From NCBI GenBank assembly GCA_946486375.1, contig CAMLTW010000005.1:124001-188000 (forward strand): a stretch of DNA of 64,000 nt, in the 5' to 3' direction. Positions 1-64,000 of this stretch are shown piece after piece. The notes under the pieces are model-generated. The model saw nothing but the letters and a program-made list of their open reading frames with translations. It searched no databases and was not told where the DNA came from. How positions within the stretch are numbered: position 1 is the stretch's first letter; each line of letters opens with the position of its first letter. This DNA is from an uncultured Rikenellaceae bacterium. GTDB taxonomy: Bacteria; Bacteroidota; Bacteroidia; Bacteroidales; Rikenellaceae. The position numbers and the translations under genes are program-made.

Positions 1-387
1 AGCCGGAAAGGGGCCTTCCCCATCCGGCACCAGCAGATAGGCGGGAACCCGCGCGAATCCCGAAATGTTGAACCGGATTTTTTGTGCCTCGTAGCCGTCC
101 CGCTTTTCCCTTGCCACCACTTCGCAGTCGAAGGGAACGGCGGGGGGAGGCGTCAGCAGACACTCCAGCAGTTTTTCCCGGGCGGTTTTCCGCCATGCCC
201 CGAAATCCGCCATCCCCGCCTTATCCCACGCCAGCGGGTAAGTCAGTTGCCGGATCATGGCATCGTAATACAACGGGATGCCGTATTCGATTTCATAGCT
301 TTCCCGCACCCGCGCACCGGATTGGGCGAGCGCGCTTCCGGTCAGCATCAATCCCGACAGGCACGCCAACAGTTCGAGTCTTTTCAT
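1..387 (-). CDS. Alpha/beta hydrolase, acetylxylan-esterase-like, C-terminus cut by window edge
   Basis: The leftward frame opens at an ATG ending at 387 and is still open at base 1, so only the first 129 residues are present. The N-terminus MKRLELLACLSGLMLTGSALA is a signal peptide, so the product is exported. Around residues 108-129 the frame reads IRFNISGFARVPAYLLVPDG, the strand-turn-strand that precedes the catalytic domain in acetylxylan-esterase/dienelactone-hydrolase-type enzymes. The Ser-Asp-His catalytic residues would lie beyond the window. It starts 28 bp downstream of the stop of the prenyltransferase gene on the same strand and could be co-transcribed. Family assignment is by resemblance of the pre-domain only; the substrate is unknown. 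Confidence 0.6.
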   Translation of the reverse strand, partial: MKRLELLACLSGLMLTGSALAQSGARVRESYEIEYGIPLYYDAMIRQLTYPLAWDKAGMADFGAWRKTAREKLLECLLTPPPAVPFDCEVVAREKRDGYEAQKIRFNISGFARVPAYLLVPDGEGPFPA

Positions 388-415
388 TTTCGGAAGATAT
401 TTTAGGTTCAAGCGG

Positions 416-1279
416 TCAGTCCGGATAAAACCCTGCGATCATGAAAACGGCGTACAACACGGAAGCCACGCCGTTCACCGTCCCGAAAGCCAGTCCGATC
501 CGCGAAAGGTTTTTCGGGGAAACGATCAGGTGCTGATAAATCAGCAAGGCGACGAAAAACCCCGCTCCTATCCAATAGAGGGTTCCGCCTCCCGAAAGCA
601 GTCCGACCAGCGCCACGCTGCACACCGTCAGCACATGCAGCAGGGAACTGACCGCCAGCGCTCCCCGGATTCCGATCCGGGCGGGCATGGAATTGATTCC
701 GTTCCGGCGGTCGAACTCCGCGTCCTGCAACGAATAAATGATATCGAACCCGCTCGCCCAGGTCAGCACCAGCGCCGAAAGCAACAGCGGCACCAACGCG
801 ATTTTTCCCGTCACGGCAATGTATGCGCCCGTCGGAGCGATCGAAAGTGCCAGCCCGATAAAAATATGGCAGAAGAAGGTGAACCGTTTGGTCAGGGAAT
901 AACCCAGAATCACCGCCAGCGCTACAGGCGAAAGGACGAATGCGAGCCGGTTGATGAACCAGGCCGTGAGCACGAACAGCACGGCATTTACGGCCGTAAA
1001 AACCGCGGCCTGCCGCGGAGCGATCTTTCCGGAAGGAATTTCCCGGCAGCGCGTCCGCGGATTGAGGGCGTCAATCTTCCGGTCGGCATAGCGGTTGAAC
1101 CCCATGGCAGCGTTCCGCGCGAAAACCATGCACAGCAGTACTTTCACCAGTACGCCCCACTCGAACGGCCCCGGCTCGAAACGAACCGCATAGAAAAAGC
1201 CGATCAGGGCGAACGGCAGGGCGAACACGGTGTGGGCGAACCGAACCAGCGAAGCGTATTTTTGAACGGTACTCAGCAT
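416..1279 (-). CDS. UbiA-family polyprenyltransferase (menaquinone-type, MqnP-like)
   Basis: A 287-residue integral membrane prenyltransferase that would attach a polyprenyl chain to an aromatic acid in quinone synthesis. Both Asp-rich Mg-diphosphate motifs are visible: NRYADRKID at residues 62-70 and DIIYSLQDAEFD at 179-190, followed by NSMPARIG. The stretch FARNAAMGFNRYADRKID with NPRTRCREIPSG just after resembles the UbiA-like enzyme of the futalosine menaquinone route (MqnP) more than MenA, as far as I can judge by eye. Eight or so hydrophobic helices fit the family. The start MLSTVQKYASLVRF places the first helix at the usual position. A promoter hexamer lies about 45 bp upstream. The route (MqnP or MenA or UbiA) is an inference. 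Confidence 0.85.
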   Translation of the reverse strand: MLSTVQKYASLVRFAHTVFALPFALIGFFYAVRFEPGPFEWGVLVKVLLCMVFARNAAMGFNRYADRKIDALNPRTRCREIPSGKIAPRQAAVFTAVNAVLFVLTAWFINRLAFVLSPVALAVILGYSLTKRFTFFCHIFIGLALSIAPTGAYIAVTGKIALVPLLLSALVLTWASGFDIIYSLQDAEFDRRNGINSMPARIGIRGALAVSSLLHVLTVCSVALVGLLSGGGTLYWIGAGFFVALLIYQHLIVSPKNLSRIGLAFGTVNGVASVLYAVFMIAGFYPD

Positions 1280-1322
1280 AAACGTTCATCTGTATTTACA
1301 CAAAAACTCCAAATGTAATTAA

Positions 1323-1330
1323 CAAAGATA
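1323..1330 (-). promoter_or_regulatory. Promoter -7 element of the prenyltransferase gene
   Basis: On the minus strand this reads TATCTTTG, the Bacteroidota -7 form TAnnTTTG, 43 bp upstream of the ATG at 1279. No clear TTTG is seen at the -33 position. Confidence 0.6.
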
Positions 1331-1494
1331 GTAAAATTCGGGATAACGGTAAGGATTAAAGCTCCGATTTATAAATCCATTTTTCTCTTTCCGGCTTTAT
1401 CGTCGGACTTTTTATCCGGGCTGCGTTTGATATATTTTCCATTTCATTAATCCAACCCTTTTGCGCAAATAATTGGATTTAAACATATCGGAAC

Positions 1495-2372
1495 GATAGA
1501 AAGGGACAAACAGAGATTCCCACGTCGCCCCCTTCGGGTTCTCCTCGGAATGATGCAGGAACATGAGGTTGCGGAAGGAGTGGGAAGTCGCTCGGTTCGC
1601 AATGACGTAAAGTGACGGGGTTTCGGAATGATTGGAGGAACGCGATCCGATTGCGTCATCTCAAGGCGTAGCAATGCCCGACCTCCGTCCGTCATGCTGA
1701 GCGGAGCCGTAGGCGAAGCGTGAGCATCTCTTTGCACGCCGGATGGGGTCTACCCGTTTCATGAACCGTAACCTTTAGCGGATGCTACCTCCCTGCGCTT
1801 GATCCGTGCCGTCCCTGATGGGATGACAACAAATCGGATGAGATTGCCACGTCGCTACGCTCCTCGCAATGACGCAGGAGCACGGGGCTACGGGATGATC
1901 GGAAGAATCCGGTTCGATTGCGTCATCTCAAGACGTAGCAACGCCCGATCTCTGTCCGTCATCCTGAGGAGCAACGTAAGTTGCGACGTGAGGATCTCTT
2001 TGCACGCCGGATAGGGTCGACCCGTTTCATGAACCGTAACCTTTAGCGGATGCTACCTCCCTGCGCTTAACCCGTGCCGTCCCTTGCGGGACCGACCACG
2101 GGCTACGGTCGGTGAGCTCGCAGGGCTAAAGGCCCTGCTCGGTTCGGAATGACGCAGGGTCGATGGGTTGCGGGACGGTGGAGGCACCGGATTCGACTGC
2201 GTCATTCAAGACATAACAACGCCCGATCTCTGTCCGTCATCCTGAGGAGCAACGTAAGTTGCGACGTGAGGATCTCTGTCGGTGATAATGACAGAAAGAG
2301 ACAAACAGAGATTCCCACGCTTCACTTCGTTTCGCTCGGAATGACGCGGGGGTATGAGGTCGCGGAAGGGGT
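1495..2372. repeat. Imperfect tandem array of about 270-bp units with palindromic submotifs
   Basis: The landmark TGCGTCATCTCAAGNCGTAG recurs near 1651, 1918 and (diverged) 2198, a spacing of 267 and 280 bp. Units 1 and 2 share over 100 bp, from GTCCGTCAT to CTCCCTGCGCTT (1687-1798 and 1954-2068); unit 3 keeps only the first part (2235-2275). The array is flanked by matching segments at 1497-1580 and 2296-2372 that both start with GGACAAACAGAGATTCCCACG or a close variant. Inside are short palindromes such as GCAACGTAAGTTGC (1969-1983 and 2248-2262) and CGTCGCTACGCTCCTCGC-type motifs, a motif style seen in intergenic repeats of several phyla. Confidence 0.8.
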
Positions 2373-2535
2373 GGAAGAATGCGGAACCTGGCGGATTTTC
2401 CGGCGCTTTTCATTTATATTTGTCGAAGAAAGCCGGTAAGGATTTGCATGGAGGACTTTGTTTCGAGTACAGGTGTTTCTCACGACCTTGGGTAGAAGCT
2501 TTGTTTCTCCATGCTTCTTTTTTGGAAGGAGGGGA

Positions 2536-2566
2536 TTTGCAAAGGGAATAATTTCTTGTATATTTG
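2536..2566 (+). promoter_or_regulatory. Bacteroidota-type promoter in repeat copy A
   Basis: TTTG at 2536-2539, then exactly 19 bp, then TATATTTG at 2559-2566. This matches the -33 TTTG / -7 TAnnTTTG promoter with standard spacing. A transcript would start near 2572 and run through the hairpin at 2638-2698. The only ATG near its start is followed directly by AAG TAA. Confidence 0.6.
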
Positions 2567-2637
2567 TTTCACGAACCAAACGAAAAAGCATGAAGTAAAG
2601 CGTAAAAACGGTATTTGACATATTACTAAAAATAAGC

Positions 2638-2698
2638 GGTGGCTTGTTTTTACCCCTTAAAATCTGAGAAATTTTGCAACAGGTAAAAACGGCTCACC
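2638..2698 (+). ncRNA. Candidate structured RNA, copy A
   Basis: Long imperfect stem: 2638-2642 pairs with 2694-2698, 2644-2654 with 2682-2692, including GTTTTTACC (2646-2654) against GGTAAAAAC (2682-2690). Inside it a second stem pairs 2658-2663 with 2671-2676 around the loop CTGAGAA. Its twin in copy B keeps the fold through paired changes. The downstream end of the transcript is not defined; no good terminator is seen. Confidence 0.45.
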
Positions 2699-2810
2699 CG
2701 TCCGGGTCGCGGATGCGGCAAGGGCGTGGGGGCATTATATTTCTGTTGCGGGCTTCTCAGAGCCATAAGGGAGATATTTGTTCCCATGCTTCTTTTTTGG
2801 AAGGAGGGGA

Positions 2811-2841
2811 TTTGCAAAGGGAATAATTTCTTGTATATTTG
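2811..2841 (+). promoter_or_regulatory. Bacteroidota-type promoter in repeat copy B
   Basis: TTTG at 2811-2814, 19 bp, TATATTTG at 2834-2841; identical in sequence and spacing to the element of copy A. A transcript would begin near 2847. Confidence 0.6.
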
Positions 2842-2910
2842 TTTCACGAACCAAACGAAAAAGCATGAAGTAAAGCATAAAACGGTATTTGACATATTAC
2901 TAAAATAAGC

Positions 2911-2972
2911 GGTGGCTTGTTTTTATCGCTCAAAACCTGAGAAATTTTGCAACAGATAAAAACCAGCTCACC
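2911..2972 (+). ncRNA. Candidate structured RNA, copy B
   Basis: Equivalent of the copy A hairpin: GTTTTTATC (2919-2927) pairs with GATAAAAAC (2955-2963), with outer pairs 2911-2917 to 2965-2972 around one bulge, and inner stem CAAAA (2931-2935) with TTTTG (2945-2949). Relative to copy A one C-G pair became T-A and one T-G pair became C-G, so pairing is kept while sequence changes. Confidence 0.45.
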
Positions 2973-3053
2973 CGTCCGGGTCGCGGATGCGGCAAGGGCG
3001 TGGGGGCATTTATTCCTATTACGGGCTTCTCAGGGCCTCGAGTGAGATATTTG

Positions 3054-3084
3054 TTCCCATGCTTCTTTTTTGGAAGCATGGGAA
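3054..3084. repeat. Perfect 12-bp inverted repeat
   Basis: TTCCCATGCTTC (3054-3065) and GAAGCATGGGAA (3073-3084) are exact reverse complements around the loop TTTTTTG. It sits at the truncated third copy of the tandem repeat. Half of this palindrome ends each repeat copy, and a relative, AAAAGAGGCATGGAAGC, follows at 3104-3120; another is at 17548-17570. Confidence 0.75.
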
Positions 3085-3273
3085 AGATTCAGGCCCGAAT
3101 CCCAAAAGAGGCATGGAAGCAAAACGCGACGATCGGCCCGAACCGGCAAAAAAACGGGACAGGCCCTCGGAAATCCGGACAAACGCGCTACCTTTGTGGA
3201 AGCATTGTAACACGACATAGCTCGTGTTCTGAATAAATTTACGAAGCAACAACTTATTGTTTACTGCTCAAAA

Positions 3274-3389
3274 ACTAGCACTTTTAAGAGGGGTAAAATG
3301 GAACGTAAGTTGCTCTGCCTTTGTTGTGTCTGTTCATTTCGACATAGCAATGGCGCGGGAGCAACATCCATTTTACGGTCCGTGCTAGT
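3274..3389. repeat. Nested inverted repeat, MITE-like, 116 bp
   Basis: Outer arms ACTAGCAC (3274-3281) and GTGCTAGT (3382-3389) enclose GTAAAATGGA (3293-3302) with TCCATTTTAC (3367-3376) and GTTGCTC (3309-3315) with GAGCAAC (3359-3365), all in register for one long cruciform. The centre is about 45 bp and non-coding. No clear target-site duplication flanks the ends, so a mobile origin is not proven; it could equally be a structured leader or regulatory site 70 bp upstream of the SLOG gene. Confidence 0.6.
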
Positions 3390-3459
3390 ACCGAGAGCGG
3401 TGTGTTGTAAACCCGCGCTTCTTGTTTGCGGGGTATTGTAAAACCCTCATTTCCCATTC

Positions 3460-4005
3460 ATGAAAACGCCTATCATTCCGGCCCGGACGGTCGCCTTCTC
3501 CGGCTACCGTCCGGCCAAACTCCGGCAAAGCGCCGGTTCCGATATACTCACCACCCTGCCGAATCGTCTGCACCGCACTATCCTTCGTCTGGCCGAAAAC
3601 GGTTTCGATACCTTCCTTTGCGGCATGGCAGAAGGATTCGACCTGTTGGCCGCACGCGCCGTGCTGGAAGCAAAAAAGACGTTTCCGACCCTGCGGCTGG
3701 CAGCGGTCGTTCCCTTCCCGGAACAGGCCCGTGCTTTCTCTTCGGACTGGAAAGCGGAGTACGACCGCACGCTGACGGCGGCGGACGATTCGGTGCTGAT
3801 CGCCTCGGCCTACCATCGGGGATGTTACCACCGGCGCAACGATTTTCTGGTTGCCAACGCCTCGGTGCTGGTCTGCTACTACGACGGCCTTTCCGGAGGC
3901 ACGAAATACACCTTCGAGAAAGCCTCACGCCGCGGACTTCGCATCCTAAACCTCGCCCTGCCCGACCCGCCGGAAGAACCCGTAACCTTTTCCGGCCATG
4001 AATAG
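3460..4005 (+). CDS. SLOG-family protein (DUF1273/YspA type)
   Basis: A 181-residue Rossmann-like protein of the SLOG superfamily, whose members bind nucleotides or nucleotide-derived ligands. Family marks seen are FSGYRPAKL at residues 13-21, CGMAEGFDLLAA at 54-65, RLAAVVPFPEQ near 79-89 and the C-terminal YYDGLSGGTKYT, a glycine-rich loop expected to hold phosphate. Length is normal for the single-domain group. No signal peptide or membrane segment, so it is cytoplasmic. Its last 8 bp overlap the start of the next gene, so the two are probably translated together. The ligand and function are not known for this group. Confidence 0.85.
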   Translation: MKTPIIPARTVAFSGYRPAKLRQSAGSDILTTLPNRLHRTILRLAENGFDTFLCGMAEGFDLLAARAVLEAKKTFPTLRLAAVVPFPEQARAFSSDWKAEYDRTLTAADDSVLIASAYHRGCYHRRNDFLVANASVLVCYYDGLSGGTKYTFEKASRRGLRILNLALPDPPEEPVTFSGHE

Positions 4006-4528
4006 AAAAGAGGAAGCGCTGTACCGGGACAGCCTTTATTTCGTGACCAGCCGCCCGGATGCCACGGCGGAACAGGTGCCTGCCCGCCTGCTGCGTTTCT
4101 GGCTACGTCTGCCCTATGAACATCTGGATATGGCTTTCTATGTCTGCACCAATCCGCAGACGGCGGTGTTCCACGCCCTGCTGATGGCGTACCACATGCG
4201 CCGGGGGTGCGAAGTGGAATACATCGCGCAGGAAGAATTCCGGGAACGGAAGGCGTCCGGAGAATACCGCGTGCGCGAATGGGGCGAAGGACGTTTCGAG
4301 CGGTTGGAACCGGCGGACGGGAAGGGCGTCGTGCTGGCCTCGGAAGAGGAATTCACCGACCTGTTCAAAACGTTCCACACCTTCGTGCGGGATGCGTACC
4401 GGGCAAGGCGTCCGTTTTCCCATCCCTGCCGGTTCCTGCGCCGGAAACGGCTGCGGGGGCTGAAACTTTTCGCCCTGCACGAATATCCGAGACACTATCC
4501 CCTGGTCGCCTTCACCCGGAACGATTGA
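3998..4528 (+). CDS. Unknown 176-residue protein overlapping the SLOG gene
   Basis: I do not recognise this family. The ATG at 3998 lies within the last codons of the SLOG gene, and a strong hairpin terminator follows 65 bp after the stop, so the two genes form a closed pair. The protein is soluble, with no signal peptide. The N-terminal half (YVCTNPQTAVFHALLMAYHM, about residues 47-66) is aromatic and helix-like. The middle is rich in Glu and Arg, and the end is strongly basic (residues 133-155). A link to nucleotide sensing is only an inference from its partner. Confidence 0.75.
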   Translation: MNRKEEALYRDSLYFVTSRPDATAEQVPARLLRFWLRLPYEHLDMAFYVCTNPQTAVFHALLMAYHMRRGCEVEYIAQEEFRERKASGEYRVREWGEGRFERLEPADGKGVVLASEEEFTDLFKTFHTFVRDAYRARRPFSHPCRFLRRKRLRGLKLFALHEYPRHYPLVAFTRND

Positions 4529-4592
4529 GCGCCGCACTTTCGGGAAGCGGGGCTTTGTCCCTCCGGTTCGAAAGGAGGCGAAAACAGAAACA

Positions 4593-4622
4593 GGGAAGGA
4601 GTCTGCATCCTTCCCCGTTTTT
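4593..4622 (+). terminator. Rho-independent terminator after the SLOG pair
   Basis: GGGAAGGA (4593-4600) pairs with TCCTTCCC (4608-4615), followed by CGTTTTT. It also lies just past the convergent nucleoside kinase stop at 4638. Confidence 0.8.
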
Positions 4623-4637
4623 AAAGGTTATAATTCG

Positions 4638-6308
4638 TTAATAAACGAAACTGCTTCCCCCGACGAATTCCCGCAGGATGGACGTGGGCGGCAGCTCCGT
4701 ATCCGGAATCGGGATGAACAGGTCGAGGAACTCCAGCAGCCGCTTGGCCTCCGCGTATTCGGGCACCGTGTTCGGCACCTCGTGCAGCAGCGGCTCGGCG
4801 TAGGTTTTCAGGATGCACAGCTCGAAAAACAGCGCCGAATTGAACATCACGTCGGCTTCCTCCTGATACGGAAAGATGTGCTTTTCCTCCCCCCGCCGCA
4901 CGCTCTGCCACCGCCGGATGGTCTCGGTCGCCGAATTGCCCCGGAATTGCGAGTCGCGCACGATCCGCCGCAGCAGTCGGTTGTCCGTGGTCGAAATCCG
5001 CATCAGGTTGTCCATCGACAGGGACGTGAAGGCGGACGTGTAAATCTTGAATTTCAGGGCGTCGTCGATCAGGGGCGTAAGGCCCGGATTCAGGGCGTGG
5101 ATGCCCTCGATGAGGATGATCGACTTTTCGTTCAGCTTCAGCCGGTGGCTGTCGGAGATGCTTTTTCCGCTCACGAAGTCGTAGCGGGGCACCGATACTT
5201 CCTCGCCCTTCATCAGTCGCAGCAGATGCTCGTTGAACAGCTCGACGTTCACCGCTTCCAGCGCTTCGTAGTCGTGTTCGCCGTTCTCGTCCCGCGGGGT
5301 CTTGTCCCTGTCCACAAAGTAATCGTCCAGCGAAATGGTCACCGGTTCGAGGCCCACCACCCGCAACTGAATCCCCAGCCGTTTGGCACAGGTGGTTTTC
5401 CCGCTGGAGGAAGGACCGGAGATCAGCACCAGCCGGGTGCCGTCATTCCGGTTGCGTTCGCAGACCGTATCGGCCAGCCGGGCCAGTTTCTTTTCGTGGA
5501 ACGCCTCGGCGATCTTGACGAGTTCGCTGATCCGGCCGTCGAGGATGTTGGAGTTGAGTTCTCCGAGCGTCGCCACCCCCAGCACGTCCATCCACGCCTT
5601 GTATTCGTGGAAGATTTCGAACATCTTGCTCTGGGGGATCATCTTCGCCAGTTTGTCCGGAGCCGTCCGGCACGGCACGGCCAGGTACATCCCATCATAG
5701 TACTTGCGCAGGTCGAACAGGTGGATGTATCCCGTCGAGGGGGCCAGCGCCCCGTAGAAATACCCCGGCAGGTCGGCCAGCCGGTAGAGGGAAACGTACA
5801 GGTGCGGCCTCGTCCGCATCAGGCGGATTTTATCCTCGAAACCGTATTCCTGACAGATTTTTTCCGCCTCCTCGATGGTGACCCGCTCCCAGACGATCGG
5901 GATGTTCTGCCGGACGATTTCCCCCATCCGGTCGCGGATCCGTTCCACGTCCGCGACGGGCAGGTCGCTCACGCCGTCCAGTTCGCAATAGAACCCTTTG
6001 GAGACCGAATTCCGGATCTTGAGCGTCCGTTCCGGAAACGTGTCGGTAACCGCCTTGTGAAGGATGAAAAAAAGCGTCCGCTGGTAGACCCGCATTCCCT
6101 CGAAATGAGTGATGTCGATGAACCGGACGGTCACGGGCACGTACACCTCGTAGCCCAGCTCGCGGATTTCGTTGTTGACGTATGCGGCCAGAAACGGGTA
6201 GGGATTTTTGATCGAAACCATTTTCAGCACCTCGGTCAGGGGCGTGCCCCGTTCCGCATAGAGGCTCTTGCCCGTATTCTCGCAGATGATTCTTACCGGT
6301 CCTGCCAT
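4638..6308 (-). CDS. Nucleoside (uridine-type) kinase with N-terminal TGS domain
   Basis: A 556-residue cytoplasmic fusion typical of Bacteroidota and Firmicutes. An N-terminal TGS/threonyl-tRNA-synthetase-like region (residues about 3-270) carries HLFDLRKYYDGMYL and PSTGYIHL. The C-terminal P-loop kinase of the uridine kinase/phosphoribulokinase fold has GPSSSGKTT at about 298-306, SLDDYFVDRDKTP about 25 residues later and IILIEGIHALNP. It should phosphorylate a nucleoside; uridine/cytidine is the usual guess. I chose the ATG at 6308 because homologous N-termini begin with the PVRIICEN strand; an in-frame ATG at 6368 would add 20 polar residues. Confidence 0.88.
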   Translation of the reverse strand: MAGPVRIICENTGKSLYAERGTPLTEVLKMVSIKNPYPFLAAYVNNEIRELGYEVYVPVTVRFIDITHFEGMRVYQRTLFFILHKAVTDTFPERTLKIRNSVSKGFYCELDGVSDLPVADVERIRDRMGEIVRQNIPIVWERVTIEEAEKICQEYGFEDKIRLMRTRPHLYVSLYRLADLPGYFYGALAPSTGYIHLFDLRKYYDGMYLAVPCRTAPDKLAKMIPQSKMFEIFHEYKAWMDVLGVATLGELNSNILDGRISELVKIAEAFHEKKLARLADTVCERNRNDGTRLVLISGPSSSGKTTCAKRLGIQLRVVGLEPVTISLDDYFVDRDKTPRDENGEHDYEALEAVNVELFNEHLLRLMKGEEVSVPRYDFVSGKSISDSHRLKLNEKSIILIEGIHALNPGLTPLIDDALKFKIYTSAFTSLSMDNLMRISTTDNRLLRRIVRDSQFRGNSATETIRRWQSVRRGEEKHIFPYQEEADVMFNSALFFELCILKTYAEPLLHEVPNTVPEYAEAKRLLEFLDLFIPIPDTELPPTSILREFVGGSSFVY

Positions 6309-6487
6309 AGCTTTTCGGTTGGTCGGATTGTACTTGTGTCGAAAGGCGTTCCTGTCGTTTGCATTCATAAGAATGAAACGCGGACGGCTTTCCGATTATT
6401 TTTTAAAAATAGGCATTTCTTCCGGCCCGGCAAAACGAAACCGTCGAAAAAAATGCCCGCCGCCTCTAAAATTGCCCGTGTCAGAGC

Positions 6488-6518
6488 TTTGCCGTTTCAA
6501 AAAAAGCATGTATCTTTG
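6488..6518 (+). promoter_or_regulatory. rpsA promoter
   Basis: TTTG at 6488-6491, 19 bp, then TATCTTTG at 6511-6518, a textbook Bacteroidota promoter. It gives a leader of about 60 nt before the rpsA start at 6584. Confidence 0.8.
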
Positions 6519-6583
6519 CACCGCCTTGTTCGAAGGCACTATAAATAATGTCCAACACATTAACTACGTGTAAATTGGTTAAC

Positions 6584-8452
6584 ATGAGCGAAACAAACGA
6601 AAACGCCGTGAAGGAAACGAAGGTTTCCAACGCATCGGTTCCCGTGGAAAATTTCGACTGGAACGCCTTTGAAAACGATCTGGGTGTCTACTCCGACAGC
6701 CGGGAAAACATTACCCAATCGTACGACCAGACCCTCTCGAAGATTCAGGTCGGCGAAGTGGTGGAAGGTACCGTGATCGGTATCAACAAACGGGAAGTGG
6801 TCGTGAACATCGGCTACAAATCGGACGGCATCATTCCGGTGGCCGAATTCCGTTACAACCCCGAACTGGCCATCGGCGAAAAAGTCGAAGTGTACGTCGA
6901 AAGCGCGGAAGACAAGAAAGGTCAGCTGGTGCTCTCGCACAAGAAGGCCCGTCAGCTGCGTTCCTGGGATCGCGTGAACGAAGCGCTCGAAAAGGACGAA
7001 GTCATCAAGGGATACATCAAGTGCCGCACCAAGGGCGGTATGATCGTGGACGTGTTCGGCATCGAGGCGTTCCTGCCGGGATCGCAGATCGACGTGAAAC
7101 CGATCCGCGACTACGATATATACGTGGGCAAGACCATGGAATTCAAGGTGGTGAAGATCAACCAGGAATTCCGCAACGTCGTGGTATCCCACAAGGCGCT
7201 GATCGAGGCCGAACTCGAACAGCAGAAGATGGAAATCATCTCCAAGCTGGAAAAAGGACAGATTCTGGAAGGTACGGTCAAGAACATCACCTCCTACGGG
7301 GTATTCATCGACCTGGGCGGCGTGGACGGTCTGATCCACATCACCGACCTGTCATGGGGCCGCGTGAACCATCCGGAAGAAGTGCTGCAGCTCGACCAGA
7401 AGCTCAACGTCGTGATCCTGGATTTCGACGATGCCAAGAAGCGGATCGCTCTCGGTTTGAAACAGCTGACCCCGCATCCGTGGGATGCCCTGAGCGCCGA
7501 CCTCAAGGTAGGCGACAAGGTGAAGGGGAAAGTGGTCGTGATGGCCGACTACGGAGCTTTCGTGGAAATCGCTCCGGGCGTGGAAGGACTGATCCACGTA
7601 TCGGAAATGTCCTGGTCGCAGCACCTGCGTTCCGCTCAGGAATTCATGAAGGTGGGCGATGAGGTGGAAGCCGTGATCCTGACCCTCGACCGGGAAGACC
7701 GGAAGATGTCGCTGGGGATCAAACAGCTGACCAAAGACCCGTGGGAAGACATCGAAACCCGCTATCCGGTAGGCTCGCGTCACACGGCTCGGGTGCGCAA
7801 CTTCACCAATTTCGGGGTGTTCGTCGAAATCGAAGAAGGGGTGGACGGCCTGATTCATATCTCCGACCTGAGCTGGACGAAGAAGGTGAAACATCCGTCG
7901 GAATTCACGCAAATCGGCGCGGATATTGATGTGATCGTGCTGGAAATCGACAAGGAAAACCGTCGGTTGAGTCTGGGACACAAGCAGCTGGAAGAAAATC
8001 CGTGGAATGCGCTCGAAGGCGTTTACGCCGTCGATACCGTGCATGAAGGGACGATCGCCGAAATCTCCGAAAAGGGAGCCGTGATTTCCCTGCCGGAAGG
8101 CGTCGAAGGCTTCGTGACCACCAAACAGCTGGCCAAAGCCGACGGTACGTCGGTGAAAGTGGGCGACGTGCTGCCGTTCAAAGTGATCGAATTCTCGAAG
8201 GGCACGAAGCGGATTCTGCTTTCGCACACCCGTGTGAACGACGATACCAGAAGGTCGGACGACCGGGAAGACCGGAAGCCGAAGGAACAGAGCACGCAGA
8301 GCGCGGTGAAAAAGCTGAATTCCCAGATGGAAAAAACCACGCTGGGAGACATTTCCGGACTGGCCGAACTGAAGGCGCAGATGGAAGGAAATGCGGCGGC
8401 TGCAGCGGCTGATGCCAAAGCGGCGGCGGAAGAAGGCAATAAGGAAGAGTAG
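6584..8452 (+). CDS. rpsA: 30S ribosomal protein S1
   Basis: A 622-residue multi-S1-domain RNA-binding protein that helps the small subunit bind and unfold mRNA. Six OB-fold repeats can be followed: GEVVEGTVIGINKREVVVNIG, then a second, diverged one, then four with the signature GVFIDLGGVDGLIHITDLSW or close relatives (YGAFVEIAPGVEGLIHVSEM, FGVFVEIEEGVDGLIHISDL), each followed by KKRIALGLKQL-type strands. The tail from about residue 560 is charged and then Ala-rich and probably disordered. I prefer the ATG at 6584 (MSETNENA); an in-frame ATG at 6548 would add MSNTLTTCKLVN, which is atypical. A terminator follows the stop. Confidence 0.96.
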   Translation: MSETNENAVKETKVSNASVPVENFDWNAFENDLGVYSDSRENITQSYDQTLSKIQVGEVVEGTVIGINKREVVVNIGYKSDGIIPVAEFRYNPELAIGEKVEVYVESAEDKKGQLVLSHKKARQLRSWDRVNEALEKDEVIKGYIKCRTKGGMIVDVFGIEAFLPGSQIDVKPIRDYDIYVGKTMEFKVVKINQEFRNVVVSHKALIEAELEQQKMEIISKLEKGQILEGTVKNITSYGVFIDLGGVDGLIHITDLSWGRVNHPEEVLQLDQKLNVVILDFDDAKKRIALGLKQLTPHPWDALSADLKVGDKVKGKVVVMADYGAFVEIAPGVEGLIHVSEMSWSQHLRSAQEFMKVGDEVEAVILTLDREDRKMSLGIKQLTKDPWEDIETRYPVGSRHTARVRNFTNFGVFVEIEEGVDGLIHISDLSWTKKVKHPSEFTQIGADIDVIVLEIDKENRRLSLGHKQLEENPWNALEGVYAVDTVHEGTIAEISEKGAVISLPEGVEGFVTTKQLAKADGTSVKVGDVLPFKVIEFSKGTKRILLSHTRVNDDTRRSDDREDRKPKEQSTQSAVKKLNSQMEKTTLGDISGLAELKAQMEGNAAAAAADAKAAAEEGNKEE

Positions 8453-8503
8453 AGTAGCAAGAGCGTGGCGGTATATCCGCAACCGATATTGCAGCGAAAG
8501 AGC

Positions 8504-8545
8504 GGCCCGGCTTTTCGGTATTCCCGGAAAACCGGGCCACTTTTT
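8504..8545 (+). terminator. rpsA terminator
   Basis: GGCCCGG (8504-8510) pairs with CCGGGCC (8532-8538), with TTTTC/GAAAA pairing inside, followed by ACTTTTT. It ends 22 bp before the rnz start, so rnz is probably expressed by readthrough or from a promoter I cannot identify. Confidence 0.75.
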
Positions 8546-8566
8546 GGTTTAAAAAAAGAGAAACGG

Positions 8567-9499
8567 ATGACATTCAGGGCAACCATACTCGGAAGCGGTT
8601 CGGCCATGCCGACGGCGGGCAGGCACAATTCGGCCCACGTGCTTGACGTGCACGAACAGTTTTACCTGATCGACTGCGGGGAAGGGACGCAAATGCAACT
8701 GCGCCGGTACGGAATCAGTCCGCTGAAACTGCATTCGATTTTCATCACCCACCTGCACGGCGATCATGTGTTCGGGCTGCCGGGGCTGATTTCCAGCATG
8801 AATGCGATGCGGCGCAGAACGCCGCTTTACATCTACGGGGTGCATCCGTTGGACGAACTGCTCGCGCATCACCGCCGGTATTTCGATCCCGTGACCGAAT
8901 TCGATATCGTTTACCGGGAAGTGGACGCCCGCAGGAACGAAAGGGTGTTCGAGAACAAGGTCATGGAAGTGTTCACCGTTCCGCTGCGGCATCGGGTGCC
9001 GACGACGGGATACCTGTTCCGGGAAAAGCGGCCCGGCCTCAACGTGCGGAAGGAGATGATCGGCCCTTACGGGCTTACCCTGAAAGAGATCGTCGGTTTG
9101 AAGAGAGGAGAAGATCTGGTGCGGGAGGACGGCACGACGGTTCCGAATGCAGAGCTGACCTATACTCCTTATGAACCGCGGTCGTATGCCCATCTGAGCG
9201 ATACGCTCTATTCTCCCAAGGCGGCGGAGCTGGTGAAAGGGGTGGATTTGCTCTACCACGAAGCCACTTATCTGGATGCCGACCGGAAGACCGCCCGGCA
9301 AAACGGTCACTCCACGGCTTTGCAGGCGGCCAAGGCGGCCGTGCTGGCGGATGCCGGGCAACTGTTGCTGGGGCATTTCTCGGCCCGCTATAAGGATGAA
9401 AACCTTTTTCTGGAAGAAGCCCGACAGATATTTCCGAACACCCTGCTGGCACGGGAGGGGGAAACGGTGGAAATTCCTGTGCGGCGTCGGCGGAAGTGA
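8567..9499 (+). CDS. rnz: Ribonuclease Z
   Basis: A 310-residue metallo-beta-lactamase-fold endonuclease that trims the 3' trailer of tRNA precursors. The zinc motif THLHGDH is at residues 61-67 after the GSGSAMPT turn (9-16). Further ligand positions are seen in PLRHRVPTTGYLF, YHEATY and GHFSARY near the C-terminus. Length matches bacterial RNase Z. The ATG at 8567 is chosen because the fold starts directly with MTFRATILGSGSA; an earlier in-frame ATG at 8465 would run through the rpsA terminator. Confidence 0.95.
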   Translation: MTFRATILGSGSAMPTAGRHNSAHVLDVHEQFYLIDCGEGTQMQLRRYGISPLKLHSIFITHLHGDHVFGLPGLISSMNAMRRRTPLYIYGVHPLDELLAHHRRYFDPVTEFDIVYREVDARRNERVFENKVMEVFTVPLRHRVPTTGYLFREKRPGLNVRKEMIGPYGLTLKEIVGLKRGEDLVREDGTTVPNAELTYTPYEPRSYAHLSDTLYSPKAAELVKGVDLLYHEATYLDADRKTARQNGHSTALQAAKAAVLADAGQLLLGHFSARYKDENLFLEEARQIFPNTLLAREGETVEIPVRRRRK

Positions 9500-9859
9500 C
9501 GCGGCCTCGTTTGTCTTCCCGGATCGTTTCGGAGGATGAATATACGAACAATTCGACTCTCAGTCTATCGATTTCTTCCTGAGACAGGCTTAACTTTTTT
9601 GTCTTCCGTTGGGGCCGGCGACTACCTGCCAGTCATTGACCCCGAGCCCGGTTAGGGTAAATGTCCGAAGTAAGCCATTACAAATCCGGTCGCTTCCCAT
9701 TCGAGGGAAAAAGACATTAGCGACATGGACTGGTATAAAGATGTATTCGCTTCCCAGAAGCGCTTTTTTACATGCCTCGTTCGAATCGTGTTTCCATGTT
9801 TCAAGCTTTCCCATTGCTTGCCTGCATCCGATACCAAAGACACACGTTTCCCCGAATAG
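9500..9859. other. Gap between rnz and the susD-like gene
   Basis: No confident gene. On the minus strand one frame reads through 9814-9590 and ends TFTLTGLGVNDWQV before the stop, a little like the last strand of fimbrillin-type proteins, and another frame continues from the SusD side. Neither has a good start or full domain. It may be the remnant of a cell-surface protein gene, but I cannot support that further. Confidence 0.3.
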
Positions 9860-11569
9860 TTACCATTCCGGATTTTGTCCCAGTCCGGGAGTGCGGGTAA
9901 GCTGGCCCGACGGGATGGGATAGAGGTAGTATTTCTTATCGTACGTCCTTTTGTTTCCAGAACGGGTGTCCAGGTAATATCTGTCATATTTTTGGACGGT
10001 CGTTATCTCTGTCCTCGGCGCCGCCGTGGCAACTCCCAGAACGATATCGGGATATGCGTCTGTATCCAACTTATTCAACTGATGCCAGCGCACCAGGTCC
10101 CAGTAGCGGGTGTTATTGTCGAACATCAGTTCGCAACGACGTTCCCGCCGGATCTCCCAAAGCAGGTCGCTGACACCGATCGTATTTTTAGGATCACTGA
10201 AACCGGGACGGGGAAGAAGGTCTGGCAACTGGGCCCTGGCGCGCAGCTCATTCAATCCGGCCAGATCGCTCTCCGATACGCTTCCCGCACCCAGCTCTGC
10301 CAGTTCGGCGCAGGCTTCTGCGTATTGCAAATAAACCACCGAGAGCCAGAACAGCGGCGCATCGGTATAGTTTCCTCCCGGAACGTTTCTGTCCGTGGCA
10401 TCCAACTCCTTGTTATCGTATTTACAGATGCCGTATCCGGTAGTGGAAGTCATCGGCAGTCCCGAAGCGAAACGAATAAAGGGACATCCGATAAAACATT
10501 GAGCGGTATCTATGGTCAGCCCCAGCCGGGCATCGCGAAGTTTCAGTATCTCAAAAATGGAATACACAGTAGTCGTACCGGTTTCGATCTTATGGGGCAG
10601 ATCGTTTATATTCGTTTCTGATGTTACGCTTACCGGTTTGCCATCCTTTCTGAACAGGTAAGATTCGAATGCATCTTTGCTCATTCCGAAGATCGGGACG
10701 GACGAGGAGGTAGCGGCGATCAGCGAATGCCTCTTCCCGCCGACTGCATAATCTTTATAGAAGATCATTTCGGGATTGGAGCTCAGATCCGTAGAATTGT
10801 AATTCCCCTGGTACGAATCGTTGAGTCGATAATCTTGCGCTGTGATATAAGTACAAGCCTTCTTTGCTTCTTCGAGAAAATCGGACGCACCATCCGTGTC
10901 GGGTGCTTTCTGCCCGTCCGCCTCCGAACGGTATTTACGGAACGTGCCTTCGTACAAACAGATTTCGGCCTTCATGGCATTGGCTACGGCACGATTGAAG
11001 GTGGTTTTCGAGTTGTTCTCATCCGTATTCGTGCAAGCATAGTTCAGATCCGCCAGCACTTTGCTCATTACGATGTCCCGATCGATACGTGCACCCGAAA
11101 GCAGATAACCGTCTTTGGAAATGTCCGCTGAGTGTTCCGTCCACGGTAGGTTACCGTACATCCGCACCAAATGATAGTAATGCCACCCACGCATAAGGCG
11201 TCCTACAGCGGTCCAGTGGATCTGACGTGCCTCGGACATGGGAACATCGGCAATTTTTTCCAAGAGCAAGTTGGCTCGGCGTATTGCTTTCCACCCTTCG
11301 TTCCAGGTCGGACTATTCGACGGAACGTCCGTGTATGTCCACTTGGCTACCCCAGTTATGGCTTGGTCATCCGATAGGAGTTTAAAGTAAGAATCGCCTT
11401 CCTTGGTTCCCTCTCCGTAACCGGAGAATCCTTCATAAAACTCGTTGCAATACGCTGAAACGCTATCCTCATCGATCCAATCCGGATTTACGTCCGGTCC
11501 CGATTCATCTTTCGTACATCCGACAAGCAACACAGCCGCTGAAAGTACAATTTTGTAAATATTTTTCAT
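9860..11569 (-). CDS. SusD/RagB-family outer-membrane lipoprotein, without an adjacent SusC
   Basis: A 569-residue surface lipoprotein that would bind a glycan or other nutrient and pass it to a SusC-type TonB-dependent transporter. The signal peptide ends in the lipobox LLVGC with Cys18. Family marks are the TPR-like N-terminal helices (WKAIRRANLLLEKIADVP), RGWHYYHLVRMYGNLPW, FWLSVVYLQYAEACAEL, and the C-terminal EIRRERRCELMFDNNTRYWDLVRW and YLYPIPSGQL. Length is normal and no frame break is seen. Normally susC lies directly upstream; here the upstream gene is an AraC-type regulator, so the transporter must be elsewhere or lost. Confidence 0.93.
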   Translation of the reverse strand: MKNIYKIVLSAAVLLVGCTKDESGPDVNPDWIDEDSVSAYCNEFYEGFSGYGEGTKEGDSYFKLLSDDQAITGVAKWTYTDVPSNSPTWNEGWKAIRRANLLLEKIADVPMSEARQIHWTAVGRLMRGWHYYHLVRMYGNLPWTEHSADISKDGYLLSGARIDRDIVMSKVLADLNYACTNTDENNSKTTFNRAVANAMKAEICLYEGTFRKYRSEADGQKAPDTDGASDFLEEAKKACTYITAQDYRLNDSYQGNYNSTDLSSNPEMIFYKDYAVGGKRHSLIAATSSSVPIFGMSKDAFESYLFRKDGKPVSVTSETNINDLPHKIETGTTTVYSIFEILKLRDARLGLTIDTAQCFIGCPFIRFASGLPMTSTTGYGICKYDNKELDATDRNVPGGNYTDAPLFWLSVVYLQYAEACAELAELGAGSVSESDLAGLNELRARAQLPDLLPRPGFSDPKNTIGVSDLLWEIRRERRCELMFDNNTRYWDLVRWHQLNKLDTDAYPDIVLGVATAAPRTEITTVQKYDRYYLDTRSGNKRTYDKKYYLYPIPSGQLTRTPGLGQNPEW

Positions 11570-11726
11570 AATCGATGCTTTGATTTTTAGTATGTCCTTC
11601 TCAAATCCGTATCGGTTCCGTCCGCTATCCGGCTTAATTAAAACAGAAATAACGTTTTATTGTTTCCCGAATCAAAATTAGTCAATAAAGAAAAGACGGA
11701 AGTCCCAATGCGAAATTAAGCAGGTG

Positions 11727-11791
11727 TCAAAACTACAATCCTGAAAATACGCGGTATCGTTACTACAAAACGAGTTTCAAAAATACAATCC
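11727..11791 (-). promoter_or_regulatory. Pair of 15-bp direct repeats 50 bp apart, candidate operator
   Basis: TCAAAACTACAATCC (11727-11741) and TCAAAAATACAATCC (11777-11791) match at 14 of 15 positions and start exactly 50 bp apart, five helical turns. They lie just past the stop of the AraC-type gene and 158-222 bp upstream of the susD-like start. This position and spacing fit binding of a dimeric AraC-family activator. Confidence 0.5.
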
Positions 11792-11800
11792 GGAGGTTTT

Positions 11801-12886
11801 TCATTCGTCCGGATGCAGGTTTTGCAGGTATTCGGAAGGGATGGTACCGGTCAGTTTTCGGAAGTAACGCAGGGCGGTGTTCTTCGAGCGGAACCCGACG
11901 TTGAAGAAGGTGTCCTGAATGTTGATCCGGCGGTCGGTCGCGGCTATCTTGAGAAACTCGGCGATCCGGCGACGGTTGATAAAGTGCCTGTAATCGTCGT
12001 ATCCGTGTCGGCGGATGAGGTTGGCAATGGTCGTGCGATTACTGCCCAACTGTTTAGCGACGTTTTCAAGCGTGAGATCGGGATTTCGCCAGAGTTCTTC
12101 CTCTTCCATCAACCGGTTCAGTTCACGCCAAAGCGGGAAGGAATCGGCCTCCGACGCCTCCGGTTCTGGGCTGACCGAAACGATATCCGTCTTAGGGACA
12201 GAACCAGCCGGGACCATTATCCGCAGGTAAAGCTCCTGATAGGTCACAGCGAGACAAAGCGCCATGCAATAAGCGATATGGAGTGCATTCACGAGCGTGT
12301 AGCCGGTCAGCATGGAAAACAGGTACAGCACGGCTATCCCTTGTGTCCCTACGGTGTAAAGCATAATCCACCTATTGTCGGCGCTACTTCTAGCCCAGTT
12401 GTGCGGGATGCACAGCAATACGAAACACATCGGAATGAACAGGGCTAAAATTACCAGCCGTATCCATACGTTGAACTCCCCTGCGTAGACGGATATTTGT
12501 GAAAAAGAGTCCAGATGCCGGATATCGGGAGTAAAGAGCAGGATTGCATTGAACATGATCCACGGAAGGGCCATTACCAGCATCTTTTTTGCCGACAGCC
12601 AGCCAGGACGGATTACCTCGATGGGATAGAGGAAAAAGAGCAGGATGGTAAACAATCCGCTGTTCAGGTCAGACGGAAGCAACACTTCGTCGGAAACGGG
12701 CCATCCCCGATAGCCCATCAGCACTCGGACGAGTACTGCGATTCCGCAAAGCGTGAAACACCATGCGAGCATCGTGCGTGAACGGTCTCCGTATTTTCGG
12801 CGCATGAACAGCAACCAACCGCATAGCAGCGTCCCGAACGCCGTAAAGTGCAGGACGAGGTTCAATATGTCGTTTTCTATCTCCAT
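11801..12886 (-). CDS. Membrane-anchored AraC-family transcriptional regulator
   Basis: A 361-residue regulator with an N-terminal block of about six or seven hydrophobic helices (residues 8-230) and a C-terminal AraC-type double helix-turn-helix. The DNA-binding part reads LTLENVAKQLGSNRTTIANLI, DYRHFINRRRIAEF and IQDTFFNVGFRSKNTALRYFRKLTG, the usual AraC signature. The membrane half suggests it senses something at or in the membrane. I chose ATG 12886 (MEIENDILNLVL), because the 34 extra residues from an upstream ATG at 12988 are Pro-rich and lack family character. It lies directly upstream of the SusD gene on the same strand and likely controls it. Confidence 0.85.
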   Translation of the reverse strand: MEIENDILNLVLHFTAFGTLLCGWLLFMRRKYGDRSRTMLAWCFTLCGIAVLVRVLMGYRGWPVSDEVLLPSDLNSGLFTILLFFLYPIEVIRPGWLSAKKMLVMALPWIMFNAILLFTPDIRHLDSFSQISVYAGEFNVWIRLVILALFIPMCFVLLCIPHNWARSSADNRWIMLYTVGTQGIAVLYLFSMLTGYTLVNALHIAYCMALCLAVTYQELYLRIMVPAGSVPKTDIVSVSPEPEASEADSFPLWRELNRLMEEEELWRNPDLTLENVAKQLGSNRTTIANLIRRHGYDDYRHFINRRRIAEFLKIAATDRRINIQDTFFNVGFRSKNTALRYFRKLTGTIPSEYLQNLHPDE

Positions 12887-13375
12887 CGGTGCAAACGGTG
12901 GCAGTTGTAGTCCGACCGGGATAACTTCTGCTTCTCTTTCTCCTGCCGGTACGGGTGTCAGCGGAAAAACCAAGGGTTCATGACCCAAATGTAATATAAA
13001 ATAAAAGAAATATAACTTTGTTAGCGTTTGGAAACGGAATAATATATCATGCTCCCACCGAAAGATTAACGGTCGTTACCTTTTAGGTTAATGGATGTTT
13101 GGACGAAACGTAACACACGATGGGTAACGATTTTATGGGTCGTGTGTATTTTCGGTTTATTAATATATTCGGTACCTTTGCGGCATGTTGAAGACTTTCC
13201 ATTCATCGGATTCGGTGCTGTAAACAATCTGCGCGTCTCGTGCGGGTTGTCCTTTCGTTGGTTCTCGGGTAGTGCTGTCCGAGCATGATTTCTGTTACAT
13301 AGATTGATTTTTAATCGGTGTGCTTTGTCGACGGCATCGTTATGCTTTCGCAGGTACGCTGCATATATTGAAAAA
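12887..13375. other. Divergent intergenic region and long leader
   Basis: No protein gene is supported. On the plus strand there are two -7-type motifs: TAACTTTG at 13013-13020 and TACCTTTG at 13173-13180. Between them lies an 8-bp inverted repeat (13113-13120 with 13140-13147). If the second promoter is used, the methyltransferase has a leader of about 190 nt. Confidence 0.5.
13173..13180 (+). promoter_or_regulatory. Promoter -7 element of the methyltransferase gene
   Basis: TACCTTTG fits TAnnTTTG. It lies 25 bp downstream of the inverted repeat ACACACGA/TCGTGTGT (13113-13120 and 13140-13147), a possible operator. No perfect TTTG occurs at -33. Confidence 0.5.
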
Positions 13376-14155
13376 ATGAGCAACGAAAACAAAACCATTC
13401 ACGAATTCGATTTTCAACTGATCTGCGATTATTTTTCCAACATGGAACGACAAGGGCCCGGCAGCCCCGAAGCCACGCTGAAAGCCTTGAGCTTCGTAGA
13501 CAGCCTGACCGATCATTCCCTTATCGCCGATATCGGTTGCGGAACAGGCGGCCAGACCCTGGTGTTGGCTCGGCACGCACCGGGACAAATTACCGGACTC
13601 GATCTTTTTCCCGGCTTTATCGAGATTTTCAATCGCCATGCAAGGCAGTCGGGTTTGCAGGACAGGGTAAAGGGTATCGTCGGTTCGATGGATAACCTTC
13701 CTTTCGAGCGGAAATCTTTGGACCTGATCTGGTCGGAAGGGGCGATCTATAACATCGGCTTCGAACGGGGGCTGAAGGAGTGGCGGGAATATCTGAAACC
13801 GGGAGGCTACATCGTCGTTTCCGAAAGTTCGTGGTTTACGGACGAACGCCCGGCGGAGATTCATAAATTTTGGGTAGATGCATATCCCGAAATAGATACG
13901 ATCCCGAATCAGGTAGCCAAAATACATCGCGCAGGCTATCTGCCGATCGCTACCTTCATTCTGCCGGAAAGCTGCTGGACGGAGCATTATTTCGCGCCGA
14001 AGATCGCAGCCAGGCGGATTTTCCTCGATAAATATGCCGGAAACAAAACCGCGGAAGAGTTCGCTGCGCTTCAGGCTATGGAAGAAGAACTGTACACCAA
14101 ATACAAAGAGTACTACGGCTATACTTTCTTCATCGCTAAAAAGGCAGGGCGATGA
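13376..14155 (+). CDS. Class I SAM-dependent methyltransferase
   Basis: A 259-residue cytoplasmic methyltransferase. Motif [12 protein letters not shown] is at residues 50-60, the acidic end of strand 2 at GLDLFPGFI, motif post-I at [21 protein letters not shown] and the later [14 protein letters not shown]. The N-terminus ([15 protein letters not shown]) and the C-terminal [17 protein letters not shown] resemble small-molecule methyltransferases common in gut Bacteroidota. The substrate cannot be told. ATG 13376 follows an A-rich stretch; an upstream in-frame ATG at 13304 gives a Cys-rich, unlikely extension. A terminator follows. Confidence 0.88.
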
Positions 14156-14254
14156 TTGTCCAGGAGCCTTTGCGGTTCATGCTTCGACCCGTTGGAAAAC
14201 GGTTGGATCGGCGAAATATAAAAACGTAGAGCGAACCTTTAAGACCTTATTTGA

Positions 14255-14298
14255 GCAGTACAGGCGTTCTGTAGAAAGAACGCCTGCACTGCTTTTTC
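14255..14298 (+). terminator. Terminator after the methyltransferase gene
   Basis: GCAGTACAGGCGTTCT (14255-14270) pairs with AGAACGCCTGCACTGC, with one mismatch, followed by TTTTT. It faces the convergent mscS stop at 14317. Confidence 0.85.
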
Positions 14299-14316
14299 CC
14301 GAACCCGGAGTTCCTG

Positions 14317-15246
14317 TCACACCGTCTTTCGGGTGTCGGTTTCCGGACGGTAAAGGTGCACGTCCATCTGCGGGAACGGAATGTTGATGCCTTCGGCGGT
14401 GAACGTCTTGTAAACCTTTTCATTCAGGTCGAAATACACGTCCCAAAAATCCGCCGTGCTCGTCCAGGCACGGACGACCAGATTGACCGAACTGTCCCCC
14501 AAACTATTGAGGGCTACGAAATAGTCCGGCTCCGTCAGCACGCGCCCGTCTTCGCGCAACAGCCGGATCAGGATTCCCTTTGCCTTGTCGTAGTCGTCGC
14601 CGTAGGCGATGCCGAACGTCCAGTCCACCCGGCGCTTGTCTTCCCGCGAATAGTTGTTGATGATTCCGGTTGAAATCTGTCCGTTGGGCACCATGATCGT
14701 CTTGTTGTCCGGGGTGTTCATGACGGTGTTGATAAGCTGAATTTCCTTGACCGTGCCCAACTGACCCTGCGCCTCGATGAAGTCTCCCACCCGGTAGGGT
14801 TTGAAGATCAGAATCATGACGCCTCCCGCGAAATTCTGAAGCGTACCGCTCAGCGCCATACCGATGGCCAAACTGGCGGAGGCGAACACTGCGACGAAGG
14901 ACGTTGTGTTGATCCCCAATATTCCGATGATGGTGATGATGAGGAAGATCGTCAGCGTAATCTGCACCAGGCTCCGCAGGAAGGTTTGCAGGGAAGGATC
15001 TACTTTCCGGCGTTCCATGATCCGGGACATGCCGTGCCGGATGGAACGGATCAGCCAGCGTCCGACAAAATAAATGATGACGGCCACCAGGATTTTGGCT
15101 CCCAGATGGATGATTCCCCGCACGATGGTGTCGATGGCCTGTTGTACGGACATGTCCGAAAAAGCTTCCAGCTTCTGCATGAAGCCCGCATGGGCGACGG
15201 TATCCGCCGCGTTGGTCGCTTCGGCGACCAGAGGAAAGAGAAACAT
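14317..15246 (-). CDS. MscS-family small-conductance mechanosensitive channel
   Basis: A 309-residue inner-membrane channel that opens under membrane tension to release solutes. The pore helix TM3 is seen at about residues 117-140 with alternating Gly/Ala/Ser (FVAVFASASLAIGMALSGTL), followed by FAGGVMILIFKPYRVGDFIE and the beta domain GTVKEIQLINTVMNTPDNK with VPNGQI. Two further helices lie upstream (45-65 and 92-112). The N-terminal 40 residues are amphipathic and may hold a short extra segment. It lies 70 bp downstream of lepA on the same strand. Confidence 0.93.
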   Translation of the reverse strand: MFLFPLVAEATNAADTVAHAGFMQKLEAFSDMSVQQAIDTIVRGIIHLGAKILVAVIIYFVGRWLIRSIRHGMSRIMERRKVDPSLQTFLRSLVQITLTIFLIITIIGILGINTTSFVAVFASASLAIGMALSGTLQNFAGGVMILIFKPYRVGDFIEAQGQLGTVKEIQLINTVMNTPDNKTIMVPNGQISTGIINNYSREDKRRVDWTFGIAYGDDYDKAKGILIRLLREDGRVLTEPDYFVALNSLGDSSVNLVVRAWTSTADFWDVYFDLNEKVYKTFTAEGINIPFPQMDVHLYRPETDTRKTV

Positions 15247-15316
15247 GGCTTGGGTCTTAATGTATTTTATGGTATGAATCGGGTTGTTTCTTCGTCGTGT
15301 CGCATCCGACTGCGGA

Positions 15317-17104
15317 TCAGTCCATTTTCAGCACGGCCAGAAAGGCTTCCTGCGGCACTTCCACATTGCCGACCTGACGCATCCGCTTTTTGCCCTTCTT
15401 TTGTTTTTCCAGCAGCTTCCGTTTTCGGGAAATGTCTCCTCCGTAACACTTGGCCGTGACGTCCTTGCGAACCGCTTTCACCGTCTCGCGGGCGATGATC
15501 TTCGCTCCGATGGCGGCCTGAATGGCGATGTCGAACTGCTGGCGCGGAATCAGTTCCTTCAGCTTTTCGCACATTTTCCGGCCGAAGTCGTAGGCGTGCG
15601 CTACGTAGATCAGGGAAGAAAGCGCGTCGACGGGCTCTCCGTTCAGCAGGATGTCCAGCTTCGCCAGCTTCGAAGGTCGGTAACCGATCTGGTGATAATC
15701 GAACGAGGCGTATCCGCGGGAAATGCTTTTCAGCTTGTCGTAGAAGTCGAACACGATTTCGGCCAGCGGCATTTCGAAATTCACCTCCACCCGGTCGGAG
15801 GAGATGAACACCTGGTTCTTCAGCGTTCCCCGCTTGTCGATGCAGAGTTTCATCACCGCTCCGAGGTATTCCGTCTTGGTGATGATCTGCGCCAGGATAT
15901 AGGGTTCCTCGATGCAGTCGATCAGCGTCGGTTCCGGCAACCCGGAGGGGTTGTGCACGTCGAAAACCTCCCCTTTGGTGGTGTGCACCTTGTAGGAAAC
16001 GTTGGGGACGGTGGTGATCACGTCCATGTTGAATTCCCGGTACAGCCGCTCCTGAATGATTTCCATATGCAGCAATCCCAGGAACCCGCAGCGGAACCCG
16101 AATCCCAGCGCCAGCGAGGATTCCGGATCGAAGGTCAGGGAAGCGTCGTTCAACTGGAGCTTTTCCAGCGAGGCGCGCAGGTCTTCGTACTGGTCGCTGT
16201 CCACGGGATAGAGGCCCGCGAAGACCATCGGTTTCACGTCTTCGAATCCCGCGATGGCCGCTCGGGCCGGTTTATCCACGTGCGTAATGGTGTCCCCCAC
16301 CTTCACGCCGGCGGAAGTCTTGATCCCCGAAATGATGTACCCCACATCCCCGGCCCGGATTTCGTTGCGCGGGGACATTTTAAGTTTCAGCACGCCGATT
16401 TCGTCCGCGTCGTATTCGTTGCCCGTGTTGAAGAATTTGACCCGATCCCCTTTTCGGATGACTCCGTTGAACACCCGGAAATAGGCGATGATTCCCCGGA
16501 AGGAATTGAACACCGAATCGAAAATCAGGGCCTGCAACGGTGCGTTTTCGTCCCCTTTCGGAGCCGGGATCCGGTCGACGATGGCCTCCAGAATAGCATC
16601 CACTCCTTCGCCCGTCTTACCCGAAGCGGCTAAAATCTCCTCCCTCCCGCAGCCGAGCAGCTCTACCACCTGATCCTTCACCTCTTCCACCATGGCCGCT
16701 TCCATGTCGATCTTGTTGAGCACCGGAATGATTTCCAGATCGTGTCCCAACGCCAGATAGAGATTGGAAATGGTCTGGGCCTGAATTCCCTGGGTGGCGT
16801 CCACCACCAGCAACGCCCCCTCGCAGGAGGCGATGGCGCGGGAGACTTCGTAGGAAAAATCCACGTGTCCCGGCGTATCGATCAGGTTCAGGACGTATTT
16901 TTCTCCCCCCCGTATGTATTCCATCTGGATCGCATGACTCTTGATGGTGATTCCCTTCTCCCGTTCCAAATCCATGTTGTCCAGCACCTGCGCCTGCAGT
17001 TCCCGTTCGCTGAGCGTTTTGGTCGTTTCCAGCAGCCGGTCCGCCAGAGTACTTTTCCCGTGGTCGATATGTGCGATGATGCAGAAATTCCTGATGTTCT
17101 TCAT
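15317..17104 (-). CDS. lepA: Elongation factor 4 (LepA)
   Basis: A 595-residue translational GTPase that acts on stalled ribosomes and in ribosome assembly. G1 is AHIDHGKST at residues 11-19; [12 protein letters not shown] and NKIDM supply G3 and G4. The C-terminal LepA-specific domain carries [21 protein letters not shown] and ends in a Lys/Arg-rich tail with [20 protein letters not shown]. Length is normal. ATG 17104 begins [14 protein letters not shown] as in homologues, and a promoter element lies 25 bp upstream. Confidence 0.97.
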
Positions 17105-17128
17105 CCGTGTCCGTTCTGTTTTCGGGAA

Positions 17129-17136
17129 CAAAGATA
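17129..17136 (-). promoter_or_regulatory. lepA promoter -7 element
   Basis: Reads TATCTTTG on the minus strand, 24 bp upstream of the lepA ATG, so the leader would be short (about 18 nt). Confidence 0.65.
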
Positions 17137-17639
17137 CGAAAAGTAATCGGGATTTTCAGCCGGGGGAAACGGGGTTTCGGCTTCCCCCGTTCCGTGGTTT
17201 TCGTCCTATGATTTGGATGCGATAATTCCCGTCGGTTATGGCGCTGATTCCGTACCTGCTTCTCATACCTCCGCCAACAGTATACTTATGCCCCTTCGGT
17301 GATTCGCCATTCGCGGCTACGCAATGAATCGCAAACGGATGGAAAACGGTTCGTTTATAAACAAGAATTATTTCGAACACTGATTCATCCAAAATGGAGA
17401 ATCATTTAATCAGAGATTAATGGATATTTACGCTACAACATTCATAAAAGCCGGATTGCAACGAAAAGAGAAAATACCTTCGGGTTCTCTTCGGCATGAC
17501 GCAATCGAACCGGGTTCTTCCCCCTACTGCGATTTCCGGTCTTTCCGAAAAAGAGGCATGGGAAGCGAAGTCCCTGCGTGAGGCCGTGGAAGCCCGTATC
17601 CGAAACACTGCCCCATGCCTTATCCCTAAAACACCCTAC
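17137..17639. other. Repeat-bearing intergenic region
   Basis: About 500 bp without a supported gene. It contains an inverted repeat CGGGGGAA/TTCCCCCG (17161-17189) and two short relatives of the repeats near the left end of the window: GACGCAATCGAACCGG (17498-17513), the exact reverse complement of 1909-1924, and AAAAAGAGGCATGGGAAGC (17548-17566), a relative of the 3054-3120 palindrome. A 78-codon leftward frame at 17392-17156 has no recognisable signature. Confidence 0.6.
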
Positions 17640-18641
17640 CTACATCGCCTGGACGATTTTCCAGACTTCCTCGTTGACCGGCACTCCCTTTTCCAGATTT
17701 TCCCGGCGGGTCAGCAGCGTCCGTTCCCCCGGATAATACACCCGTCCCCCTTCCGTTACCGGCGTGGACGCGTGAACATGGTTCAGAATGCGCGTCACGA
17801 CCCGTTCCCGTACCTCACGCCCTACCAGACTGTCGGCGTCGATGGCAAGGAACACCTGCGACACCCCGAACTCCCCTTCCCGCTCGTCGAAATCCAGCGA
17901 GCCGCGTCCCTCCGAAAGCAGGGCGGCCGCCAGGTCGAGCACCATCGCCAGCCCCGACCCTTTCCAGAAGCCGACGGGAAGCGCCGTTTTCGTCCGTTCC
18001 ACGACGGCAGGATCGGAGGTCGGCTCCCCGGCTTCATCGTAACCGCCGGGAAACGGAAGCATCTTTCCCGCCATCCGGTATTCCTCCATCTTTCCGAACG
18101 AAAACTGCGACAGGGCCATGTCCAGCACCACCGGCCCTTCCGCCCGCGGCACGGCCACCACCAGCGGATTGTTCCCCAGCCGGGGTTCGCGTCCGCCCCA
18201 TGCCGGCATCCGGGGAATGGCGTTCGTCCAGCAAAGGCCGACGCAGCCCGCTTCCGCCGCCTGCCAGCCGTAAGTGCCGCCCCGAAGCCAATGGTTGGTG
18301 TTCCGCACCGCCACGCATCCGATCCCGTACCGCCGGGAAAGCTCCACGGCGCGGGCCATCGCCCGTGTCGCCGTGACGTTCCCCAGCCCCAGGTTTCCGT
18401 CCCAGCGCTGAAATCCGCCCCGCGACAGCACCGTTCGGGGTGTCGCAGCCGGACGGATGCGTCCTTCGTCGATCAACTTCACGATGGTCGGAAAACGGTT
18501 CAGTCCGTGGGAATACACCCCGTCCCGGCTGTTTTCGGCAAACAGACGCCCGGCCAATTCCGCCACGTCGGACGGAGCTCCCTTTTCGAACAGGACACGG
18601 GTGAATTCGGCTTTCAGTTCCTCGAAAGGTATACGCAACAT
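17640..18641 (-). CDS. dlgD: 2,3-diketo-L-gulonate reductase (malate/L-lactate dehydrogenase family)
   Basis: A 333-residue NAD(P)H-dependent 2-oxoacid reductase. It resembles E. coli YiaK/DlgD along its length: SGVYSHG-type motif as GVYSHGLNRFP (residues 41-51, His45 the expected catalytic base), WDGNLGLGN, GIGCVAVRNTNHWLRGGTYG, GLCWTNAIPRMP, WGG..RLGNNPLV, LPVGFWKGSGLAMVLD and GVSQVFLAID. The reaction would be reduction of 2,3-diketo-L-gulonate to 3-keto-L-gulonate, a step of ascorbate-derived acid use. Other yia-type genes are absent nearby, so the true substrate may be a related sugar acid. It is transcribed away from the oxidoreductase gene at 18811. Confidence 0.85.
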   Translation of the reverse strand: MLRIPFEELKAEFTRVLFEKGAPSDVAELAGRLFAENSRDGVYSHGLNRFPTIVKLIDEGRIRPAATPRTVLSRGGFQRWDGNLGLGNVTATRAMARAVELSRRYGIGCVAVRNTNHWLRGGTYGWQAAEAGCVGLCWTNAIPRMPAWGGREPRLGNNPLVVAVPRAEGPVVLDMALSQFSFGKMEEYRMAGKMLPFPGGYDEAGEPTSDPAVVERTKTALPVGFWKGSGLAMVLDLAAALLSEGRGSLDFDEREGEFGVSQVFLAIDADSLVGREVRERVVTRILNHVHASTPVTEGGRVYYPGERTLLTRRENLEKGVPVNEEVWKIVQAM

Positions 18642-18810
18642 AACGGCAGATTTGAGGGTGAAAAACGGGGTAAAATTAAATTCAAATTAAAATTCGCGGC
18701 AAAACCGAAAAAATCCCTGCTCGAAGTCGTTTTTTTCATCCGATTTCCCGTAACTTTATGAGGATGAATTTAATCAAATTTCCGAAACTAACCTAAAACT
18801 CTCAACGATT

Positions 18811-20124
18811 ATGGGCAAAATTTCACGCAGGGACTTCCTGAAACAGGCCGGGCTGGCGTCCGCGGGCTTGATGGTCGGAGGTCTGGGACTCAGCAACAAG
18901 AGTTACGCCAATGTCAAAGGAGCCAACAACAAAGTGCGCGTGGCGGTCATCGGGCTGAACGGCCGGGGGAAAAATCACATCGCCGCCTACATGAAAGTGC
19001 CGGATTGCGAGGTGGTGACCCTCTGCGACGTGGACATGAACGTAGCGCGCGAACGGCAGGCGGATTTCAAAAAGACCTACGGCAAGGACGTAGCCATCGT
19101 GCAGGACTTCCGCAAGGTGCTGGAAGATCCGAACGTAGACGCCGTGTCGCTGGCCACCCCGAACCATTGGCACGCCCTGCAAACGGTATGGGCCTGTCAG
19201 GCGGGCAAGGACGTGTATGTGGAAAAACCGGCCACCCATAACGTATGGGAAGGACGCAAGATCATCGAAGCGGCCTACAAATACAACCGGATCGTGCAGA
19301 ACGGCGTGCAGCTCCGAAGTTCGGAAGCCATCCGCGAAGCGGTGCAGCACCTGCGCGACGGGCTGATCGGACGGGTGTACATGTCGCGGGGGCTGGTATA
19401 CCGCTGGCGGCCCGACATCGGCGATCAGGGCATCTCCGCCGTACCGGAAGGGCTGGACTATGACATGTGGACGGGCCCGGCTCCGATGCGTCCCTTCACG
19501 CGGAACCTGGTGCACTACAACTGGCACTGGCACTGGAACTACGGCAACGGGGACGTAGGCAATCAGGGCATCCATGAAACCGACCTCTGCATGTGGGGCC
19601 TCGGCGTGGACACGCTGCCGGAAAAAATCACCTCGATGGGCGGCAAATTCCTCTGGGACGACTGCAAGGAAGTGCCGGAAGTGCAGACTTCCATCTACCA
19701 CTATCCGAAGGAAAAGAAGATCATCCAGTTCGAAGTGCGCAACTGGTGCACCAACCTCGAAGACGGCGCCGGCGTGGGGAACATCTTCTACGGGGACAAG
19801 GGGTACATGGTCATCAAGGGTTACGACACCTACGAAACCTACTTCGGACAGAACCGCGAACCGGGGCCGAAGCGGACGGCGGGCGGCGACCATTTCAAGA
19901 ACTTCGTGGACGCCATCCGGGCGCGGGACATGAAAATCCAGAACGGTCCGGTGGAAACCTGCCACCTTTCCTCGGCACTGGCCCATCTGGGCAACATCGC
20001 CTACCGAGTGGATCGGGTGCTGACCTTCGATCCGATAGCGGAAACGTTCATCGGCGACGAAGACGCCAACCGGATGCTCACGCGCGTTTACCGCGAACCG
20101 TATTCGATGCCCGAAACAATCTAA
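18811..20124 (+). CDS. Gfo/Idh/MocA-family oxidoreductase with Tat signal
   Basis: A 437-residue NAD(P)-dependent oxidoreductase exported in folded form. The twin-arginine signal ISRRDFLKQAG is at residues 4-14 followed by a Gly/Ala hydrophobic stretch. The Rossmann motif VAVIGLNGRGKNH is at 44-56 and the EKP motif at 138-140 (DVYVEKPATHN). NQGIHETDLCMWGLG further on is typical of the sugar-oxidising branch. Expected substrates are sugars or glycosides in the periplasm. The next gene starts 19 bp downstream, a pairing of Gfo/Idh/MocA with DUF6807 that I believe is common in Bacteroidota, so the two probably act on the same compound. Confidence 0.9.
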   Translation: MGKISRRDFLKQAGLASAGLMVGGLGLSNKSYANVKGANNKVRVAVIGLNGRGKNHIAAYMKVPDCEVVTLCDVDMNVARERQADFKKTYGKDVAIVQDFRKVLEDPNVDAVSLATPNHWHALQTVWACQAGKDVYVEKPATHNVWEGRKIIEAAYKYNRIVQNGVQLRSSEAIREAVQHLRDGLIGRVYMSRGLVYRWRPDIGDQGISAVPEGLDYDMWTGPAPMRPFTRNLVHYNWHWHWNYGNGDVGNQGIHETDLCMWGLGVDTLPEKITSMGGKFLWDDCKEVPEVQTSIYHYPKEKKIIQFEVRNWCTNLEDGAGVGNIFYGDKGYMVIKGYDTYETYFGQNREPGPKRTAGGDHFKNFVDAIRARDMKIQNGPVETCHLSSALAHLGNIAYRVDRVLTFDPIAETFIGDEDANRMLTRVYREPYSMPETI

Positions 20125-20143
20125 CCACCACAAGCAACGAACG

Positions 20144-21166
20144 ATGAAAAAAACAGCGATCATGGCCGCCGCCCTGCTGATGCTCGGGGCGTGCAGCCAG
20201 CAACAGAAAAAAAGCGGCAGCGTGGAATTCGTGAACGACGAAGCGGGAAAAAAGGTGGACGTGCTGATCGACGGGAAGTACTTCACCTCCTACATCTATC
20301 CCGACGATATGGAAAAACAGGTGCTCTGGCCCATCATGACGGCTTCGGGCAAGGACATCACGCGGGGATATCCGCGGGCGCCCCGGCCGTTCGAGCGGGT
20401 CGATCATCCGCACCACGTGGGACTGTGGTTCAATTTCGGGAACGTGAACGGACTGGACTTCTGGAACAACTCGTTCGCCATCAAACCCGAAGCGAAAGAT
20501 CGCTACGGCTCCGTCGAGTTCAGGAAGATCGTCCGGGAAGACCCGGCCAAGGGGGAACTCGTGACGCTGGCCGACTGGACGGACAACAAGGGAAACGTGC
20601 TGATGGAAGAGGAAGCCACGTATGCGTTCGGGGGCGACTCCGTCCTACGGACGATCGCACGGACGACCAAACTGACGGCCAAACAACCCGTCACTTTCAC
20701 CGAAAACAAGGAAGGGTTGTTCGCCCTGCGGATGGACCGGGCATTCGAGGAACCGGCGGACAAACCGCAAAAGTTTCTGGACTCGGAAGGCAACGTGACC
20801 GAAGTGCCCATCCTCAATAATGATGGTGTGAACGGCGTTTACCGGAATGCGGAAGGCGTGACGGGCGGCGACGTCTGGGGCAAGAAAAGTCCCTGGGTGG
20901 CCCTGCGGGCCGTCAAGGACGGAGAACCGATCACCGTCGTCATACTGGACAACCCGGCCAATCCGGGGTATCCGGCGTGGTCGCATGCGCGGGGTTACGG
21001 GCTTTTCTCCGCCAACAACCTCGGCGGACGGGCGGTCAATCCGGAGACAGAGGAACTGAAAATCACGCTCAAGCCGGGCGAAACCCTGACCTTCAAGCAC
21101 AAGGTCGTGATCGGCGGAGACCTCACCGACGCGCAGATCAACCAATTCGCCGCCGATTTCCGGTAG
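20144..21166 (+). CDS. DUF6807/PmoA-like lipoprotein
   Basis: A 340-residue lipoprotein (lipobox LGAC, Cys17) of the DUF6807 family, often annotated as PmoA-like although unrelated in role to methane monooxygenase. Features seen are RPFERVDHPHHVGLWFNFGNVNGLDFW at about 80-107 (I quote only to locate the His pair DHPHH) and YPAWSHARGYGLFSANNLGG near residue 280. The conserved His cluster suggests a catalytic or metal site in a beta-sandwich fold. It follows the Tat-exported oxidoreductase by 19 bp, forming a periplasmic two-gene unit, and ends in a strong terminator. The activity is not established. Confidence 0.85.
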   Translation: MKKTAIMAAALLMLGACSQQQKKSGSVEFVNDEAGKKVDVLIDGKYFTSYIYPDDMEKQVLWPIMTASGKDITRGYPRAPRPFERVDHPHHVGLWFNFGNVNGLDFWNNSFAIKPEAKDRYGSVEFRKIVREDPAKGELVTLADWTDNKGNVLMEEEATYAFGGDSVLRTIARTTKLTAKQPVTFTENKEGLFALRMDRAFEEPADKPQKFLDSEGNVTEVPILNNDGVNGVYRNAEGVTGGDVWGKKSPWVALRAVKDGEPITVVILDNPANPGYPAWSHARGYGLFSANNLGGRAVNPETEELKITLKPGETLTFKHKVVIGGDLTDAQINQFAADFR

Positions 21167-21192
21167 AGGCGGTTCTTCGGCAAAACGAGAGA

Positions 21193-21240
21193 AAACCGGG
21201 AGCCGTACGGAAACAGGCTCCCGGTTTCCTTTTTCTTTTT
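21193..21240 (+). terminator. Terminator after the DUF6807 gene
   Basis: AAACCGGGAGCC (21193-21204) pairs perfectly with GGCTCCCGGTTT (21216-21227), followed by a T-rich run. Confidence 0.9.
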
Positions 21241-21258
21241 CGGAAACGTATCTTTCGC

Positions 21259-21266
21259 TAAATTTG
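21259..21266 (+). promoter_or_regulatory. Promoter -7 element of the second oxidoreductase gene
   Basis: TAAATTTG fits TAnnTTTG and lies 48 bp upstream of the ATG at 21315, directly after the preceding terminator. Confidence 0.6.
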
Positions 21267-21314
21267 TACGGGGAATCCGGAAGCGCCGGTTTTCCCGTTC
21301 CCAATCCAAACGTT

Positions 21315-22361
21315 ATGGCAGAACAGAAAATCAAAACGGGAGTGGCCGCGTTCGGCATGTCCGGAAGCGTATTCCACGCCCCGTTCCTCGACCTGCACGA
21401 AGGTTTCGAACTGTGCACGGTCGTCGAACGGAGCAAAAACCGGCTTCGACAGCACTATCCTTACGTGAAAACCGTCCGCTCGTTCGACGAACTGCTCGCC
21501 GATCCGGAGCTGGAACTCATCGTGGTCAACACGCCCCATCCGACCCACTACGAATACTGCAAGGCGGCCCTGCTGGCCGGGAAAAATGTCGTCGTCGAAA
21601 AACCGTTCGTGTTCGATCCCGCACAGGGGGAAGAGCTGAAAGCGCTGGCGGAAAAACAGGGCGCGCTGCTGACCGTGTATCAGAACCGGCGCTGGGACAG
21701 CGATTTCCTGACTGTCCGCAAAGTACTGGATTCGGGGCTGCTCGGTCGGGTGGTGGAATTTTATTCGGCCTACCAGCGTTACCGTCCGGTCAATCCGACC
21801 ACGTGGAAGGAAAAGGCGGAAGGACGCACGGGCGTCACCTACGACCTGGGGTCGCACATCGTGGATCAGATCGTCCAACTGTTCGGCAGGCCGCAGGGCG
21901 TCTGGGCCACCGTCGGCAAAATGCGGGACGGCGGGCAAATCGACGACTATTTCAACATGCGGCTGATCTATCCGGACGTGCAGGTAACGGCCCGCGCCGG
22001 CTTCGTGATGCGGGAGGAAACATCGAGGTTCACGATCCACGGAACGGCAGGCTCGTTCGTCAAATACGGCCTCGATGTGCAGGAGGAAGCGTTGAAGCGG
22101 GGCGAAAAGCCCGGTTCGCCGGGTTGGGGCGCGGAACCCGAATCGCAGTGGGGCGTGCTGAATACGGAAGCGAACGGAGTGCACTTCCGCGGAAAGGTGG
22201 AAAGCGTACCGGGGAACTATATGGCCTACTACGACGCCGTCTACGAAACCCTGCGCCACGGAGCGGCTCCGACAGTCGGTCTGGACGGAGTGCTGGACAC
22301 GCTGCGGGTGCTGGATGCCGCCTTCCGCAGCAGCGAAACCCGGCAAGTCGTATGGCTCTGA
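21315..22361 (+). CDS. Gfo/Idh/MocA-family oxidoreductase, cytoplasmic
   Basis: A 348-residue NAD(P)-dependent oxidoreductase of the YdgJ/IolW-like branch. The N-terminal GVAAFGMSGSVFHAPFL (residues 9-25) is the dinucleotide-binding turn of this branch; the EKP motif is at 95-97 (NVVVEKPFVFD), and GVTYDLGSHIVDQIVQLFG holds the usual catalytic Asp/His region. No signal peptide, in contrast to the Tat-exported paralogue upstream. Substrate is unknown; inositol- and glucose-type sugars are typical. ATG 21315 (MAEQKIKTG) matches the start of the first strand; an earlier in-frame ATG at 21264 lies within the promoter. Confidence 0.9.
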   Translation: MAEQKIKTGVAAFGMSGSVFHAPFLDLHEGFELCTVVERSKNRLRQHYPYVKTVRSFDELLADPELELIVVNTPHPTHYEYCKAALLAGKNVVVEKPFVFDPAQGEELKALAEKQGALLTVYQNRRWDSDFLTVRKVLDSGLLGRVVEFYSAYQRYRPVNPTTWKEKAEGRTGVTYDLGSHIVDQIVQLFGRPQGVWATVGKMRDGGQIDDYFNMRLIYPDVQVTARAGFVMREETSRFTIHGTAGSFVKYGLDVQEEALKRGEKPGSPGWGAEPESQWGVLNTEANGVHFRGKVESVPGNYMAYYDAVYETLRHGAAPTVGLDGVLDTLRVLDAAFRSSETRQVVWL

Positions 22362-22389
22362 CCTGCCCGTTCATACGATTCATTTCCCC

Positions 22390-22920
22390 ATGACGAAAGA
22401 AGAACTTTATGAGTTGTTCGCTTCCCGGTTCGAGCGGGAAGTGAACTTTTATTGGGCGGAGGTGATCCTCCGGGAGAACCTGGTTCCGGCCGCGTTGGAC
22501 ATCGCCCTGCTGCCCGATTCTCCGCAGGCTTTCCGGGCCGCCTACGCTTTGGAAACCGCTTTCTTCCGGCATCCGGAAACCTTCGCTCCTTTTTACGGAC
22601 GGTTCGTATCCGATTTTTCAAAAGCGGTGCATCCCAGCGTGCATCGGCACTACGGAAAAATCGTAGCGTGGCTGCTGAAGCGGAAGAAGGTGCGGCTCTC
22701 CGTCCCGGAAACGGAACGGCTGGCGGAAACGGCCTGCCTGCGGCTGGTGGACGAAACGTCGAAAGTGGCCGTAAGGGTATGGGCGCTCGAAATACTGGAC
22801 CTGCTGGCTCCGCAGGTGGAATGGGTGGCCGACGAACTGCCGGCAATCGCGGAACGGCTCAGCCTCGATCCGTCTCCGGCCCTGCTGTGCCGGCTGAAAA
22901 AACGCCGGAAATCACAATAA
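22390..22920 (+). CDS. Unknown all-helical protein (HEAT-repeat-like)
   Basis: A 176-residue soluble protein with no motif I can name. The pattern of paired amphipathic helices (LYELFASRFEREVNFYW, then PDSPQAFRAAYALETAF, VHRHYGKIVAWLLKRKK, SKVAVRVWALEILDLL) looks like short HEAT/ARM-type repeats, and VRVWALEILDLLAP is a typical repeat helix. It follows the oxidoreductase by 28 bp on the same strand and ends 23 bp before the convergent recO stop. Short helical-repeat proteins of this kind are common conserved hypotheticals in Bacteroidota. Confidence 0.7.
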   Translation: MTKEELYELFASRFEREVNFYWAEVILRENLVPAALDIALLPDSPQAFRAAYALETAFFRHPETFAPFYGRFVSDFSKAVHPSVHRHYGKIVAWLLKRKKVRLSVPETERLAETACLRLVDETSKVAVRVWALEILDLLAPQVEWVADELPAIAERLSLDPSPALLCRLKKRRKSQ

Positions 22921-22943
22921 AATTACATCCCAAGGGCGCTCCG

Positions 22944-23669
22944 TCAAAACACCTCGCGGAGGATGTCGAGGGATTTGACCGCATGGATCGAATCGGAGTG
23001 ATACCCGATGAAGGTCAGCAGCACGTTCAGGAAAGCGACCCGCTGTCCCCGTGAAAGCCGGATGTCACCCAAACGGTCGATCCGGCAGTCCATCAGGGCC
23101 CCCAGCAGCCGGGCCTCTTCCGGCTCCATGTACATCCGATGTCCCGGAATATCGGGGACGAATTCCCCGCGCGGAATGTCGAAACAATCCCCTTCGTGAT
23201 AGGCATTCCCCGGATAAAAGCCCAGAAAATAGGATAGCTTGACCAGAAACCAGAGGTGGAAATTGGCCACCCCTTCCGTCATGGAATCGAGCGCCCGCAC
23301 CGCATCCCAGACGAAATCGAAAAACCGTTCCTCCGGTTCCGGTTCCCGCACCAGCCGGTACATCGTCTCCGCCATGAACAAAGCGATCGTGCTCTTGCGC
23401 ACGTCGAAAGGCAGCGAAGTCAGCGGCACGGCCGCCGCCGTGTCCCGCATCCGGTGCATCTCGGCGTGGGGCATTTCCAGCCCTTCGAACTCCAACAGAA
23501 ACATCGGTTGAAAAAAAGCGGCCTTGTTCCCTTTGCTCCGGGCCGAACGCACGCCCTGCACCATATAAGTCCGGCGCCCGCCCACGTCGGTATAGAGGTA
23601 AACCACCAGCCCCGAATCCCCGTACTTCACCGTATGGAGCACGATTCCGCGAGCCTTATAGTTTTTCAT
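22944..23669 (-). CDS. recO: DNA repair protein RecO
   Basis: A 241-residue RecF-pathway protein that displaces SSB and helps load RecA. The N-terminal OB fold opens with MKNYKARGIVLHTVKYGDSGLV (first 20 residues are diagnostic: GIVLHTVKYGDSGLVV) and continues YMVQGVRSARSKGNKAAFFQP. The rest is helical, with FHLWFLVKLSYFLGFYP as in Bacteroidota RecO. The Cys zinc cluster of some RecO proteins is absent, which is usual in this phylum. It stands 135 bp downstream of rdgB on the same strand. Confidence 0.92.
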   Translation of the reverse strand: MKNYKARGIVLHTVKYGDSGLVVYLYTDVGGRRTYMVQGVRSARSKGNKAAFFQPMFLLEFEGLEMPHAEMHRMRDTAAAVPLTSLPFDVRKSTIALFMAETMYRLVREPEPEERFFDFVWDAVRALDSMTEGVANFHLWFLVKLSYFLGFYPGNAYHEGDCFDIPRGEFVPDIPGHRMYMEPEEARLLGALMDCRIDRLGDIRLSRGQRVAFLNVLLTFIGYHSDSIHAVKSLDILREVF

Positions 23670-23804
23670 GGTTCAAATCCTTGGATGAAATTTCGTCGGT
23701 TCCGTCCCGACCTTTCCGTTTTGCGGAAAGCGATTCGTCTCGCTTTTCGCCGACAGGAAAAAACGGTTTCAAAACCGGTCGCTTTTCCCGTCCGGCCCCG
23801 TCGG

Positions 23805-24389
23805 TTACCCATCCGCTTTCCCTTGCAGGAAATCCACGAGTTTCCGCACGGCCCGCCCCCGGTGGCTGATGCCGTTTTTGGTTTCCATGTCCATCTCCGC
23901 AAAAGTCACACCGAAACCGTCCGGCTGAAACAGCGGATCGTAACCGAAACCGCCCTCCCCGCTGCGCTCCTGCCGGATCGTTCCTTTCACTTCCCCCTCG
24001 AAAACATGCTCTTCCCCGTTCAGGATCAAAGCGATCGCCGTTCGAAACCGGGCGCGCCGGTTTCCCCGTCCTGCCAGCCGGGACAGGAGCAACCGCATAT
24101 TGGCGGCATCATCCTTCGCCTCTCCGGCATACCGGGCCGAGCGGACGCCCGGTTCTCCGCCCAACGCTTCCACTTCCAGTCCCGTATCGTCCGCAAAACA
24201 GTCCAATCCGGTCTTTTCCCGAACGTACCGCGCCTTCTGCAGCGCATTCCCCTCGATGGTCGGCTGTTCCTCCGGGATGTCTTCCGTCAATCCGCAATCC
24301 TGCGGGGTCAACAGTTCGAACGCCGGTCCCAGCATTCGCTGAACCTCTTCCAGCTTGTGGCGATTGCCCGTAGCGAAGACGATTTTCAT
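23805..24389 (-). CDS. rdgB: XTP/dITP diphosphatase (RdgB/HAM1)
   Basis: A 194-residue house-cleaning enzyme that hydrolyses non-canonical purine triphosphates (XTP, dITP, ITP) to monophosphate and pyrophosphate. Motifs are FATGNRHKLEEV at residues 5-16, TIEGNALQKA, FADDTGLEVEALGGEPG and GFGYDPLF, with the C-terminal ISHRGRAVRKL. Length is typical. The ATG at 24389 overlaps the rseP stop by 4 bp (ATGA), so translation is likely coupled. Confidence 0.96.
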   Translation of the reverse strand: MKIVFATGNRHKLEEVQRMLGPAFELLTPQDCGLTEDIPEEQPTIEGNALQKARYVREKTGLDCFADDTGLEVEALGGEPGVRSARYAGEAKDDAANMRLLLSRLAGRGNRRARFRTAIALILNGEEHVFEGEVKGTIRQERSGEGGFGYDPLFQPDGFGVTFAEMDMETKNGISHRGRAVRKLVDFLQGKADG

Positions 24390-25720
24390 GAGAACCATTT
24401 GTTGAAGAGTTTCACCACGTCGTTTCCGTTGGCATACAGCAGCAAAAAGAGCAGGATGAACAGCCCGGCCATCTGCGCCTTTTCCAGAAACTTGTCGCTC
24501 GGCCGTCTGCGGGTCACCACCTCGTAAAGCAGGAACATCACATGTCCCCCGTCCAGCGCCGGAATCGGCAGCAGGTTCATCACCGCCAGCATGATCGAAA
24601 GCAATGCCGTGATGCTCCAGAACGAATACCAGCTCCACGTGTCCGGAAAAATGTTCCCGATGGCGATGAAACCGCCCACCTGCTTATAGGCCTCCGTCTT
24701 CGGGGAAAACATGAGTTTCAGCTGCTTCAGGTAGTTTCCGATCTGGTCTCCGGCGCGTCGGAATCCTGCCGGAACCGCCGAAAACAGATTGTATTCCTTC
24801 GTACTGACCCGGATCAGGTCGACCATGGGAGCCAGTGCCACGCCGATCTTTCCGGCATCCGATACCCTCACGTCCCGGCTCACCAGCTGCCGCACCCCCG
24901 CCGAATCGCGAACGATGTCCAGCGTCAGTTCCTTTCCCCGGTTGTCCGCCAATGCCGCGAACACCTCTCCCGTAAATGCCGCCTGCACACCGTTCACGCC
25001 CACGACCGTATCCCCGGCCAGTATTCCGCCCCGCTCGGCATGGCCGCCGGGTTCCACTTCGGTCACCACGAACGGCACCCGGGGCGCCAGGAATTCCTTC
25101 GCCTTCAGAATCCGGGGCATGAACGAAGGGTTGATTTCCACCCGCACCGTCGCACCGTCCCGCTCCACATCGACGTATTCCGCCCGATCCAGAGCGATCC
25201 GTAGAATCACGTCGGTGTAATTGTCCACCGGCTCCCCTTCCACGGAAACGATCTTATCCCCGTTCCGGAATCCGATCTCCCGGGCCAGTTCGCTGAACTC
25301 GAATCCGTATTTGGCATCCTTGGCGGAAATGTAGGCATCCCCGTAAGCGTAACTGATTCCGATGTAAATGAAAATGGCCAGCACCACGTTCATCAGCACG
25401 CCCCCGACCATGATGAGCAAACGCTGCCAGGCCGGTTTGGCCCGGAACTCGTAGGGCTGTACCGGCTTCTTGAGCTGTTCGGTATCCATCGACTCGTCGA
25501 TCATCCCGGAAATCTTCACGTATCCCCCGAACGGCACCCAGCCGATCCCGTACTCCGTTTCCCCCTTTTTGAACTTGAACAGGGAAAACCACGGGTTGAA
25601 AAAAAGGTAGAATTTTTCCACGCGGCACTTGAAAAGCCGCGCGAAAAGAAAGTGCCCGAACTCGTGAATGATCACCAGCAGGGAAAGACTGAGCAAAAGC
25701 TGTGCTATTTTAATCCACAT
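24386..25720 (-). CDS. rseP: RIP metalloprotease RseP
   Basis: A 444-residue site-2 protease that cuts transmembrane anti-sigma factors or signal peptides within the membrane. The zinc motif HEFGH is at residues 19-23 in the first helix, and the third ligand motif LPIPALDGGHVMF is near residue 390. Two PDZ-like regions lie between (around 120-200 and 210-290, with GGILAGDTVVGVNG). Four membrane helices are visible. It overlaps rdgB by 4 bp downstream and follows dxr by 48 bp, a neighbourhood common in Bacteroidota. Confidence 0.95.
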   Translation of the reverse strand: MWIKIAQLLLSLSLLVIIHEFGHFLFARLFKCRVEKFYLFFNPWFSLFKFKKGETEYGIGWVPFGGYVKISGMIDESMDTEQLKKPVQPYEFRAKPAWQRLLIMVGGVLMNVVLAIFIYIGISYAYGDAYISAKDAKYGFEFSELAREIGFRNGDKIVSVEGEPVDNYTDVILRIALDRAEYVDVERDGATVRVEINPSFMPRILKAKEFLAPRVPFVVTEVEPGGHAERGGILAGDTVVGVNGVQAAFTGEVFAALADNRGKELTLDIVRDSAGVRQLVSRDVRVSDAGKIGVALAPMVDLIRVSTKEYNLFSAVPAGFRRAGDQIGNYLKQLKLMFSPKTEAYKQVGGFIAIGNIFPDTWSWYSFWSITALLSIMLAVMNLLPIPALDGGHVMFLLYEVVTRRRPSDKFLEKAQMAGLFILLFLLLYANGNDVVKLFNKWFS

Positions 25721-25768
25721 AACGCTGTCCTATAAATACTTCATACGGGCGGCAAAAAGCCGCCGGGT

Positions 25769-26932
25769 TTACATTTGCCGGACGAAATCGGCGGCCATCA
25801 CCCGCGCCTCGGCATCGCTGTATCGGTAATCGTCCAGGGTGGGAGCGTCGATCATCGCCGCCTTCTCCAACGTCTTCTCGATGATGACCGTCATGTCCAC
25901 GAACCCGATCTTCCGTTCCAGAAAAGCATGCACCGCGACCTCGTTGGCCGCATTCAGGACGCAGGGAGCATTCCCGCCGCGCCGCAACGCCTGATAGGCC
26001 AGTCCCAGATTCCGGAACCGGGCCGGTTCGACGTCGTAAAAGTTGAACACGCCTCCGCCGTCCCGAAGAAAATCGTAACGGTTGCCACGCAGTTCCAACC
26101 GCTCCGGGAAGGAAAGCGCATACTGAATCGGAATTTTCATATCCGGCGTCCCGAGCTGCGCCTTGATGGCCCCGTCGCAAAACTGCACCATCGAATGAAT
26201 CACGGACTGGGGATGAATCACCACCTCGATCTGCCGGGGATCGATGCCGAAAAGCCATTTGGCCTCGATCACCTCGAACCCCTTGTTCATCATCGTGGCC
26301 GAGTCGATGGTCACCTTGGCGCCCATCGACCAGTTCGGATGACGCAGGGCGTCCTCTACGGTCACGTCCTTCAGTTTCCGCACGGGCGTATGCAGGAAAG
26401 GCCCCCCGGAAGCCGTCAGGAGGATTTTTTCGATCTCGGCCCGTTCCCCCACCAGGCTCTGGAAAATCGCCGAATGTTCGGAATCCACGGGAAGGATCGG
26501 CACATGGAATTCGTCCGCCAGCCGCATCACGATTTCCCCGGCCACCACCAGCGTTTCCTTGTTCGCCAACGCCACCTTCTTCCCGGCACGGATAGCGGAG
26601 ATCGTAGGGAAAAGCCCCGAATATCCCACCAGAGCGGAAACCACCGTATCCACGCCGTCCCCCTGCACGACCTGTTCCAACGCTTCGGCGCCGGCATACA
26701 CCTTCACGGGAAACGGCGCAAGCGCCTCTTTCACCTTATGGTAATGAGATTCGTTGGCGATCACCACGCTGTCCGGAGAGAACTCGATGGCCTGATTGAC
26801 CAGCAGCTGCCAATTGTTATTCGCCGTGAGGACTTCCGCTTCGAAAAGCTCCTTCTTCTCCCGGATCACTTCCAAAGTCTGCTTTCCGATCGAACCCGTC
26901 GAACCCAGGATCGCTATCCTTTGCTTTGACAT
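25769..26932 (-). CDS. dxr: 1-deoxy-D-xylulose-5-phosphate reductoisomerase
   Basis: A 387-residue NADPH enzyme that converts DXP to MEP, the committing step of the non-mevalonate isoprenoid pathway. The cofactor motif GSTGSIG is at residues 10-16. ALANKETLVVAGE, PVDSEHSAIFQ, TASGGPF and WSMGAKVTIDSATMMNKGFEVIEA (the last in two halves) are the substrate and metal sites. ATG 26932 begins MSKQRIAILG directly before the cofactor strand; an in-frame ATG at 27097 would overlap the upstream gene. It lies between the LytM-like gene and rseP on the same strand. Confidence 0.97.
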   Translation of the reverse strand: MSKQRIAILGSTGSIGKQTLEVIREKKELFEAEVLTANNNWQLLVNQAIEFSPDSVVIANESHYHKVKEALAPFPVKVYAGAEALEQVVQGDGVDTVVSALVGYSGLFPTISAIRAGKKVALANKETLVVAGEIVMRLADEFHVPILPVDSEHSAIFQSLVGERAEIEKILLTASGGPFLHTPVRKLKDVTVEDALRHPNWSMGAKVTIDSATMMNKGFEVIEAKWLFGIDPRQIEVVIHPQSVIHSMVQFCDGAIKAQLGTPDMKIPIQYALSFPERLELRGNRYDFLRDGGGVFNFYDVEPARFRNLGLAYQALRRGGNAPCVLNAANEVAVHAFLERKIGFVDMTVIIEKTLEKAAMIDAPTLDDYRYSDAEARVMAADFVRQM

Positions 26933-27017
26933 TCCTTCGCTCTGTTTTACTTTTCCGATCAATCTTTTCTGCCGCATAAGCGAATCGCCCGGATTCAGCC
27001 GCATACAGACCCCGATT

Positions 27018-27881
27018 TCAAAACACGATATAATTTTCCGGATCCACGGGCGATCCGTTGTACCACAGCTGAAACTGGACGTATCCCCGATCCGCATTCT
27101 GCTCTCCGCCGTTTCCGGTAAAGGCGATCACCTCCCCTGCCCCGACCCGGTCGCCCGTCTTTTTCAGCAACCGGGAGGTATGCAGGTAAGCCGAAACGAA
27201 ATTCCCCGGATGAAGCACGTAAATCACCGAACCCTCCGCCGGAGTCCATGCCGCATGCACGACCGTTCCCTCCATCGCGGACATGACGGGCTGGTTCCCG
27301 GTCGAAGAGACATTAACACCGAACAGTCCGGACTGAGGATCGAACCGGTCCCGAACCACCCCCTTGACGGGAGCGAACATGCGGGGATATTCTCCCGTGC
27401 CCTTCCCTTCGGAAGCGTCCGGCAAACGGTAAACGCCATCTCCTTCCAACTGGGTGCGAAGCACCGAATCCTCCGGCACCCGCAACACGCCGCCCCGGTC
27501 GGACAGAACCGTATCTTTCCCGACGCTTTCCGGTGCCATCGGCGGCCTGCCGTCCATAATCCGTACCAGATTTTCGTAATACGCGTTCCACGTTTCCAAC
27601 CGGCGCTCGAGCGAATCGAGCCGCATGTTGCCTTCCATCAGGATCATCCGTGCCTTGCTGCCGGGATACCCCGGAATGAAGTCCATCACCGGCGTAAAAG
27701 CCACCGCCGTCACTACCACGACGAACGTCACCAGCACGAAAGCGAGCGCCGTCATCAGGATGTTCAGGGGAGACATGTACATGTACCAGATTTCCCGGTC
27801 GTTGTGAGGCTTGCGGAAGCTCAGCCGGTACCTCGACCTGAAATTGGCAAATACGTAAGCGATTTTCCTGAATAATTTCAT
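27018..27881 (-). CDS. M23/LytM-domain protein with degenerate metal site
   Basis: A 287-residue inner-membrane protein with one TM helix at about residues 42-62, a coiled linker and a C-terminal LytM (M23) domain. The domain is recognisable by SAMEGTVVHAAW, VIYVLHPGNFVSAYLHTSRLLKK, GDRVGAGEVIAFTGNGG and QLWYNGSPVDPENYI. The zinc ligands of active M23 enzymes are missing: the expected HxGVD is GLFGVNV and the expected HLHFE is YVQFQLW. It is therefore probably not a peptidase but a regulator or scaffold of cell-wall hydrolases, as for EnvC/NlpD-type proteins. ATG 27881 starts MKLFRKIAYVF. Confidence 0.85.
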   Translation of the reverse strand: MKLFRKIAYVFANFRSRYRLSFRKPHNDREIWYMYMSPLNILMTALAFVLVTFVVVVTAVAFTPVMDFIPGYPGSKARMILMEGNMRLDSLERRLETWNAYYENLVRIMDGRPPMAPESVGKDTVLSDRGGVLRVPEDSVLRTQLEGDGVYRLPDASEGKGTGEYPRMFAPVKGVVRDRFDPQSGLFGVNVSSTGNQPVMSAMEGTVVHAAWTPAEGSVIYVLHPGNFVSAYLHTSRLLKKTGDRVGAGEVIAFTGNGGEQNADRGYVQFQLWYNGSPVDPENYIVF

Positions 27882-27997
27882 ATTCCACCCGGATTCCGTC
27901 ACAGCCGGAAGCGCTGCAAACTTAGGCAATTTTATCAAGAATTCATAATTCCGGTTCCACGTAAGAAAGCAACGGCAAAACCGAACGAATATTTTAT

Positions 27998-28005
27998 TAA
28001 ATTTG
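27998..28005 (+). promoter_or_regulatory. Promoter -7 element of the nucleotidyltransferase gene
   Basis: TAAATTTG, 31 bp upstream of the ATG at 28037. It lies in the divergent region shared with the LytM-like gene. Confidence 0.6.
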
Positions 28006-28036
28006 CGCCGCACAACGACCAACAAATCCGAAAAAA

Positions 28037-28951
28037 ATGAAACCCACACTACTCGTACTGGCGGCAGGCATGGGATCGAGATACGGTTCCCTGAAACAAA
28101 TGGACGGAATCGGCCCCCACGGCGAAGCCATCATCGACTATTCGATCTACGATGCCATCCGGGCCGGATTCGGCCGCGTGGTATTCGTCATCCGGCACAG
28201 TTTCGAAAAGGAATTCCGGGAAGTGTTTTCCCCCGAACGGTTCGGAGGACGGATCGCCGTGGACTACGTTTTTCAGGAACTGGACAAGCTGCCCGAAGGA
28301 TTCTCCGTACCGGAAGGCCGGGTGAAGCCCTGGGGAACCAACCATGCGCTTTTGATGGGAGCCGAAACGATCCGCGAAGAGCCTTTCGCCGTCATCAACG
28401 CCGACGACTTTTACGGAGCCGAAGCTTACCGAACCATCGGAGACTACCTCGTATCGCTGGCCGGCGGACGAAACAAGTACTGCATGGTGGGCTACCGGCT
28501 GGAAAACACCCTGTCGGATTTCGGATCGGTTTCGCGGGGCATCTGCGCCACCGACGCGGAAGGCAATCTGACCGACGTAGTGGAGCGCACCTATATCGTG
28601 CGGGAAGGCGACCGGATCCTGTACCGGGACGAACGGGAAAATCTGGTGCCGATCTCCGGCGACAGCCTCGTTTCCATGAACATGTTCGGATTCACGCCCG
28701 ACTATTTCCGATATTCCGCCGATTATTTCCCGGAATTCCTCCGGGAAAAGACGGATAACCCGAAAGCGGAGTTCTTCATCCCTCTGATGGTAAACCGACT
28801 GATTTCAAGCGGGAAGGCCAGCATGCGCGTCCTTTCTTCCGAGGCCAAATGGTTCGGAGTGACCTACAAGGAAGACCGCCCCGCCGTGGTGGAAAAACTG
28901 CGGGCCCTGATCGCGGCCGACGTATATCCGGAAAACCTCTGGAACCGGTAG
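28037..28951 (+). CDS. Sugar-phosphate nucleotidyltransferase family protein
   Basis: A 304-residue cytoplasmic NTP transferase. The nucleotide-binding signature LVLAAGMGSRYGSLKQMDGI is at residues 6-25, a variant of the GxGxRxxPxTxxxPK motif with Lys in LKQ. GTNHALLMG and AVINADDFYGAEAY (the Asp pair for metal) follow. The C-terminal part (KADYFIPLMVNRLI-type, here AEFFIPLMVNRLISSG) is as in Bacteroidota homologues, which are often near a phosphotransferase. That partner is absent here; galM follows by 59 bp. The sugar is unknown. Confidence 0.85.
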   Translation: MKPTLLVLAAGMGSRYGSLKQMDGIGPHGEAIIDYSIYDAIRAGFGRVVFVIRHSFEKEFREVFSPERFGGRIAVDYVFQELDKLPEGFSVPEGRVKPWGTNHALLMGAETIREEPFAVINADDFYGAEAYRTIGDYLVSLAGGRNKYCMVGYRLENTLSDFGSVSRGICATDAEGNLTDVVERTYIVREGDRILYRDERENLVPISGDSLVSMNMFGFTPDYFRYSADYFPEFLREKTDNPKAEFFIPLMVNRLISSGKASMRVLSSEAKWFGVTYKEDRPAVVEKLRALIAADVYPENLWNR

Positions 28952-29010
28952 GCGGGAATCCGGCTTCCGGGAACCGGGCAACACGTTTCACGAACCGACT
29001 TTTAACCGAT

Positions 29011-30060
29011 ATGGAAATCGAACAACACGTATGGGGCTTCACTTCCGAAGGGGAAGCGATACTGCTCTACACCATGACCAACGCCGAAGGCGCCTATGTC
29101 AAACTCACCAACCTCGGTGCAGCCATCGTCGCGATCGGCGTTCCCGACCGCAACGGGAAGATCGAAGACGTCGCCCTCGGCTTCAACGACTTCCACAGCT
29201 ATTTCGGGGACAGCGCTTACCTGGGGAAAACGGCGGGACGGTACGCCAACCGGATCGCACGGGGGCGTTTTACACTGAACGGCAGGGATTACCGGCTGGC
29301 GATCAACAACGCCCCGAATCACCTGCACGGCGGCCCGAAAGGATTGTCCGAAGTGCTTTGGCAAAGCCGGACGGAAGTGAACCGGGTCGTCTTTTCCTAC
29401 GTCAGCCCGGACGGGGAGGAAGGGTATCCGGGCACCGTCGGCATAGAAGCGGTGTACGACTGGAACGACCGGTGCGAGCTGGAAATCACCTACTACGCCA
29501 AAACGGATGCCCCGACGATCCTGAACCTGACCAACCACGTGTACTTCAACCTGCGCGGGGAAGGAAACGGCGACATTCTTTCCCACCAGTTACAGCTGGA
29601 CGCTTCCCGCTACCTGCCCATCGACCGGAACATCATCCCCACCGGGGAACCGGCTCCGGTGGAAGGAACCCCGATGGATTTCCGAACCCCGAAAACGATC
29701 GGACGGGACATCGAAGCGGACGACCCGCAACTCGGTTTCGGAAACGGATACGACCACTCGTGGGCGATCGACGGATGGGAAAAAGGAAAGATGCGCCGGG
29801 CCGGGATGCTGTACGACCCGGAAAGCGGGCGGACGGTGACGGTCGAAACCGACCAGCCGGACATTCATATCTATACGGGGAACTACCTGGACGGCATCGG
29901 GATCAACAAGCAGGGAAAAGAGCATCGGAACCGCGAAGGAGTGGCGATGGAATGCCAGCTTTTCCCCGATACGCCGAACCATCCGCAGTTCCCCACGGCT
30001 GTACTGAATCCGGACGAAAGTTACGAAGCGCGTACCATTTATCGCTTCGGCACGAAATAA
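29011..30060 (+). CDS. galM: Aldose 1-epimerase (galactose mutarotase)
   Basis: A 349-residue enzyme that interconverts alpha and beta anomers of hexoses. Motifs are GRYANRIARGRF, NHLHGGPKG (first catalytic His), NLTNHVYFNL (second His), GYDHSWAI and the catalytic Glu in AMECQLFPDTPNHP. No signal peptide is present, unlike the lipoprotein versions in many Bacteroides. ATG 29011 (MEIEQHVWGF) follows the nucleotidyltransferase by 59 bp, so the two are likely one transcript. After the TAA the same frame stays open for 37 more codons. Confidence 0.95.
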   Translation: MEIEQHVWGFTSEGEAILLYTMTNAEGAYVKLTNLGAAIVAIGVPDRNGKIEDVALGFNDFHSYFGDSAYLGKTAGRYANRIARGRFTLNGRDYRLAINNAPNHLHGGPKGLSEVLWQSRTEVNRVVFSYVSPDGEEGYPGTVGIEAVYDWNDRCELEITYYAKTDAPTILNLTNHVYFNLRGEGNGDILSHQLQLDASRYLPIDRNIIPTGEPAPVEGTPMDFRTPKTIGRDIEADDPQLGFGNGYDHSWAIDGWEKGKMRRAGMLYDPESGRTVTVETDQPDIHIYTGNYLDGIGINKQGKEHRNREGVAMECQLFPDTPNHPQFPTAVLNPDESYEARTIYRFGTK

Positions 30061-30222
30061 TCCTCCGGGAAGCGGGACTTCCGGATCGACGAACTCAACT
30101 CGGCACTCGAACAGTTGAACCTGTTGCTGCGTCAACGGGAATATACTTACTACCGGCTTCGTTACCCGGAGTGACCGATGGCTGAAGCGGGTTCCGTTTC
30201 CGGTTCGCGCGACCGAACACCG

Positions 30223-30259
30223 AACCGCCGGAAAGTTTTTCCGGGCGGTTTCTTTTTTT
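30223..30259 (+). terminator. Terminator after galM
   Basis: AACCGCCGGAAA (30223-30234) pairs with TTTCCGGGCGGTT (one bulged G), followed by CTTTTTTT. Confidence 0.85.
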
Positions 30260-30266
30260 AAATTTG
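30259..30266 (+). promoter_or_regulatory. Promoter -7 element of the nitroreductase gene
   Basis: TAAATTTG overlaps the last base of the galM terminator T-run and lies 21 bp before the ATG at 30287. Confidence 0.6.
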
Positions 30267-30286
30267 CAACTAAATACCGAACCGAC

Positions 30287-31030
30287 ATGGAAACCATTTT
30301 CAAGCATCGCTCGATCCGCCGATACAAACCGGACGCCATCCCGGAAAACATACTCGACCGAATCCTGGAAGCCGCCACGCGGGCTTCAACCACCGGAAAC
30401 ATGCAGCTCTACAGCATCGTGGTCTCTACCGACCCGAAAGTGAAACAAGCGCTTTCCCCCTGTCATTTCAACCAGCCGATGGTTACGGAAGCGCCGGTGG
30501 TCATGACGTTCTGCGCGGATATCCACCGGTTCGACCTGTGGTGCGAACAACGCGGAGCGGAACCCGGATACGACAACTTCCTCTGGTTCGTCAACGGGGC
30601 CATCGACGCCCTGCTGGCCTCCCAGAACGCCGTGCTGGAAGCGGAAACCCACGGATTGGGCATCTGCTACCTCGGCACGACTACCTATACGGCGGACAAA
30701 ATCGTCGAAATCCTCCGACTGCCGAAAGGGGTGATACCGGTGACGACCGTCGTCATGGGCTACCCGACCGACTGTCCGCCCCTGACCGATCGGCTTCCGG
30801 TGGAGGCGGTGGTGCACCGGGACACCTATCACGACTATACCCCCGAAGCCATCGACCGGCTCTGGGCGGAACGGGAAAATTCCGACGAAACGAAACGGCT
30901 GCTGGCTGAAAACGGATTGCCGAATCTGGCGCGGATATTCACCGAACGGCGTTACCGGAAAGAAGACAACGTGCAGTTTTCCCGTACCTACCTCGATCTG
31001 CTCCGGAAACAGGGATTCATGAAACAATAA
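30287..31030 (+). CDS. Nitroreductase-family NAD(P)H oxidoreductase (NfsA-like)
   Basis: A 247-residue FMN-dependent oxidoreductase. The N-terminal HRSIRRYKPDAIP (residues 7-19) is the FMN phosphate-binding arginine segment. ASTTGNMQLYSIVV, a hydrophobic helix with ALLASQNAVLEAETHGLGICYLG and the late VIPVTTVVMGYPTD complete the fold. The long C-terminus (TERRYRKEDNVQFSRTYLDLL) places it with NfsA/FRP rather than NfsB. It probably reduces quinones, nitro compounds or flavins; the real substrate is not known. Confidence 0.9.
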   Translation: METIFKHRSIRRYKPDAIPENILDRILEAATRASTTGNMQLYSIVVSTDPKVKQALSPCHFNQPMVTEAPVVMTFCADIHRFDLWCEQRGAEPGYDNFLWFVNGAIDALLASQNAVLEAETHGLGICYLGTTTYTADKIVEILRLPKGVIPVTTVVMGYPTDCPPLTDRLPVEAVVHRDTYHDYTPEAIDRLWAERENSDETKRLLAENGLPNLARIFTERRYRKEDNVQFSRTYLDLLRKQGFMKQ

Positions 31031-31119
31031 TCGCCGGACGGTCGCTCCGCAAGCAGGCACTGCGCTCTTTCCGCCGCTTCCCCGACCGGCATGAAACCGG
31101 AAACATACGCCGCAAAAAA

Positions 31120-31629
31120 ATGAAAAACAGCATTATCTTCTTCCTGCTTTCCGGCCTGCTTTTCTCCGGCTGCGCGGACAGACCGTCTTCCGGCATTCGG
31201 GGAAGCAGGCAGGAAAAGAATCATCCGCCGGAAGCATCGATCGAAGCGGTAAAAGAAAAGGAAACGATCAGCCTGACGATCGCTCCGGAATCCTATCCGG
31301 TATCGGCCTGCAAAATTAAAGCGAAACTTGTCAACCGCACGGACGAGCGGGTGGAAACGGGAACCCGGTACACCATCGAATATTTCGACAAAGGTGCATG
31401 GGTACCTGTTCCGCTGCCGGAGAATTTCGGCTTTCACGACCTGCTGTATGTCCTCGAAAGCCCCGGCGAACAGACGGACAGCACCGTCTTGGATTTGGAG
31501 TTGTATCTGTACGACAAACCGGGCGGATACGAACCGGGGAAATACCGAATCCGGAAAACCGTACGGACAGCGACCGGAACCCGCGAACTGACTGCGGAAT
31601 TCCGACTGGAACCGACAAACCTCCCCTAA
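31120..31629 (+). CDS. Lipoprotein with a bacterial Ig-like domain (Big_14 type)
   Basis: A 169-residue lipoprotein. The signal peptide ends LLFSGC with Cys18, then a linker of about 35 residues. The domain from about residue 50 (ISLTIAPESYPV, KIKAKLVNRTDERVETGTRYTIEYFD, GAWVPVPLPENFGFHDLLYVL, PGKYRIRKTV, TAEFRLE) is the small immunoglobulin-like beta-sandwich common in Bacteroidota lipoproteins and Firmicutes. No enzymatic residues are evident. It lies 89 bp after the nitroreductase and 10 bp before the AlaX-like gene. Confidence 0.8.
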   Translation: MKNSIIFFLLSGLLFSGCADRPSSGIRGSRQEKNHPPEASIEAVKEKETISLTIAPESYPVSACKIKAKLVNRTDERVETGTRYTIEYFDKGAWVPVPLPENFGFHDLLYVLESPGEQTDSTVLDLELYLYDKPGGYEPGKYRIRKTVRTATGTRELTAEFRLEPTNLP

Positions 31630-31639
31630 TCTCTGCCCC

Positions 31640-32098
31640 ATGGAAAACGCATTGAATACGCACAACAAGGAAGAATACCCGCCGATGCATACGTGCGAAC
31701 ACATCCTGAACGGCACGATCGTCCGGATGTTCGGATGTCCGCGCGCCTTTACGACCCACATCGAACGGAAAAAGTCGAAAATCGATCTGCACTGCGACCG
31801 GGCGCCCACCCCGGAAGAACTCCGGCGAATCGAAGAGACCGTGAATGAAGTGATCGCCCGCGAACTGGACGTCACCGAAGAAATCGTGTCCCGGACGGAA
31901 GCGGCCGATCTGTACGATCTTTCGCGTCTCCCGGAAGAGGCGGGCGAAACCCTTCGGATCGTTCATGTAGGCGATTACGACGCCTGCCCCTGCATCGGTC
32001 AGCACGTGTCCAACACGCGGGAAATCCCCCCGATGCGGATCGTTTCCGCCGACTGGAACGAAGGCGTGCTGCGGGTCAGGTTCAAATTCCGCACCTGA
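31640..32098 (+). CDS. AlaX-like tRNA-editing domain protein
   Basis: A 152-residue stand-alone relative of the editing domain of alanyl- and threonyl-tRNA synthetases. The zinc motif HxxxH is HTCEH at residues 17-21, and the second half CxxxH is CIGQH at 118-122 within DACPCIGQHVSNT. These four ligands are all present, so it could hydrolyse mischarged aminoacyl-tRNA, most likely Ser-tRNA(Ala). It is shorter than classical AlaX proteins. The start codon is 10 bp after the Ig-like lipoprotein stop. The specificity is inferred from the family. Confidence 0.82.
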   Translation: MENALNTHNKEEYPPMHTCEHILNGTIVRMFGCPRAFTTHIERKKSKIDLHCDRAPTPEELRRIEETVNEVIARELDVTEEIVSRTEAADLYDLSRLPEEAGETLRIVHVGDYDACPCIGQHVSNTREIPPMRIVSADWNEGVLRVRFKFRT

Positions 32099-32191
32099 CG
32101 ACAATCACATAGAAAAGTTGCCATCTTCTGTTCAAATGGTTCCCTGATTCCAGAATCCGGCAAAAGCGGTTCGGATGCGTTTTCAGCGAAT

Positions 32192-32225
32192 GAACAACGG
32201 AACCTGATTTCAGGCTCCGTTGTTC
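32192..32225. terminator. Hairpin terminator between convergent genes
   Basis: GAACAACGGAACCTG pairs with CAGGCTCCGTTGTTC around ATTT with one mismatch. It lies between the AlaX-like stop (32098) and the propeller lipoprotein stop (32249) and could serve both. Confidence 0.7.
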
Positions 32226-32248
32226 GTCTTTCGTTTCCGAAAAGAACC

Positions 32249-33307
32249 TCAGTACGGATAGGCCATTATTACCGGTTCCCGATCCCGAAGGGTCAAGGTA
32301 TAGAGCACGCGCCGGGACGGATCGACATCGAATGCCAGCACGCTCTCCGGAAGCGTATAGAGCGCTACCGGATTCAAATCCCAATCGAAAACCAGCAAGC
32401 GGCGAAACGAGTCGTATTCTTCCATCGGCGCGCCGCTGTAAGACACCCACAGTTTTCCGTCCCGCTCCACCGGATTCATGTAAGCCTGCCGGGCTTCTCC
32501 CCGAACAAACGACGGACGGGCCATACCGTCCTGTTCCCGCAGGGTTACGGCCGGAAAAAAGCATTCCGGGCCGTGCAGCCGCTTCAGCAAACGGCCTTCC
32601 GCATCGTAAAGCTCGATCAGGTCGGTCGTCTTGTGAAACAAAGCTATGCGGGAACCGTCGTCGCTTTTCGGCACGGGCCGGAATTCGTAGGCCCGGTACA
32701 ATGCCAGGCGATCCACTGCCGGGCCGCCGTCGGGACAAGGGGCGAACCGGTGCAACACCCGCCCGCTTTCATCGAAAACCAGCAGGCGGCAATTCCCGCT
32801 GTCCGGGTCAGGCGATTCGTCCGTTCTCCCCAGCCATACCCCGTCCTTCAGCCGGAAAACATCGTCGGGACTTTCCGCCGGAGCGATCACGACGTCCGGA
32901 CGAAGATTTTCCATGGAATCCAGCCCACTGAAGCGATACGTATAAATTTTCCGCTGCGGGAAATCGTTCACCCAAAACGCATCCCCCCGGTCGGCTATGT
33001 GCCGGATATGGAGTGCTTCCTCCGGCCCTTTTCCCCGCGGCAAAAACTCCCCTTTCCGCCGTCCGGTGGAAACATCGTAGACCGACAGCAGAAAGTCCGT
33101 ATTCCGATCAGCGACCAGCAACAGGGAATCCCGTACCAACAGTTGAACCGGATTGGCCAAATCCCGGATCGGCAGCGCTTTCCCCTGCAACGTCTTCGTA
33201 TCGGGAAAAGAAGCGAAATCGAACGTGCCAGCCTTCTTATACGTATCGGGCCCCGATCCGCAGGCCGCCAGACACAGGGCTACACCTAAAACGAGTATGC
33301 TTTTCAT
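32249..33307 (-). CDS. BF3164-like / six-bladed beta-propeller lipoprotein
   Basis: A 352-residue lipoprotein with lipobox LAAC near residue 16 (MKSILVLGVALCLAACGSG). The rest is a series of beta-blades: LLVRDSLLLVADRNTDFLLSVYD, GRRKGEFLPRGKGPEE, FWVNDFPQRKIYTY, DGKLWVSYSG and so on. The phrase GEFLPRGKGPEEALH resembles the RGxGPGE turn of BF3164-type and 6-bladed propeller proteins of Bacteroidota. Its function is unknown; a role at the cell surface or periplasm is likely. The ATG at 33313 two residues earlier is also possible. Confidence 0.8.
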   Translation of the reverse strand: MKSILVLGVALCLAACGSGPDTYKKAGTFDFASFPDTKTLQGKALPIRDLANPVQLLVRDSLLLVADRNTDFLLSVYDVSTGRRKGEFLPRGKGPEEALHIRHIADRGDAFWVNDFPQRKIYTYRFSGLDSMENLRPDVVIAPAESPDDVFRLKDGVWLGRTDESPDPDSGNCRLLVFDESGRVLHRFAPCPDGGPAVDRLALYRAYEFRPVPKSDDGSRIALFHKTTDLIELYDAEGRLLKRLHGPECFFPAVTLREQDGMARPSFVRGEARQAYMNPVERDGKLWVSYSGAPMEEYDSFRRLLVFDWDLNPVALYTLPESVLAFDVDPSRRVLYTLTLRDREPVIMAYPY

Positions 33308-33463
33308 AGGCATAAAGTATACGGAAAAAGGGCAGGATCAAACTCCGCCCGTTCCATGCAACGGTATAAATATACCGAATTTATCCGGGGAAAAATCGGT
33401 TTCCCTTTCCGAAAGGAAATCAAAAAGCGATTGTCCGCCCTGCCGATATGCTGAAACAGCCTG

Positions 33464-33892
33464 TTACAACTGTCGTTTCAGGTAAATCATATCCACACAG
33501 AGGATGCCGTTATCCAGAATGGGTTCGGGGTAGTTGTCCGTGAAAAAGTTTTTTACCGTATGGGAGTAGTGAAAACCGCATTTTTCATAATACGCCACGC
33601 CTGCCTCAGCCGTTCCTACGGACAGGCATTCGAAGCGCCCCCGGTAATGCTCGCACAACCGATCCAGCAGCATCCGGCCGATCCCCGTCCCCTGCCGGTC
33701 AGGAACCACCGCCAGATTCTTCACCTCCCCCGCAGGATCGACCACCGCCTCCGCTATCGCCCTGCCGTCTTCCAGAACGACGAACAGCTCGCCTCCGGAC
33801 AGGTAACGATTCACAATTTCCTCCGACGGATCGGCCAGCAGCAACAGTTCCCGGTAGTTCCATTTGTTTTCCTCGACCCTGACGATTTCCAT
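33464..33892 (-). CDS. GNAT-family N-acetyltransferase
   Basis: A 142-residue acetyl-CoA-dependent acetyltransferase. Strand 4 and the acetyl-CoA loop read VKNLAVVPDRQGTGIGRMLL (residues about 57-76), with Q/RxxGxG/A as RQGTGIGR. A later helix-strand AGVAYYEKCGFHYSHTVKNFF holds the usual Tyr-x-x-x-Gly-Phe region. The substrate is unknown. Its closest look-alikes are small Bacteroidota/Firmicutes acetyltransferases of unassigned role. Confidence 0.9.
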   Translation of the reverse strand: MEIVRVEENKWNYRELLLLADPSEEIVNRYLSGGELFVVLEDGRAIAEAVVDPAGEVKNLAVVPDRQGTGIGRMLLDRLCEHYRGRFECLSVGTAEAGVAYYEKCGFHYSHTVKNFFTDNYPEPILDNGILCVDMIYLKRQL

Positions 33893-33907
33893 GTCCGTTC
33901 CCGAATT

Positions 33908-33935
33908 AAAAAAGCCGAAGGAAAACGCCTCCGGC
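33908..33935 (-). terminator. Terminator after the PLDc_N peptide gene
   Basis: On the minus strand GCCGGAGG pairs with CCTTCGGC around CGTTTT (one mismatch), followed by TTTTTT. It separates the PLDc_N gene from the GNAT gene. Confidence 0.75.
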
Positions 33936-33946
33936 CCTACATCTTT

Positions 33947-34138
33947 TCATTTCACAAAACGCTTTACCCTTACCGGCGGCCCGAACAGATAGAAGAGAGA
34001 AACTCCTATCCCGGGCAGCAACAGCACCGATACGATCCAGAACACCCGGCTTATCCTCCGGATTTCCAACCGGAGAACCAACCGGATAACCGCCGCATCC
34101 AATAGCGCTATCAACAAACCCACTATCCAAACGATCAT
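33947..34138 (-). CDS. Small PLDc_N-type membrane protein
   Basis: A 63-residue protein with two hydrophobic helices (about residues 2-22 and 31-52). The motif RRISRVFWIVSVLLLPGIGV with LFYLFG just after is the phospholipase-D-nuclease N-terminal domain, normally found ahead of cardiolipin synthase or alone as a short membrane protein. Here it stands alone with its own terminator. The full-length cardiolipin synthase is 6 kb away. Function unknown. Confidence 0.75.
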   Translation of the reverse strand: MIVWIVGLLIALLDAAVIRLVLRLEIRRISRVFWIVSVLLLPGIGVSLFYLFGPPVRVKRFVK

Positions 34139-34210
34139 AATCCGCTTGATTATTATTATGCCTCTATCCGCTCACCGAAGTCGGAAAAAGAATACTCTTC
34201 CAACCTTTCC

Positions 34211-35827
34211 TTACTTGTAAAGGAACCGCTTGATTTTCTGGGTCGGGGTTTTCTCGAACACCTGCACTTGTTCCACCACCAGCGAAATCCGGGAAAACCG
34301 GTTCACCCGGGCATTCACATACTGCATCAACTCGTACTGCAAGCCCCGGACTTTCGCTTCGAGTTCTTCCCGCATGAGGTTGTATTTGCGCTGCAGTTCC
34401 TCCCGGTTGAAATGAACCAGAGCCACCAGCCGCCCTTTCTCCTCCTTCACCAGCGATTCCACCACCAGCGGATGTTCGTTGATGACGTGCTCGATCTCCT
34501 CCGGATAGATGTTTTCGCCGCTGGCTCCCAGGATCATGTTGCCGAGACGTCCCTTGATGAACAGGTAACCGTCCCGGTCAAATACGCCCAGATCCTTCGT
34601 CCGGAACCAACCGTCCGGGGTAAAGGCGTCCGCCGTCGCTTCCGGGTTCTTATAATATCCCTGCATGATATTCTCTCCCCGCGCCACGATTTCCCCTTCC
34701 CCGGTTTCGGGATTCGGACGGTCGATCCGGAGTTCCACGCCCTGCAACACGGGACCCGTCGACTGCGCCCGGACACCGGACGGATTGGAACCCGCCAGCA
34801 GGGGAGCCGTTTCCGTCAGCCCGTAACCGATGGCGTATGGGAACTTCGCTTCGTACAGGAAACGCTCCACTTTCGGATCGAGCTTCGATCCGCCCACTCC
34901 GAAAAAGCGCACCCGGCCTCCGAACATGGCATACAGTTTCTTTCCGGCCAGCCGGTGCAGCACCTTCCGCGCCGGAGCCCACGCATAAAGCTTTTCCCGC
35001 AACCTGCCCTCCGTAAGTTTCGGCAGGATTTTTCCCTTGAAAATCTTCTCGATGATGAGCGGCACGCTCAGCACGATCGTAGGCCGTATCTCCCGGAGAA
35101 TCGGCAACAGCACGGCCGCCGTCGGAGCCTTGTCGATATACACCACCGAAGCCCCCATCATGAACGGCAGCAACATTCCCAGACTGCATTCATACGTATG
35201 CGAAAGGGGCAGCAGCGACAGAAACACATCCGAAGAAGCCACATCCTGGATATTCAGCACCATATTGAGCTGCGCGCACAGATTCCGGTGGCTCAGCATC
35301 ACGCCTTTCGGAGACGAAGTGGTGCCGGAGGTATAGATGATGACCGCCAGCGAATCCCGACCGATTTCCGGAGAAACCCACCGGCGCTCCCGGCACGCTT
35401 CCTTCGAAGCGACGACCGAAAAGTCATCCGCCCCGATCACGACGTTCAGGGCCGCGATCGTCTCCGGCGAAAGTTTGGCGGACTGCTTCTCGCTCACCAC
35501 CATGGCTTTCGCCTCGGAGTGGGCTACGATCTGATTCACCTCCGCCGCCGAAAAATCCGGCAATATCGGCACGATCACCAGTCCCGTCGTTACGGCGGCG
35601 AAATAGGCGGCCGGCCAGTTGGGGGAATTCTGCGCCAGCAGGGCCACCTTATCCCCGGCTTCCAGTCCGTATTCCTTCAACAGTTCCGCCGCTTTTTCCA
35701 CCCTTTCGGCGAATCCGGAGTAGGTCAGCTTCTCCCGACCGTACAAAGAAAAACAGGGCCGCTTCGCATACGCCGAAACGCTCCGCGCATAGAGTTCGGC
35801 CAGCGTATTATAATTGGGGTTAACCAT
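34211..35827 (-). CDS. AMP-binding long-chain acyl-CoA ligase
   Basis: A 538-residue adenylate-forming enzyme that activates fatty acids with ATP and CoA. Motifs are the P-loop-like IIYTSGTTSSPKGVMLSH (about residues 162-180), IGYGLTETAPLLAG, NIMQGYYKNPEAT, GWFRTKDLGVFDRDGYLFIKGR and NIYPEEIEHVI. The final Lys for adenylation lies in TPTQKIKRFLYK. Length is shorter than FadD of E. coli but usual for Bacteroidota acyl-CoA/ACP ligases. The preferred chain length cannot be told. Confidence 0.92.
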   Translation of the reverse strand: MVNPNYNTLAELYARSVSAYAKRPCFSLYGREKLTYSGFAERVEKAAELLKEYGLEAGDKVALLAQNSPNWPAAYFAAVTTGLVIVPILPDFSAAEVNQIVAHSEAKAMVVSEKQSAKLSPETIAALNVVIGADDFSVVASKEACRERRWVSPEIGRDSLAVIIYTSGTTSSPKGVMLSHRNLCAQLNMVLNIQDVASSDVFLSLLPLSHTYECSLGMLLPFMMGASVVYIDKAPTAAVLLPILREIRPTIVLSVPLIIEKIFKGKILPKLTEGRLREKLYAWAPARKVLHRLAGKKLYAMFGGRVRFFGVGGSKLDPKVERFLYEAKFPYAIGYGLTETAPLLAGSNPSGVRAQSTGPVLQGVELRIDRPNPETGEGEIVARGENIMQGYYKNPEATADAFTPDGWFRTKDLGVFDRDGYLFIKGRLGNMILGASGENIYPEEIEHVINEHPLVVESLVKEEKGRLVALVHFNREELQRKYNLMREELEAKVRGLQYELMQYVNARVNRFSRISLVVEQVQVFEKTPTQKIKRFLYK

Positions 35828-35916
35828 GATGTTTCAATACTGAATTTAAAGCATTACAATCACTTGACGGATATATAACGCTTCGCATACCGCTTTATTT
35901 TTTCGCGGGAAAGATA

Positions 35917-37113
35917 TTATTTTTTCTCCGGCTTCACAACAATCCGAAGATTTTCGTAAGCGCGTCCCGTCTTCGCCCGCGCTTCCTCCACCGATTCCGC
36001 ACGCGCCAGCAGCACGCCCATCCGGCGGTGTCCGCGCACTTCGGGCTTTCCGAAAATACGCATCTGGGTATCGGGTTCCTCCAGCACCTTTTCCAGGTTG
36101 CCGAACTCCACCTCGTTCGTATCCCCTTCCACCACCACGGCCCGCGAAGCCGAAGGCCCGTGAAAACGGATGTTCGGCACGGGAAGGCCGAGCACCGCCC
36201 GCACGTGCAGGGCGAACTGGGACAAGTCCTGCGAAATCATCGTCACCATACCCGTATCGTGGGGTCGGGGCGACACCTCGCTGAAAATAACCTCGTCCCC
36301 GCGGACGAAAAGTTCCACGCCGAAAATCCCCCGGCCGCCCAGCGCATCCGTCACCTTCCGGGCGATCTCCTGCGCCCGTCCGATCGCTACCGGACTCATC
36401 GGCTGCGGCTGCCACGACTCCCGGTAGTCTCCGTCCACCTGCCGGTGTCCCACGGGTTCCAGAAAGGAAGTTCCGCCGCAGTGCCGCACCGTCAGCAGGG
36501 TGATTTCATAATCGAAATCCACGAACCCTTCCACGATCACTTTTCCGGCTCCGGCCCTTCCCCCTTCCTGCGCATAGCGCCACGCTTCGTCCACATCCGC
36601 TTCCGTCCGGATCACGCTCTGCCCGTGTCCCGACGAACTCATGACCGGCTTCACCACGCAGGGCGCACCGATTTCCGCCACAGCCCGATCGAACTCCTCC
36701 CGGGTGGATGCAAAACGATACGGAGACGTCGGCAGCCCCAGTTCCTCCGCCGCCAGCCGCCGGATTCCCTCCCGGTTCATCGTCAGCAAAGCGGCGTGAG
36801 CCGTCGGAACCACGTTATACCCTTCCTTTTCCAGTTCCACAAGCGTCGGCGTGGCGATCGCCTCGATTTCGGGAATGATGTAATCGGGTTTTTCCCGCTC
36901 GATGATCTCACGCAAACGGGCGCCGTCGAGCATGGAAAGGACGTAATGCCGGTGGGCCACCTGCATGGCGGGCGCATCCGGATACCGGTCGAGGGCCACC
37001 ACTTCCACCCCGTAACGCTGCAATTCGATCGCCACTTCCTTGCCCAGTTCACCGGAACCGCACAGGAGCGCCTTCTTTCCCGACGGCGAAAAAACGGAAC
37101 CAATTTTTACCAT
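35917..37113 (-). CDS. purT: Formate-dependent phosphoribosylglycinamide formyltransferase
   Basis: A 398-residue ATP-grasp enzyme that makes formyl-GAR from GAR, formate and ATP in purine synthesis, independent of formyl-folate. Seen are [97 protein letters not shown] (in parts) and [13 protein letters not shown], all standard PurT features. It lies 23 bp downstream of the MATE gene stop on the same strand. purC is 6 kb away. Confidence 0.96.
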
Positions 37114-37136
37114 AGCTATATCTTGAAATCATTATG

Positions 37137-38519
37137 TCAAACCTCTTTCAATGCCGCTTTCCGGACGGAAGCCTTCGGATAGAAGTACTTCTTCGCACCG
37201 ATCAGGAAAAAGACGGCGATGACGAAAGCCGCCGCGTCGGAAGCGGGCATGGCCGCCCAGACCCCTTCCAGCCCCCACCAGCCGGAAAGCAGGTAGAGCA
37301 ACGGCATCAGGAAAATCACCTGCCGGGTCAGGCTCATGAAAATGGACTGCCCCGCTTTCCCGATGGAAAGGAAAAAGTTGGTCACCACGATCTGAAAGCC
37401 GATCAGCGGAAAAGCCGCGAAGCCGATCCGAAGTCCCGATACCGTGAGCCGGATCAGTTCCTCGTCCGACGTGAAGGCCGCCGCCAGTTGAGCCGGGAAC
37501 AGTTCGCACACGACGAACCCCACGCTCATGAAGATGACGGCCACCCGGATGGTGAGCCGCAGGGTATCCTTCATCCGCTTGATCTTCCCCTCCCCGTAGT
37601 TGTATCCCATAATGGGCTGCATCCCCTGGCACAGTCCCATGACGCACATCACCACCAGAATGCCGTAACTGTTGATGATCCCGTAGGCGCCGATCGCAAG
37701 GTCTCCCCCGTACAACACGAGCCGGTTGTTCATGATCACGTTCACCATGGCAGCAGCGATGTTCATCAGAAACGGCGACAGGCCGATGGAAACGATATTC
37801 CGGATAATCCGTCCTTTCAGGCGGAAAGCCCCCTTCTCGAAATGCACGAAGCTGCTCTTATTGAAAAAATGAGTCATGACGAAAACGGTGCTGACGAACA
37901 TCGAAATCACCGTCGCAATAGCTCCCCCCCGGATTCCCAGTCCCATCCCGAAAATGAAAATCGGATCGAGGATCACGTTCAGCACCACTCCGATCAGGAT
38001 GGTCACCATAGACTTTACAGGGTACCCCGACGCCCGCATCAACCCGCTGAAATTGAAACTCAGGTTGGTGAACACGCTGCCGGGGATCACGATCAGCAGA
38101 TAATCCCGCGCATACGGAATGGTCTGCTCGCTTCCCCCGAAAAAGGCCAGGATCGGATCCAGAAAAATGAGGGCGGGAACGACGAGCGCCGCCGAAAGAA
38201 TGAAGGTCAGGAAAAAAGCGTTTCCCAGGATATTCCGTGCCCACGGCAGGTCTTTCATGCCCAGCACGATCGACATCCGTGCGGAAGCGCCCACCCCGAT
38301 CAGCGTCCCTACGGCCGTAACGAGCGTCATCAGCGGGAAAGTAAGTGCGAGACCCGAAATGGCGATCGCTCCCACTCCCTGACCGATAAACACCCGGTCG
38401 ACGATGTTGTAGAGCGAAACGACGATCATGCTGACAATCGAGGGAATCGAATAATTCAGCAACAGACGGCCTACTTTTTCCGTCCCGAGTTTGGCGGCGT
38501 TCGCATGGAAATCCGGCAT
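37137..38519 (-). CDS. MATE-family efflux transporter
   Basis: A 460-residue, 12-helix Na+ or H+-coupled exporter of the NorM/DinF type. The start of the fold LNYSIPSIVSMIVVSLYNIVD and the conserved IGQGVGAIAISGLALTFPL are clear, and the second half repeats the pattern (GAYGIINSYGILVVMCVMGLCQGMQPIMGYNYGEG in parts). The substrate is unknown; organic cations and antibiotics are typical. ATG 38519 (MPDFHANAAKLG) is chosen over an upstream in-frame ATG at 38591 that overlaps the promoter. Confidence 0.92.
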   Translation of the reverse strand: MPDFHANAAKLGTEKVGRLLLNYSIPSIVSMIVVSLYNIVDRVFIGQGVGAIAISGLALTFPLMTLVTAVGTLIGVGASARMSIVLGMKDLPWARNILGNAFFLTFILSAALVVPALIFLDPILAFFGGSEQTIPYARDYLLIVIPGSVFTNLSFNFSGLMRASGYPVKSMVTILIGVVLNVILDPIFIFGMGLGIRGGAIATVISMFVSTVFVMTHFFNKSSFVHFEKGAFRLKGRIIRNIVSIGLSPFLMNIAAAMVNVIMNNRLVLYGGDLAIGAYGIINSYGILVVMCVMGLCQGMQPIMGYNYGEGKIKRMKDTLRLTIRVAVIFMSVGFVVCELFPAQLAAAFTSDEELIRLTVSGLRIGFAAFPLIGFQIVVTNFFLSIGKAGQSIFMSLTRQVIFLMPLLYLLSGWWGLEGVWAAMPASDAAAFVIAVFFLIGAKKYFYPKASVRKAALKEV

Positions 38520-38588
38520 ATGAATCCTCCTGTTCTTCTTGGGATTTGAAAAGCGGAACGAAAGACGGGCTTTCTCCGTTCCCCGGCG

Positions 38589-38596
38589 CAAAGATA
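38589..38596 (-). promoter_or_regulatory. Promoter -7 element of the MATE gene
   Basis: Reads TATCTTTG on the minus strand, 69 bp upstream of the ATG at 38519. It also supports that ATG rather than the one at 38591. Confidence 0.65.
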
Positions 38597-38670
38597 GCCT
38601 AAAAACCGGAAACCGCCGCCGGAAGAGACGAATTCGACAGGCTTCCGAACGATTTTCGCCGGAAGAACCT

Positions 38671-38678
38671 TATCTTTA
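38671..38678 (+). promoter_or_regulatory. Promoter -7 element of the deacylase gene
   Basis: TATCTTTA, one base off TAnnTTTG, 20 bp before the ATG at 38698. Confidence 0.5.
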
Positions 38679-38697
38679 GCGGCGCAAAAAAACGACC

Positions 38698-39189
38698 ATG
38701 AACCGGAAAGAAACCGTACTGACTTACCTCGATGCCCTCGGAATCCGATACGACCATTACGACCATCCCGAAGCCCCGACCATCGACATCGCCCGGCAAT
38801 ACTGGAAGCCGGACGGTTCCGTCCACTGCAAGAACCTCTTTTTCCGCAACCACAAAGGCAACCGGCACTACCTGGTCGTTTTCGACGGCAACCGGAACCT
38901 GGCTATCCACGACCTGGAGCACCGGCTCCGGCAGGGGAAACTCTCCTTCGCTTCGGAACAGCGGATGGAGCGGTACCTCGGTCTGCGCCCCGGCTCGGTT
39001 TCCCCGTTCGGGCTGATCAACGACACGGACAATCACGTCCACCTCTTTCTGGACAAAAATCTGGAACAGGCTCCGACGCTGAGCTTCCATCCCAACGACA
39101 ACACCTGCACCGTGGTAATTTCGCAGGAAGGTTTCCGCCGTTACCTCGACGCCTGCGGCAATTCGTACGAATTTCTGGAACTTTACTGA
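38698..39189 (+). CDS. YbaK/ProX-type prolyl-tRNA editing protein
   Basis: A 163-residue stand-alone relative of the prolyl-tRNA synthetase editing domain. Hallmarks are HCKNLFFRNHKGNRHYLVV (residues 42-60, with the Lys of the active-site KNLFL-type motif), the SFASEQRMERYLGLRPGSVSPFGL helix-turn (in parts) and VHLFLDKNL. It should clear mischarged Ala-tRNA(Pro), as ProXp-ala does. It stands alone between its own promoter and terminator. Confidence 0.9.
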   Translation: MNRKETVLTYLDALGIRYDHYDHPEAPTIDIARQYWKPDGSVHCKNLFFRNHKGNRHYLVVFDGNRNLAIHDLEHRLRQGKLSFASEQRMERYLGLRPGSVSPFGLINDTDNHVHLFLDKNLEQAPTLSFHPNDNTCTVVISQEGFRRYLDACGNSYEFLELY

Positions 39190-39213
39190 CTCCTACGCAC
39201 GGGCCGGAAAAAA

Positions 39214-39260
39214 GGGAAGGAGCCCGTTTTCAGCACGAGCCCCTTCCCCGATTTCTTTTT
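39214..39260 (+). terminator. Terminator after the YbaK-type gene
   Basis: GGGAAGG (39214-39220) pairs with CCTTCCC (39242-39248), followed by a T-rich run (39252-39260). Confidence 0.7.
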
Positions 39261-39315
39261 CCCCGAAACCGTTTCCGGCAAGCACCGGAATCGCCGGTTT
39301 CCCGCAGGAAGCCTG

Positions 39316-39789
39316 TCAGATGGAAATTTCGAGGATTTCGAACTGCATCTTTCCGGAGGGAACGGTTACGTCCACGACGTCTCCCTGTTTTTTCCCCAGC
39401 AGCGCTTTGGCGATCGGAGTGCCGATGGAAAGTTTCCCTTCCTTCAGATTCGCTTCGTTTTCGGATACGAGGGTATATTCGAAAACCTTGGCGGTCGCCG
39501 TATTCTTGATCTTCACTTTATTGAGTATCTGCACCGTACCCGTATCGATCCGGGATTCGTCGATGATCCGGGCGTTGGCCAGCGTATCTTCCAGCTTGGC
39601 TATCTTCATTTCCAGCAGCCCCTGCGCCTCCTTGGCCGCATCGTATTCCGCGTTTTCCGACAGGTCGCCCTTGTCCCGGGCCTCGGCGATTTGTGCCGAA
39701 ATGGCGGGTCTTTCCACCCCCCTCAGGTGCTCGAGCTCGGCTTTGATTTTTTGCAGACCGCTCTCCGTCAAATAGATAACTTTTGCCAT
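39316..39789 (-). CDS. greA: Transcription elongation factor GreA
   Basis: A 157-residue factor that stimulates cleavage of backtracked RNA in RNA polymerase. The N-terminal coiled coil contains LTESGLQKIKAELEHL and the tip DLSENAEYDAAKEAQG with the two acidic residues. The C-terminal FKBP-like domain reads YTLVSENEANLKEGKLSIG and PIAKALLGKKQGDVVDVTVP. Length and motifs are complete. Its promoter lies 80 bp upstream. Confidence 0.97.
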   Translation of the reverse strand: MAKVIYLTESGLQKIKAELEHLRGVERPAISAQIAEARDKGDLSENAEYDAAKEAQGLLEMKIAKLEDTLANARIIDESRIDTGTVQILNKVKIKNTATAKVFEYTLVSENEANLKEGKLSIGTPIAKALLGKKQGDVVDVTVPSGKMQFEILEISI

Positions 39790-39869
39790 AATATAAGTAA
39801 ACCTTTATTCAAGCATAAATAATAAAGAATTCCGATTCATCGCTGAATCAGAACCCTTGACATTTGAAG

Positions 39870-39877
39870 CAAAGATA
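39870..39877 (-). promoter_or_regulatory. greA promoter -7 element
   Basis: Reads TATCTTTG on the minus strand, 80 bp upstream of the greA ATG. Confidence 0.6.
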
Positions 39878-40148
39878 GGGATATTTTCGAAAAAGCCAAA
39901 AAATCCGTCCCCTTTCCATTGAAGCGGGAATCCCGTCCGTACCCGAACCTCAGGTCATCCGCTTTCCGCCTTCGCGAAGCCGAAAGTCGTCGCCCGGAAA
40001 CCGGTACCGGTTCCAGCCGTTTCCCGCCTTTTCGGGGGAGGCGAACGAAGCGGAAACGGTGGTCCCGTCTCTCATGGCATGAAATGTGAACCCTGTCCCC
40101 CGAACCGGTTACCGCACGCCGCCATGCTTGAAATCAGGAATAATTGTT

Positions 40149-40156
40149 TAATTTTG
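40149..40156 (+). promoter_or_regulatory. cls promoter -7 element
   Basis: TAATTTTG fits TAnnTTTG, 18 bp before the cls ATG at 40175. Confidence 0.5.
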
Positions 40157-40174
40157 TAAAGTGAATACTGACCC

Positions 40175-41662
40175 ATGATCTTCGCCGCGACACATATCTC
40201 CCTGCTGGCTCTGCGGACAGCCGATATCAAGATGCTGATCGTCGTGTGCTACATCATCTTCGTGATCATCAACATCTTCCTCATCATTCACGACAAGCGC
40301 GACCCGGTCAAGGCCCTGGCCTGGATCACGGTCATCGCCCTGCTGCCGGTGGCGGGATTCGTCCTCTACATCATGTTCGGGCGCAATCACCGGAAGGAAA
40401 AACTGTTCAGCCGCAAGGAAATGAAAGACATGGAACTGCTGCTGGAAACCCTCAGCGCCCGCCAGATTTACGAGCTGAACAACCGTCTCTTTCAGCAACG
40501 GCGCGAAATCATCCAGAACAAAGACATCATCACCCTGCTGCTGAACAGCAACAAATCCCTGCTGACGGCCCGCAACCGGGTAAAAATCCTCCACAACGGC
40601 ACGGAAACCTTCGCGGCCATTAAACGAGCCCTGCTCAACGCCCGTTCTTCCATCCACATGGAGTATTACATTTTCGAAAAGGACAAACTGGGGCGCGAAA
40701 TCGCCGCCATCCTGATGGAAAAGGCGCAGGCGGGAGTCGAAGTACGGCTCATCTACGACGACGTGGGGAGCTGGGGCCTCGGCACCTCCTTCATCCGGCA
40801 GCTGCGCAAGGCCGGGGTGCGGGTGGAATGCTTCATGCCGGTGGTCTTCCCGTGGCTCACCAGCAAGATCAACTACCGGAACCACCGGAAAATCATCGTG
40901 GTGGACGGAACGGTGGGCTTCACCGGCGGCATCAACATCGCCCGGCGCTACATCACGGGGAACAAAAACGGCATCTGGCGGGACACCCATCTGATGCTGG
41001 AAGGGGAAGCGGTCGGATCGCTGCAAATCACGTTCTTCACGGACTGGTATTTCGTCAGCGGGGAGCGGCTCCGCAATCCGGACAAGTACGTACCTCCTAC
41101 CGATGTGGACATCGAAACTCCGGTGCAGATCGTCACCTCCGGCCCCGACTCCGACTGGGCCTCCATCATGCAGGCCTTTTTCGCAGCCATCACCAAGGCG
41201 AAAGACCACATCTACATTTCCACGCCCTACTTCCTGCCCAACGAAGCGATTCTGACCGCAATCAAGGTGGCTTCGCTGAGCGGCATCGACGTGCGGATTC
41301 TGATCCCCCACCGGCCCGATTCCAAAATCGTCCACTGGGCGACCCGGTCGTATATCGCGGAACTGCTCGACGCCAAGGTGAAAATCTACCTGTATAAGCC
41401 GGGATTCAACCATTCCAAGCTCATCATGATCGACGGGATTTTCAGCTCGGTCGGCACCGCCAACATGGACATCCGAAGTTTCGAGGACAACTTCGAAATC
41501 ACCGCCATCCTGTACGACCGGAACATCACGGCCCAGCTGGAGGAATCGTTCCGGGAAGACCTGCGCCACAGCGACTACATCTCCAAGGAAGAATGGGACA
41601 AGCGACCCTGGGTCTGGAGCGTCACCGAGTCCTTTGCGCGCCTGTTCAGCCCCCTGCTTTGA
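40175..41662 (+). CDS. cls: Cardiolipin synthase
   Basis: A 495-residue membrane enzyme of the phospholipase D superfamily that joins two phosphatidylglycerols into cardiolipin. Two N-terminal helices (about 1-30 and 44-68, the PLDc_N region) precede two HKD motifs: NHRKIIVVDGTVGFTGG near residue 235 and NHSKLIMIDGIFSSVGTANMD near 415 (first 20 residues given). Both motifs are complete, so it should be active. It has its own promoter element. Confidence 0.95.
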   Translation: MIFAATHISLLALRTADIKMLIVVCYIIFVIINIFLIIHDKRDPVKALAWITVIALLPVAGFVLYIMFGRNHRKEKLFSRKEMKDMELLLETLSARQIYELNNRLFQQRREIIQNKDIITLLLNSNKSLLTARNRVKILHNGTETFAAIKRALLNARSSIHMEYYIFEKDKLGREIAAILMEKAQAGVEVRLIYDDVGSWGLGTSFIRQLRKAGVRVECFMPVVFPWLTSKINYRNHRKIIVVDGTVGFTGGINIARRYITGNKNGIWRDTHLMLEGEAVGSLQITFFTDWYFVSGERLRNPDKYVPPTDVDIETPVQIVTSGPDSDWASIMQAFFAAITKAKDHIYISTPYFLPNEAILTAIKVASLSGIDVRILIPHRPDSKIVHWATRSYIAELLDAKVKIYLYKPGFNHSKLIMIDGIFSSVGTANMDIRSFEDNFEITAILYDRNITAQLEESFREDLRHSDYISKEEWDKRPWVWSVTESFARLFSPLL

Positions 41663-41744
41663 GGGGCGCCTTCCCTATCGGAACGCAATGCCCTTTTCCC
41701 GGCAAAAACTCGTTCCGGGCGACAGGAGCCATCTATTTTTTATT

Positions 41745-41752
41745 TACCTTTG
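41745..41752 (+). promoter_or_regulatory. Promoter -7 element of the porin-like gene
   Basis: TACCTTTG, 28 bp before the ATG at 41780. Confidence 0.65.
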
Positions 41753-41779
41753 GGGCACAATCACCAAACGAAAAAAGTC

Positions 41780-42361
41780 ATGAAAAAGACCATCGTTCTT
41801 ATCATATCGCTTTTATTTGCAGGGACACTGGCCGCCCAGCCGTTGCAGTTCGGCGTCAAGGCGGGCCTCACCATGCTTTCCACCGACGTACGAAGCTGGA
41901 ACGACGCGCGGGAAAAACTGAAGGCCAACGACGTGGGATTCACCGCCGGAATCATGGCACGGCTCAACCTGCCGGTACCGGGCCTGTACGTGCAGCCGGA
42001 ACTCATCTGGAACAACGCCCGCTACAAAATCACCGACAGCGAGGGCAAAAAGACCAAAGAAGCCTACAACAACCTCGAACTCCCCGTGCTGGTCGGTTTC
42101 AAACTGCTTTTTTTCCGGGCCAACGTGGGGCCGGTCTTCAACCTGAAAACCTTTGAAAAGGGAAGCAACAATTACGACATACACCGGCCCGACATCGGCT
42201 ATCAGGCGGGATTCGGGGTCACGCTCCGGAAATTCGAAGTCGATTTCCGCTATCACGGCTATTTCGGAAAGAGCACCAAAGGATTTTCGGCAGAACATTT
42301 GAATGACAAGATCAAAGTGAAAAACAGCTACCTGAGTCTGACGCTGGGATTTTTACTTTAG
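41780..42361 (+). CDS. Outer-membrane beta-barrel protein (small porin family)
   Basis: A 193-residue protein with signal peptide MKKTIVLIISLLFAGTLAAQ, cut after AAQ. The mature part alternates short beta-strands (LQFGVKAGLTMLS, VGFTAGIMARLNLP, GLYVQPELIWNNARYKI, LELPVLVGFKLLF, RANVGPVFNL) and ends in SYLSLTLGFLL with a hydrophobic terminal strand, as expected for an eight-stranded barrel of the porin/OmpA-like type in Bacteroidota. Its physiological role is unknown. ATG 41780 is favoured by the signal peptide. Confidence 0.9.
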   Translation: MKKTIVLIISLLFAGTLAAQPLQFGVKAGLTMLSTDVRSWNDAREKLKANDVGFTAGIMARLNLPVPGLYVQPELIWNNARYKITDSEGKKTKEAYNNLELPVLVGFKLLFFRANVGPVFNLKTFEKGSNNYDIHRPDIGYQAGFGVTLRKFEVDFRYHGYFGKSTKGFSAEHLNDKIKVKNSYLSLTLGFLL

Positions 42362-42379
42362 GAATCAACAGGAAAATGA

Positions 42380-43333
42380 ATGAGTGACAAACTGATACCG
42401 ATCGAAGGGATCGACCCCAAGGAGCTTTTCGGAACCGGGAACGCCTACATCAGCCGGATCAGCGGAAAATTCCCGAAGCTGAAAGTGATCGCACGGGGTT
42501 CCACCGTCAAAGTGGTGGGTGACGGGGGACAAATCGAACAATTCGAAAACAAGCTGTTGCGACTGATCGCCTATTACAACCGTTACGGACACCTGTCCGA
42601 ACAGGTGATCGACCAGATTTACGACAACGTGATGCCGGAAGAAAGCGCCGTGGACAAGGATGTCATCGTTTTCGGCAACAACGGGCTGATCGTCCGGGCG
42701 AGGACGGTGAACCAACAGAAGCTGGTGAACCTCTATCCGCAGAACGACCTGCTTTTCGCCATCGGCCCGGCGGGTTCGGGCAAGACCTACACGGCCATCG
42801 CGCTGGCCGTCCGGGCGCTCCGGGACAAGGAGGTGAAACGGATCATCCTCACGCGGCCCGCCGTGGAAGCCGGCGAGAAGCTGGGATTCCTGCCGGGCGA
42901 CATGAAGGAAAAGCTCGATCCTTACCTCCAGCCCCTCTACGATGCTCTCAACGATATGATTCCGGCCCGGAAACTCACCTCCTACATGGAAGACGGCACG
43001 GTGCAGATCGCGCCGCTGGCCTACATGCGGGGCCGGACGCTGGACAACGCTTTCGTCATCCTGGACGAGGCCCAGAACACCACCCTGCCGCAGATCAAGA
43101 TGTTTTTGACCCGAATGGGGCGCAACGCCAAATTCATCGTCACGGGAGACATCACGCAGGTCGATCTTCCGCGCAAGGGGGATTCGGGACTGCTGCCCGC
43201 CGTCGGGTTTCTCCGGGGAATCGACGGGATCGGAATCGTGGAATTCGACACGCGGGACATCGTGCGGCATCCGCTGGTCAAATACATCGTCGAAGCGTTC
43301 GACCGGCACGCCGGACAGGGTTCCGGGGAATAA
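42380..43333 (+). CDS. phoH: PhoH-family ATPase
   Basis: A 317-residue cytoplasmic P-loop ATPase/probable RNA helicase. An N-terminal KH-like region (residues 20-65, KLKVIARGSTVKVVGDGG) precedes the Walker A IGPAGSGKTYTAIALAV near residue 130 and the Walker B VILDEAQNTT near 230, with GRNAKFIVTGDITQVDLP and DIVRHPLVKYIVEAFD at the end. It follows the porin by 18 bp and precedes purC by 51 bp. The cellular role of PhoH is still debated (phosphate starvation, RNA handling). Confidence 0.95.
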   Translation: MSDKLIPIEGIDPKELFGTGNAYISRISGKFPKLKVIARGSTVKVVGDGGQIEQFENKLLRLIAYYNRYGHLSEQVIDQIYDNVMPEESAVDKDVIVFGNNGLIVRARTVNQQKLVNLYPQNDLLFAIGPAGSGKTYTAIALAVRALRDKEVKRIILTRPAVEAGEKLGFLPGDMKEKLDPYLQPLYDALNDMIPARKLTSYMEDGTVQIAPLAYMRGRTLDNAFVILDEAQNTTLPQIKMFLTRMGRNAKFIVTGDITQVDLPRKGDSGLLPAVGFLRGIDGIGIVEFDTRDIVRHPLVKYIVEAFDRHAGQGSGE

Positions 43334-43384
43334 CGGCGCCTTTTCAACGGCAAAACAATTAACCGAAAACAGAATAAAGAAGAA

Positions 43385-44338
43385 ATGGCAAAAGCGATTC
43401 TGAACACCGATTTTCATTTCGACGGACAAAAAAGCCTCTACAAGGGGAAAGTCCGCGACGTCTACGACATCCGGGACAAGTACATGGTCATGGTCGTTTC
43501 CGACCGCATTTCGGCCTTCGACGTGGTGCTCCCCAAAGGCATCCCCTACAAAGGACAGGTACTGAACCAGATCGCGTCCAAATTCCTGGATGCGACGGCG
43601 GACATTTGTCCGAACTGGAAAATCGCCTCTCCCGACCCGATGGTCACGGTGGGTTACAAATGCGAAACCTTCCCCGTGGAAATGATCGTTCGGGCCTACC
43701 TGACCGGGAGTTCGTGGCGGGACTACAAGGCCGGCGCTCGGTCGATCTGCGGAATTCCGCTTCCGGAAGGCATGAAGGAACACCAGCGCTTTGAAAAACC
43801 GATCGTCACCCCGACCACCAAGGCAGAAATCGGCGCACACGACCAGAACATTTCCAAAGAGGAAATCATCGCGCAGGGGCTGGTTTCGCGGGAGGATTAC
43901 GAAAAACTGGAAGAATATGCGCTGAAACTCTTCCAAAGGGGTACGGAAATGGCCGCCGAACGGGGACTGATCCTCGTGGACACCAAGTACGAATTCGGGA
44001 AGAAAGACGGGGAAATTTACCTGATCGATGAAATCCACACCCCCGACAGTTCCCGGTACTTCTATGCCGACGGATACGAGGAACGGTTCGTCCGGGGGGA
44101 ACAGCAGCGGCAGCTTTCCAAGGAGTTCGTGCGGGAATGGCTGATGGAACACAGATTCCAAGGCAAATCGGGACAGCAGGTGCCGGAGATGACCGACGAA
44201 TTCGTGGCCAGCGTCAGCGACCGGTACATCGAACTTTATGAAAAGATCACGGGTGAAAAGTTCGTGAAGGACGACAACGGGATCGATCCGCTGGAACGGA
44301 TTGAGGCCAACGTGAAAAACATACTGGCCCGGCTGTAA
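43385..44338 (+). CDS. purC: Phosphoribosylaminoimidazole-succinocarboxamide synthase
   Basis: A 317-residue SAICAR synthase of purine synthesis, joining CAIR and aspartate with ATP. Motifs are [53 protein letters not shown] and the late [14 protein letters not shown] with the metal Asp/Glu. Length suits the longer PurC form in Bacteroidota. It is probably co-transcribed with phoH and ends in a strong terminator. Confidence 0.97.
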
Positions 44339-44383
44339 TTTTCGGGCGCTCGTGCCGGCGCTTTCGCCGGACGGACACGAAAA

Positions 44384-44423
44384 CGGGACGGTTTTTCTTC
44401 CGGGAAAAGCCGTCCCGCTTTTT
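44384..44423 (+). terminator. purC terminator
   Basis: CGGGACGG (44384-44391) pairs with CCGTCCCG (44410-44417), extended by TTTT/AAAA inside, followed by CTTTTT. Confidence 0.9.
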
Positions 44424-44429
44424 CGGGCC

Positions 44430-44660
44430 TGTTCCTCCTTTTTAAATCCGATGACCTGGCGAGGCTTCTTCGCTTGCGGGAGTTTGACGGACAAGGTTGA
44501 AATCGTCTGGCAGACGTTGTCCAACACCTTGTGCCTATCCTCCGACAGATCGTTCACCGCTTCGGCGTTATCCTTGTCGGCCCGTTCCAACCGGGCCGAC
44601 TTTGCCCGGATTTCGGCCGGTTTTGCCGTGACAGCGATCGCAGTCGGGACATTCCGGGAA
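44430..44660 (-). pseudogene. Possible gene remnant with a protein-like helical frame
   Basis: One leftward frame here reads as a helical, charged polypeptide (for example ARLERADKDNAEAVNDLSED and KVLDNVCQTISTLSVKLPQ, then RQVIGFKKEEQ). It has no credible start, since upstream it passes into a Pro/Arg-rich shadow, and it runs on downstream through the purC terminator without a stop. I read it as a decayed fragment of an unknown gene; it may also be chance. Confidence 0.3.
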
Positions 44661-44893
44661 AGAACGGGCCGGAGGCCATGGTAATTTCTTTGCAACGGAA
44701 TCGGCAGGTTCCGTTTCCTTCGCCGGACGTCCGTCGCCCTGTCGAATCCATTCGGAAAGGAAATTCCTCATTTCGGAAACCCTTGTTTCCGCTCCCGTGT
44801 CGGGCCCTTATTTTCGCCCCGTAAGCTTACGAACCACGACACGGCGGAATCCGAAAAGCCGAAGACAGAGTAGGAAAAAAACAACCCGAAAAC

Positions 44894-45436
44894 ATGGCTG
44901 TAATCGTATTGTACCGGGGCGTTTCCAACATTTTCGAAGCGGAACGGATCCTGGTGAATCACACTGCCGGAGGCCAGACGACCTTCGACGCCGGCAGGAC
45001 GGGCGTCAAACTGAAGGATCCTTCCCGTACGGCTCCCGGTCAAACCCTTTTCGCAAACCTCGACCCCGCATCAGTCAGGTCGTATATAAGAGAGCAGCGG
45101 GGCACCGAGGGCGAAAGGCTTCCGATAATCGTAGAGAAAGCGGATTCGAGGCCCCTGGTCGAATACACCACCGACCACACCGTCGCGAAAAGATTCGGAT
45201 TGCTGGGCATGATCAGCATCCGGGTGGACGATTCCTATGCGGAACCGAGAATTTCCTCCTCACCGGAATCCGGCGTGTTCTGCCTCGCCAATGCTCCCGT
45301 ACAGGCGCTACATTTTCAGTTATGTCCCTCCAAACGGCCGGAAGCGGAAGAAAAGTTGAAAGCGCTGTTCATGGAGAGCCTCCGCAAACAAGGCATCGGC
45401 CTGACAGCGGGGGCATATAAGTGGAGCGAAGCCTGA
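44894..45436 (+). CDS. Unknown protein with an ADP-ribosyltransferase-like motif pattern
   Basis: A 180-residue soluble protein without a signal peptide. I do not recognise the family with certainty. The order of motifs recalls the R-S-E class of ADP-ribosyltransferases: LYRGVS at residues 6-11 (the Arg), VEYTTDHTVAKRFGLLG around 89-105 (in the place of the STS motif with its AxxF helix) and SPESGVFCLANAP around 123-135 as a candidate acidic motif. The C-terminal 35 residues are a charged helix. It stands alone after a long gap and before a bidirectional terminator. The enzymatic reading is an inference from three short motifs. Confidence 0.55.
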   Translation: MAVIVLYRGVSNIFEAERILVNHTAGGQTTFDAGRTGVKLKDPSRTAPGQTLFANLDPASVRSYIREQRGTEGERLPIIVEKADSRPLVEYTTDHTVAKRFGLLGMISIRVDDSYAEPRISSSPESGVFCLANAPVQALHFQLCPSKRPEAEEKLKALFMESLRKQGIGLTAGAYKWSEA

Positions 45437-45576
45437 AACGGTATAAAACCGGAATGATCTCCGATGCAGGCGAACATTTCCGATGACGCCGGCAGGCGTA
45501 ATCGGCTCGGCAAACGGCATGGCGCAAGCTGTCAGGGACAAAAACACGCCCGGCAAATGCTTTTCCGATCCGGAAC

Positions 45577-45610
45577 GAAAACCGCAGAACAATGATGTTC
45601 TGCGGTTTTC
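45577..45610. terminator. Bidirectional terminator between convergent genes
   Basis: GAAAACCGCAGAACA (45577-45591) and TGTTCTGCGGTTTTC (45596-45610) form a perfect 15-bp stem around ATGA, with T/A-rich ends on both strands. Confidence 0.85.
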
Positions 45611-45629
45611 CATGGCCGAGGGCAGGGAG

Positions 45630-46013
45630 CTATCCCGCCCCCAGATTGTGCCGCAGCCGCTTGATGTTCGTATTCCAAAGGAAAATCAGGTCTTCCCGGT
45701 CTTCCGGCTCCGCGTAATCGGTGACCTCCAGCGAAAGTTCGCCGGTCAGTTCCGAAGAAAAAATCCGAAACCCGAAACACCCTTCCGGCCCGTGAACGTC
45801 CGCCCACCGGAAACGAATGTACCGATTCGCCTTCTTCGCCTCCAGCACGGCCCGTTGAGACACTTTCCCCCAGAAAAAAACGAACCCGCGCTCCCCTTCC
45901 GTCTTCACGTCGTCCGCGAACCAACCGCGCAACCCGGAAGCCGTGCTCAGTCTGGCGAACAGCGACCCTGCCGTGCTGTTTACGGGGTATTCCAGCGTAA
46001 TTTTCTCTTTCAT
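45630..46013 (-). CDS. START-like domain protein
   Basis: A 127-residue SRPBCC/START-like protein typical of Bacteroidota. It begins MKEKITLEYPVNSTAGSLFAR and continues LSTASGLRGWFADDVK, FFWGKVSQRAVL, YIRFRWADV and ELTGELSLEVTDYA, then a C-terminal helix NTNIKRLRHNLGAG. The fold makes a hydrophobic cavity, but the ligand is unknown. ATG 46013 is preferred; an in-frame ATG at 46043 adds a basic leader. Confidence 0.85.
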   Translation of the reverse strand: MKEKITLEYPVNSTAGSLFARLSTASGLRGWFADDVKTEGERGFVFFWGKVSQRAVLEAKKANRYIRFRWADVHGPEGCFGFRIFSSELTGELSLEVTDYAEPEDREDLIFLWNTNIKRLRHNLGAG

Positions 46014-46148
46014 CGCATCCCCTCTTTTACGGTGTCTTCGCAAAATACGATTATTTTTCGGATTTGCCGATATATTAACGATTGATTCATAATAAAATAA
46101 ACATCCAAAAACCGTGTGGGACGCCGGGCTTCGTTTTTCCTTTTTTAT

Positions 46149-46156
46149 TATCTTTA
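46149..46156 (+). promoter_or_regulatory. Promoter -7 element of the DUF4369/TlpA gene
   Basis: TATCTTTA, one base off TAnnTTTG, 25 bp before the ATG at 46181. Confidence 0.5.
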
Positions 46157-46180
46157 CCCCACGATACGAAATTTAGTCCT

Positions 46181-47308
46181 ATGAACGGAAAAATCGCACT
46201 CGCAGCCCTGCTCCTGCTCGCCTCCCTTTCAGGCTGTAGACGGGATGCATGCATCATCCGGGGGAAAATCGAGGGTCTGGAAGACATCGACGTATTTCTG
46301 AGCCGTTACGAAAAGGGCCGGTTCACCGACCTCGACAGTACGTGGATGCAGGACGGACGGTTCGCGTTCCGACTGGCGGAAGCCTATCCGGAGTGTCTCT
46401 ATATCCGGTTGGGAAACACGCGGGGGGCCATTCCCCTGATTATCGAAACGGGCACGATCCGCGTGCTGGGCCGCTTCGATTCCATCCCGGAATTCGATGT
46501 GGCGGGAACTCCCTCCAACGGCATCCTCACCCGCTACCGGAAAGAAAACCATGCGCTGGAAAACCGGCAACGGGAAATCATCCGGGAATACGAAACCTGC
46601 CTTCCGGCGACCGATTCCCTCCGGATGGCTGCGCTGCAGGCGGAATACGTCCGGACGGAACGAAACAAACGGGATTTGCTGCACCGATACGTCACCGCCC
46701 ACAAGGGAACCTATGCGGCGGCCTACCTGTTGACCACGGCAGACACCCATGGATTCACCCATACCCGAATGGATTCCCTGCTGAACCTGCTCGATCCCGC
46801 CCTGCCTGAAAACGCCTTCGTGGAAGCCCTCCGGGAACGGCGCAACACACTGGAAAAAACGGCCGTGGGCAAACCGGCCCCGGACTTCACCCTGCCGCGG
46901 GCGGACGGTACGCCGCTGTCGCTCTCCTCGCTGCGCGGTAAATGCGTCCTGCTGGATTTCTGGGCATCGTGGTGCAAGCCCTGCCGCCGGGAAAATCCGC
47001 GCATGGCGGCCCTTTACCGCAAATACCGGGACAAGGGTTTTACCATCCTCGGCGTTTCGCTGGACGAAGACCCGGCGGCATGGGCGGCGGCGGTTAAAGC
47101 GGACGGACTGATCTGGCCGCAGCTCTCCGACGGGAAAGGATTCGACACGGAAGCGGCCCGTTCCTACGGCGTCGTCGCCATTCCCCACACGGTGCTGATC
47201 GACACGGCGGGGGTCATCCGGGGGCAAATGCTGTTCGGGGACGAACTCGACCGCCGCATAGCCGATCTGCTGGGAGTAGAGGAGGAAAGCGCTCCGTCCG
47301 AACCCTGA
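46181..47308 (+). CDS. DUF4369 plus TlpA-type thioredoxin lipoprotein
   Basis: A 375-residue lipoprotein (lipobox LSGC near residue 18). The N-terminal DUF4369-like beta domain (ACIIRGKIEGLEDIDVFLSRY, then FAFRLAEAYPECLYIRLGNTRG) is followed by a helical linker and a C-terminal thioredoxin fold: APDFTLPRADGTPLSLSSLR, LLDFWASWCKPCRRENPRM and VVAIPHTVLIDTAG. The redox motif CKPC is intact, so it can act as a periplasmic thiol-disulphide reductase. Such proteins are abundant in Bacteroidota; the partner is unknown. ATG 46181 starts the signal peptide. Confidence 0.93.
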   Translation: MNGKIALAALLLLASLSGCRRDACIIRGKIEGLEDIDVFLSRYEKGRFTDLDSTWMQDGRFAFRLAEAYPECLYIRLGNTRGAIPLIIETGTIRVLGRFDSIPEFDVAGTPSNGILTRYRKENHALENRQREIIREYETCLPATDSLRMAALQAEYVRTERNKRDLLHRYVTAHKGTYAAAYLLTTADTHGFTHTRMDSLLNLLDPALPENAFVEALRERRNTLEKTAVGKPAPDFTLPRADGTPLSLSSLRGKCVLLDFWASWCKPCRRENPRMAALYRKYRDKGFTILGVSLDEDPAAWAAAVKADGLIWPQLSDGKGFDTEAARSYGVVAIPHTVLIDTAGVIRGQMLFGDELDRRIADLLGVEEESAPSEP

Positions 47309-47353
47309 CGCCGGAGTCGGAAAGAAACCGTCGGATCAGTCTCCGAAAATGAA

Positions 47354-47391
47354 TTACACCCCTGCCGCAATGCGATGCGGCAGGGGTGTAA
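47354..47391. terminator. Perfect 16-bp hairpin between convergent genes
   Basis: TTACACCCCTGCCGCA (47354-47369) and TGCGGCAGGGGTGTAA (47376-47391) around ATGCGA. It lies between the TlpA-type stop (47308) and the HdeD-like stop (47463). T-runs are weak on both sides. Confidence 0.75.
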
Positions 47392-47462
47392 TCGTAAAAA
47401 GCGACCCGCTTCGGACGGTCTCCTTGTCATTCGGGTTCGGTTGCCCGAACCTGGAAAAACCG

Positions 47463-47981
47463 CTACAGATCCTTGATCGCCCGGTTCCCCAGCAGGCTGA
47501 ACACGCCGTAAACCAACATGGCGATCCCGAAGAAGATGAACACGGCGCGGGCCGTGCCGAACGGGTTGAACAGCATCACGATCCCGGCCAGCAACAGCAG
47601 CACGGGAATGATGTACCGCGAGCCGCTGACCGTATAACCGTTCTTCTTGGAGCGGGACAGGGAGGTGAGCTGTCCGATTCCGATGATGATCAGGATGATG
47701 CCCAGCACGATCATCAGGATGCCGGCGAAGAATCCGGGGAAAATAATCAGCAGCAGCCCGATGATCAGGCTGATGATCGCATCGGTGGATATGCCTCGTG
47801 CGGCTTCGGTCTCGCTGCGGCGTTTGGAGCGGAGAACGAACGCCACGATCCCGTAGATCAGCAGCATGATTCCGATGATCACCACGGCGGAAGTCACGGC
47901 CATGTAAGGCCATACGACCAGAATCAGCCCCAGCACGATAGCCAGAACGCTCTTCCAGATATTCATACTCATTACATTCAT
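47463..47981 (-). CDS. HdeD-like (DUF308) membrane protein
   Basis: A 172-residue inner-membrane protein with six short hydrophobic helices in three repeated pairs. The repeat phrase is seen as VLAIVLGLILVVWPYMAVT, LIIGLLLIIFPGFFAGILMI and LLLAGIVMLFNPFGTARAVF, which is the DUF308/HdeD pattern. HdeD in E. coli is linked to acid resistance; no such link can be drawn here. It is transcribed alone. Confidence 0.9.
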   Translation of the reverse strand: MNVMSMNIWKSVLAIVLGLILVVWPYMAVTSAVVIIGIMLLIYGIVAFVLRSKRRSETEAARGISTDAIISLIIGLLLIIFPGFFAGILMIVLGIILIIIGIGQLTSLSRSKKNGYTVSGSRYIIPVLLLLAGIVMLFNPFGTARAVFIFFGIAMLVYGVFSLLGNRAIKDL

Positions 47982-48124
47982 TGTATCAGAATTTTTGATT
48001 CGACATTTCCGGTAAACTTTACAATAGTCGTGCTAAACACTCTTCCGCGTGTCGATTTGTTTCCGGAACGTTCCGTTCGGACGTGGCAGGCTATTTGAAT
48101 CATTCCGGAAAAAACGCAATGCAC

Positions 48125-48847
48125 ATGGAAACGATACTGCATAAAGCCTCCTCGCGGGGATTTTTCGACCACGGGTGGCTGCGCACCTACCATACGTTCA
48201 GTTTCGCCGACTACCGCAATCCGGAACGGGTCAGCTTCGGAGCACTGCGCGTGTTGAACGACGACACGATAGCTCCCGAAACGGGCTTCGGCCTTCATCC
48301 CCACCACAACATGGAGATCGTCTCCATGCCGCTGCGGGGCGCACTGGAACACCGCGACAACATGGGAAACCGGACGGTGATCCGGGCCGGAGAACTCCAG
48401 GTGATGAGCGCCGGGAAAGGCGTCCTGCACAGCGAATACAACGAAAGCGCGACCGAAACGGCCGAATTCCTCCAGATCTGGGTAATCCCCGACCGTCCCA
48501 ATGTCACGCCGCGGTACGAAAACGGAAACATTTCGCACCTCATCCGCCCCAATGAAATCAGCGTCATCGTTTCCCCCTTCGACAGTCATACGGGCGGACT
48601 CTGGATTTATCAGCAGGCGTGGTTCTCGGTGGCCGACATGGACACGGACGTATCCCTCGAATATGTGCTCCGGTCGGAAAAAAGCTACGGCGTGTACGCC
48701 TTCGTGCTGGAAGGAAACGTGAATGCGGCCGGTGTGGAACTCGACCGTCGGGACGGCCTGGGCATCACGGACACCGCCCGGTTCGACCTGCGGGCCAACG
48801 GAAAGAGCCGGGTGTTGCTGATCGAAGTGCCCCCGTACGAAATCTGA
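48125..48847 (+). CDS. Pirin-family protein
   Basis: A 240-residue double-cupin protein. The family opening GFFDHGWLRTYHTFSFADY is at about residues 10-28, and the N-terminal metal site HPHHNMEIVSMPLRGALEH supplies His-x-His and Glu, with VMSAGKGVLHSEYN as the third part. Bacterial pirins can be quercetin dioxygenase-like or regulatory. I prefer the second ATG (48125, METILHKASSRG); ATG 48119 adds two residues. Confidence 0.92.
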   Translation: METILHKASSRGFFDHGWLRTYHTFSFADYRNPERVSFGALRVLNDDTIAPETGFGLHPHHNMEIVSMPLRGALEHRDNMGNRTVIRAGELQVMSAGKGVLHSEYNESATETAEFLQIWVIPDRPNVTPRYENGNISHLIRPNEISVIVSPFDSHTGGLWIYQQAWFSVADMDTDVSLEYVLRSEKSYGVYAFVLEGNVNAAGVELDRRDGLGITDTARFDLRANGKSRVLLIEVPPYEI

Positions 48848-49074
48848 ATGCCGGAAATATGAAAAATGTCCGGCCGGCAAAAACGGCAGGAGATTTGCAA
48901 CATATCACACGAAGGCGACCGGATACCGGAAACGTTTTTCCGGAATATCGAACAAAGTCCCTTCAAGTTTAACGGAACCCGACCAACCGTCCAGACGGCT
49001 GCATGCCGCAAACGAATCGACGCACGTCCGGGAATTTCCGAAAACGCACCGCAGCGAAAACTGCGGCAGTGTTC

Positions 49075-49138
49075 ACCGGAGCGATCGGCAGAGCGGTTTC
49101 ATTCCGCAAGTTACAAACCGCATCGCTCCGGTTTTTTA
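49075..49138 (+). terminator. Plus-strand terminator
   Basis: ACCGGAGCGAT (49075-49085) pairs with ATCGCTCCGGT (49122-49132), with inner GCGGTTT/AAACCGC (49094-49100, 49115-49121), followed by TTTTT. Confidence 0.75.
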
Positions 49139-49154
49139 TTCGTCCCGACCGAAA

Positions 49155-49182
49155 AAGGCCCGCAGTTTCGACTGCGGGCCTT
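49155..49182 (-). terminator. Minus-strand terminator of the TlpA gene
   Basis: AAGGCCCGCAGT (49155-49166) pairs perfectly with ACTGCGGGCCTT (49171-49182) around TTCG. On the minus strand it is followed by TTTTTC. Confidence 0.85.
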
Positions 49183-49273
49183 CATCCTTTTCCGGGGAAA
49201 CAACCTGTTGCTTTCCGACGAAGCGACCGGAAATCACTTCACCGGACACCGCCGTTCCCGGTATTTCTTTCCA

Positions 49274-49834
49274 TCACTTCTGCAACAGTTCGCTCACCCG
49301 ACCGATCAACTCTTCGAACCCGGCAGGCGTGTAACCGATCTCGACCACGCGGATCTTTCCGTCCCGGTCGATGATGAAATTCCGCGGAATCCCCTGCTTG
49401 GCGAAAAGTCCGAAAATCTGCGCCTCCGGATCGAGCCCCATTGCAAACGTATACCCGTTCTGCTCCCGGAACTTTTCCACCTGTTCGCGGGTTTCGCCGC
49501 GCGATATGGGAAGAAAAACGAAATCGGCCTCGCCGCCGAACCGCTTCACGACCTCCTCCGGCACCCGTTTCAACTCGGCGCGGCAGGGAGGGCACCACGT
49601 AGCCCAGAAATTGAGCCAGACCACCTTCCCTTTCAGGTCGGACATCCGGATTTTCCGTCCGTCGAACATTTCCACCGTGAAATCGGGCACCGTTTCCCCG
49701 ACCTTCACGTACGTATCCGGGGCAGACACTTCCGCCGGAACTTCCGCACGCAAGCCCTCTTTTTCCTCCGTTTCTCCCGCCAGACAAACCGTCGTCCCGG
49801 TCAGTAACAATATTGTCAAAATTCCTGTTTTCAT
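49274..49834 (-). CDS. TlpA-family thiol-disulphide reductase
   Basis: A 186-residue exported thioredoxin-like protein. The signal peptide is MKTGILTILLLTGTTVCLAG. The fold reads VPDFTVEMFDGRKIRMSDLK, VVWLNFWATWCPPCRAELKR (CPPC near residue 81) and GIPRNFIIDRDGKIRV with cis-Pro. It would keep periplasmic thiols reduced, for example in cytochrome c maturation. It follows the aminotransferase by 75 bp on the same strand. Confidence 0.94.
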   Translation of the reverse strand: MKTGILTILLLTGTTVCLAGETEEKEGLRAEVPAEVSAPDTYVKVGETVPDFTVEMFDGRKIRMSDLKGKVVWLNFWATWCPPCRAELKRVPEEVVKRFGGEADFVFLPISRGETREQVEKFREQNGYTFAMGLDPEAQIFGLFAKQGIPRNFIIDRDGKIRVVEIGYTPAGFEELIGRVSELLQK

Positions 49835-49908
49835 CCTTCGTCATTTTTAAACGTTTTCCCTTCTCTCCCTGCTAAAATCCTGCCGTAAATTCCACCTGCG
49901 GACCCCGT

Positions 49909-51108
49909 TCAGCGCGTGCGTCCCGGATAGACTTTCAGAGCTTCTTCGATGCACTTCACCGCCCGTTCCAAATCTTCCACCTTCAACACGTACGCCACCC
50001 GGACTTCGTTCAGTCCCAAACACTTGGTCGCATAAAAACCCGTCGCCGGCGCCAGCATGACCGTCTGTTTTTCGTATTCGAATTCCTCCAGCATCCACCG
50101 GGCGAAGCGGTCGCAATCGTCGATCGGCAGCCGCACCAGCGTATAAAAGGCTCCTTTCGGCATCGGGCAATAGACCCCTTCGATCCGGTTGAGCGCCCCC
50201 ACCAGGAAATTCCGTCGCCGGGTATATTCCCGATGCACATCCTCGAAGTAACTTTTCGGAGTATCGAGAGCCGCCTCGGCCGCCACCTGCGCGAAATAAG
50301 GAGGGCACAACCGCGCCTGTCCCACCTTCAACGCCGCCGCAATAACCTCACGGTTGCGGGAAACCAGAGCGCCGAGCCGCACGCCGCACATGCTGTACCG
50401 CTTCGACACCGAATCGATCATGACCACATGTTCGTCCACGCCTTTCAGGTTCATCACCGAATGGTGCTTTTCCCCGTCGTAGCAGAATTCCCGGTACACT
50501 TCGTCGCAGAACAGGAACAGGTCATATTTCAGCACCAGCCGTTTCAGTTGCTCCAGTTCCTCCGGGCTGTAGAGATATCCGGTCGGATTGTTCGGATTGC
50601 AGATCAGGATCGCCCGCGTACGCGGCGTGATGTGCCGTTCGAAATCCTCGATGGGAGGCAGGGCGAAATTGGTGTCGATCGTCGACGTGATGGGCCGGAT
50701 CACGACGCCCGACTCCACGGCGAATCCGTTGTAATTGGCATAATAGGGTTCCGGCACCAGCACCTCGTCCCCGGCGTCCATGCAGACCGTCATGGCGGTG
50801 ATCAACGCCTCCGAGCCGCCCACCGTAATGAGCATGTCCTCCTCCGTGAGGTCGATCCCGATCCCCCGGTAGTATCCCGCCAGTTTCCGCCGGTACGTCT
50901 CGATGCCTGCGGAATGCGAATATTCGATCACCCTGTCCTGCACCTTCCGCACCGCCTCGAGCGCGACTTCCGGCGTAGGAATGTCGGGCTGCCCGATATT
51001 CAGGTGGTACACCTTTACCCCTCTCTTTTTGGCCGCCTCCGCATAAGGCACCAGCTTCCGGATGGGCGAAGCGGGAAGATTGATCCCTTTGGCCGATATC
51101 TGTGGCAT
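49909..51108 (-). CDS. PLP-dependent class I aminotransferase (aspartate aminotransferase type)
   Basis: A 399-residue fold-type I aminotransferase. YHLNIGQPDIPTP at about residues 35-47, AILICNPNNPTGYLYS (Asn/Pro motif), LFCDEVYREFCYDG and VMIDSVSKRYSMCGVRLGAL with the PLP Lys in SKRYS are all clear, and the substrate Arg is in NEVRVAYVL near the end. It belongs to the AspB-like branch, which can act on aspartate, aromatic or branched substrates; specificity is not decided here. Confidence 0.92.
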   Translation of the reverse strand: MPQISAKGINLPASPIRKLVPYAEAAKKRGVKVYHLNIGQPDIPTPEVALEAVRKVQDRVIEYSHSAGIETYRRKLAGYYRGIGIDLTEEDMLITVGGSEALITAMTVCMDAGDEVLVPEPYYANYNGFAVESGVVIRPITSTIDTNFALPPIEDFERHITPRTRAILICNPNNPTGYLYSPEELEQLKRLVLKYDLFLFCDEVYREFCYDGEKHHSVMNLKGVDEHVVMIDSVSKRYSMCGVRLGALVSRNREVIAAALKVGQARLCPPYFAQVAAEAALDTPKSYFEDVHREYTRRRNFLVGALNRIEGVYCPMPKGAFYTLVRLPIDDCDRFARWMLEEFEYEKQTVMLAPATGFYATKCLGLNEVRVAYVLKVEDLERAVKCIEEALKVYPGRTR

Positions 51109-51278
51109 ACGCTATTCAATTGTTTGGAATTTCAAAAGTAGGAATATATTTTAAAAAGCGGAAAAAAGCGACGGGAATTCCCATGCCCCCATCGCTTTCG
51201 TCTTCCTGTGCGGCCCCCGCCGGAATGCTCGCAGCATATCTTTCCCGCTTCCCGCATCTTTTCGGGACGCACGCGGGA

Positions 51279-53777
51279 TCACTGTCCGATTCCCCCTACC
51301 CCGCCGCCGCTTTCCCCGGCCTTCAGGTCGTCGTTCTGGATGCCCCGCCGGGCTTTTTTCACCTGCACGGCCATCTTTCCGAAGTTGAAATTGACGCTGA
51401 ACCGGGCCTGACGCATCTTCTGGACGTAATCGCTCCGGTAATAGAACGACGGGGTGTCCGACGTGTTGGTGAATTTCAAATCCTTTTCAAAAGGATTCGA
51501 GACCGAAACGTTGAAAGAAACCTTGTCTTTGAATGCCTTTTGGGAAAGACCGAAACTGTAGATATAAAAGCCGCTCCCTTTTCCCTGCAGGGTAATGCTG
51601 CGGGAAGAGTAATAGCCGTTGGCCGAAAAACTCGCCTTTTTCCACAGGCCCACCCGTACGTTCAGGTTGCCGTTCCACCGGAATCCCTCATTGCTGATCG
51701 GATCGGAACCGACCTGCTCCATGAACGCGTAGCTTCCCATCACGTTGGTGCTGACGCTGAACTTGGCGCCCGACCGGAAAGCGTAATAGGCATTGAGCAG
51801 GTAGTTCCGGAACTTTCCGATGTTGTCGTAAGTGGTCGTCCTTACCCCTTTCTCGTCCACCCACGAAATTTCCTGAATGGAATTGTCCGTGAACGAAGCG
51901 CCTCCGTCCAGCGACAGGGTGTGCTTGGGTCCGAAAATCCCGTAGGTCAGCTTGACCGAATGGGAAAGTTCGGCTTTCAGATGCGGGTTCCCGTAAGAAA
52001 TGTTCAACGGATCGTTATCGTTCACGTACGGATTCAGGTACCAGATCCCCGGACGGGAAAGCCGCTGGGTGTAGGAAAGCGACAGTCGGGCGGTTTGCTT
52101 GGGCGAATAGGAAAAAGTCACGTAAGGAATCAGGTTGAACTGTTCGTTGTCGAAAGGACTTTTCACCTCCGACTGAGCGCCCTTATCGTAAAAGACGAAA
52201 TCCCCCGTGTTCCAGGTCGCTTCCGCGCGGGCCCCGGCCTTGACGCTGACCTTCGTCAGCTTGAAGGTGTATCCGGCATACACGCCCAGAATGTGCTGGT
52301 GGTATTTGAGCTGATTCTTGTCTTCCTCCACCGGAAGCCCCCAGGACTCGTCTCCGCTTTCGGGACGATACGTTTCCGGATCGCTGTCGTTTTGCCGGAA
52401 AATATATTTCGCTCCGGTCTCGATGACGTGATTTTTCGCCAGCGGATCGGTATAGTCGATCTGGAACGTCTGTTCGCGCATGAAGGCATCGTTGAGAGAC
52501 CGTTGCCGGTAGGAAGGATAGTCCACGATTCCCTCGATATACGTTTCGCTGATGGACTTTTCCGGGTTGTTTTCGAGTTTGTAGGAGAACGTCAGCGTTT
52601 TATCCGGCTTGCGGAACGTGCGCTGATAATCGAAATTTCCGGACAGGCTGCCCCGCTTCACGTCGGCCAGCGACCGGTTCCGAAACGCGGAGGCGATCTC
52701 GTCTCCGTCCAGAGTCGGACGGGTGAAGGACGTCATCCCGCCCCAGGCGTCCGCCTTCATGTGGAATCCCCAAAGCGAAACGGACACCAGGTTGAACGTG
52801 TCGATCTCGTAGCTGGCTTCCACCTGATACTGGAGGTAGTGTCCCTTGTAGCTGTTGTCCCCTTCGGTCGTCTGGTAACGGTTCGTCTCGCTGAGCTTGT
52901 TTTCCTGATAGCCGGAATAGGTATTTCCGGGCTGACGCTCGTGTCCCCCGTAGATCGACCCGGACACGGTGAACTTTCCGATTTTCGCCGAAAGATAGGC
53001 GTTTCCTCCGTAGCCTCCCCGCGTACTGGCATTGATCCCCACGCTCCCGTTGTACCCCGACACCGTTTTGCGCGTGGTGATGATGTTGATGATCCCGCCG
53101 ACCCCTTCCGCCTCGTACTTGGAAGACGGGTTGGTGATCACCTCGATATCCTTGATGGAATTGGCGGGCATGCTTCGGATCACCTCCTTGAAATTCCGGG
53201 ACATCATGGAAGAACTCTTGCCGTTGACGAGCACCTTGTAATTCGACTGTCCCTGCAACAGCACGTTGTCCTCGGCGTCCACGGAAATCAGCGGCACCTT
53301 CCTCAGGATATCCAGCGCCGTGCTGACCGGCGTTTCGGGATCGGCCTCCACGCTGTACGTCAGCTTATCCACATCGCTCCTTACCAGCGGTTTGGACGTC
53401 TCCACGGTCACGCTTTCCATTTCCACCCCCGGCATCAGCCGAATCCGTCCCACATCCGTCGTCCGGTCCTTCACCGTCACGTTTCGCTCGGCATTGGAAT
53501 AACCGACCGACGAAACGGTCACGGTATAGGTTCCGGGAGCTTTCAATGCCGTACTGAACGTTCCCTTTGCATCGCACACCAGCATTTTGACCACCTTGGA
53601 ATCCTTGTCCGTTACCGCTACAGAAGCATATTCCACTCCTTTTCCAGACAGCGAATCGGCCACTTCCCCCTTCAGGACATACCCGGTCTGGGCGACCGCC
53701 GACCACGACCAAAAAATCATTGCAACCACTCCCGGCAGGATTCCCAACCGTGCCCGGCCACCCTTTCGCTGTTCCAT
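51279..53777 (-). CDS. TonB-dependent-receptor-like outer-membrane beta-barrel protein
   Basis: An 832-residue outer-membrane protein of the family with an N-terminal carboxypeptidase-like (CarboxypepD_reg) domain (YVLKGEVADSLSGKGVEYAS, residues about 33-120), a plug domain (VSTALDILRKVPLISVDAED, IEVITNPSSKYEAEGVGGIINI) and a large C-terminal barrel. It is not a classic SusC (no SusD partner and a different barrel type). The C-terminal 40 residues are basic and Gly-rich (VKKARRGIQND, GESGGGVGGIGQ). Its ligand is unknown; iron or peptide uptake are possible. It follows the SPOR-like gene by 153 bp. Confidence 0.9.
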   Translation of the reverse strand: MEQRKGGRARLGILPGVVAMIFWSWSAVAQTGYVLKGEVADSLSGKGVEYASVAVTDKDSKVVKMLVCDAKGTFSTALKAPGTYTVTVSSVGYSNAERNVTVKDRTTDVGRIRLMPGVEMESVTVETSKPLVRSDVDKLTYSVEADPETPVSTALDILRKVPLISVDAEDNVLLQGQSNYKVLVNGKSSSMMSRNFKEVIRSMPANSIKDIEVITNPSSKYEAEGVGGIINIITTRKTVSGYNGSVGINASTRGGYGGNAYLSAKIGKFTVSGSIYGGHERQPGNTYSGYQENKLSETNRYQTTEGDNSYKGHYLQYQVEASYEIDTFNLVSVSLWGFHMKADAWGGMTSFTRPTLDGDEIASAFRNRSLADVKRGSLSGNFDYQRTFRKPDKTLTFSYKLENNPEKSISETYIEGIVDYPSYRQRSLNDAFMREQTFQIDYTDPLAKNHVIETGAKYIFRQNDSDPETYRPESGDESWGLPVEEDKNQLKYHQHILGVYAGYTFKLTKVSVKAGARAEATWNTGDFVFYDKGAQSEVKSPFDNEQFNLIPYVTFSYSPKQTARLSLSYTQRLSRPGIWYLNPYVNDNDPLNISYGNPHLKAELSHSVKLTYGIFGPKHTLSLDGGASFTDNSIQEISWVDEKGVRTTTYDNIGKFRNYLLNAYYAFRSGAKFSVSTNVMGSYAFMEQVGSDPISNEGFRWNGNLNVRVGLWKKASFSANGYYSSRSITLQGKGSGFYIYSFGLSQKAFKDKVSFNVSVSNPFEKDLKFTNTSDTPSFYYRSDYVQKMRQARFSVNFNFGKMAVQVKKARRGIQNDDLKAGESGGGVGGIGQ

Positions 53778-53930
53778 CTGTTCGAATTAAAAATTTCACA
53801 TTCGGTTCGCCCGATTCAAGCCGTTTTCCCTATGACGAAGAAAGCGGCATTATGTTACATCCCCGCATACTTCATTTTCATTCCAAAGAGGCGGCAAACA
53901 CAACCGGCAGCGGATTTCAGCCCGGAAACG

Positions 53931-55496
53931 TCATTCCTCCAATCCGGTAATTTTCACCTGCACGCCTTCCAGTCCGTCCAAAGCCCCGGCCAATTCCTCC
54001 GCGTGGAGCCGGTCGGAAAAAACGCCCACCGAAAACACGCCACCGATCCGGGTGATTTCCTTGTTCCGGGCAAAGCGGTCGATCAGGTAACGCGCTTCTT
54101 CGGGCAATTCTTCCGGAATGCCTTCGATTTCCACCCGGTAAAGCCCTTTGTTCCGCGCAGCCAGCGAAGCCAGGTTCTCATACTGTCCGTCGTTCCAACG
54201 TACCGGCTCCGGCCGACGGAATCCTTTTTCCTTCAAAAGCTGCACGGCTTCCGCCGCATCGCCGTAAGTACGGAACAGACCGACATAATACCGTCTCGCC
54301 CCTCCCGCAACCCGCTCATAAGCCAACGGAACAGCTCCCCTGAAAGTCCCAACGGAAGGCACGGAGGAAAACGTTCCCACGGTCACGCTGTAATAGGTGC
54401 CCTGATCCGGAATGTCCAGCTCCGGAATCGGGTTTTCCCGGCCGTAAACCGGTTCCGGGGGAAAATTCACGTCCGCATAGGTGACATATTCTTTCGGAAG
54501 CAAAGCGATGCGGGGCACCGCAAGCCCTTCGGCCCATATGCGCAAACGCCGCTGTTCGCTTTTCAGGGAATCGGCCGCTTTCTGCAACCCCAGCGCATCC
54601 GCCAGCGCCAGTTCGTAGGAAAGCATCATCCCCTGCTCCGCGGGAAAAGCCGCGAATGTCTCCGACATGGGCACGCCTCCCGTTTCCGGCCATGCCCGCA
54701 ACCCCCGCTCCTTCTCATTCAGGGAAACCCGCAGATCGGTGCGGTTCAGCTTGTCCAGCAAAAAAGAATAGAGGTAACTCTTTTCCCCGTAAATCCTTCC
54801 CCAGATCGTTCCCAGGGAATCCTCCAGACGCCGGCTCCGGGAAAGGAGCTTCCGGTAGGCGTCGTAAACGGAATCGGCCAGCCGCTGGGATTTCAGGGAA
54901 TCGTATCCTTCGGTCACACGGGCCATTTTTTCGTAATTGGTACGGAATGCCCCGGCCAGTCGTTCCAGCACCGGGCGGGCAGCCTCCGCATCCTTCAACC
55001 GGGCGTATTCCTTCCGGGACAAATTGTGCCCGAAAAAAGCATTATCGACCAAATTAGCCAAATCCGTAGCAGGGAAATTCTCCGTAGCAGGAACGGTCTG
55101 CACGGTATCGGTCGAACCGATGTTCCGCAAAATGAATTCCTGTTCGATGCCGTTCGCTTTCCCGGCAATGATCCCCAGCGTGTTCCGCGTATCGAACAAC
55201 TCTCCTTCCAACTGCAGGATGCGGGCGCCGCGGGCGGCCCGGTCGGCCGTATCCGTAGCAAAAGAAGCCCGCAGCCCTTCGATTACGGACGCCAGGGAAT
55301 CCTGACGGTTCTTCAAATCCCGTTCCTGCATCAGCAGGGACATGTAAACCGAATCCCGCTCCAGTCCGCTCACACGCGGCCTCACCGCATGCTGAGCCTG
55401 CAATCCGCTCCCGCACAAGAGTGCAGCCAGCCAAAAAACCGCCGCCGCATTCCGCATCCGGGCCATACCTTTCATCGTATGTTTGTTCTTTTCCAT
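53931..55496 (-). CDS. Exported coiled-coil protein with SPOR-like C-terminus
   Basis: A 521-residue protein with a signal peptide (AVFWLAALLCGSGLQAQ). The middle (residues about 50-340) is helical and rich in Leu/Arg/Glu, likely coiled coil. The last 180 residues hold two repeats that look like SPOR peptidoglycan-binding units: GTYYSVTVGTFSSVPS with YYVGLFRTYGDAAEAVQLLK, and GLYRVEIEGIPEELPEEARY with SVGVFSDRLHAEELAGAL. It ends 20 bp downstream of trkH on the same strand, so it probably shares that transcript. Binding to denuded peptidoglycan is an inference. Confidence 0.75.
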   Translation of the reverse strand: MEKNKHTMKGMARMRNAAAVFWLAALLCGSGLQAQHAVRPRVSGLERDSVYMSLLMQERDLKNRQDSLASVIEGLRASFATDTADRAARGARILQLEGELFDTRNTLGIIAGKANGIEQEFILRNIGSTDTVQTVPATENFPATDLANLVDNAFFGHNLSRKEYARLKDAEAARPVLERLAGAFRTNYEKMARVTEGYDSLKSQRLADSVYDAYRKLLSRSRRLEDSLGTIWGRIYGEKSYLYSFLLDKLNRTDLRVSLNEKERGLRAWPETGGVPMSETFAAFPAEQGMMLSYELALADALGLQKAADSLKSEQRRLRIWAEGLAVPRIALLPKEYVTYADVNFPPEPVYGRENPIPELDIPDQGTYYSVTVGTFSSVPSVGTFRGAVPLAYERVAGGARRYYVGLFRTYGDAAEAVQLLKEKGFRRPEPVRWNDGQYENLASLAARNKGLYRVEIEGIPEELPEEARYLIDRFARNKEITRIGGVFSVGVFSDRLHAEELAGALDGLEGVQVKITGLEE

Positions 55497-55515
55497 GGCT
55501 TCTTCCGTTTTTTTC

Positions 55516-56961
55516 CTAACGCCACGATTTGAAAAAGAGTATCTGCAGGAAACCGAAAATCTCCAGACGCCCGATCAGCATCAGCAGCGTGCTGATGAAT
55601 TTCACCGGATCGGGCAATCCTCCGTAGTTTCCGAGCGAACTGACTTCCCCGAATCCCGGCCCCACATTGGCCATCGTGGCGAAGGCGATGCTGAAACTCG
55701 TGATCAGGTCGACCCCGAACAGGGAAAAAACCACCGTACCGGCCATGACGCAAAGCAGGTAAAGCACGATGAAAAGATTGACGAAACCGAGCGTATCGTT
55801 GTCCACCGTCACGTTGTCCATTTTGACACGGATGATGGCGCTGGGATGCTGCAACTGCCTGATCTTGGCAAAAATGGATTTGAACGAAATCAACATCCGG
55901 TCGGCTTTGATCCCCCCGGCCGTCGAACCGGCACAGGCGCAGACGAAACTGAAAAGGATCATGATCGTAATGGCGAACGACGTCCACACGTTCGAGTCGG
56001 TCGTGGCGAATCCCGTGGTAGTGGTCACGGAAACGAGTTGAAAAATACCGTAGCGCAGCGAACTGAAGAGCGTGGGATAAATGTCCGACCACCACAAGTC
56101 CACCGAAATGACGATCCCCGCGATCAGCATGGAAAGCAGATAATAACGGGAAACCTCCGACCGGAATATATTGTTGCTGCGTCCGATGAGGCTGGCGTAA
56201 ATCAACCCGAAATGAAGCCCCGACACCGCCATGAAGACGGTGATGATGATTTCGATCCACACGCTGTTGTAATAGGCGATGCTCAGGTTCTTCGTACTGA
56301 AGCCCCCCGTAGCGATGGTGGAAAAGGAATGGTTCACCGCGTCGAACCAATCCATCCCGGCGATTTTCAGCAGCACGGTTTCGAGCAGGGTCAGCCCGAC
56401 ATAGACCACCAGCAGAATCTGGATCACCTTCTGCGACTTGTACCGATAGTTATCTTTGGCCAGCGGCGAAATCTGCACGTTGGAAAGCGTCATTTTCACC
56501 CGTCCCAGCGACGGCAGGATCAACATGACGAACATCACGACCCCCACCCCGCCCAGCCAATGGGTCGAAGAACGCCAGAAAAGCAGCCCTTTCGGCAGGG
56601 CTTCCACGTCCGCAAGAATAGTCCCTCCCGTCGTCGTGTATCCCGACACGCTTTCGAACCAGGCATTCGGCACGCTGAATTCCCCGCCCCACAGCACATA
56701 AGGGAGCATGCCCACGAAACAGGAAAGAATCCAGGCCCCCACCACGATCATGTACCCTTCCTTGGTGTTGATGTCGTTTTCCGATTCGACGAATATCAAG
56801 GGGAAAGCCCCCAGTGCGGAAGTCAGCAGGAAACTGAGCAACAGGGGATAAAACCCCGTGTCCCAATGGTTCGCCAACGAAATTCCCGCCGACAGCAGCA
56901 GGAACAGTGCGTTGATCAACAGCACCAGCCCGATATATCGTATGATTACGTGAAACCTCAT
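55516..56961 (-). CDS. trkH: TrkH-family potassium uptake protein
   Basis: A 481-residue inner-membrane K+ channel subunit of the SKT superfamily with four M1-P-M2 repeats. Selectivity-filter loops are visible as SGYTTTGGT near residue 110, NHSFSTIATGGFSTKN, SVTTTTGFATTD and FATMANVGPGFGEVSS. Trk systems need the NAD-binding regulator TrkA, which is not nearby. Upstream, 15 bp away, is a HAMP-domain sensor gene, and downstream is the SPOR-like gene, all on one strand. Confidence 0.94.
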   Translation of the reverse strand: MRFHVIIRYIGLVLLINALFLLLSAGISLANHWDTGFYPLLLSFLLTSALGAFPLIFVESENDINTKEGYMIVVGAWILSCFVGMLPYVLWGGEFSVPNAWFESVSGYTTTGGTILADVEALPKGLLFWRSSTHWLGGVGVVMFVMLILPSLGRVKMTLSNVQISPLAKDNYRYKSQKVIQILLVVYVGLTLLETVLLKIAGMDWFDAVNHSFSTIATGGFSTKNLSIAYYNSVWIEIIITVFMAVSGLHFGLIYASLIGRSNNIFRSEVSRYYLLSMLIAGIVISVDLWWSDIYPTLFSSLRYGIFQLVSVTTTTGFATTDSNVWTSFAITIMILFSFVCACAGSTAGGIKADRMLISFKSIFAKIRQLQHPSAIIRVKMDNVTVDNDTLGFVNLFIVLYLLCVMAGTVVFSLFGVDLITSFSIAFATMANVGPGFGEVSSLGNYGGLPDPVKFISTLLMLIGRLEIFGFLQILFFKSWR

Positions 56962-56976
56962 TCCGCGCCCTTTCGT

Positions 56977-57756
56977 TTACTGCTGTTCCTTCCGCCGGGC
57001 GGCATCCACCATTTCCTCCACCAGATCGCGGAGTTCGGCGATTTCGTCGTGTCCCTCCACCCGTACGTTGAAGGGGATTTTGGAAACGAGGTAATTCCGC
57101 AGCCCCTGCGTAATTTTCAGCACGGGCTTGATGTAATAAAGGTCTATCAGGGCGAAAAAGACGATGATCAGGATAATCGCCACGCCCAACGTGATGATTC
57201 CCGGCATCAGCGCCCGGTAAGCGTTTTCCCGGATCCGGTCGGTATTCCGGTCGATGGCGTACTGGGTGTCGATCATGAAATTCTTGATGGCCAGCGTCAG
57301 ATCATAGTAGGAAGTTTTGTAAACGTTCGTGAACCAGCCGATGTTTGCGATGTCCACCGTATCGGCATAAATCTGGTTGACGATCTGATCGTAATTGTCC
57401 TTCGCCAGCGACACGCCCGTGAGCTTGCCCGTGTTTTCGTGAATCCGCAGGGCGTCCCGGAACGCTTCCTCGAAACTGCGCCGCCCTTCCATCAGCAGCG
57501 TGTCGGCCCGTCCCGCGCTGTCGGCGTGGCTGACGATTTGCAACAGGGCGGTGTTCTGTTCCTGCACGGCGTCCAGCATCCGTTTGGAAAGCTCCACATC
57601 CTGAATGCTGCCGTCCATGATGGTTCGGGTCGAACGGCTCAGCTTCGCCAGCTCGAAGAAAGAGATCATCCCCGAAAAAAACAGCAGGCTGCCCAGAATG
57701 ACGAACCCGTAAAGGATCTTCTTCCGGATGCCGGTCACGGTTTTCACATGTCTCAT
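56977..57756 (-). CDS. HAMP-domain membrane sensor lacking an output domain
   Basis: A 259-residue protein with a TM helix at about 14-34, a helical periplasmic sensor part (about 35-184, four-helix-bundle-like, LSRSTRTIMDGSIQDVELSK), a second TM helix at about 186-208 (IITLGVAIILIIVFFALIDL) and a HAMP linker from about 208 (YYIKPVLKITQGLRNYLV). It ends shortly after HAMP with no kinase, cyclase or methyl-accepting part. The frame is intact with its own stop. It may signal by direct contact with TrkH, whose gene starts 15 bp downstream; that is an inference. Confidence 0.85.
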   Translation of the reverse strand: MRHVKTVTGIRKKILYGFVILGSLLFFSGMISFFELAKLSRSTRTIMDGSIQDVELSKRMLDAVQEQNTALLQIVSHADSAGRADTLLMEGRRSFEEAFRDALRIHENTGKLTGVSLAKDNYDQIVNQIYADTVDIANIGWFTNVYKTSYYDLTLAIKNFMIDTQYAIDRNTDRIRENAYRALMPGIITLGVAIILIIVFFALIDLYYIKPVLKITQGLRNYLVSKIPFNVRVEGHDEIAELRDLVEEMVDAARRKEQQ

Positions 57757-57780
57757 GGCCTTATCCCATTATCAGGAAGA

Positions 57781-57788
57781 CAAAGGTA
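57781..57788 (-). promoter_or_regulatory. Promoter -7 element of the sensor-trkH unit
   Basis: Reads TACCTTTG on the minus strand, 24 bp upstream of the ATG at 57756. Confidence 0.6.
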
Positions 57789-58007
57789 CAAATAAAAAAC
57801 AAATTGTATCGAACTTCATGGCGGAGGATACGCCTCGTGTTCGTCGGAGCAAAAAACGACTCGATCTTCTCAGCCTTGCGCACCTCAGTATAAACCGCCG
57901 GAGTGAAACAGAACCGATCGCCGGACTGCCGTAGCGACATGGCCGATACTTCTCCCATACACTTTCACTGTTTGTCGACTCCTTCGGAGGATCGGGCCGG
58001 CACGTGA

Positions 58008-58823
58008 CTACCGACCCTCTTCGATCAGTTTTTCGAACCTGTCGGGATCCAGTCCTTCCGATTTGTGAAGCAGTTTCCCATCGCGCCCGATAAAGAAGCA
58101 GGTCGGGGTAGCCTGCGCCTGATAGTAGATTTTGAAAGGGGTTACGTCGCCTTTCATGTCCGATACCTGGGCGAAAGGCATAGGATAGGCGGCTGCGGTC
58201 CGCTGCAGCTCCCCGATGCTCTCCACCGGCCAATAAACGACGATTTCCAATGCCTCGCGCGAAGTGCGGGCATAAAGTTTATCGAGCCACTTGCGCCCGC
58301 TTTCGCCCATGCAGTCCAGACCGCCGTAGAGCAACAGCAGTTGCCGGCCCTTGTAATCTGAAAGGCGAACGCGGTTGCCCTGCGGTGTACGAAACGTAAA
58401 GTCGCGAATGCGACCGCCCGGCTCTATCTTACGACACCTGAGGTGCAGACGAATCGCCTCGGCGTAGCGATTTCGGCGCAAAGAGGCGGGCAGCCGTCCG
58501 AGCGCTGCGCGCAGCGAATCATCGGGAATGTACGCTCGTACCATGAAGCAGCGCTGAAGTCCGCCGGGTACGGTCGCATAACGGAGCGCGAGCTGCCAGT
58601 TGCGTTGCAGGACATCGTCGTAAAGGGCACGGTAGATCGAGGTGAGGCTGTCGCGAATAGCCGGCTGCTCTGCGGCCTGGATCAGCCGCATGAGCGAGTC
58701 GGTTTGCGCGGAAAAGGTCTGCCACAATGCATCGTCCCTGGAGCGGTACTCCTCTTCGGTAGGTTGCTGAGCACGACTCGCAAGGCATGTCAGCGTCAGA
58801 ATCAGGGTCAGTAAAAGTCTCAT
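58008..58823 (-). CDS. Thioredoxin-fold exported protein with a single active-site cysteine
   Basis: A 271-residue protein with signal peptide MRLLLTLILTLTCLASRAQQ. A helical N-terminal region (residues 25-150) precedes a TlpA/AhpC-like fold: IRDFTFRTPQGNRVRLSDYK, LLLLYGGLDCMGESGRKWLD and ATPTCFFIGRDGKLL with cis-Pro. The usual CxxC is CMGE followed by Ser, so only one redox Cys is left. It may bind rather than reduce, or act as a peroxiredoxin-like one-Cys protein. Codon choice includes more GCG and CGC than its neighbours. ATG 58823 is set by the signal peptide. Confidence 0.8.
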   Translation of the reverse strand: MRLLLTLILTLTCLASRAQQPTEEEYRSRDDALWQTFSAQTDSLMRLIQAAEQPAIRDSLTSIYRALYDDVLQRNWQLALRYATVPGGLQRCFMVRAYIPDDSLRAALGRLPASLRRNRYAEAIRLHLRCRKIEPGGRIRDFTFRTPQGNRVRLSDYKGRQLLLLYGGLDCMGESGRKWLDKLYARTSREALEIVVYWPVESIGELQRTAAAYPMPFAQVSDMKGDVTPFKIYYQAQATPTCFFIGRDGKLLHKSEGLDPDRFEKLIEEGR

Positions 58824-59092
58824 ATATACATGTAGTTTGCAATTCACCTCCGGTCTCTCTTCCGAGACCCGCCGAATACTGCAGTAAATATAGTAAAAGA
58901 TTCGCACCGATGATCCCGACCCCGCAAAGCCGCCATAAATGGAAGCGCCTCGTTGCAGGGAACAGCCGCTAAAAGCGCGCTCTTCCTTCCTTACAAACCA
59001 CGGCAGCCAAAATATCCTTTTTCACACCCTGTCCGGAGGCACCGTTATAAGGCTACACCCAACACAACCCCATCGTGATTCATGAAGAAACT

Positions 59093-60409
59093 TTAATCAT
59101 TCGGATGTTCCCCCACGGGCACGCAAGCCATGTTCCCTTCCGGGGTCAGTCCGCCGAGGCGCACCGGCACGATCCGATTGACGCTCCCGGCCCGGTACGG
59201 AGCTTCCGCCCGCAGGTAATTTTCCGTGTAACCGAACATCAGCCCTCCCTTCCGGGTGCTCTCGAACAGCACTTTAGCTTCCGTCCCGACGAACCGGCGG
59301 CTGAAAGCCGCATGCAACCGGGCGGAAAGGGCGGTCAGTTCCCGCACCCGTTCTTCCGCCGCCTGCGGAGAGACCCGATCCGGAAATCCCGCAGCGGGCG
59401 TGCCGGGTCGCACCGAATAGGGGAACACATGCAAAAACGCCGGTTCCAGCCTTTCCAGAAAATCGCATGTCGTCCGGAAATCCGCTTCGGTTTCCCCCGG
59501 AAAGCCCACGATCACGTCGATTCCGATAAAGGCGTCGGGCATCGCCCGTCTCACCGCAGCGATCCGGTCGGCGAACCGGGCCGTATCGTAACGCCGTCCC
59601 ATCAGCCGAAGAATCCGGTCGGAACCCGATTGAAGCGGAATGTGGAAATGGGGCTGGAACTTCGCCGAAGCGGTTGTGAAAGCGATCACCTCGTCGGTCA
59701 GCAGATTGGGTTCGATCGAAGAAATGCGGTACCGTTCCACTCCCGCCACACGATCCAGCGCCCGCAGCAGTTCCGAAAACGTTTCCCCGGTGGTTTTGCC
59801 AAAGTCCCCGGTATTGACTCCGGTGATGACGATTTCTTTCTGCCCCCGGCGAACGATCCGTTCCGCTTCGGTCACCAGTTCGGCGACCGGCATGTTCCGG
59901 CTTCCGCCCCGGGCCAACGGGATGGTACAATACGAGCACCGGTAATCGCAACCGTCCTGCACCTTCAGAAAAGCCCTCGTCCGATCGCCCGTGGAAAAGG
60001 CGGCGAAAAACGACGTCAGTTCCTCCGTATCGCAGGTATAAACCGCCGCCCGGCCCTTACCCGCCAGCGAGCGCACCCGTTCGCACAACATCCCCTTTTC
60101 GTTGTTCCCGATCACCAGATCGACCCCTTCGATATTCGCTATTTCCTCCGGTTTCAACTGCGCGTAACAGCCCGTCACGGCAATGAGCGCCTGCGGATTC
60201 TCCCGCACGAGTTTCCGGATCAGGTTGCGGCACTTCTTGTCGGCGTGCTCGGTCACCGAACAGGTATTGATAACATATATATCGGCCTTTTCCCCCCGCT
60301 GCGCCCGGACGATCCCCGCCTCCCCGAACTGCCGGGCGATCGTGGAAGTTTCCGAAAAATTGAGCTTGCAACCGAGGGTATAAAACCCCGCCTTTTTCTC
60401 CGACGACAT
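59093..60409 (-). CDS. mtaB: tRNA (t6A37) methylthiotransferase MtaB
   Basis: A 438-residue radical-SAM enzyme that adds a methylthio group to t6A at position 37 of tRNAs. The N-terminal domain (YTLGCKLNFSETSTIARQF and TCSVTEHADKKCRN) carries the first cluster cysteines. The radical SAM motif CxxxCxxC is DGCDYRCSYCTIPLARGGSR, and FIGIDVIVGFPGETEADF follows. The TRAM region closes the protein. It is the last gene of the bio operon-like run, 12 bp after bioD. Confidence 0.95.
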   Translation of the reverse strand: MSSEKKAGFYTLGCKLNFSETSTIARQFGEAGIVRAQRGEKADIYVINTCSVTEHADKKCRNLIRKLVRENPQALIAVTGCYAQLKPEEIANIEGVDLVIGNNEKGMLCERVRSLAGKGRAAVYTCDTEELTSFFAAFSTGDRTRAFLKVQDGCDYRCSYCTIPLARGGSRNMPVAELVTEAERIVRRGQKEIVITGVNTGDFGKTTGETFSELLRALDRVAGVERYRISSIEPNLLTDEVIAFTTASAKFQPHFHIPLQSGSDRILRLMGRRYDTARFADRIAAVRRAMPDAFIGIDVIVGFPGETEADFRTTCDFLERLEPAFLHVFPYSVRPGTPAAGFPDRVSPQAAEERVRELTALSARLHAAFSRRFVGTEAKVLFESTRKGGLMFGYTENYLRAEAPYRAGSVNRIVPVRLGGLTPEGNMACVPVGEHPND

Positions 60410-60421
60410 TTTTTCGCGTGT

Positions 60422-61141
60422 TTATTCGATGGACATTCGAAACGTTCTTTCCGACCCGAAAAGCGGAGCGAAATCCGGAGCGAAATCCGGAAGCGAAACC
60501 CCTTCCTCCCAAAAGGGAAAGTCGATGAGGGGAATCCCGGGAAAATAACGCTCCCCGGCTTCCCGGAGGGTACGGCGGGTGTCTTCCGCAATGACCGGAT
60601 CGGCAGCCAGGCCGGTATTGTAAACCAGAGCCGCCACTCGTATTCCCCGGTTGCGGCACACTTCGAGCGACAGGAGAGCATGGTTCACGCTCCCCAGTCT
60701 ACCGTGGCATACCAGTACGACGGGACACGGATATTCCGTCAGGTAATCCGCCACCGTCCGACAGCCGCAAAGCGGAACCATCAGACCTCCCACTCCTTCC
60801 GTCAGTACGCATTCGTACCGCTCCTTCAATTGCTCCGTCGCTTTCCGGATCACCCCGAATTCGATCCGCTTCCCCGCCAGCCGCGCAGACAAATCCGGAG
60901 CGGCCGGAAAAGGGAAGATGTAAGGACAAGTCGCCCCTTCTGCGTCTTCCGGAAAGGCGGCCACGCCCATAATTCGCCGGTGGGCCGCAATGTCTTCGGA
61001 ACTTTCGGTGTTCCCGGTCTGGGCCATTTTCTGAGTGATGACCCGCACTCCTTTCGACCGCAGCCAGCGGGCCATGACGCCGGTAACGACGCTTTTTCCC
61101 GCATCGGTGTCGATCCCCGTAATGAAATAGTTGGCTTCCAT
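60422..61141 (-). CDS. bioD: Dethiobiotin synthetase
   Basis: A 239-residue ATP-dependent carboxylase that closes the ureido ring of dethiobiotin from DAPA and CO2. The P-loop-like FITGIDTDAGKSVVTGVMAR is at residues 6-25, the Lys/Thr site at QKMAQTGN, LTEGVGGLMVPL is the GxGG motif, and VLVCHGRLGSVNHALLS is the MinD-like later motif. It lies 5 bp after bioC and 12 bp before mtaB, so it is part of the operon. ATG 61141 begins MEANYFITG as usual. Confidence 0.95.
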   Translation of the reverse strand: MEANYFITGIDTDAGKSVVTGVMARWLRSKGVRVITQKMAQTGNTESSEDIAAHRRIMGVAAFPEDAEGATCPYIFPFPAAPDLSARLAGKRIEFGVIRKATEQLKERYECVLTEGVGGLMVPLCGCRTVADYLTEYPCPVVLVCHGRLGSVNHALLSLEVCRNRGIRVAALVYNTGLAADPVIAEDTRRTLREAGERYFPGIPLIDFPFWEEGVSLPDFAPDFAPLFGSERTFRMSIE

Positions 61142-61146
61142 CTTTC

Positions 61147-61923
61147 TTATTTTTTCCGGCACAACACGTAAATCACGTCCCATGTCAGGGACACCCTGCC
61201 GCTTTCCGTAACGAAACGGGTGCGGTATTCCGCTTCGAAAACCCGCAGCGAAGTTTTGCTCCACCGGAAGGTTCCGGTTCCGGTCACCCCCGTCCGGCGC
61301 AGGTGATGCAACACGTCGAGGGGAGAATCGAACTCCGGACGGATGACGCTTTCTTCCAGCATCCGCACCTCGAAATCCCGTTCCAGCCATTTCCGCACCG
61401 TATCGGATTCGGGACATTCCAGCCCCTGCCCCGTAAGCGTCCGGATTTCGACGAGGTTCGCAGGCCCGAACAGGTTGAATCCCAACCATCCGCCCTTTTT
61501 CAACCGGGCCGCTACCCGCCCGAAAAAGCCGGGAAGGTCGTCGAACCACTGCAACACCGACGCCGCAGCAACGGCATCCGGCGCCTCCGGCCAATCGAGC
61601 CGTTCGACATCTCCGGGCAACGGTACCATTTCCACGGCAGGAAACGCGTCCGCCAGCCTTTCTTTCAACCGCAACGGCGCTTCCTCTACCAGATCGTTAA
61701 GGTAAAGCCGTCCGATCCGATGGCGCGACAACAACTGCCGCGTCAAAAAGCCGGTACCGCATCCGATCTCGAGCACCCGCGGCAGTTCCGCAGGCAGATG
61801 TTCCTCCCAACTTTCTCCCAGCCGTACCGCAATATCCCGCTGTACCGTCGCCTCCGTCTCGTAATCATCCAGATGACGGGAAAAACGGCGACGGATCAGT
61901 TCCTTGTCCTGCTCACCCTTCAC
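61147..61923 (-). CDS. bioC: Malonyl-[ACP] O-methyltransferase BioC
   Basis: A 258-residue SAM methyltransferase that caps malonyl-ACP so that fatty-acid synthesis can build pimeloyl-ACP. RRRFSRHLDDYETEATVQ at about residues 10-27 is the BioC opening, motif I is VLEIGCGTGFLTRQLL and ASVLQWFDDLPGFF and FNLFGPANLVEI are typical. I place the start at GTG 61923: a strong AGGAGG-like sequence (GGGAGG) lies 9 bp upstream inside bioG, and the resulting overlap with bioG is 11 bp. An ATG at 61974 would add 17 atypical residues. Confidence 0.92.
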   Translation of the reverse strand: MKGEQDKELIRRRFSRHLDDYETEATVQRDIAVRLGESWEEHLPAELPRVLEIGCGTGFLTRQLLSRHRIGRLYLNDLVEEAPLRLKERLADAFPAVEMVPLPGDVERLDWPEAPDAVAAASVLQWFDDLPGFFGRVAARLKKGGWLGFNLFGPANLVEIRTLTGQGLECPESDTVRKWLERDFEVRMLEESVIRPEFDSPLDVLHHLRRTGVTGTGTFRWSKTSLRVFEAEYRTRFVTESGRVSLTWDVIYVLCRKK

Positions 61924-62602
61924 CGACGATTTCCTCCCAACGTTTAAAACAAGCGAACGGATTGTGAGGCGCATCCAGCAGCGTCACCTCGCATCTGCCC
62001 TGCCAATAGGCCAACAGGTTCCCCGGCGGAAAAATCGAATCGTGCCGCGAAACGAACGCCCGATTCCAACGAATCCCGCATCGGAGCGTTTCCCCGGCGT
62101 TTTCCGTACGTCGTTCCTCCTCCGCTGCCAGAATCTTCCCCAACTCCCGACGCCGTTCCTCCAATGCACCTGCCGGGAAACCGGCGCCTGCCGCCTCCGA
62201 AGCGGCCGTTCCTCCGAAGACCCGGCGATAAAATTTTTTCAGGGTTTGCGGCGAAAGGTTCTCATACGTACCCTGCGCCACCGCGCACGGAATCCCGTAA
62301 CGGTCGTCCACCGGAAAAGGGGTTCCGTTCAAAGCGATGGCCCTTTCGGGCATCAATCCGTATGCAGGCAAAACCCGCTCCGCCGCCCAAACCCCCATCG
62401 ACCAGGCGGCCGCCTTTATCCGGGTATAAGTTTTCCACCGGGCGAGGGTCGAATCGTCAACTGTCAAATCTTCATAACCGCAACATATGCACACGTCGAA
62501 ACCACCGGTTTCCAGATGCGCCGTCGGCCCTCCGTCCATTCCCCAGCCGTTAAAAAACAGCAGGAGCGTATCGCCTCCGCCTATCGTCCAATGCGTGCGC
62601 AT
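61913..62602 (-). CDS. bioG: Pimeloyl-[ACP] methyl ester esterase BioG
   Basis: A 229-residue alpha/beta hydrolase (DUF452 group) that removes the methyl cap from pimeloyl-ACP methyl ester, the job of BioH in E. coli. Marks are LLLFFNGWGMDGGP near residues 13-26 and the nucleophile elbow AAAWSMGVWAAERVL (Ser in WSMG). The C-terminal DAPHNPFACFKRWEEI holds the catalytic His. It overlaps bioF by 22 bp upstream and bioC by 11 bp downstream. Confidence 0.9.
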   Translation of the reverse strand: MRTHWTIGGGDTLLLFFNGWGMDGGPTAHLETGGFDVCICCGYEDLTVDDSTLARWKTYTRIKAAAWSMGVWAAERVLPAYGLMPERAIALNGTPFPVDDRYGIPCAVAQGTYENLSPQTLKKFYRRVFGGTAASEAAGAGFPAGALEERRRELGKILAAEEERRTENAGETLRCGIRWNRAFVSRHDSIFPPGNLLAYWQGRCEVTLLDAPHNPFACFKRWEEIVGEG

Positions 62603-63759
62603 AGCTCGGATAAGGTTTCGATCTGGATTTCCGTAAGGGATGCCGTCAGCGAAATACGCAGACGCTCGCCGCCCGGAGGAACCGTGGGACGCCGGATCGG
62701 AAGCACGAAAAAACCGTTTTCACACAAGTATTCGGACAACGCAATCGCCTTCCGGTTGTCCCGGACGATCAGCGGAACGATCTGGCTTTTTCCGGCCGTT
62801 TCCAGACCGGCCGTCGTCAGGCGCTCGCGCAATCTCTCTCCCAACCGTTCCAGATGCCTGCGGGAAGATTCCATTCCGGTCAGCCGTTCCACGACGAACT
62901 CCGTCCACCGCACCGAAACGGGGGGCAGCGAAGTGGAAAAGATCAGGGGCCGCATCGTATTGACCAGGTATTCCCGGAACACGTCGTCCGTAACCGCGAA
63001 AGCCCCCTGCGAAGCCGCCGCCTTGCCGAACGTGCCCACCAGAAAATCGATCTCCGCAATCACGCCTTGTTCTTCCGCCAGCCCCAGCCCCCTTTTCCCG
63101 CGCACCCCGAAAGCATGGGCTTCGTCCACATACAGAAAGGCCCCGTATTTCCGTTTCAGTTCCGCCAGGCGACGCAGGTCGGCGCAATCCCCGTCCATGC
63201 TGAATACGGATTCCGTAACGATGAATACGTTGTCGTAATCTTCCCGCCGCTTTTCCAACAGCGTTTCCAGACGCTCCAGATTCCCGTGGGGGTACCGGAT
63301 GCACTCCGCATCCGAAAGCCGGATGCCGTCGATGATGCTGGCATGCACCAGTTTGTCGGCCAGAATCAGGTCCTTGGAAGAAGTCAGCGCCGGAAGCAAC
63401 CCTACGTTGGCATGCCACCCGCTGTCGAACACCAGGGCGGACTCCGCACCGTAAAGAACAGCCAGCCGCTTTTCCAGAGAAGCATAGGCCGGATGATTCC
63501 CCGTCAGCAGCCGGGACGAACACGAGCCGCCTCCGAACTCGTTCCGATCCGCGCTGGACAGAAATTCGTTCCAGAGTACGGGATCGGCGCCGATCCCCAT
63601 GTAATCGTTGGAAGAGAGGTTCACCATTTCACGTCCTTCGCAGACGATGCGGTTCCCCTCGGCACGGAGGTGACGCAAACGACGCAAACCGTCGTTTTCC
63701 CTCAACCGCGCAAGTGCGTTTCGATAACGTTCCCTGTTTTCTGATCCCGGAAAATCCAT
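62581..63759 (-). CDS. bioF: 8-amino-7-oxononanoate synthase
   Basis: A 392-residue PLP enzyme that condenses pimeloyl-ACP with alanine and releases CO2. NLSSNDYMGIGADP at about residues 48-61, GGGSCSSRLLTGNHPAYASLE, YVDEAHAFGVRGKRGLG and the PLP Lys in FLVGTFGKAAASQGAF are all visible. ATG 63759 (MDFPGSENRER) has a GGGGAGG sequence about 11 bp upstream and lies 23 bp below a promoter element. It is the first gene of the operon in the window. Confidence 0.95.
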   Translation of the reverse strand: MDFPGSENRERYRNALARLRENDGLRRLRHLRAEGNRIVCEGREMVNLSSNDYMGIGADPVLWNEFLSSADRNEFGGGSCSSRLLTGNHPAYASLEKRLAVLYGAESALVFDSGWHANVGLLPALTSSKDLILADKLVHASIIDGIRLSDAECIRYPHGNLERLETLLEKRREDYDNVFIVTESVFSMDGDCADLRRLAELKRKYGAFLYVDEAHAFGVRGKRGLGLAEEQGVIAEIDFLVGTFGKAAASQGAFAVTDDVFREYLVNTMRPLIFSTSLPPVSVRWTEFVVERLTGMESSRRHLERLGERLRERLTTAGLETAGKSQIVPLIVRDNRKAIALSEYLCENGFFVLPIRRPTVPPGGERLRISLTASLTEIQIETLSELCARIGR

Positions 63760-63781
63760 TCCATTTCCTCCCCAACGGATG

Positions 63782-63789
63782 CAAAGGTA
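63782..63789 (-). promoter_or_regulatory. bio operon promoter -7 element
   Basis: Reads TACCTTTG on the minus strand, 23 bp upstream of the bioF ATG. The upstream 200 bp (63790-64000) contain an inverted GACAA/TTGTC pair near 63933-63955, but no motif I can match to a known biotin-repressor site, and no gene. Confidence 0.6.
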
Positions 63790-64000
63790 ACGGATTTCGG
63801 CGGAAGAACGTTTCAGGGAACGCACATTTCAGAGACAAAAATCCCCCGGCGGCTGTTTTGGCCGGCAAACACGTCCGAACTTCCTTTCCGGAACGCCGTT
63901 CTTTACTTCCTGTCCAATTAGACAAGCAATGCAAGCGATTGTCGAAAGCGGCTACTTTAACCTATTTTGTTAAGGCTCTCAGATTAGGTAGGCAATACAA

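Follow-up and report, generated by a model that had tools for sequence, protein, structure and literature searches.

A stretch of 64,000 nucleotides from an uncultured Rikenellaceae bacterium (contig CAMLTW010000005.1; hereafter the window) carries three copies of a new class of structured RNA, absent from Rfam 15, that recurs across Bacteroidota and most often lies shortly ahead of a gene. We consider it probable that the RNA acts as an attenuator-like or riboswitch-like leader, two of the window copies (A and B) being stand-alone or duplicated versions, and the third, diverged one preceding a gene for a YpsA-family SLOG protein (Table 1).

Units A and B each consist of a Bacteroidota-type promoter, a structured RNA of about 230 nt and a U-tract, with no gene directly behind either, and their initial 99 nt are identical at 99%. 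The first-pass annotation had described this region as two tandem promoter-hairpin units; repeat starts, spacings, both promoters and every letter that it named were found as given. The long hairpin assigned to each unit is also present but is longer than described, the structure extending to the U-tracts. The predicted fold of unit A has a z score of -4.5, none of 200 shuffled sequences being equally stable, and that of unit B a z score of -2.4, with 3 of 200 shuffles equally stable. Two paired changes between the units had been taken as signs of selection on structure. The first, C2653-G2683 in A and T2926-A2956 in B, lies in helix P0, which two diverged copies elsewhere in the genome are also able to form; judged by eye on the alignment, the helix is possible in each of the genome's four complete unit copies. 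The second, T2658-G2676 against C2931-G2949, is a genuine compensatory change to which the wrong partner had been assigned, since in the structure common to the family the partner of position 2658 is 2767, a P1 pair that is T-A in A and C2931-G3040 in B. The units also share a minimal frame, ATG-AAG-stop, at about 2590-2598 and 2865-2873, which recurs in every unit copy (ending in TAA in A, B and the copy on contig C7, and in TAG on contigs C1 and C28) and could be a start-stop element or a product of chance.

Table 1. RNA copies and adjoining genes in the window.
Feature	Position	Strand	Remarks
Decayed copy	2415-2530	+	TATATTTG -7 box at 2415-2422, short spacer, then unit 3' end
Unit A	2509-2783	+	Spacing to unit B 275 nt
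Promoter of A	2536-2566	+	TTTG-N19-TATATTTG
RNA of A, approximate transcript	2573-2798	+	Start placed from the promoter; R2 match 2649-2797, 100.1 bits (unit A is itself in the R2 training set)
Helix P0 of A	2638-2654 / 2682-2698	+	Stem noted in the first-pass annotation
Helix P1 of A	2654-2659 / 2766-2771	+	
Internal loop of A	2660-2662 / 2762-2765	+	AAA / GCCA
Helix P2 of A	2663-2670 / 2754-2761	+	
Helix P3 of A	2676-2682 / 2743-2749	+	
Pseudoknot/terminator pairing of A	2724-2732 / 2781-2789	+	Followed by U-tract 2790-2798
Unit B	2784-3056	+	Next spacing 273 nt
Promoter of B	2811-2841	+	TTTG-N19-TATATTTG
RNA of B, approximate transcript	2848-3071	+	R2 match 2922-3070, 98.2 bits (unit B is itself in the R2 training set)
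Helix P0 of B	2911-2927 / 2955-2972	+	
Helix P1 of B	2927-2931 / 3040-3044	+	
Helix P2 of B	2936-2943 / 3027-3034	+	
Pseudoknot of B	2998-3006 / 3054-3062	+	Followed by U-tract 3063-3071
Perfect inverted repeat across U-tract of B	3054-3084	+	Alternative partner for the pseudoknot 3' strand
Third copy, -7 box of promoter	3189-3196	+	TACCTTTG
Third copy (core of the SLOG gene leader)	3260-3426	+	Fold z = -4.7; R2 match 81.2 bits (this copy is itself in the R2 training set)
Helix P1 of third copy	3264-3269 / 3395-3400	+	
Helix P2 of third copy	3274-3281 / 3382-3389	+	
Pseudoknot of third copy	3353-3359 / 3412-3418	+	U-tract 3419-3427
YpsA-family SLOG protein gene	3460-4005	+	PF06908, E = 3.9e-18
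ORF2	3998-4528	+	Follows the SLOG gene

The family goes beyond the two units originally noticed. The SLOG gene starts about 33 nt past the U-tract of the third copy and is followed by ORF2, for which no Pfam match was obtained and a relative of which, judged by eye, stands behind another copy of the RNA on contig C10. Ahead of unit A there is a decayed copy, recognized by a weak match to the covariance model R1 (2493-2522, 13 bits) and by the aligned 3' ends. The window at 1500-2370 is intergenic and packed with imperfect repeats such as CGTCATCCTGAGGAGCAACGTAAGTTGCGACGTGAGGATCTC, which are likely dispersed repeats.

A similarity search at the DNA level found the unit in its own genome, on contigs C1, C28 and C7 (the last cut by the contig end), and nowhere else. 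In these copies the promoter and the 5' part are conserved and the stems have diverged. The covariance model R2 matches 11 places in this genome. Contig C1 holds a second SLOG/ORF2 module (L002), whose SLOG protein is 98% identical to that of the window, whereas the ORF2 products share only 55% identity and the leader RNAs, although comparable in architecture, are very different in sequence; this mosaic suggests gene conversion beside fast divergence.

In the fold shared by all three window copies, an AAA/(A,G)CC internal loop separates helices P1 and P2, beyond which comes a long interior hairpin; the 3' strand preceding the U-tract pairs back into this hairpin. Stem sequences are almost wholly different among the copies, and the pairing is kept. 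Strong structure, with z scores down to -10.8, also marks the DNA ahead of the nearest SLOG homologs from other genera, and from inspection of these regions a descriptor was drawn up (P1, AAA, P2, interior, G-rich strand, P2', CC loop, P1', 3' strand, U-tract), which gave scores of 59-66 to nearly all known copies, at most 41 to shuffled sequences and 45 to the best unrelated match. One copy (L018) was not caught, probably because of the U-tract pattern only, and was added by hand. In the Bacteroidales set the hairpin comprises P1, P2, P3a, P3b and a nearly invariant apical P4 (GCUCACGCC/GGCGUGGGC). Since plain MAFFT alignments of the RNA put the 3' arms in the wrong place, R1 was built from trimmed, gap-free sequences (alignment A5: 12 copies with linkers and interior trimmed, and one internal-loop A removed in four rows). 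It was then used to realign the unedited sequences (A7) and to build R2, so that all later counts rest on unedited sequences (A7, A8, A9 and A10). At L048, about 1620-1790, a decayed copy whose interior is deleted precedes a SLOG frame with an internal stop.

Selection on the RNA structure, which had been proposed from the two units alone, is supported by very strong covariation. In the 12 curated copies 19 of 24 pairs have changed on both sides, and the covariation score is 0.773 against 0.275 for shuffled alignments. Although alignments A7-A9 were fitted to the model structure, which favours that structure, the shuffled and slid controls still lay far lower: the scores were 1.040 against 0.272 for the realigned unedited sequences (A7), 1.026 against 0.253 for 50 distinct copies from the bacterial family, and 0.705 against 0.161 for 92 distinct copies from the whole phylum. 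Together these scores answer the covariance-model check over many copies that the first-pass annotation had called for. None of 500 shuffles reached the observed value in the 12-, 50- and 92-sequence sets, and slid controls stayed at or below 0.28. The nested structure also covaries within the Bacteroidales set (0.392 against 0.127), whereas P0 and the pseudoknot counted together covary weakly there (0.140 against 0.106). For P0, covariation is weak beyond the unit copies, an analogous pairing being present in other Bacteroidales; the pseudoknot is nearly invariant in the Bacteroidales set and is informative across families only. Cross-pairing could not tell own partners from foreign ones for P0, P3 or the pseudoknot, whose strands are partly conserved in sequence, and was therefore uninformative on them. 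A G.U pair becomes A.C on the opposite strand: G.U outnumbers A.C by 53 to 1 in the pseudoknot and by 40 to 17 and 74 to 32 in P1/P2, indicating that selection acts on the transcribed strand.

The RNA is widespread. R2 matched 158 of the 268 genomes of the bacterial family, 81 of the 393 genomes of the order and, at a stricter cut-off, 18 of 296 genomes in a sample of the phylum, with up to 11 copies per genome. A sequence pattern retrieved at least 119 stretches from public genomes, among the matches listed being Bacteroides, Phocaeicola, Parabacteroides, Prevotella, Flavobacterium, Chryseobacterium, Pedobacter, Alistipes, Fibrobacter and others. Of those examined, the majority are also full-length R2 matches, which is a largely independent check, the pattern representing just a part of the model. 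The few pattern stretches in metagenome bins of other phyla may be mis-binned. Of three IMG/VR contigs with the pattern, two match the model; a single 19-mer match of the unit in IMG/VR (L016) does not match it and looks like chance. Nearly identical loci composed of the RNA and a RibD_C-type gene occur in several species of Bacteroides, Phocaeicola and Parabacteroides (L119, L139, L141, L156, L157, L177 and L191), which suggests recent transfer; the similar locus L110 also holds rteR, the sRNA of CTnDOT-type elements.

The position of the RNA relative to genes favours the leader reading. In 79 of 123 copies (64%) an open reading frame of at least 70 codons starts 20-75 nt past the U-tract, against 15% of random positions and 3% on the reverse strand, with about a third of the copies having none at the usual distance. 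A TAnnTTTG box was found upstream in 95 of 135 relatives (70%) and in 5% of random stretches. Because most copies stand about 50 nt ahead of a gene, we prefer an attenuator-like leader to the two other possibilities raised initially, a small RNA and a structural DNA element. The RNA resembles riboswitch and attenuator leaders in its site 5' of the gene, its complex, conserved and covarying fold, its pseudoknot and the candidate competing pairings around the U-tract; it differs from them by the lack of a shared gene function, by numbering up to 11 copies per genome and by the stand-alone tandem arrangement of some copies. The downstream genes are unrelated (SLOG, ORF2-like, HTH-like, RibD_C, C5 DNA methylase, CsgG, PEGA, PAP2 and glycosyltransferase), include many small secreted proteins and have no common function that would point to a ligand. 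A SLOG-specific non-coding RNA was rejected as the main reading when the model matched the RNA before many other genes.

Attenuators and riboswitch expression platforms are usually built on pairings that compete around a U-tract, and a comparable arrangement may exist here. The G-rich strand of P4 in the Bacteroidales set is also complementary to the strand directly ahead of the U-tract. Among 116 non-redundant copies, 113 can form a pseudoknot of at least 6 bp and 97 a competing pairing of at least 6 bp with an upstream (5') partner, but the shuffled means of 6.3 and 5.2 bp are high, so that this evidence is modest, supportive rather than decisive. In many copies a further strand past the U-tract is able to pair with the 3' strand, as in the perfect inverted repeat of unit B. 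Against the leader reading it counts that the terminator-like stem encloses about 50 nt, more than in a standard intrinsic terminator. It is reasonable to suppose that transcription would start at the Bacteroidota promoter some 60-90 nt upstream of the conserved core, and that the nascent RNA would form P1, the AAA/(A,G)CC loop, P2 and the long interior hairpin. Within this hairpin the G-rich strand GCGYRGG would have two rival partners, the upstream hairpin strand or the 3' strand CCYRCGC located directly before the U-tract. Pairing with the 3' strand would create a terminator-like end, whereas pairing upstream would leave the 3' strand free and allow the polymerase to continue to the gene, which begins about 50 nt on; which of the two prevails would depend on a signal sensed by the conserved core. 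In this way the third copy (3260-3426) would control the SLOG gene, and units A and B, having their own promoters and U-tracts, would give RNAs of about 230 nt. Of this scheme, the computations show the fold and its covariation, the pairing in the pseudoknot, the promoter and U-tract, the site ahead of genes and the broad distribution; termination, switching and the signal are inferred. A broader proposal, on balance doubtful, is a hitherto undescribed riboswitch-like class spanning the phylum: one conserved pseudoknotted core would detect a shared cellular signal and regulate numerous accessory genes unrelated to one another, and free-standing tandem copies would work in trans on the same regulator.

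Among the rival explanations, a family of trans-acting sRNAs is the most plausible, although we regard it as unlikely. Stable RNAs of about 230 nt would bind a protein or mRNAs, and their proximity to genes would reflect read-through or hitch-hiking on mobile accessory genes. This would account for A and B, complete promoter-RNA-U-tract units with no gene between, for the recurrence of tandem copies at L026, L069 and L107, and for copies that face a convergent gene (L064, L066 and L092); a free sRNA, however, needs no same-strand reading frame at a closely kept spacing of about 50 nt, as seen in far more copies than in either control. For A and B themselves a role as stand-alone sRNAs is possible, given their own promoters and the lack of a gene directly behind. 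That the structure acts as single-stranded DNA, in a hairpin recombination site, a cassette-associated site or a MITE, seems improbable: copies do lie ahead of accessory genes, including nearly identical RibD_C-type genes over several genera, and B ends in an inverted repeat, but most relatives have a dedicated promoter, the orientation to the gene is fixed, the copies are dispersed rather than in arrays, and the strand-specific tolerance of G.U, extreme in the pseudoknot, is at odds with a strand-independent structure.

The SLOG protein might instead be the toxin of a type III-like pair, with the three window copies as its tandem antitoxin RNAs, since the order of promoter, pseudoknotted RNA, U-tract and SLOG gene is repeated in several genera (L017, L018, L019, L026, L027, L047, L052, L053 and L069). 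We hold this to be very improbable, because the RNA also stands before numerous unrelated genes, is missing from other SLOG homologs, and takes very different forms beside two SLOG proteins that are 98% identical. ToxIN likewise places a pseudoknotted RNA and a terminator before the gene, whereas the new RNA has no short tandem repeats (the unit being 273-275 nt), no ToxN/AbiQ, and stands before many gene families. Least credible of all is a retron or another reverse-transcriptase-linked RNA, which the short hairpin followed by a long hairpin of variable sequence recalls in overall look: no reverse transcriptase was noticed among the genes behind the RNA, and in the whole genome a single RVT_1 match was obtained (C1:425246), about 180 kb from the nearest copy. 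By eye that enzyme (L046) looks like part of a diversity-generating retroelement, and repeated ...LRCV... frames lie upstream of it.

With regard to novelty, no Rfam 15 family reached its gathering score at the cores of the new RNA, in agreement with the initial view of an undescribed RNA, and the matches below threshold are weak and to eukaryotic or unrelated families. Comparison also sets the class apart from retrons and from two multicopy RNAs of the phylum. The FopS sRNAs of Bacteroides, which are in Rfam and consist of a single-stranded 5' seed stretch and one terminator hairpin (PMC11697453), are likewise paralogous, multicopy and driven by sigma-ABfr promoters in Bacteroidota, but the structure of the new RNA differs and no FopS match appeared in the Rfam search. 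Flavo-1 (RF01705), a multicopy RNA motif of Bacteroidetes (PMC2864571; discussed in PMC9723704), had no match in 18 flavobacterial and related loci carrying the new RNA. Two large RNA-discovery papers do not mention Bacteroidota genera in their text; PMC8040213 lists RNA candidates by the thousand without names, among which some fragment could overlap the new RNA.

To our knowledge, the phylum Bacteroidota, to which major bacteria of the human gut belong, has few known regulatory RNAs. The family is probably a common yet unnoticed gene switch in these organisms; a leader RNA carried by most genomes of a single bacterial family would add a regulatory layer over accessory genes, and named strains of Bacteroides, Parabacteroides, Prevotella, Flavobacterium and Chryseobacterium also carry it.

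The cis-regulatory RNA families DUF805 and DUF805b (RF03081 and RF02914) are shorter, with 68 and 35 positions, and have separate models that the cores of the new RNA do not match, but DUF805 is found in the same loci. DUF805 RNAs are located at 1684-1749 and 2648-2716 of L116, one between the new RNA and the gene start and another just ahead of the next gene, and at 1390-1458 (minus strand) of L113, and the window itself contains a DUF805b RNA above its gathering score at 44841-44876 (plus strand).
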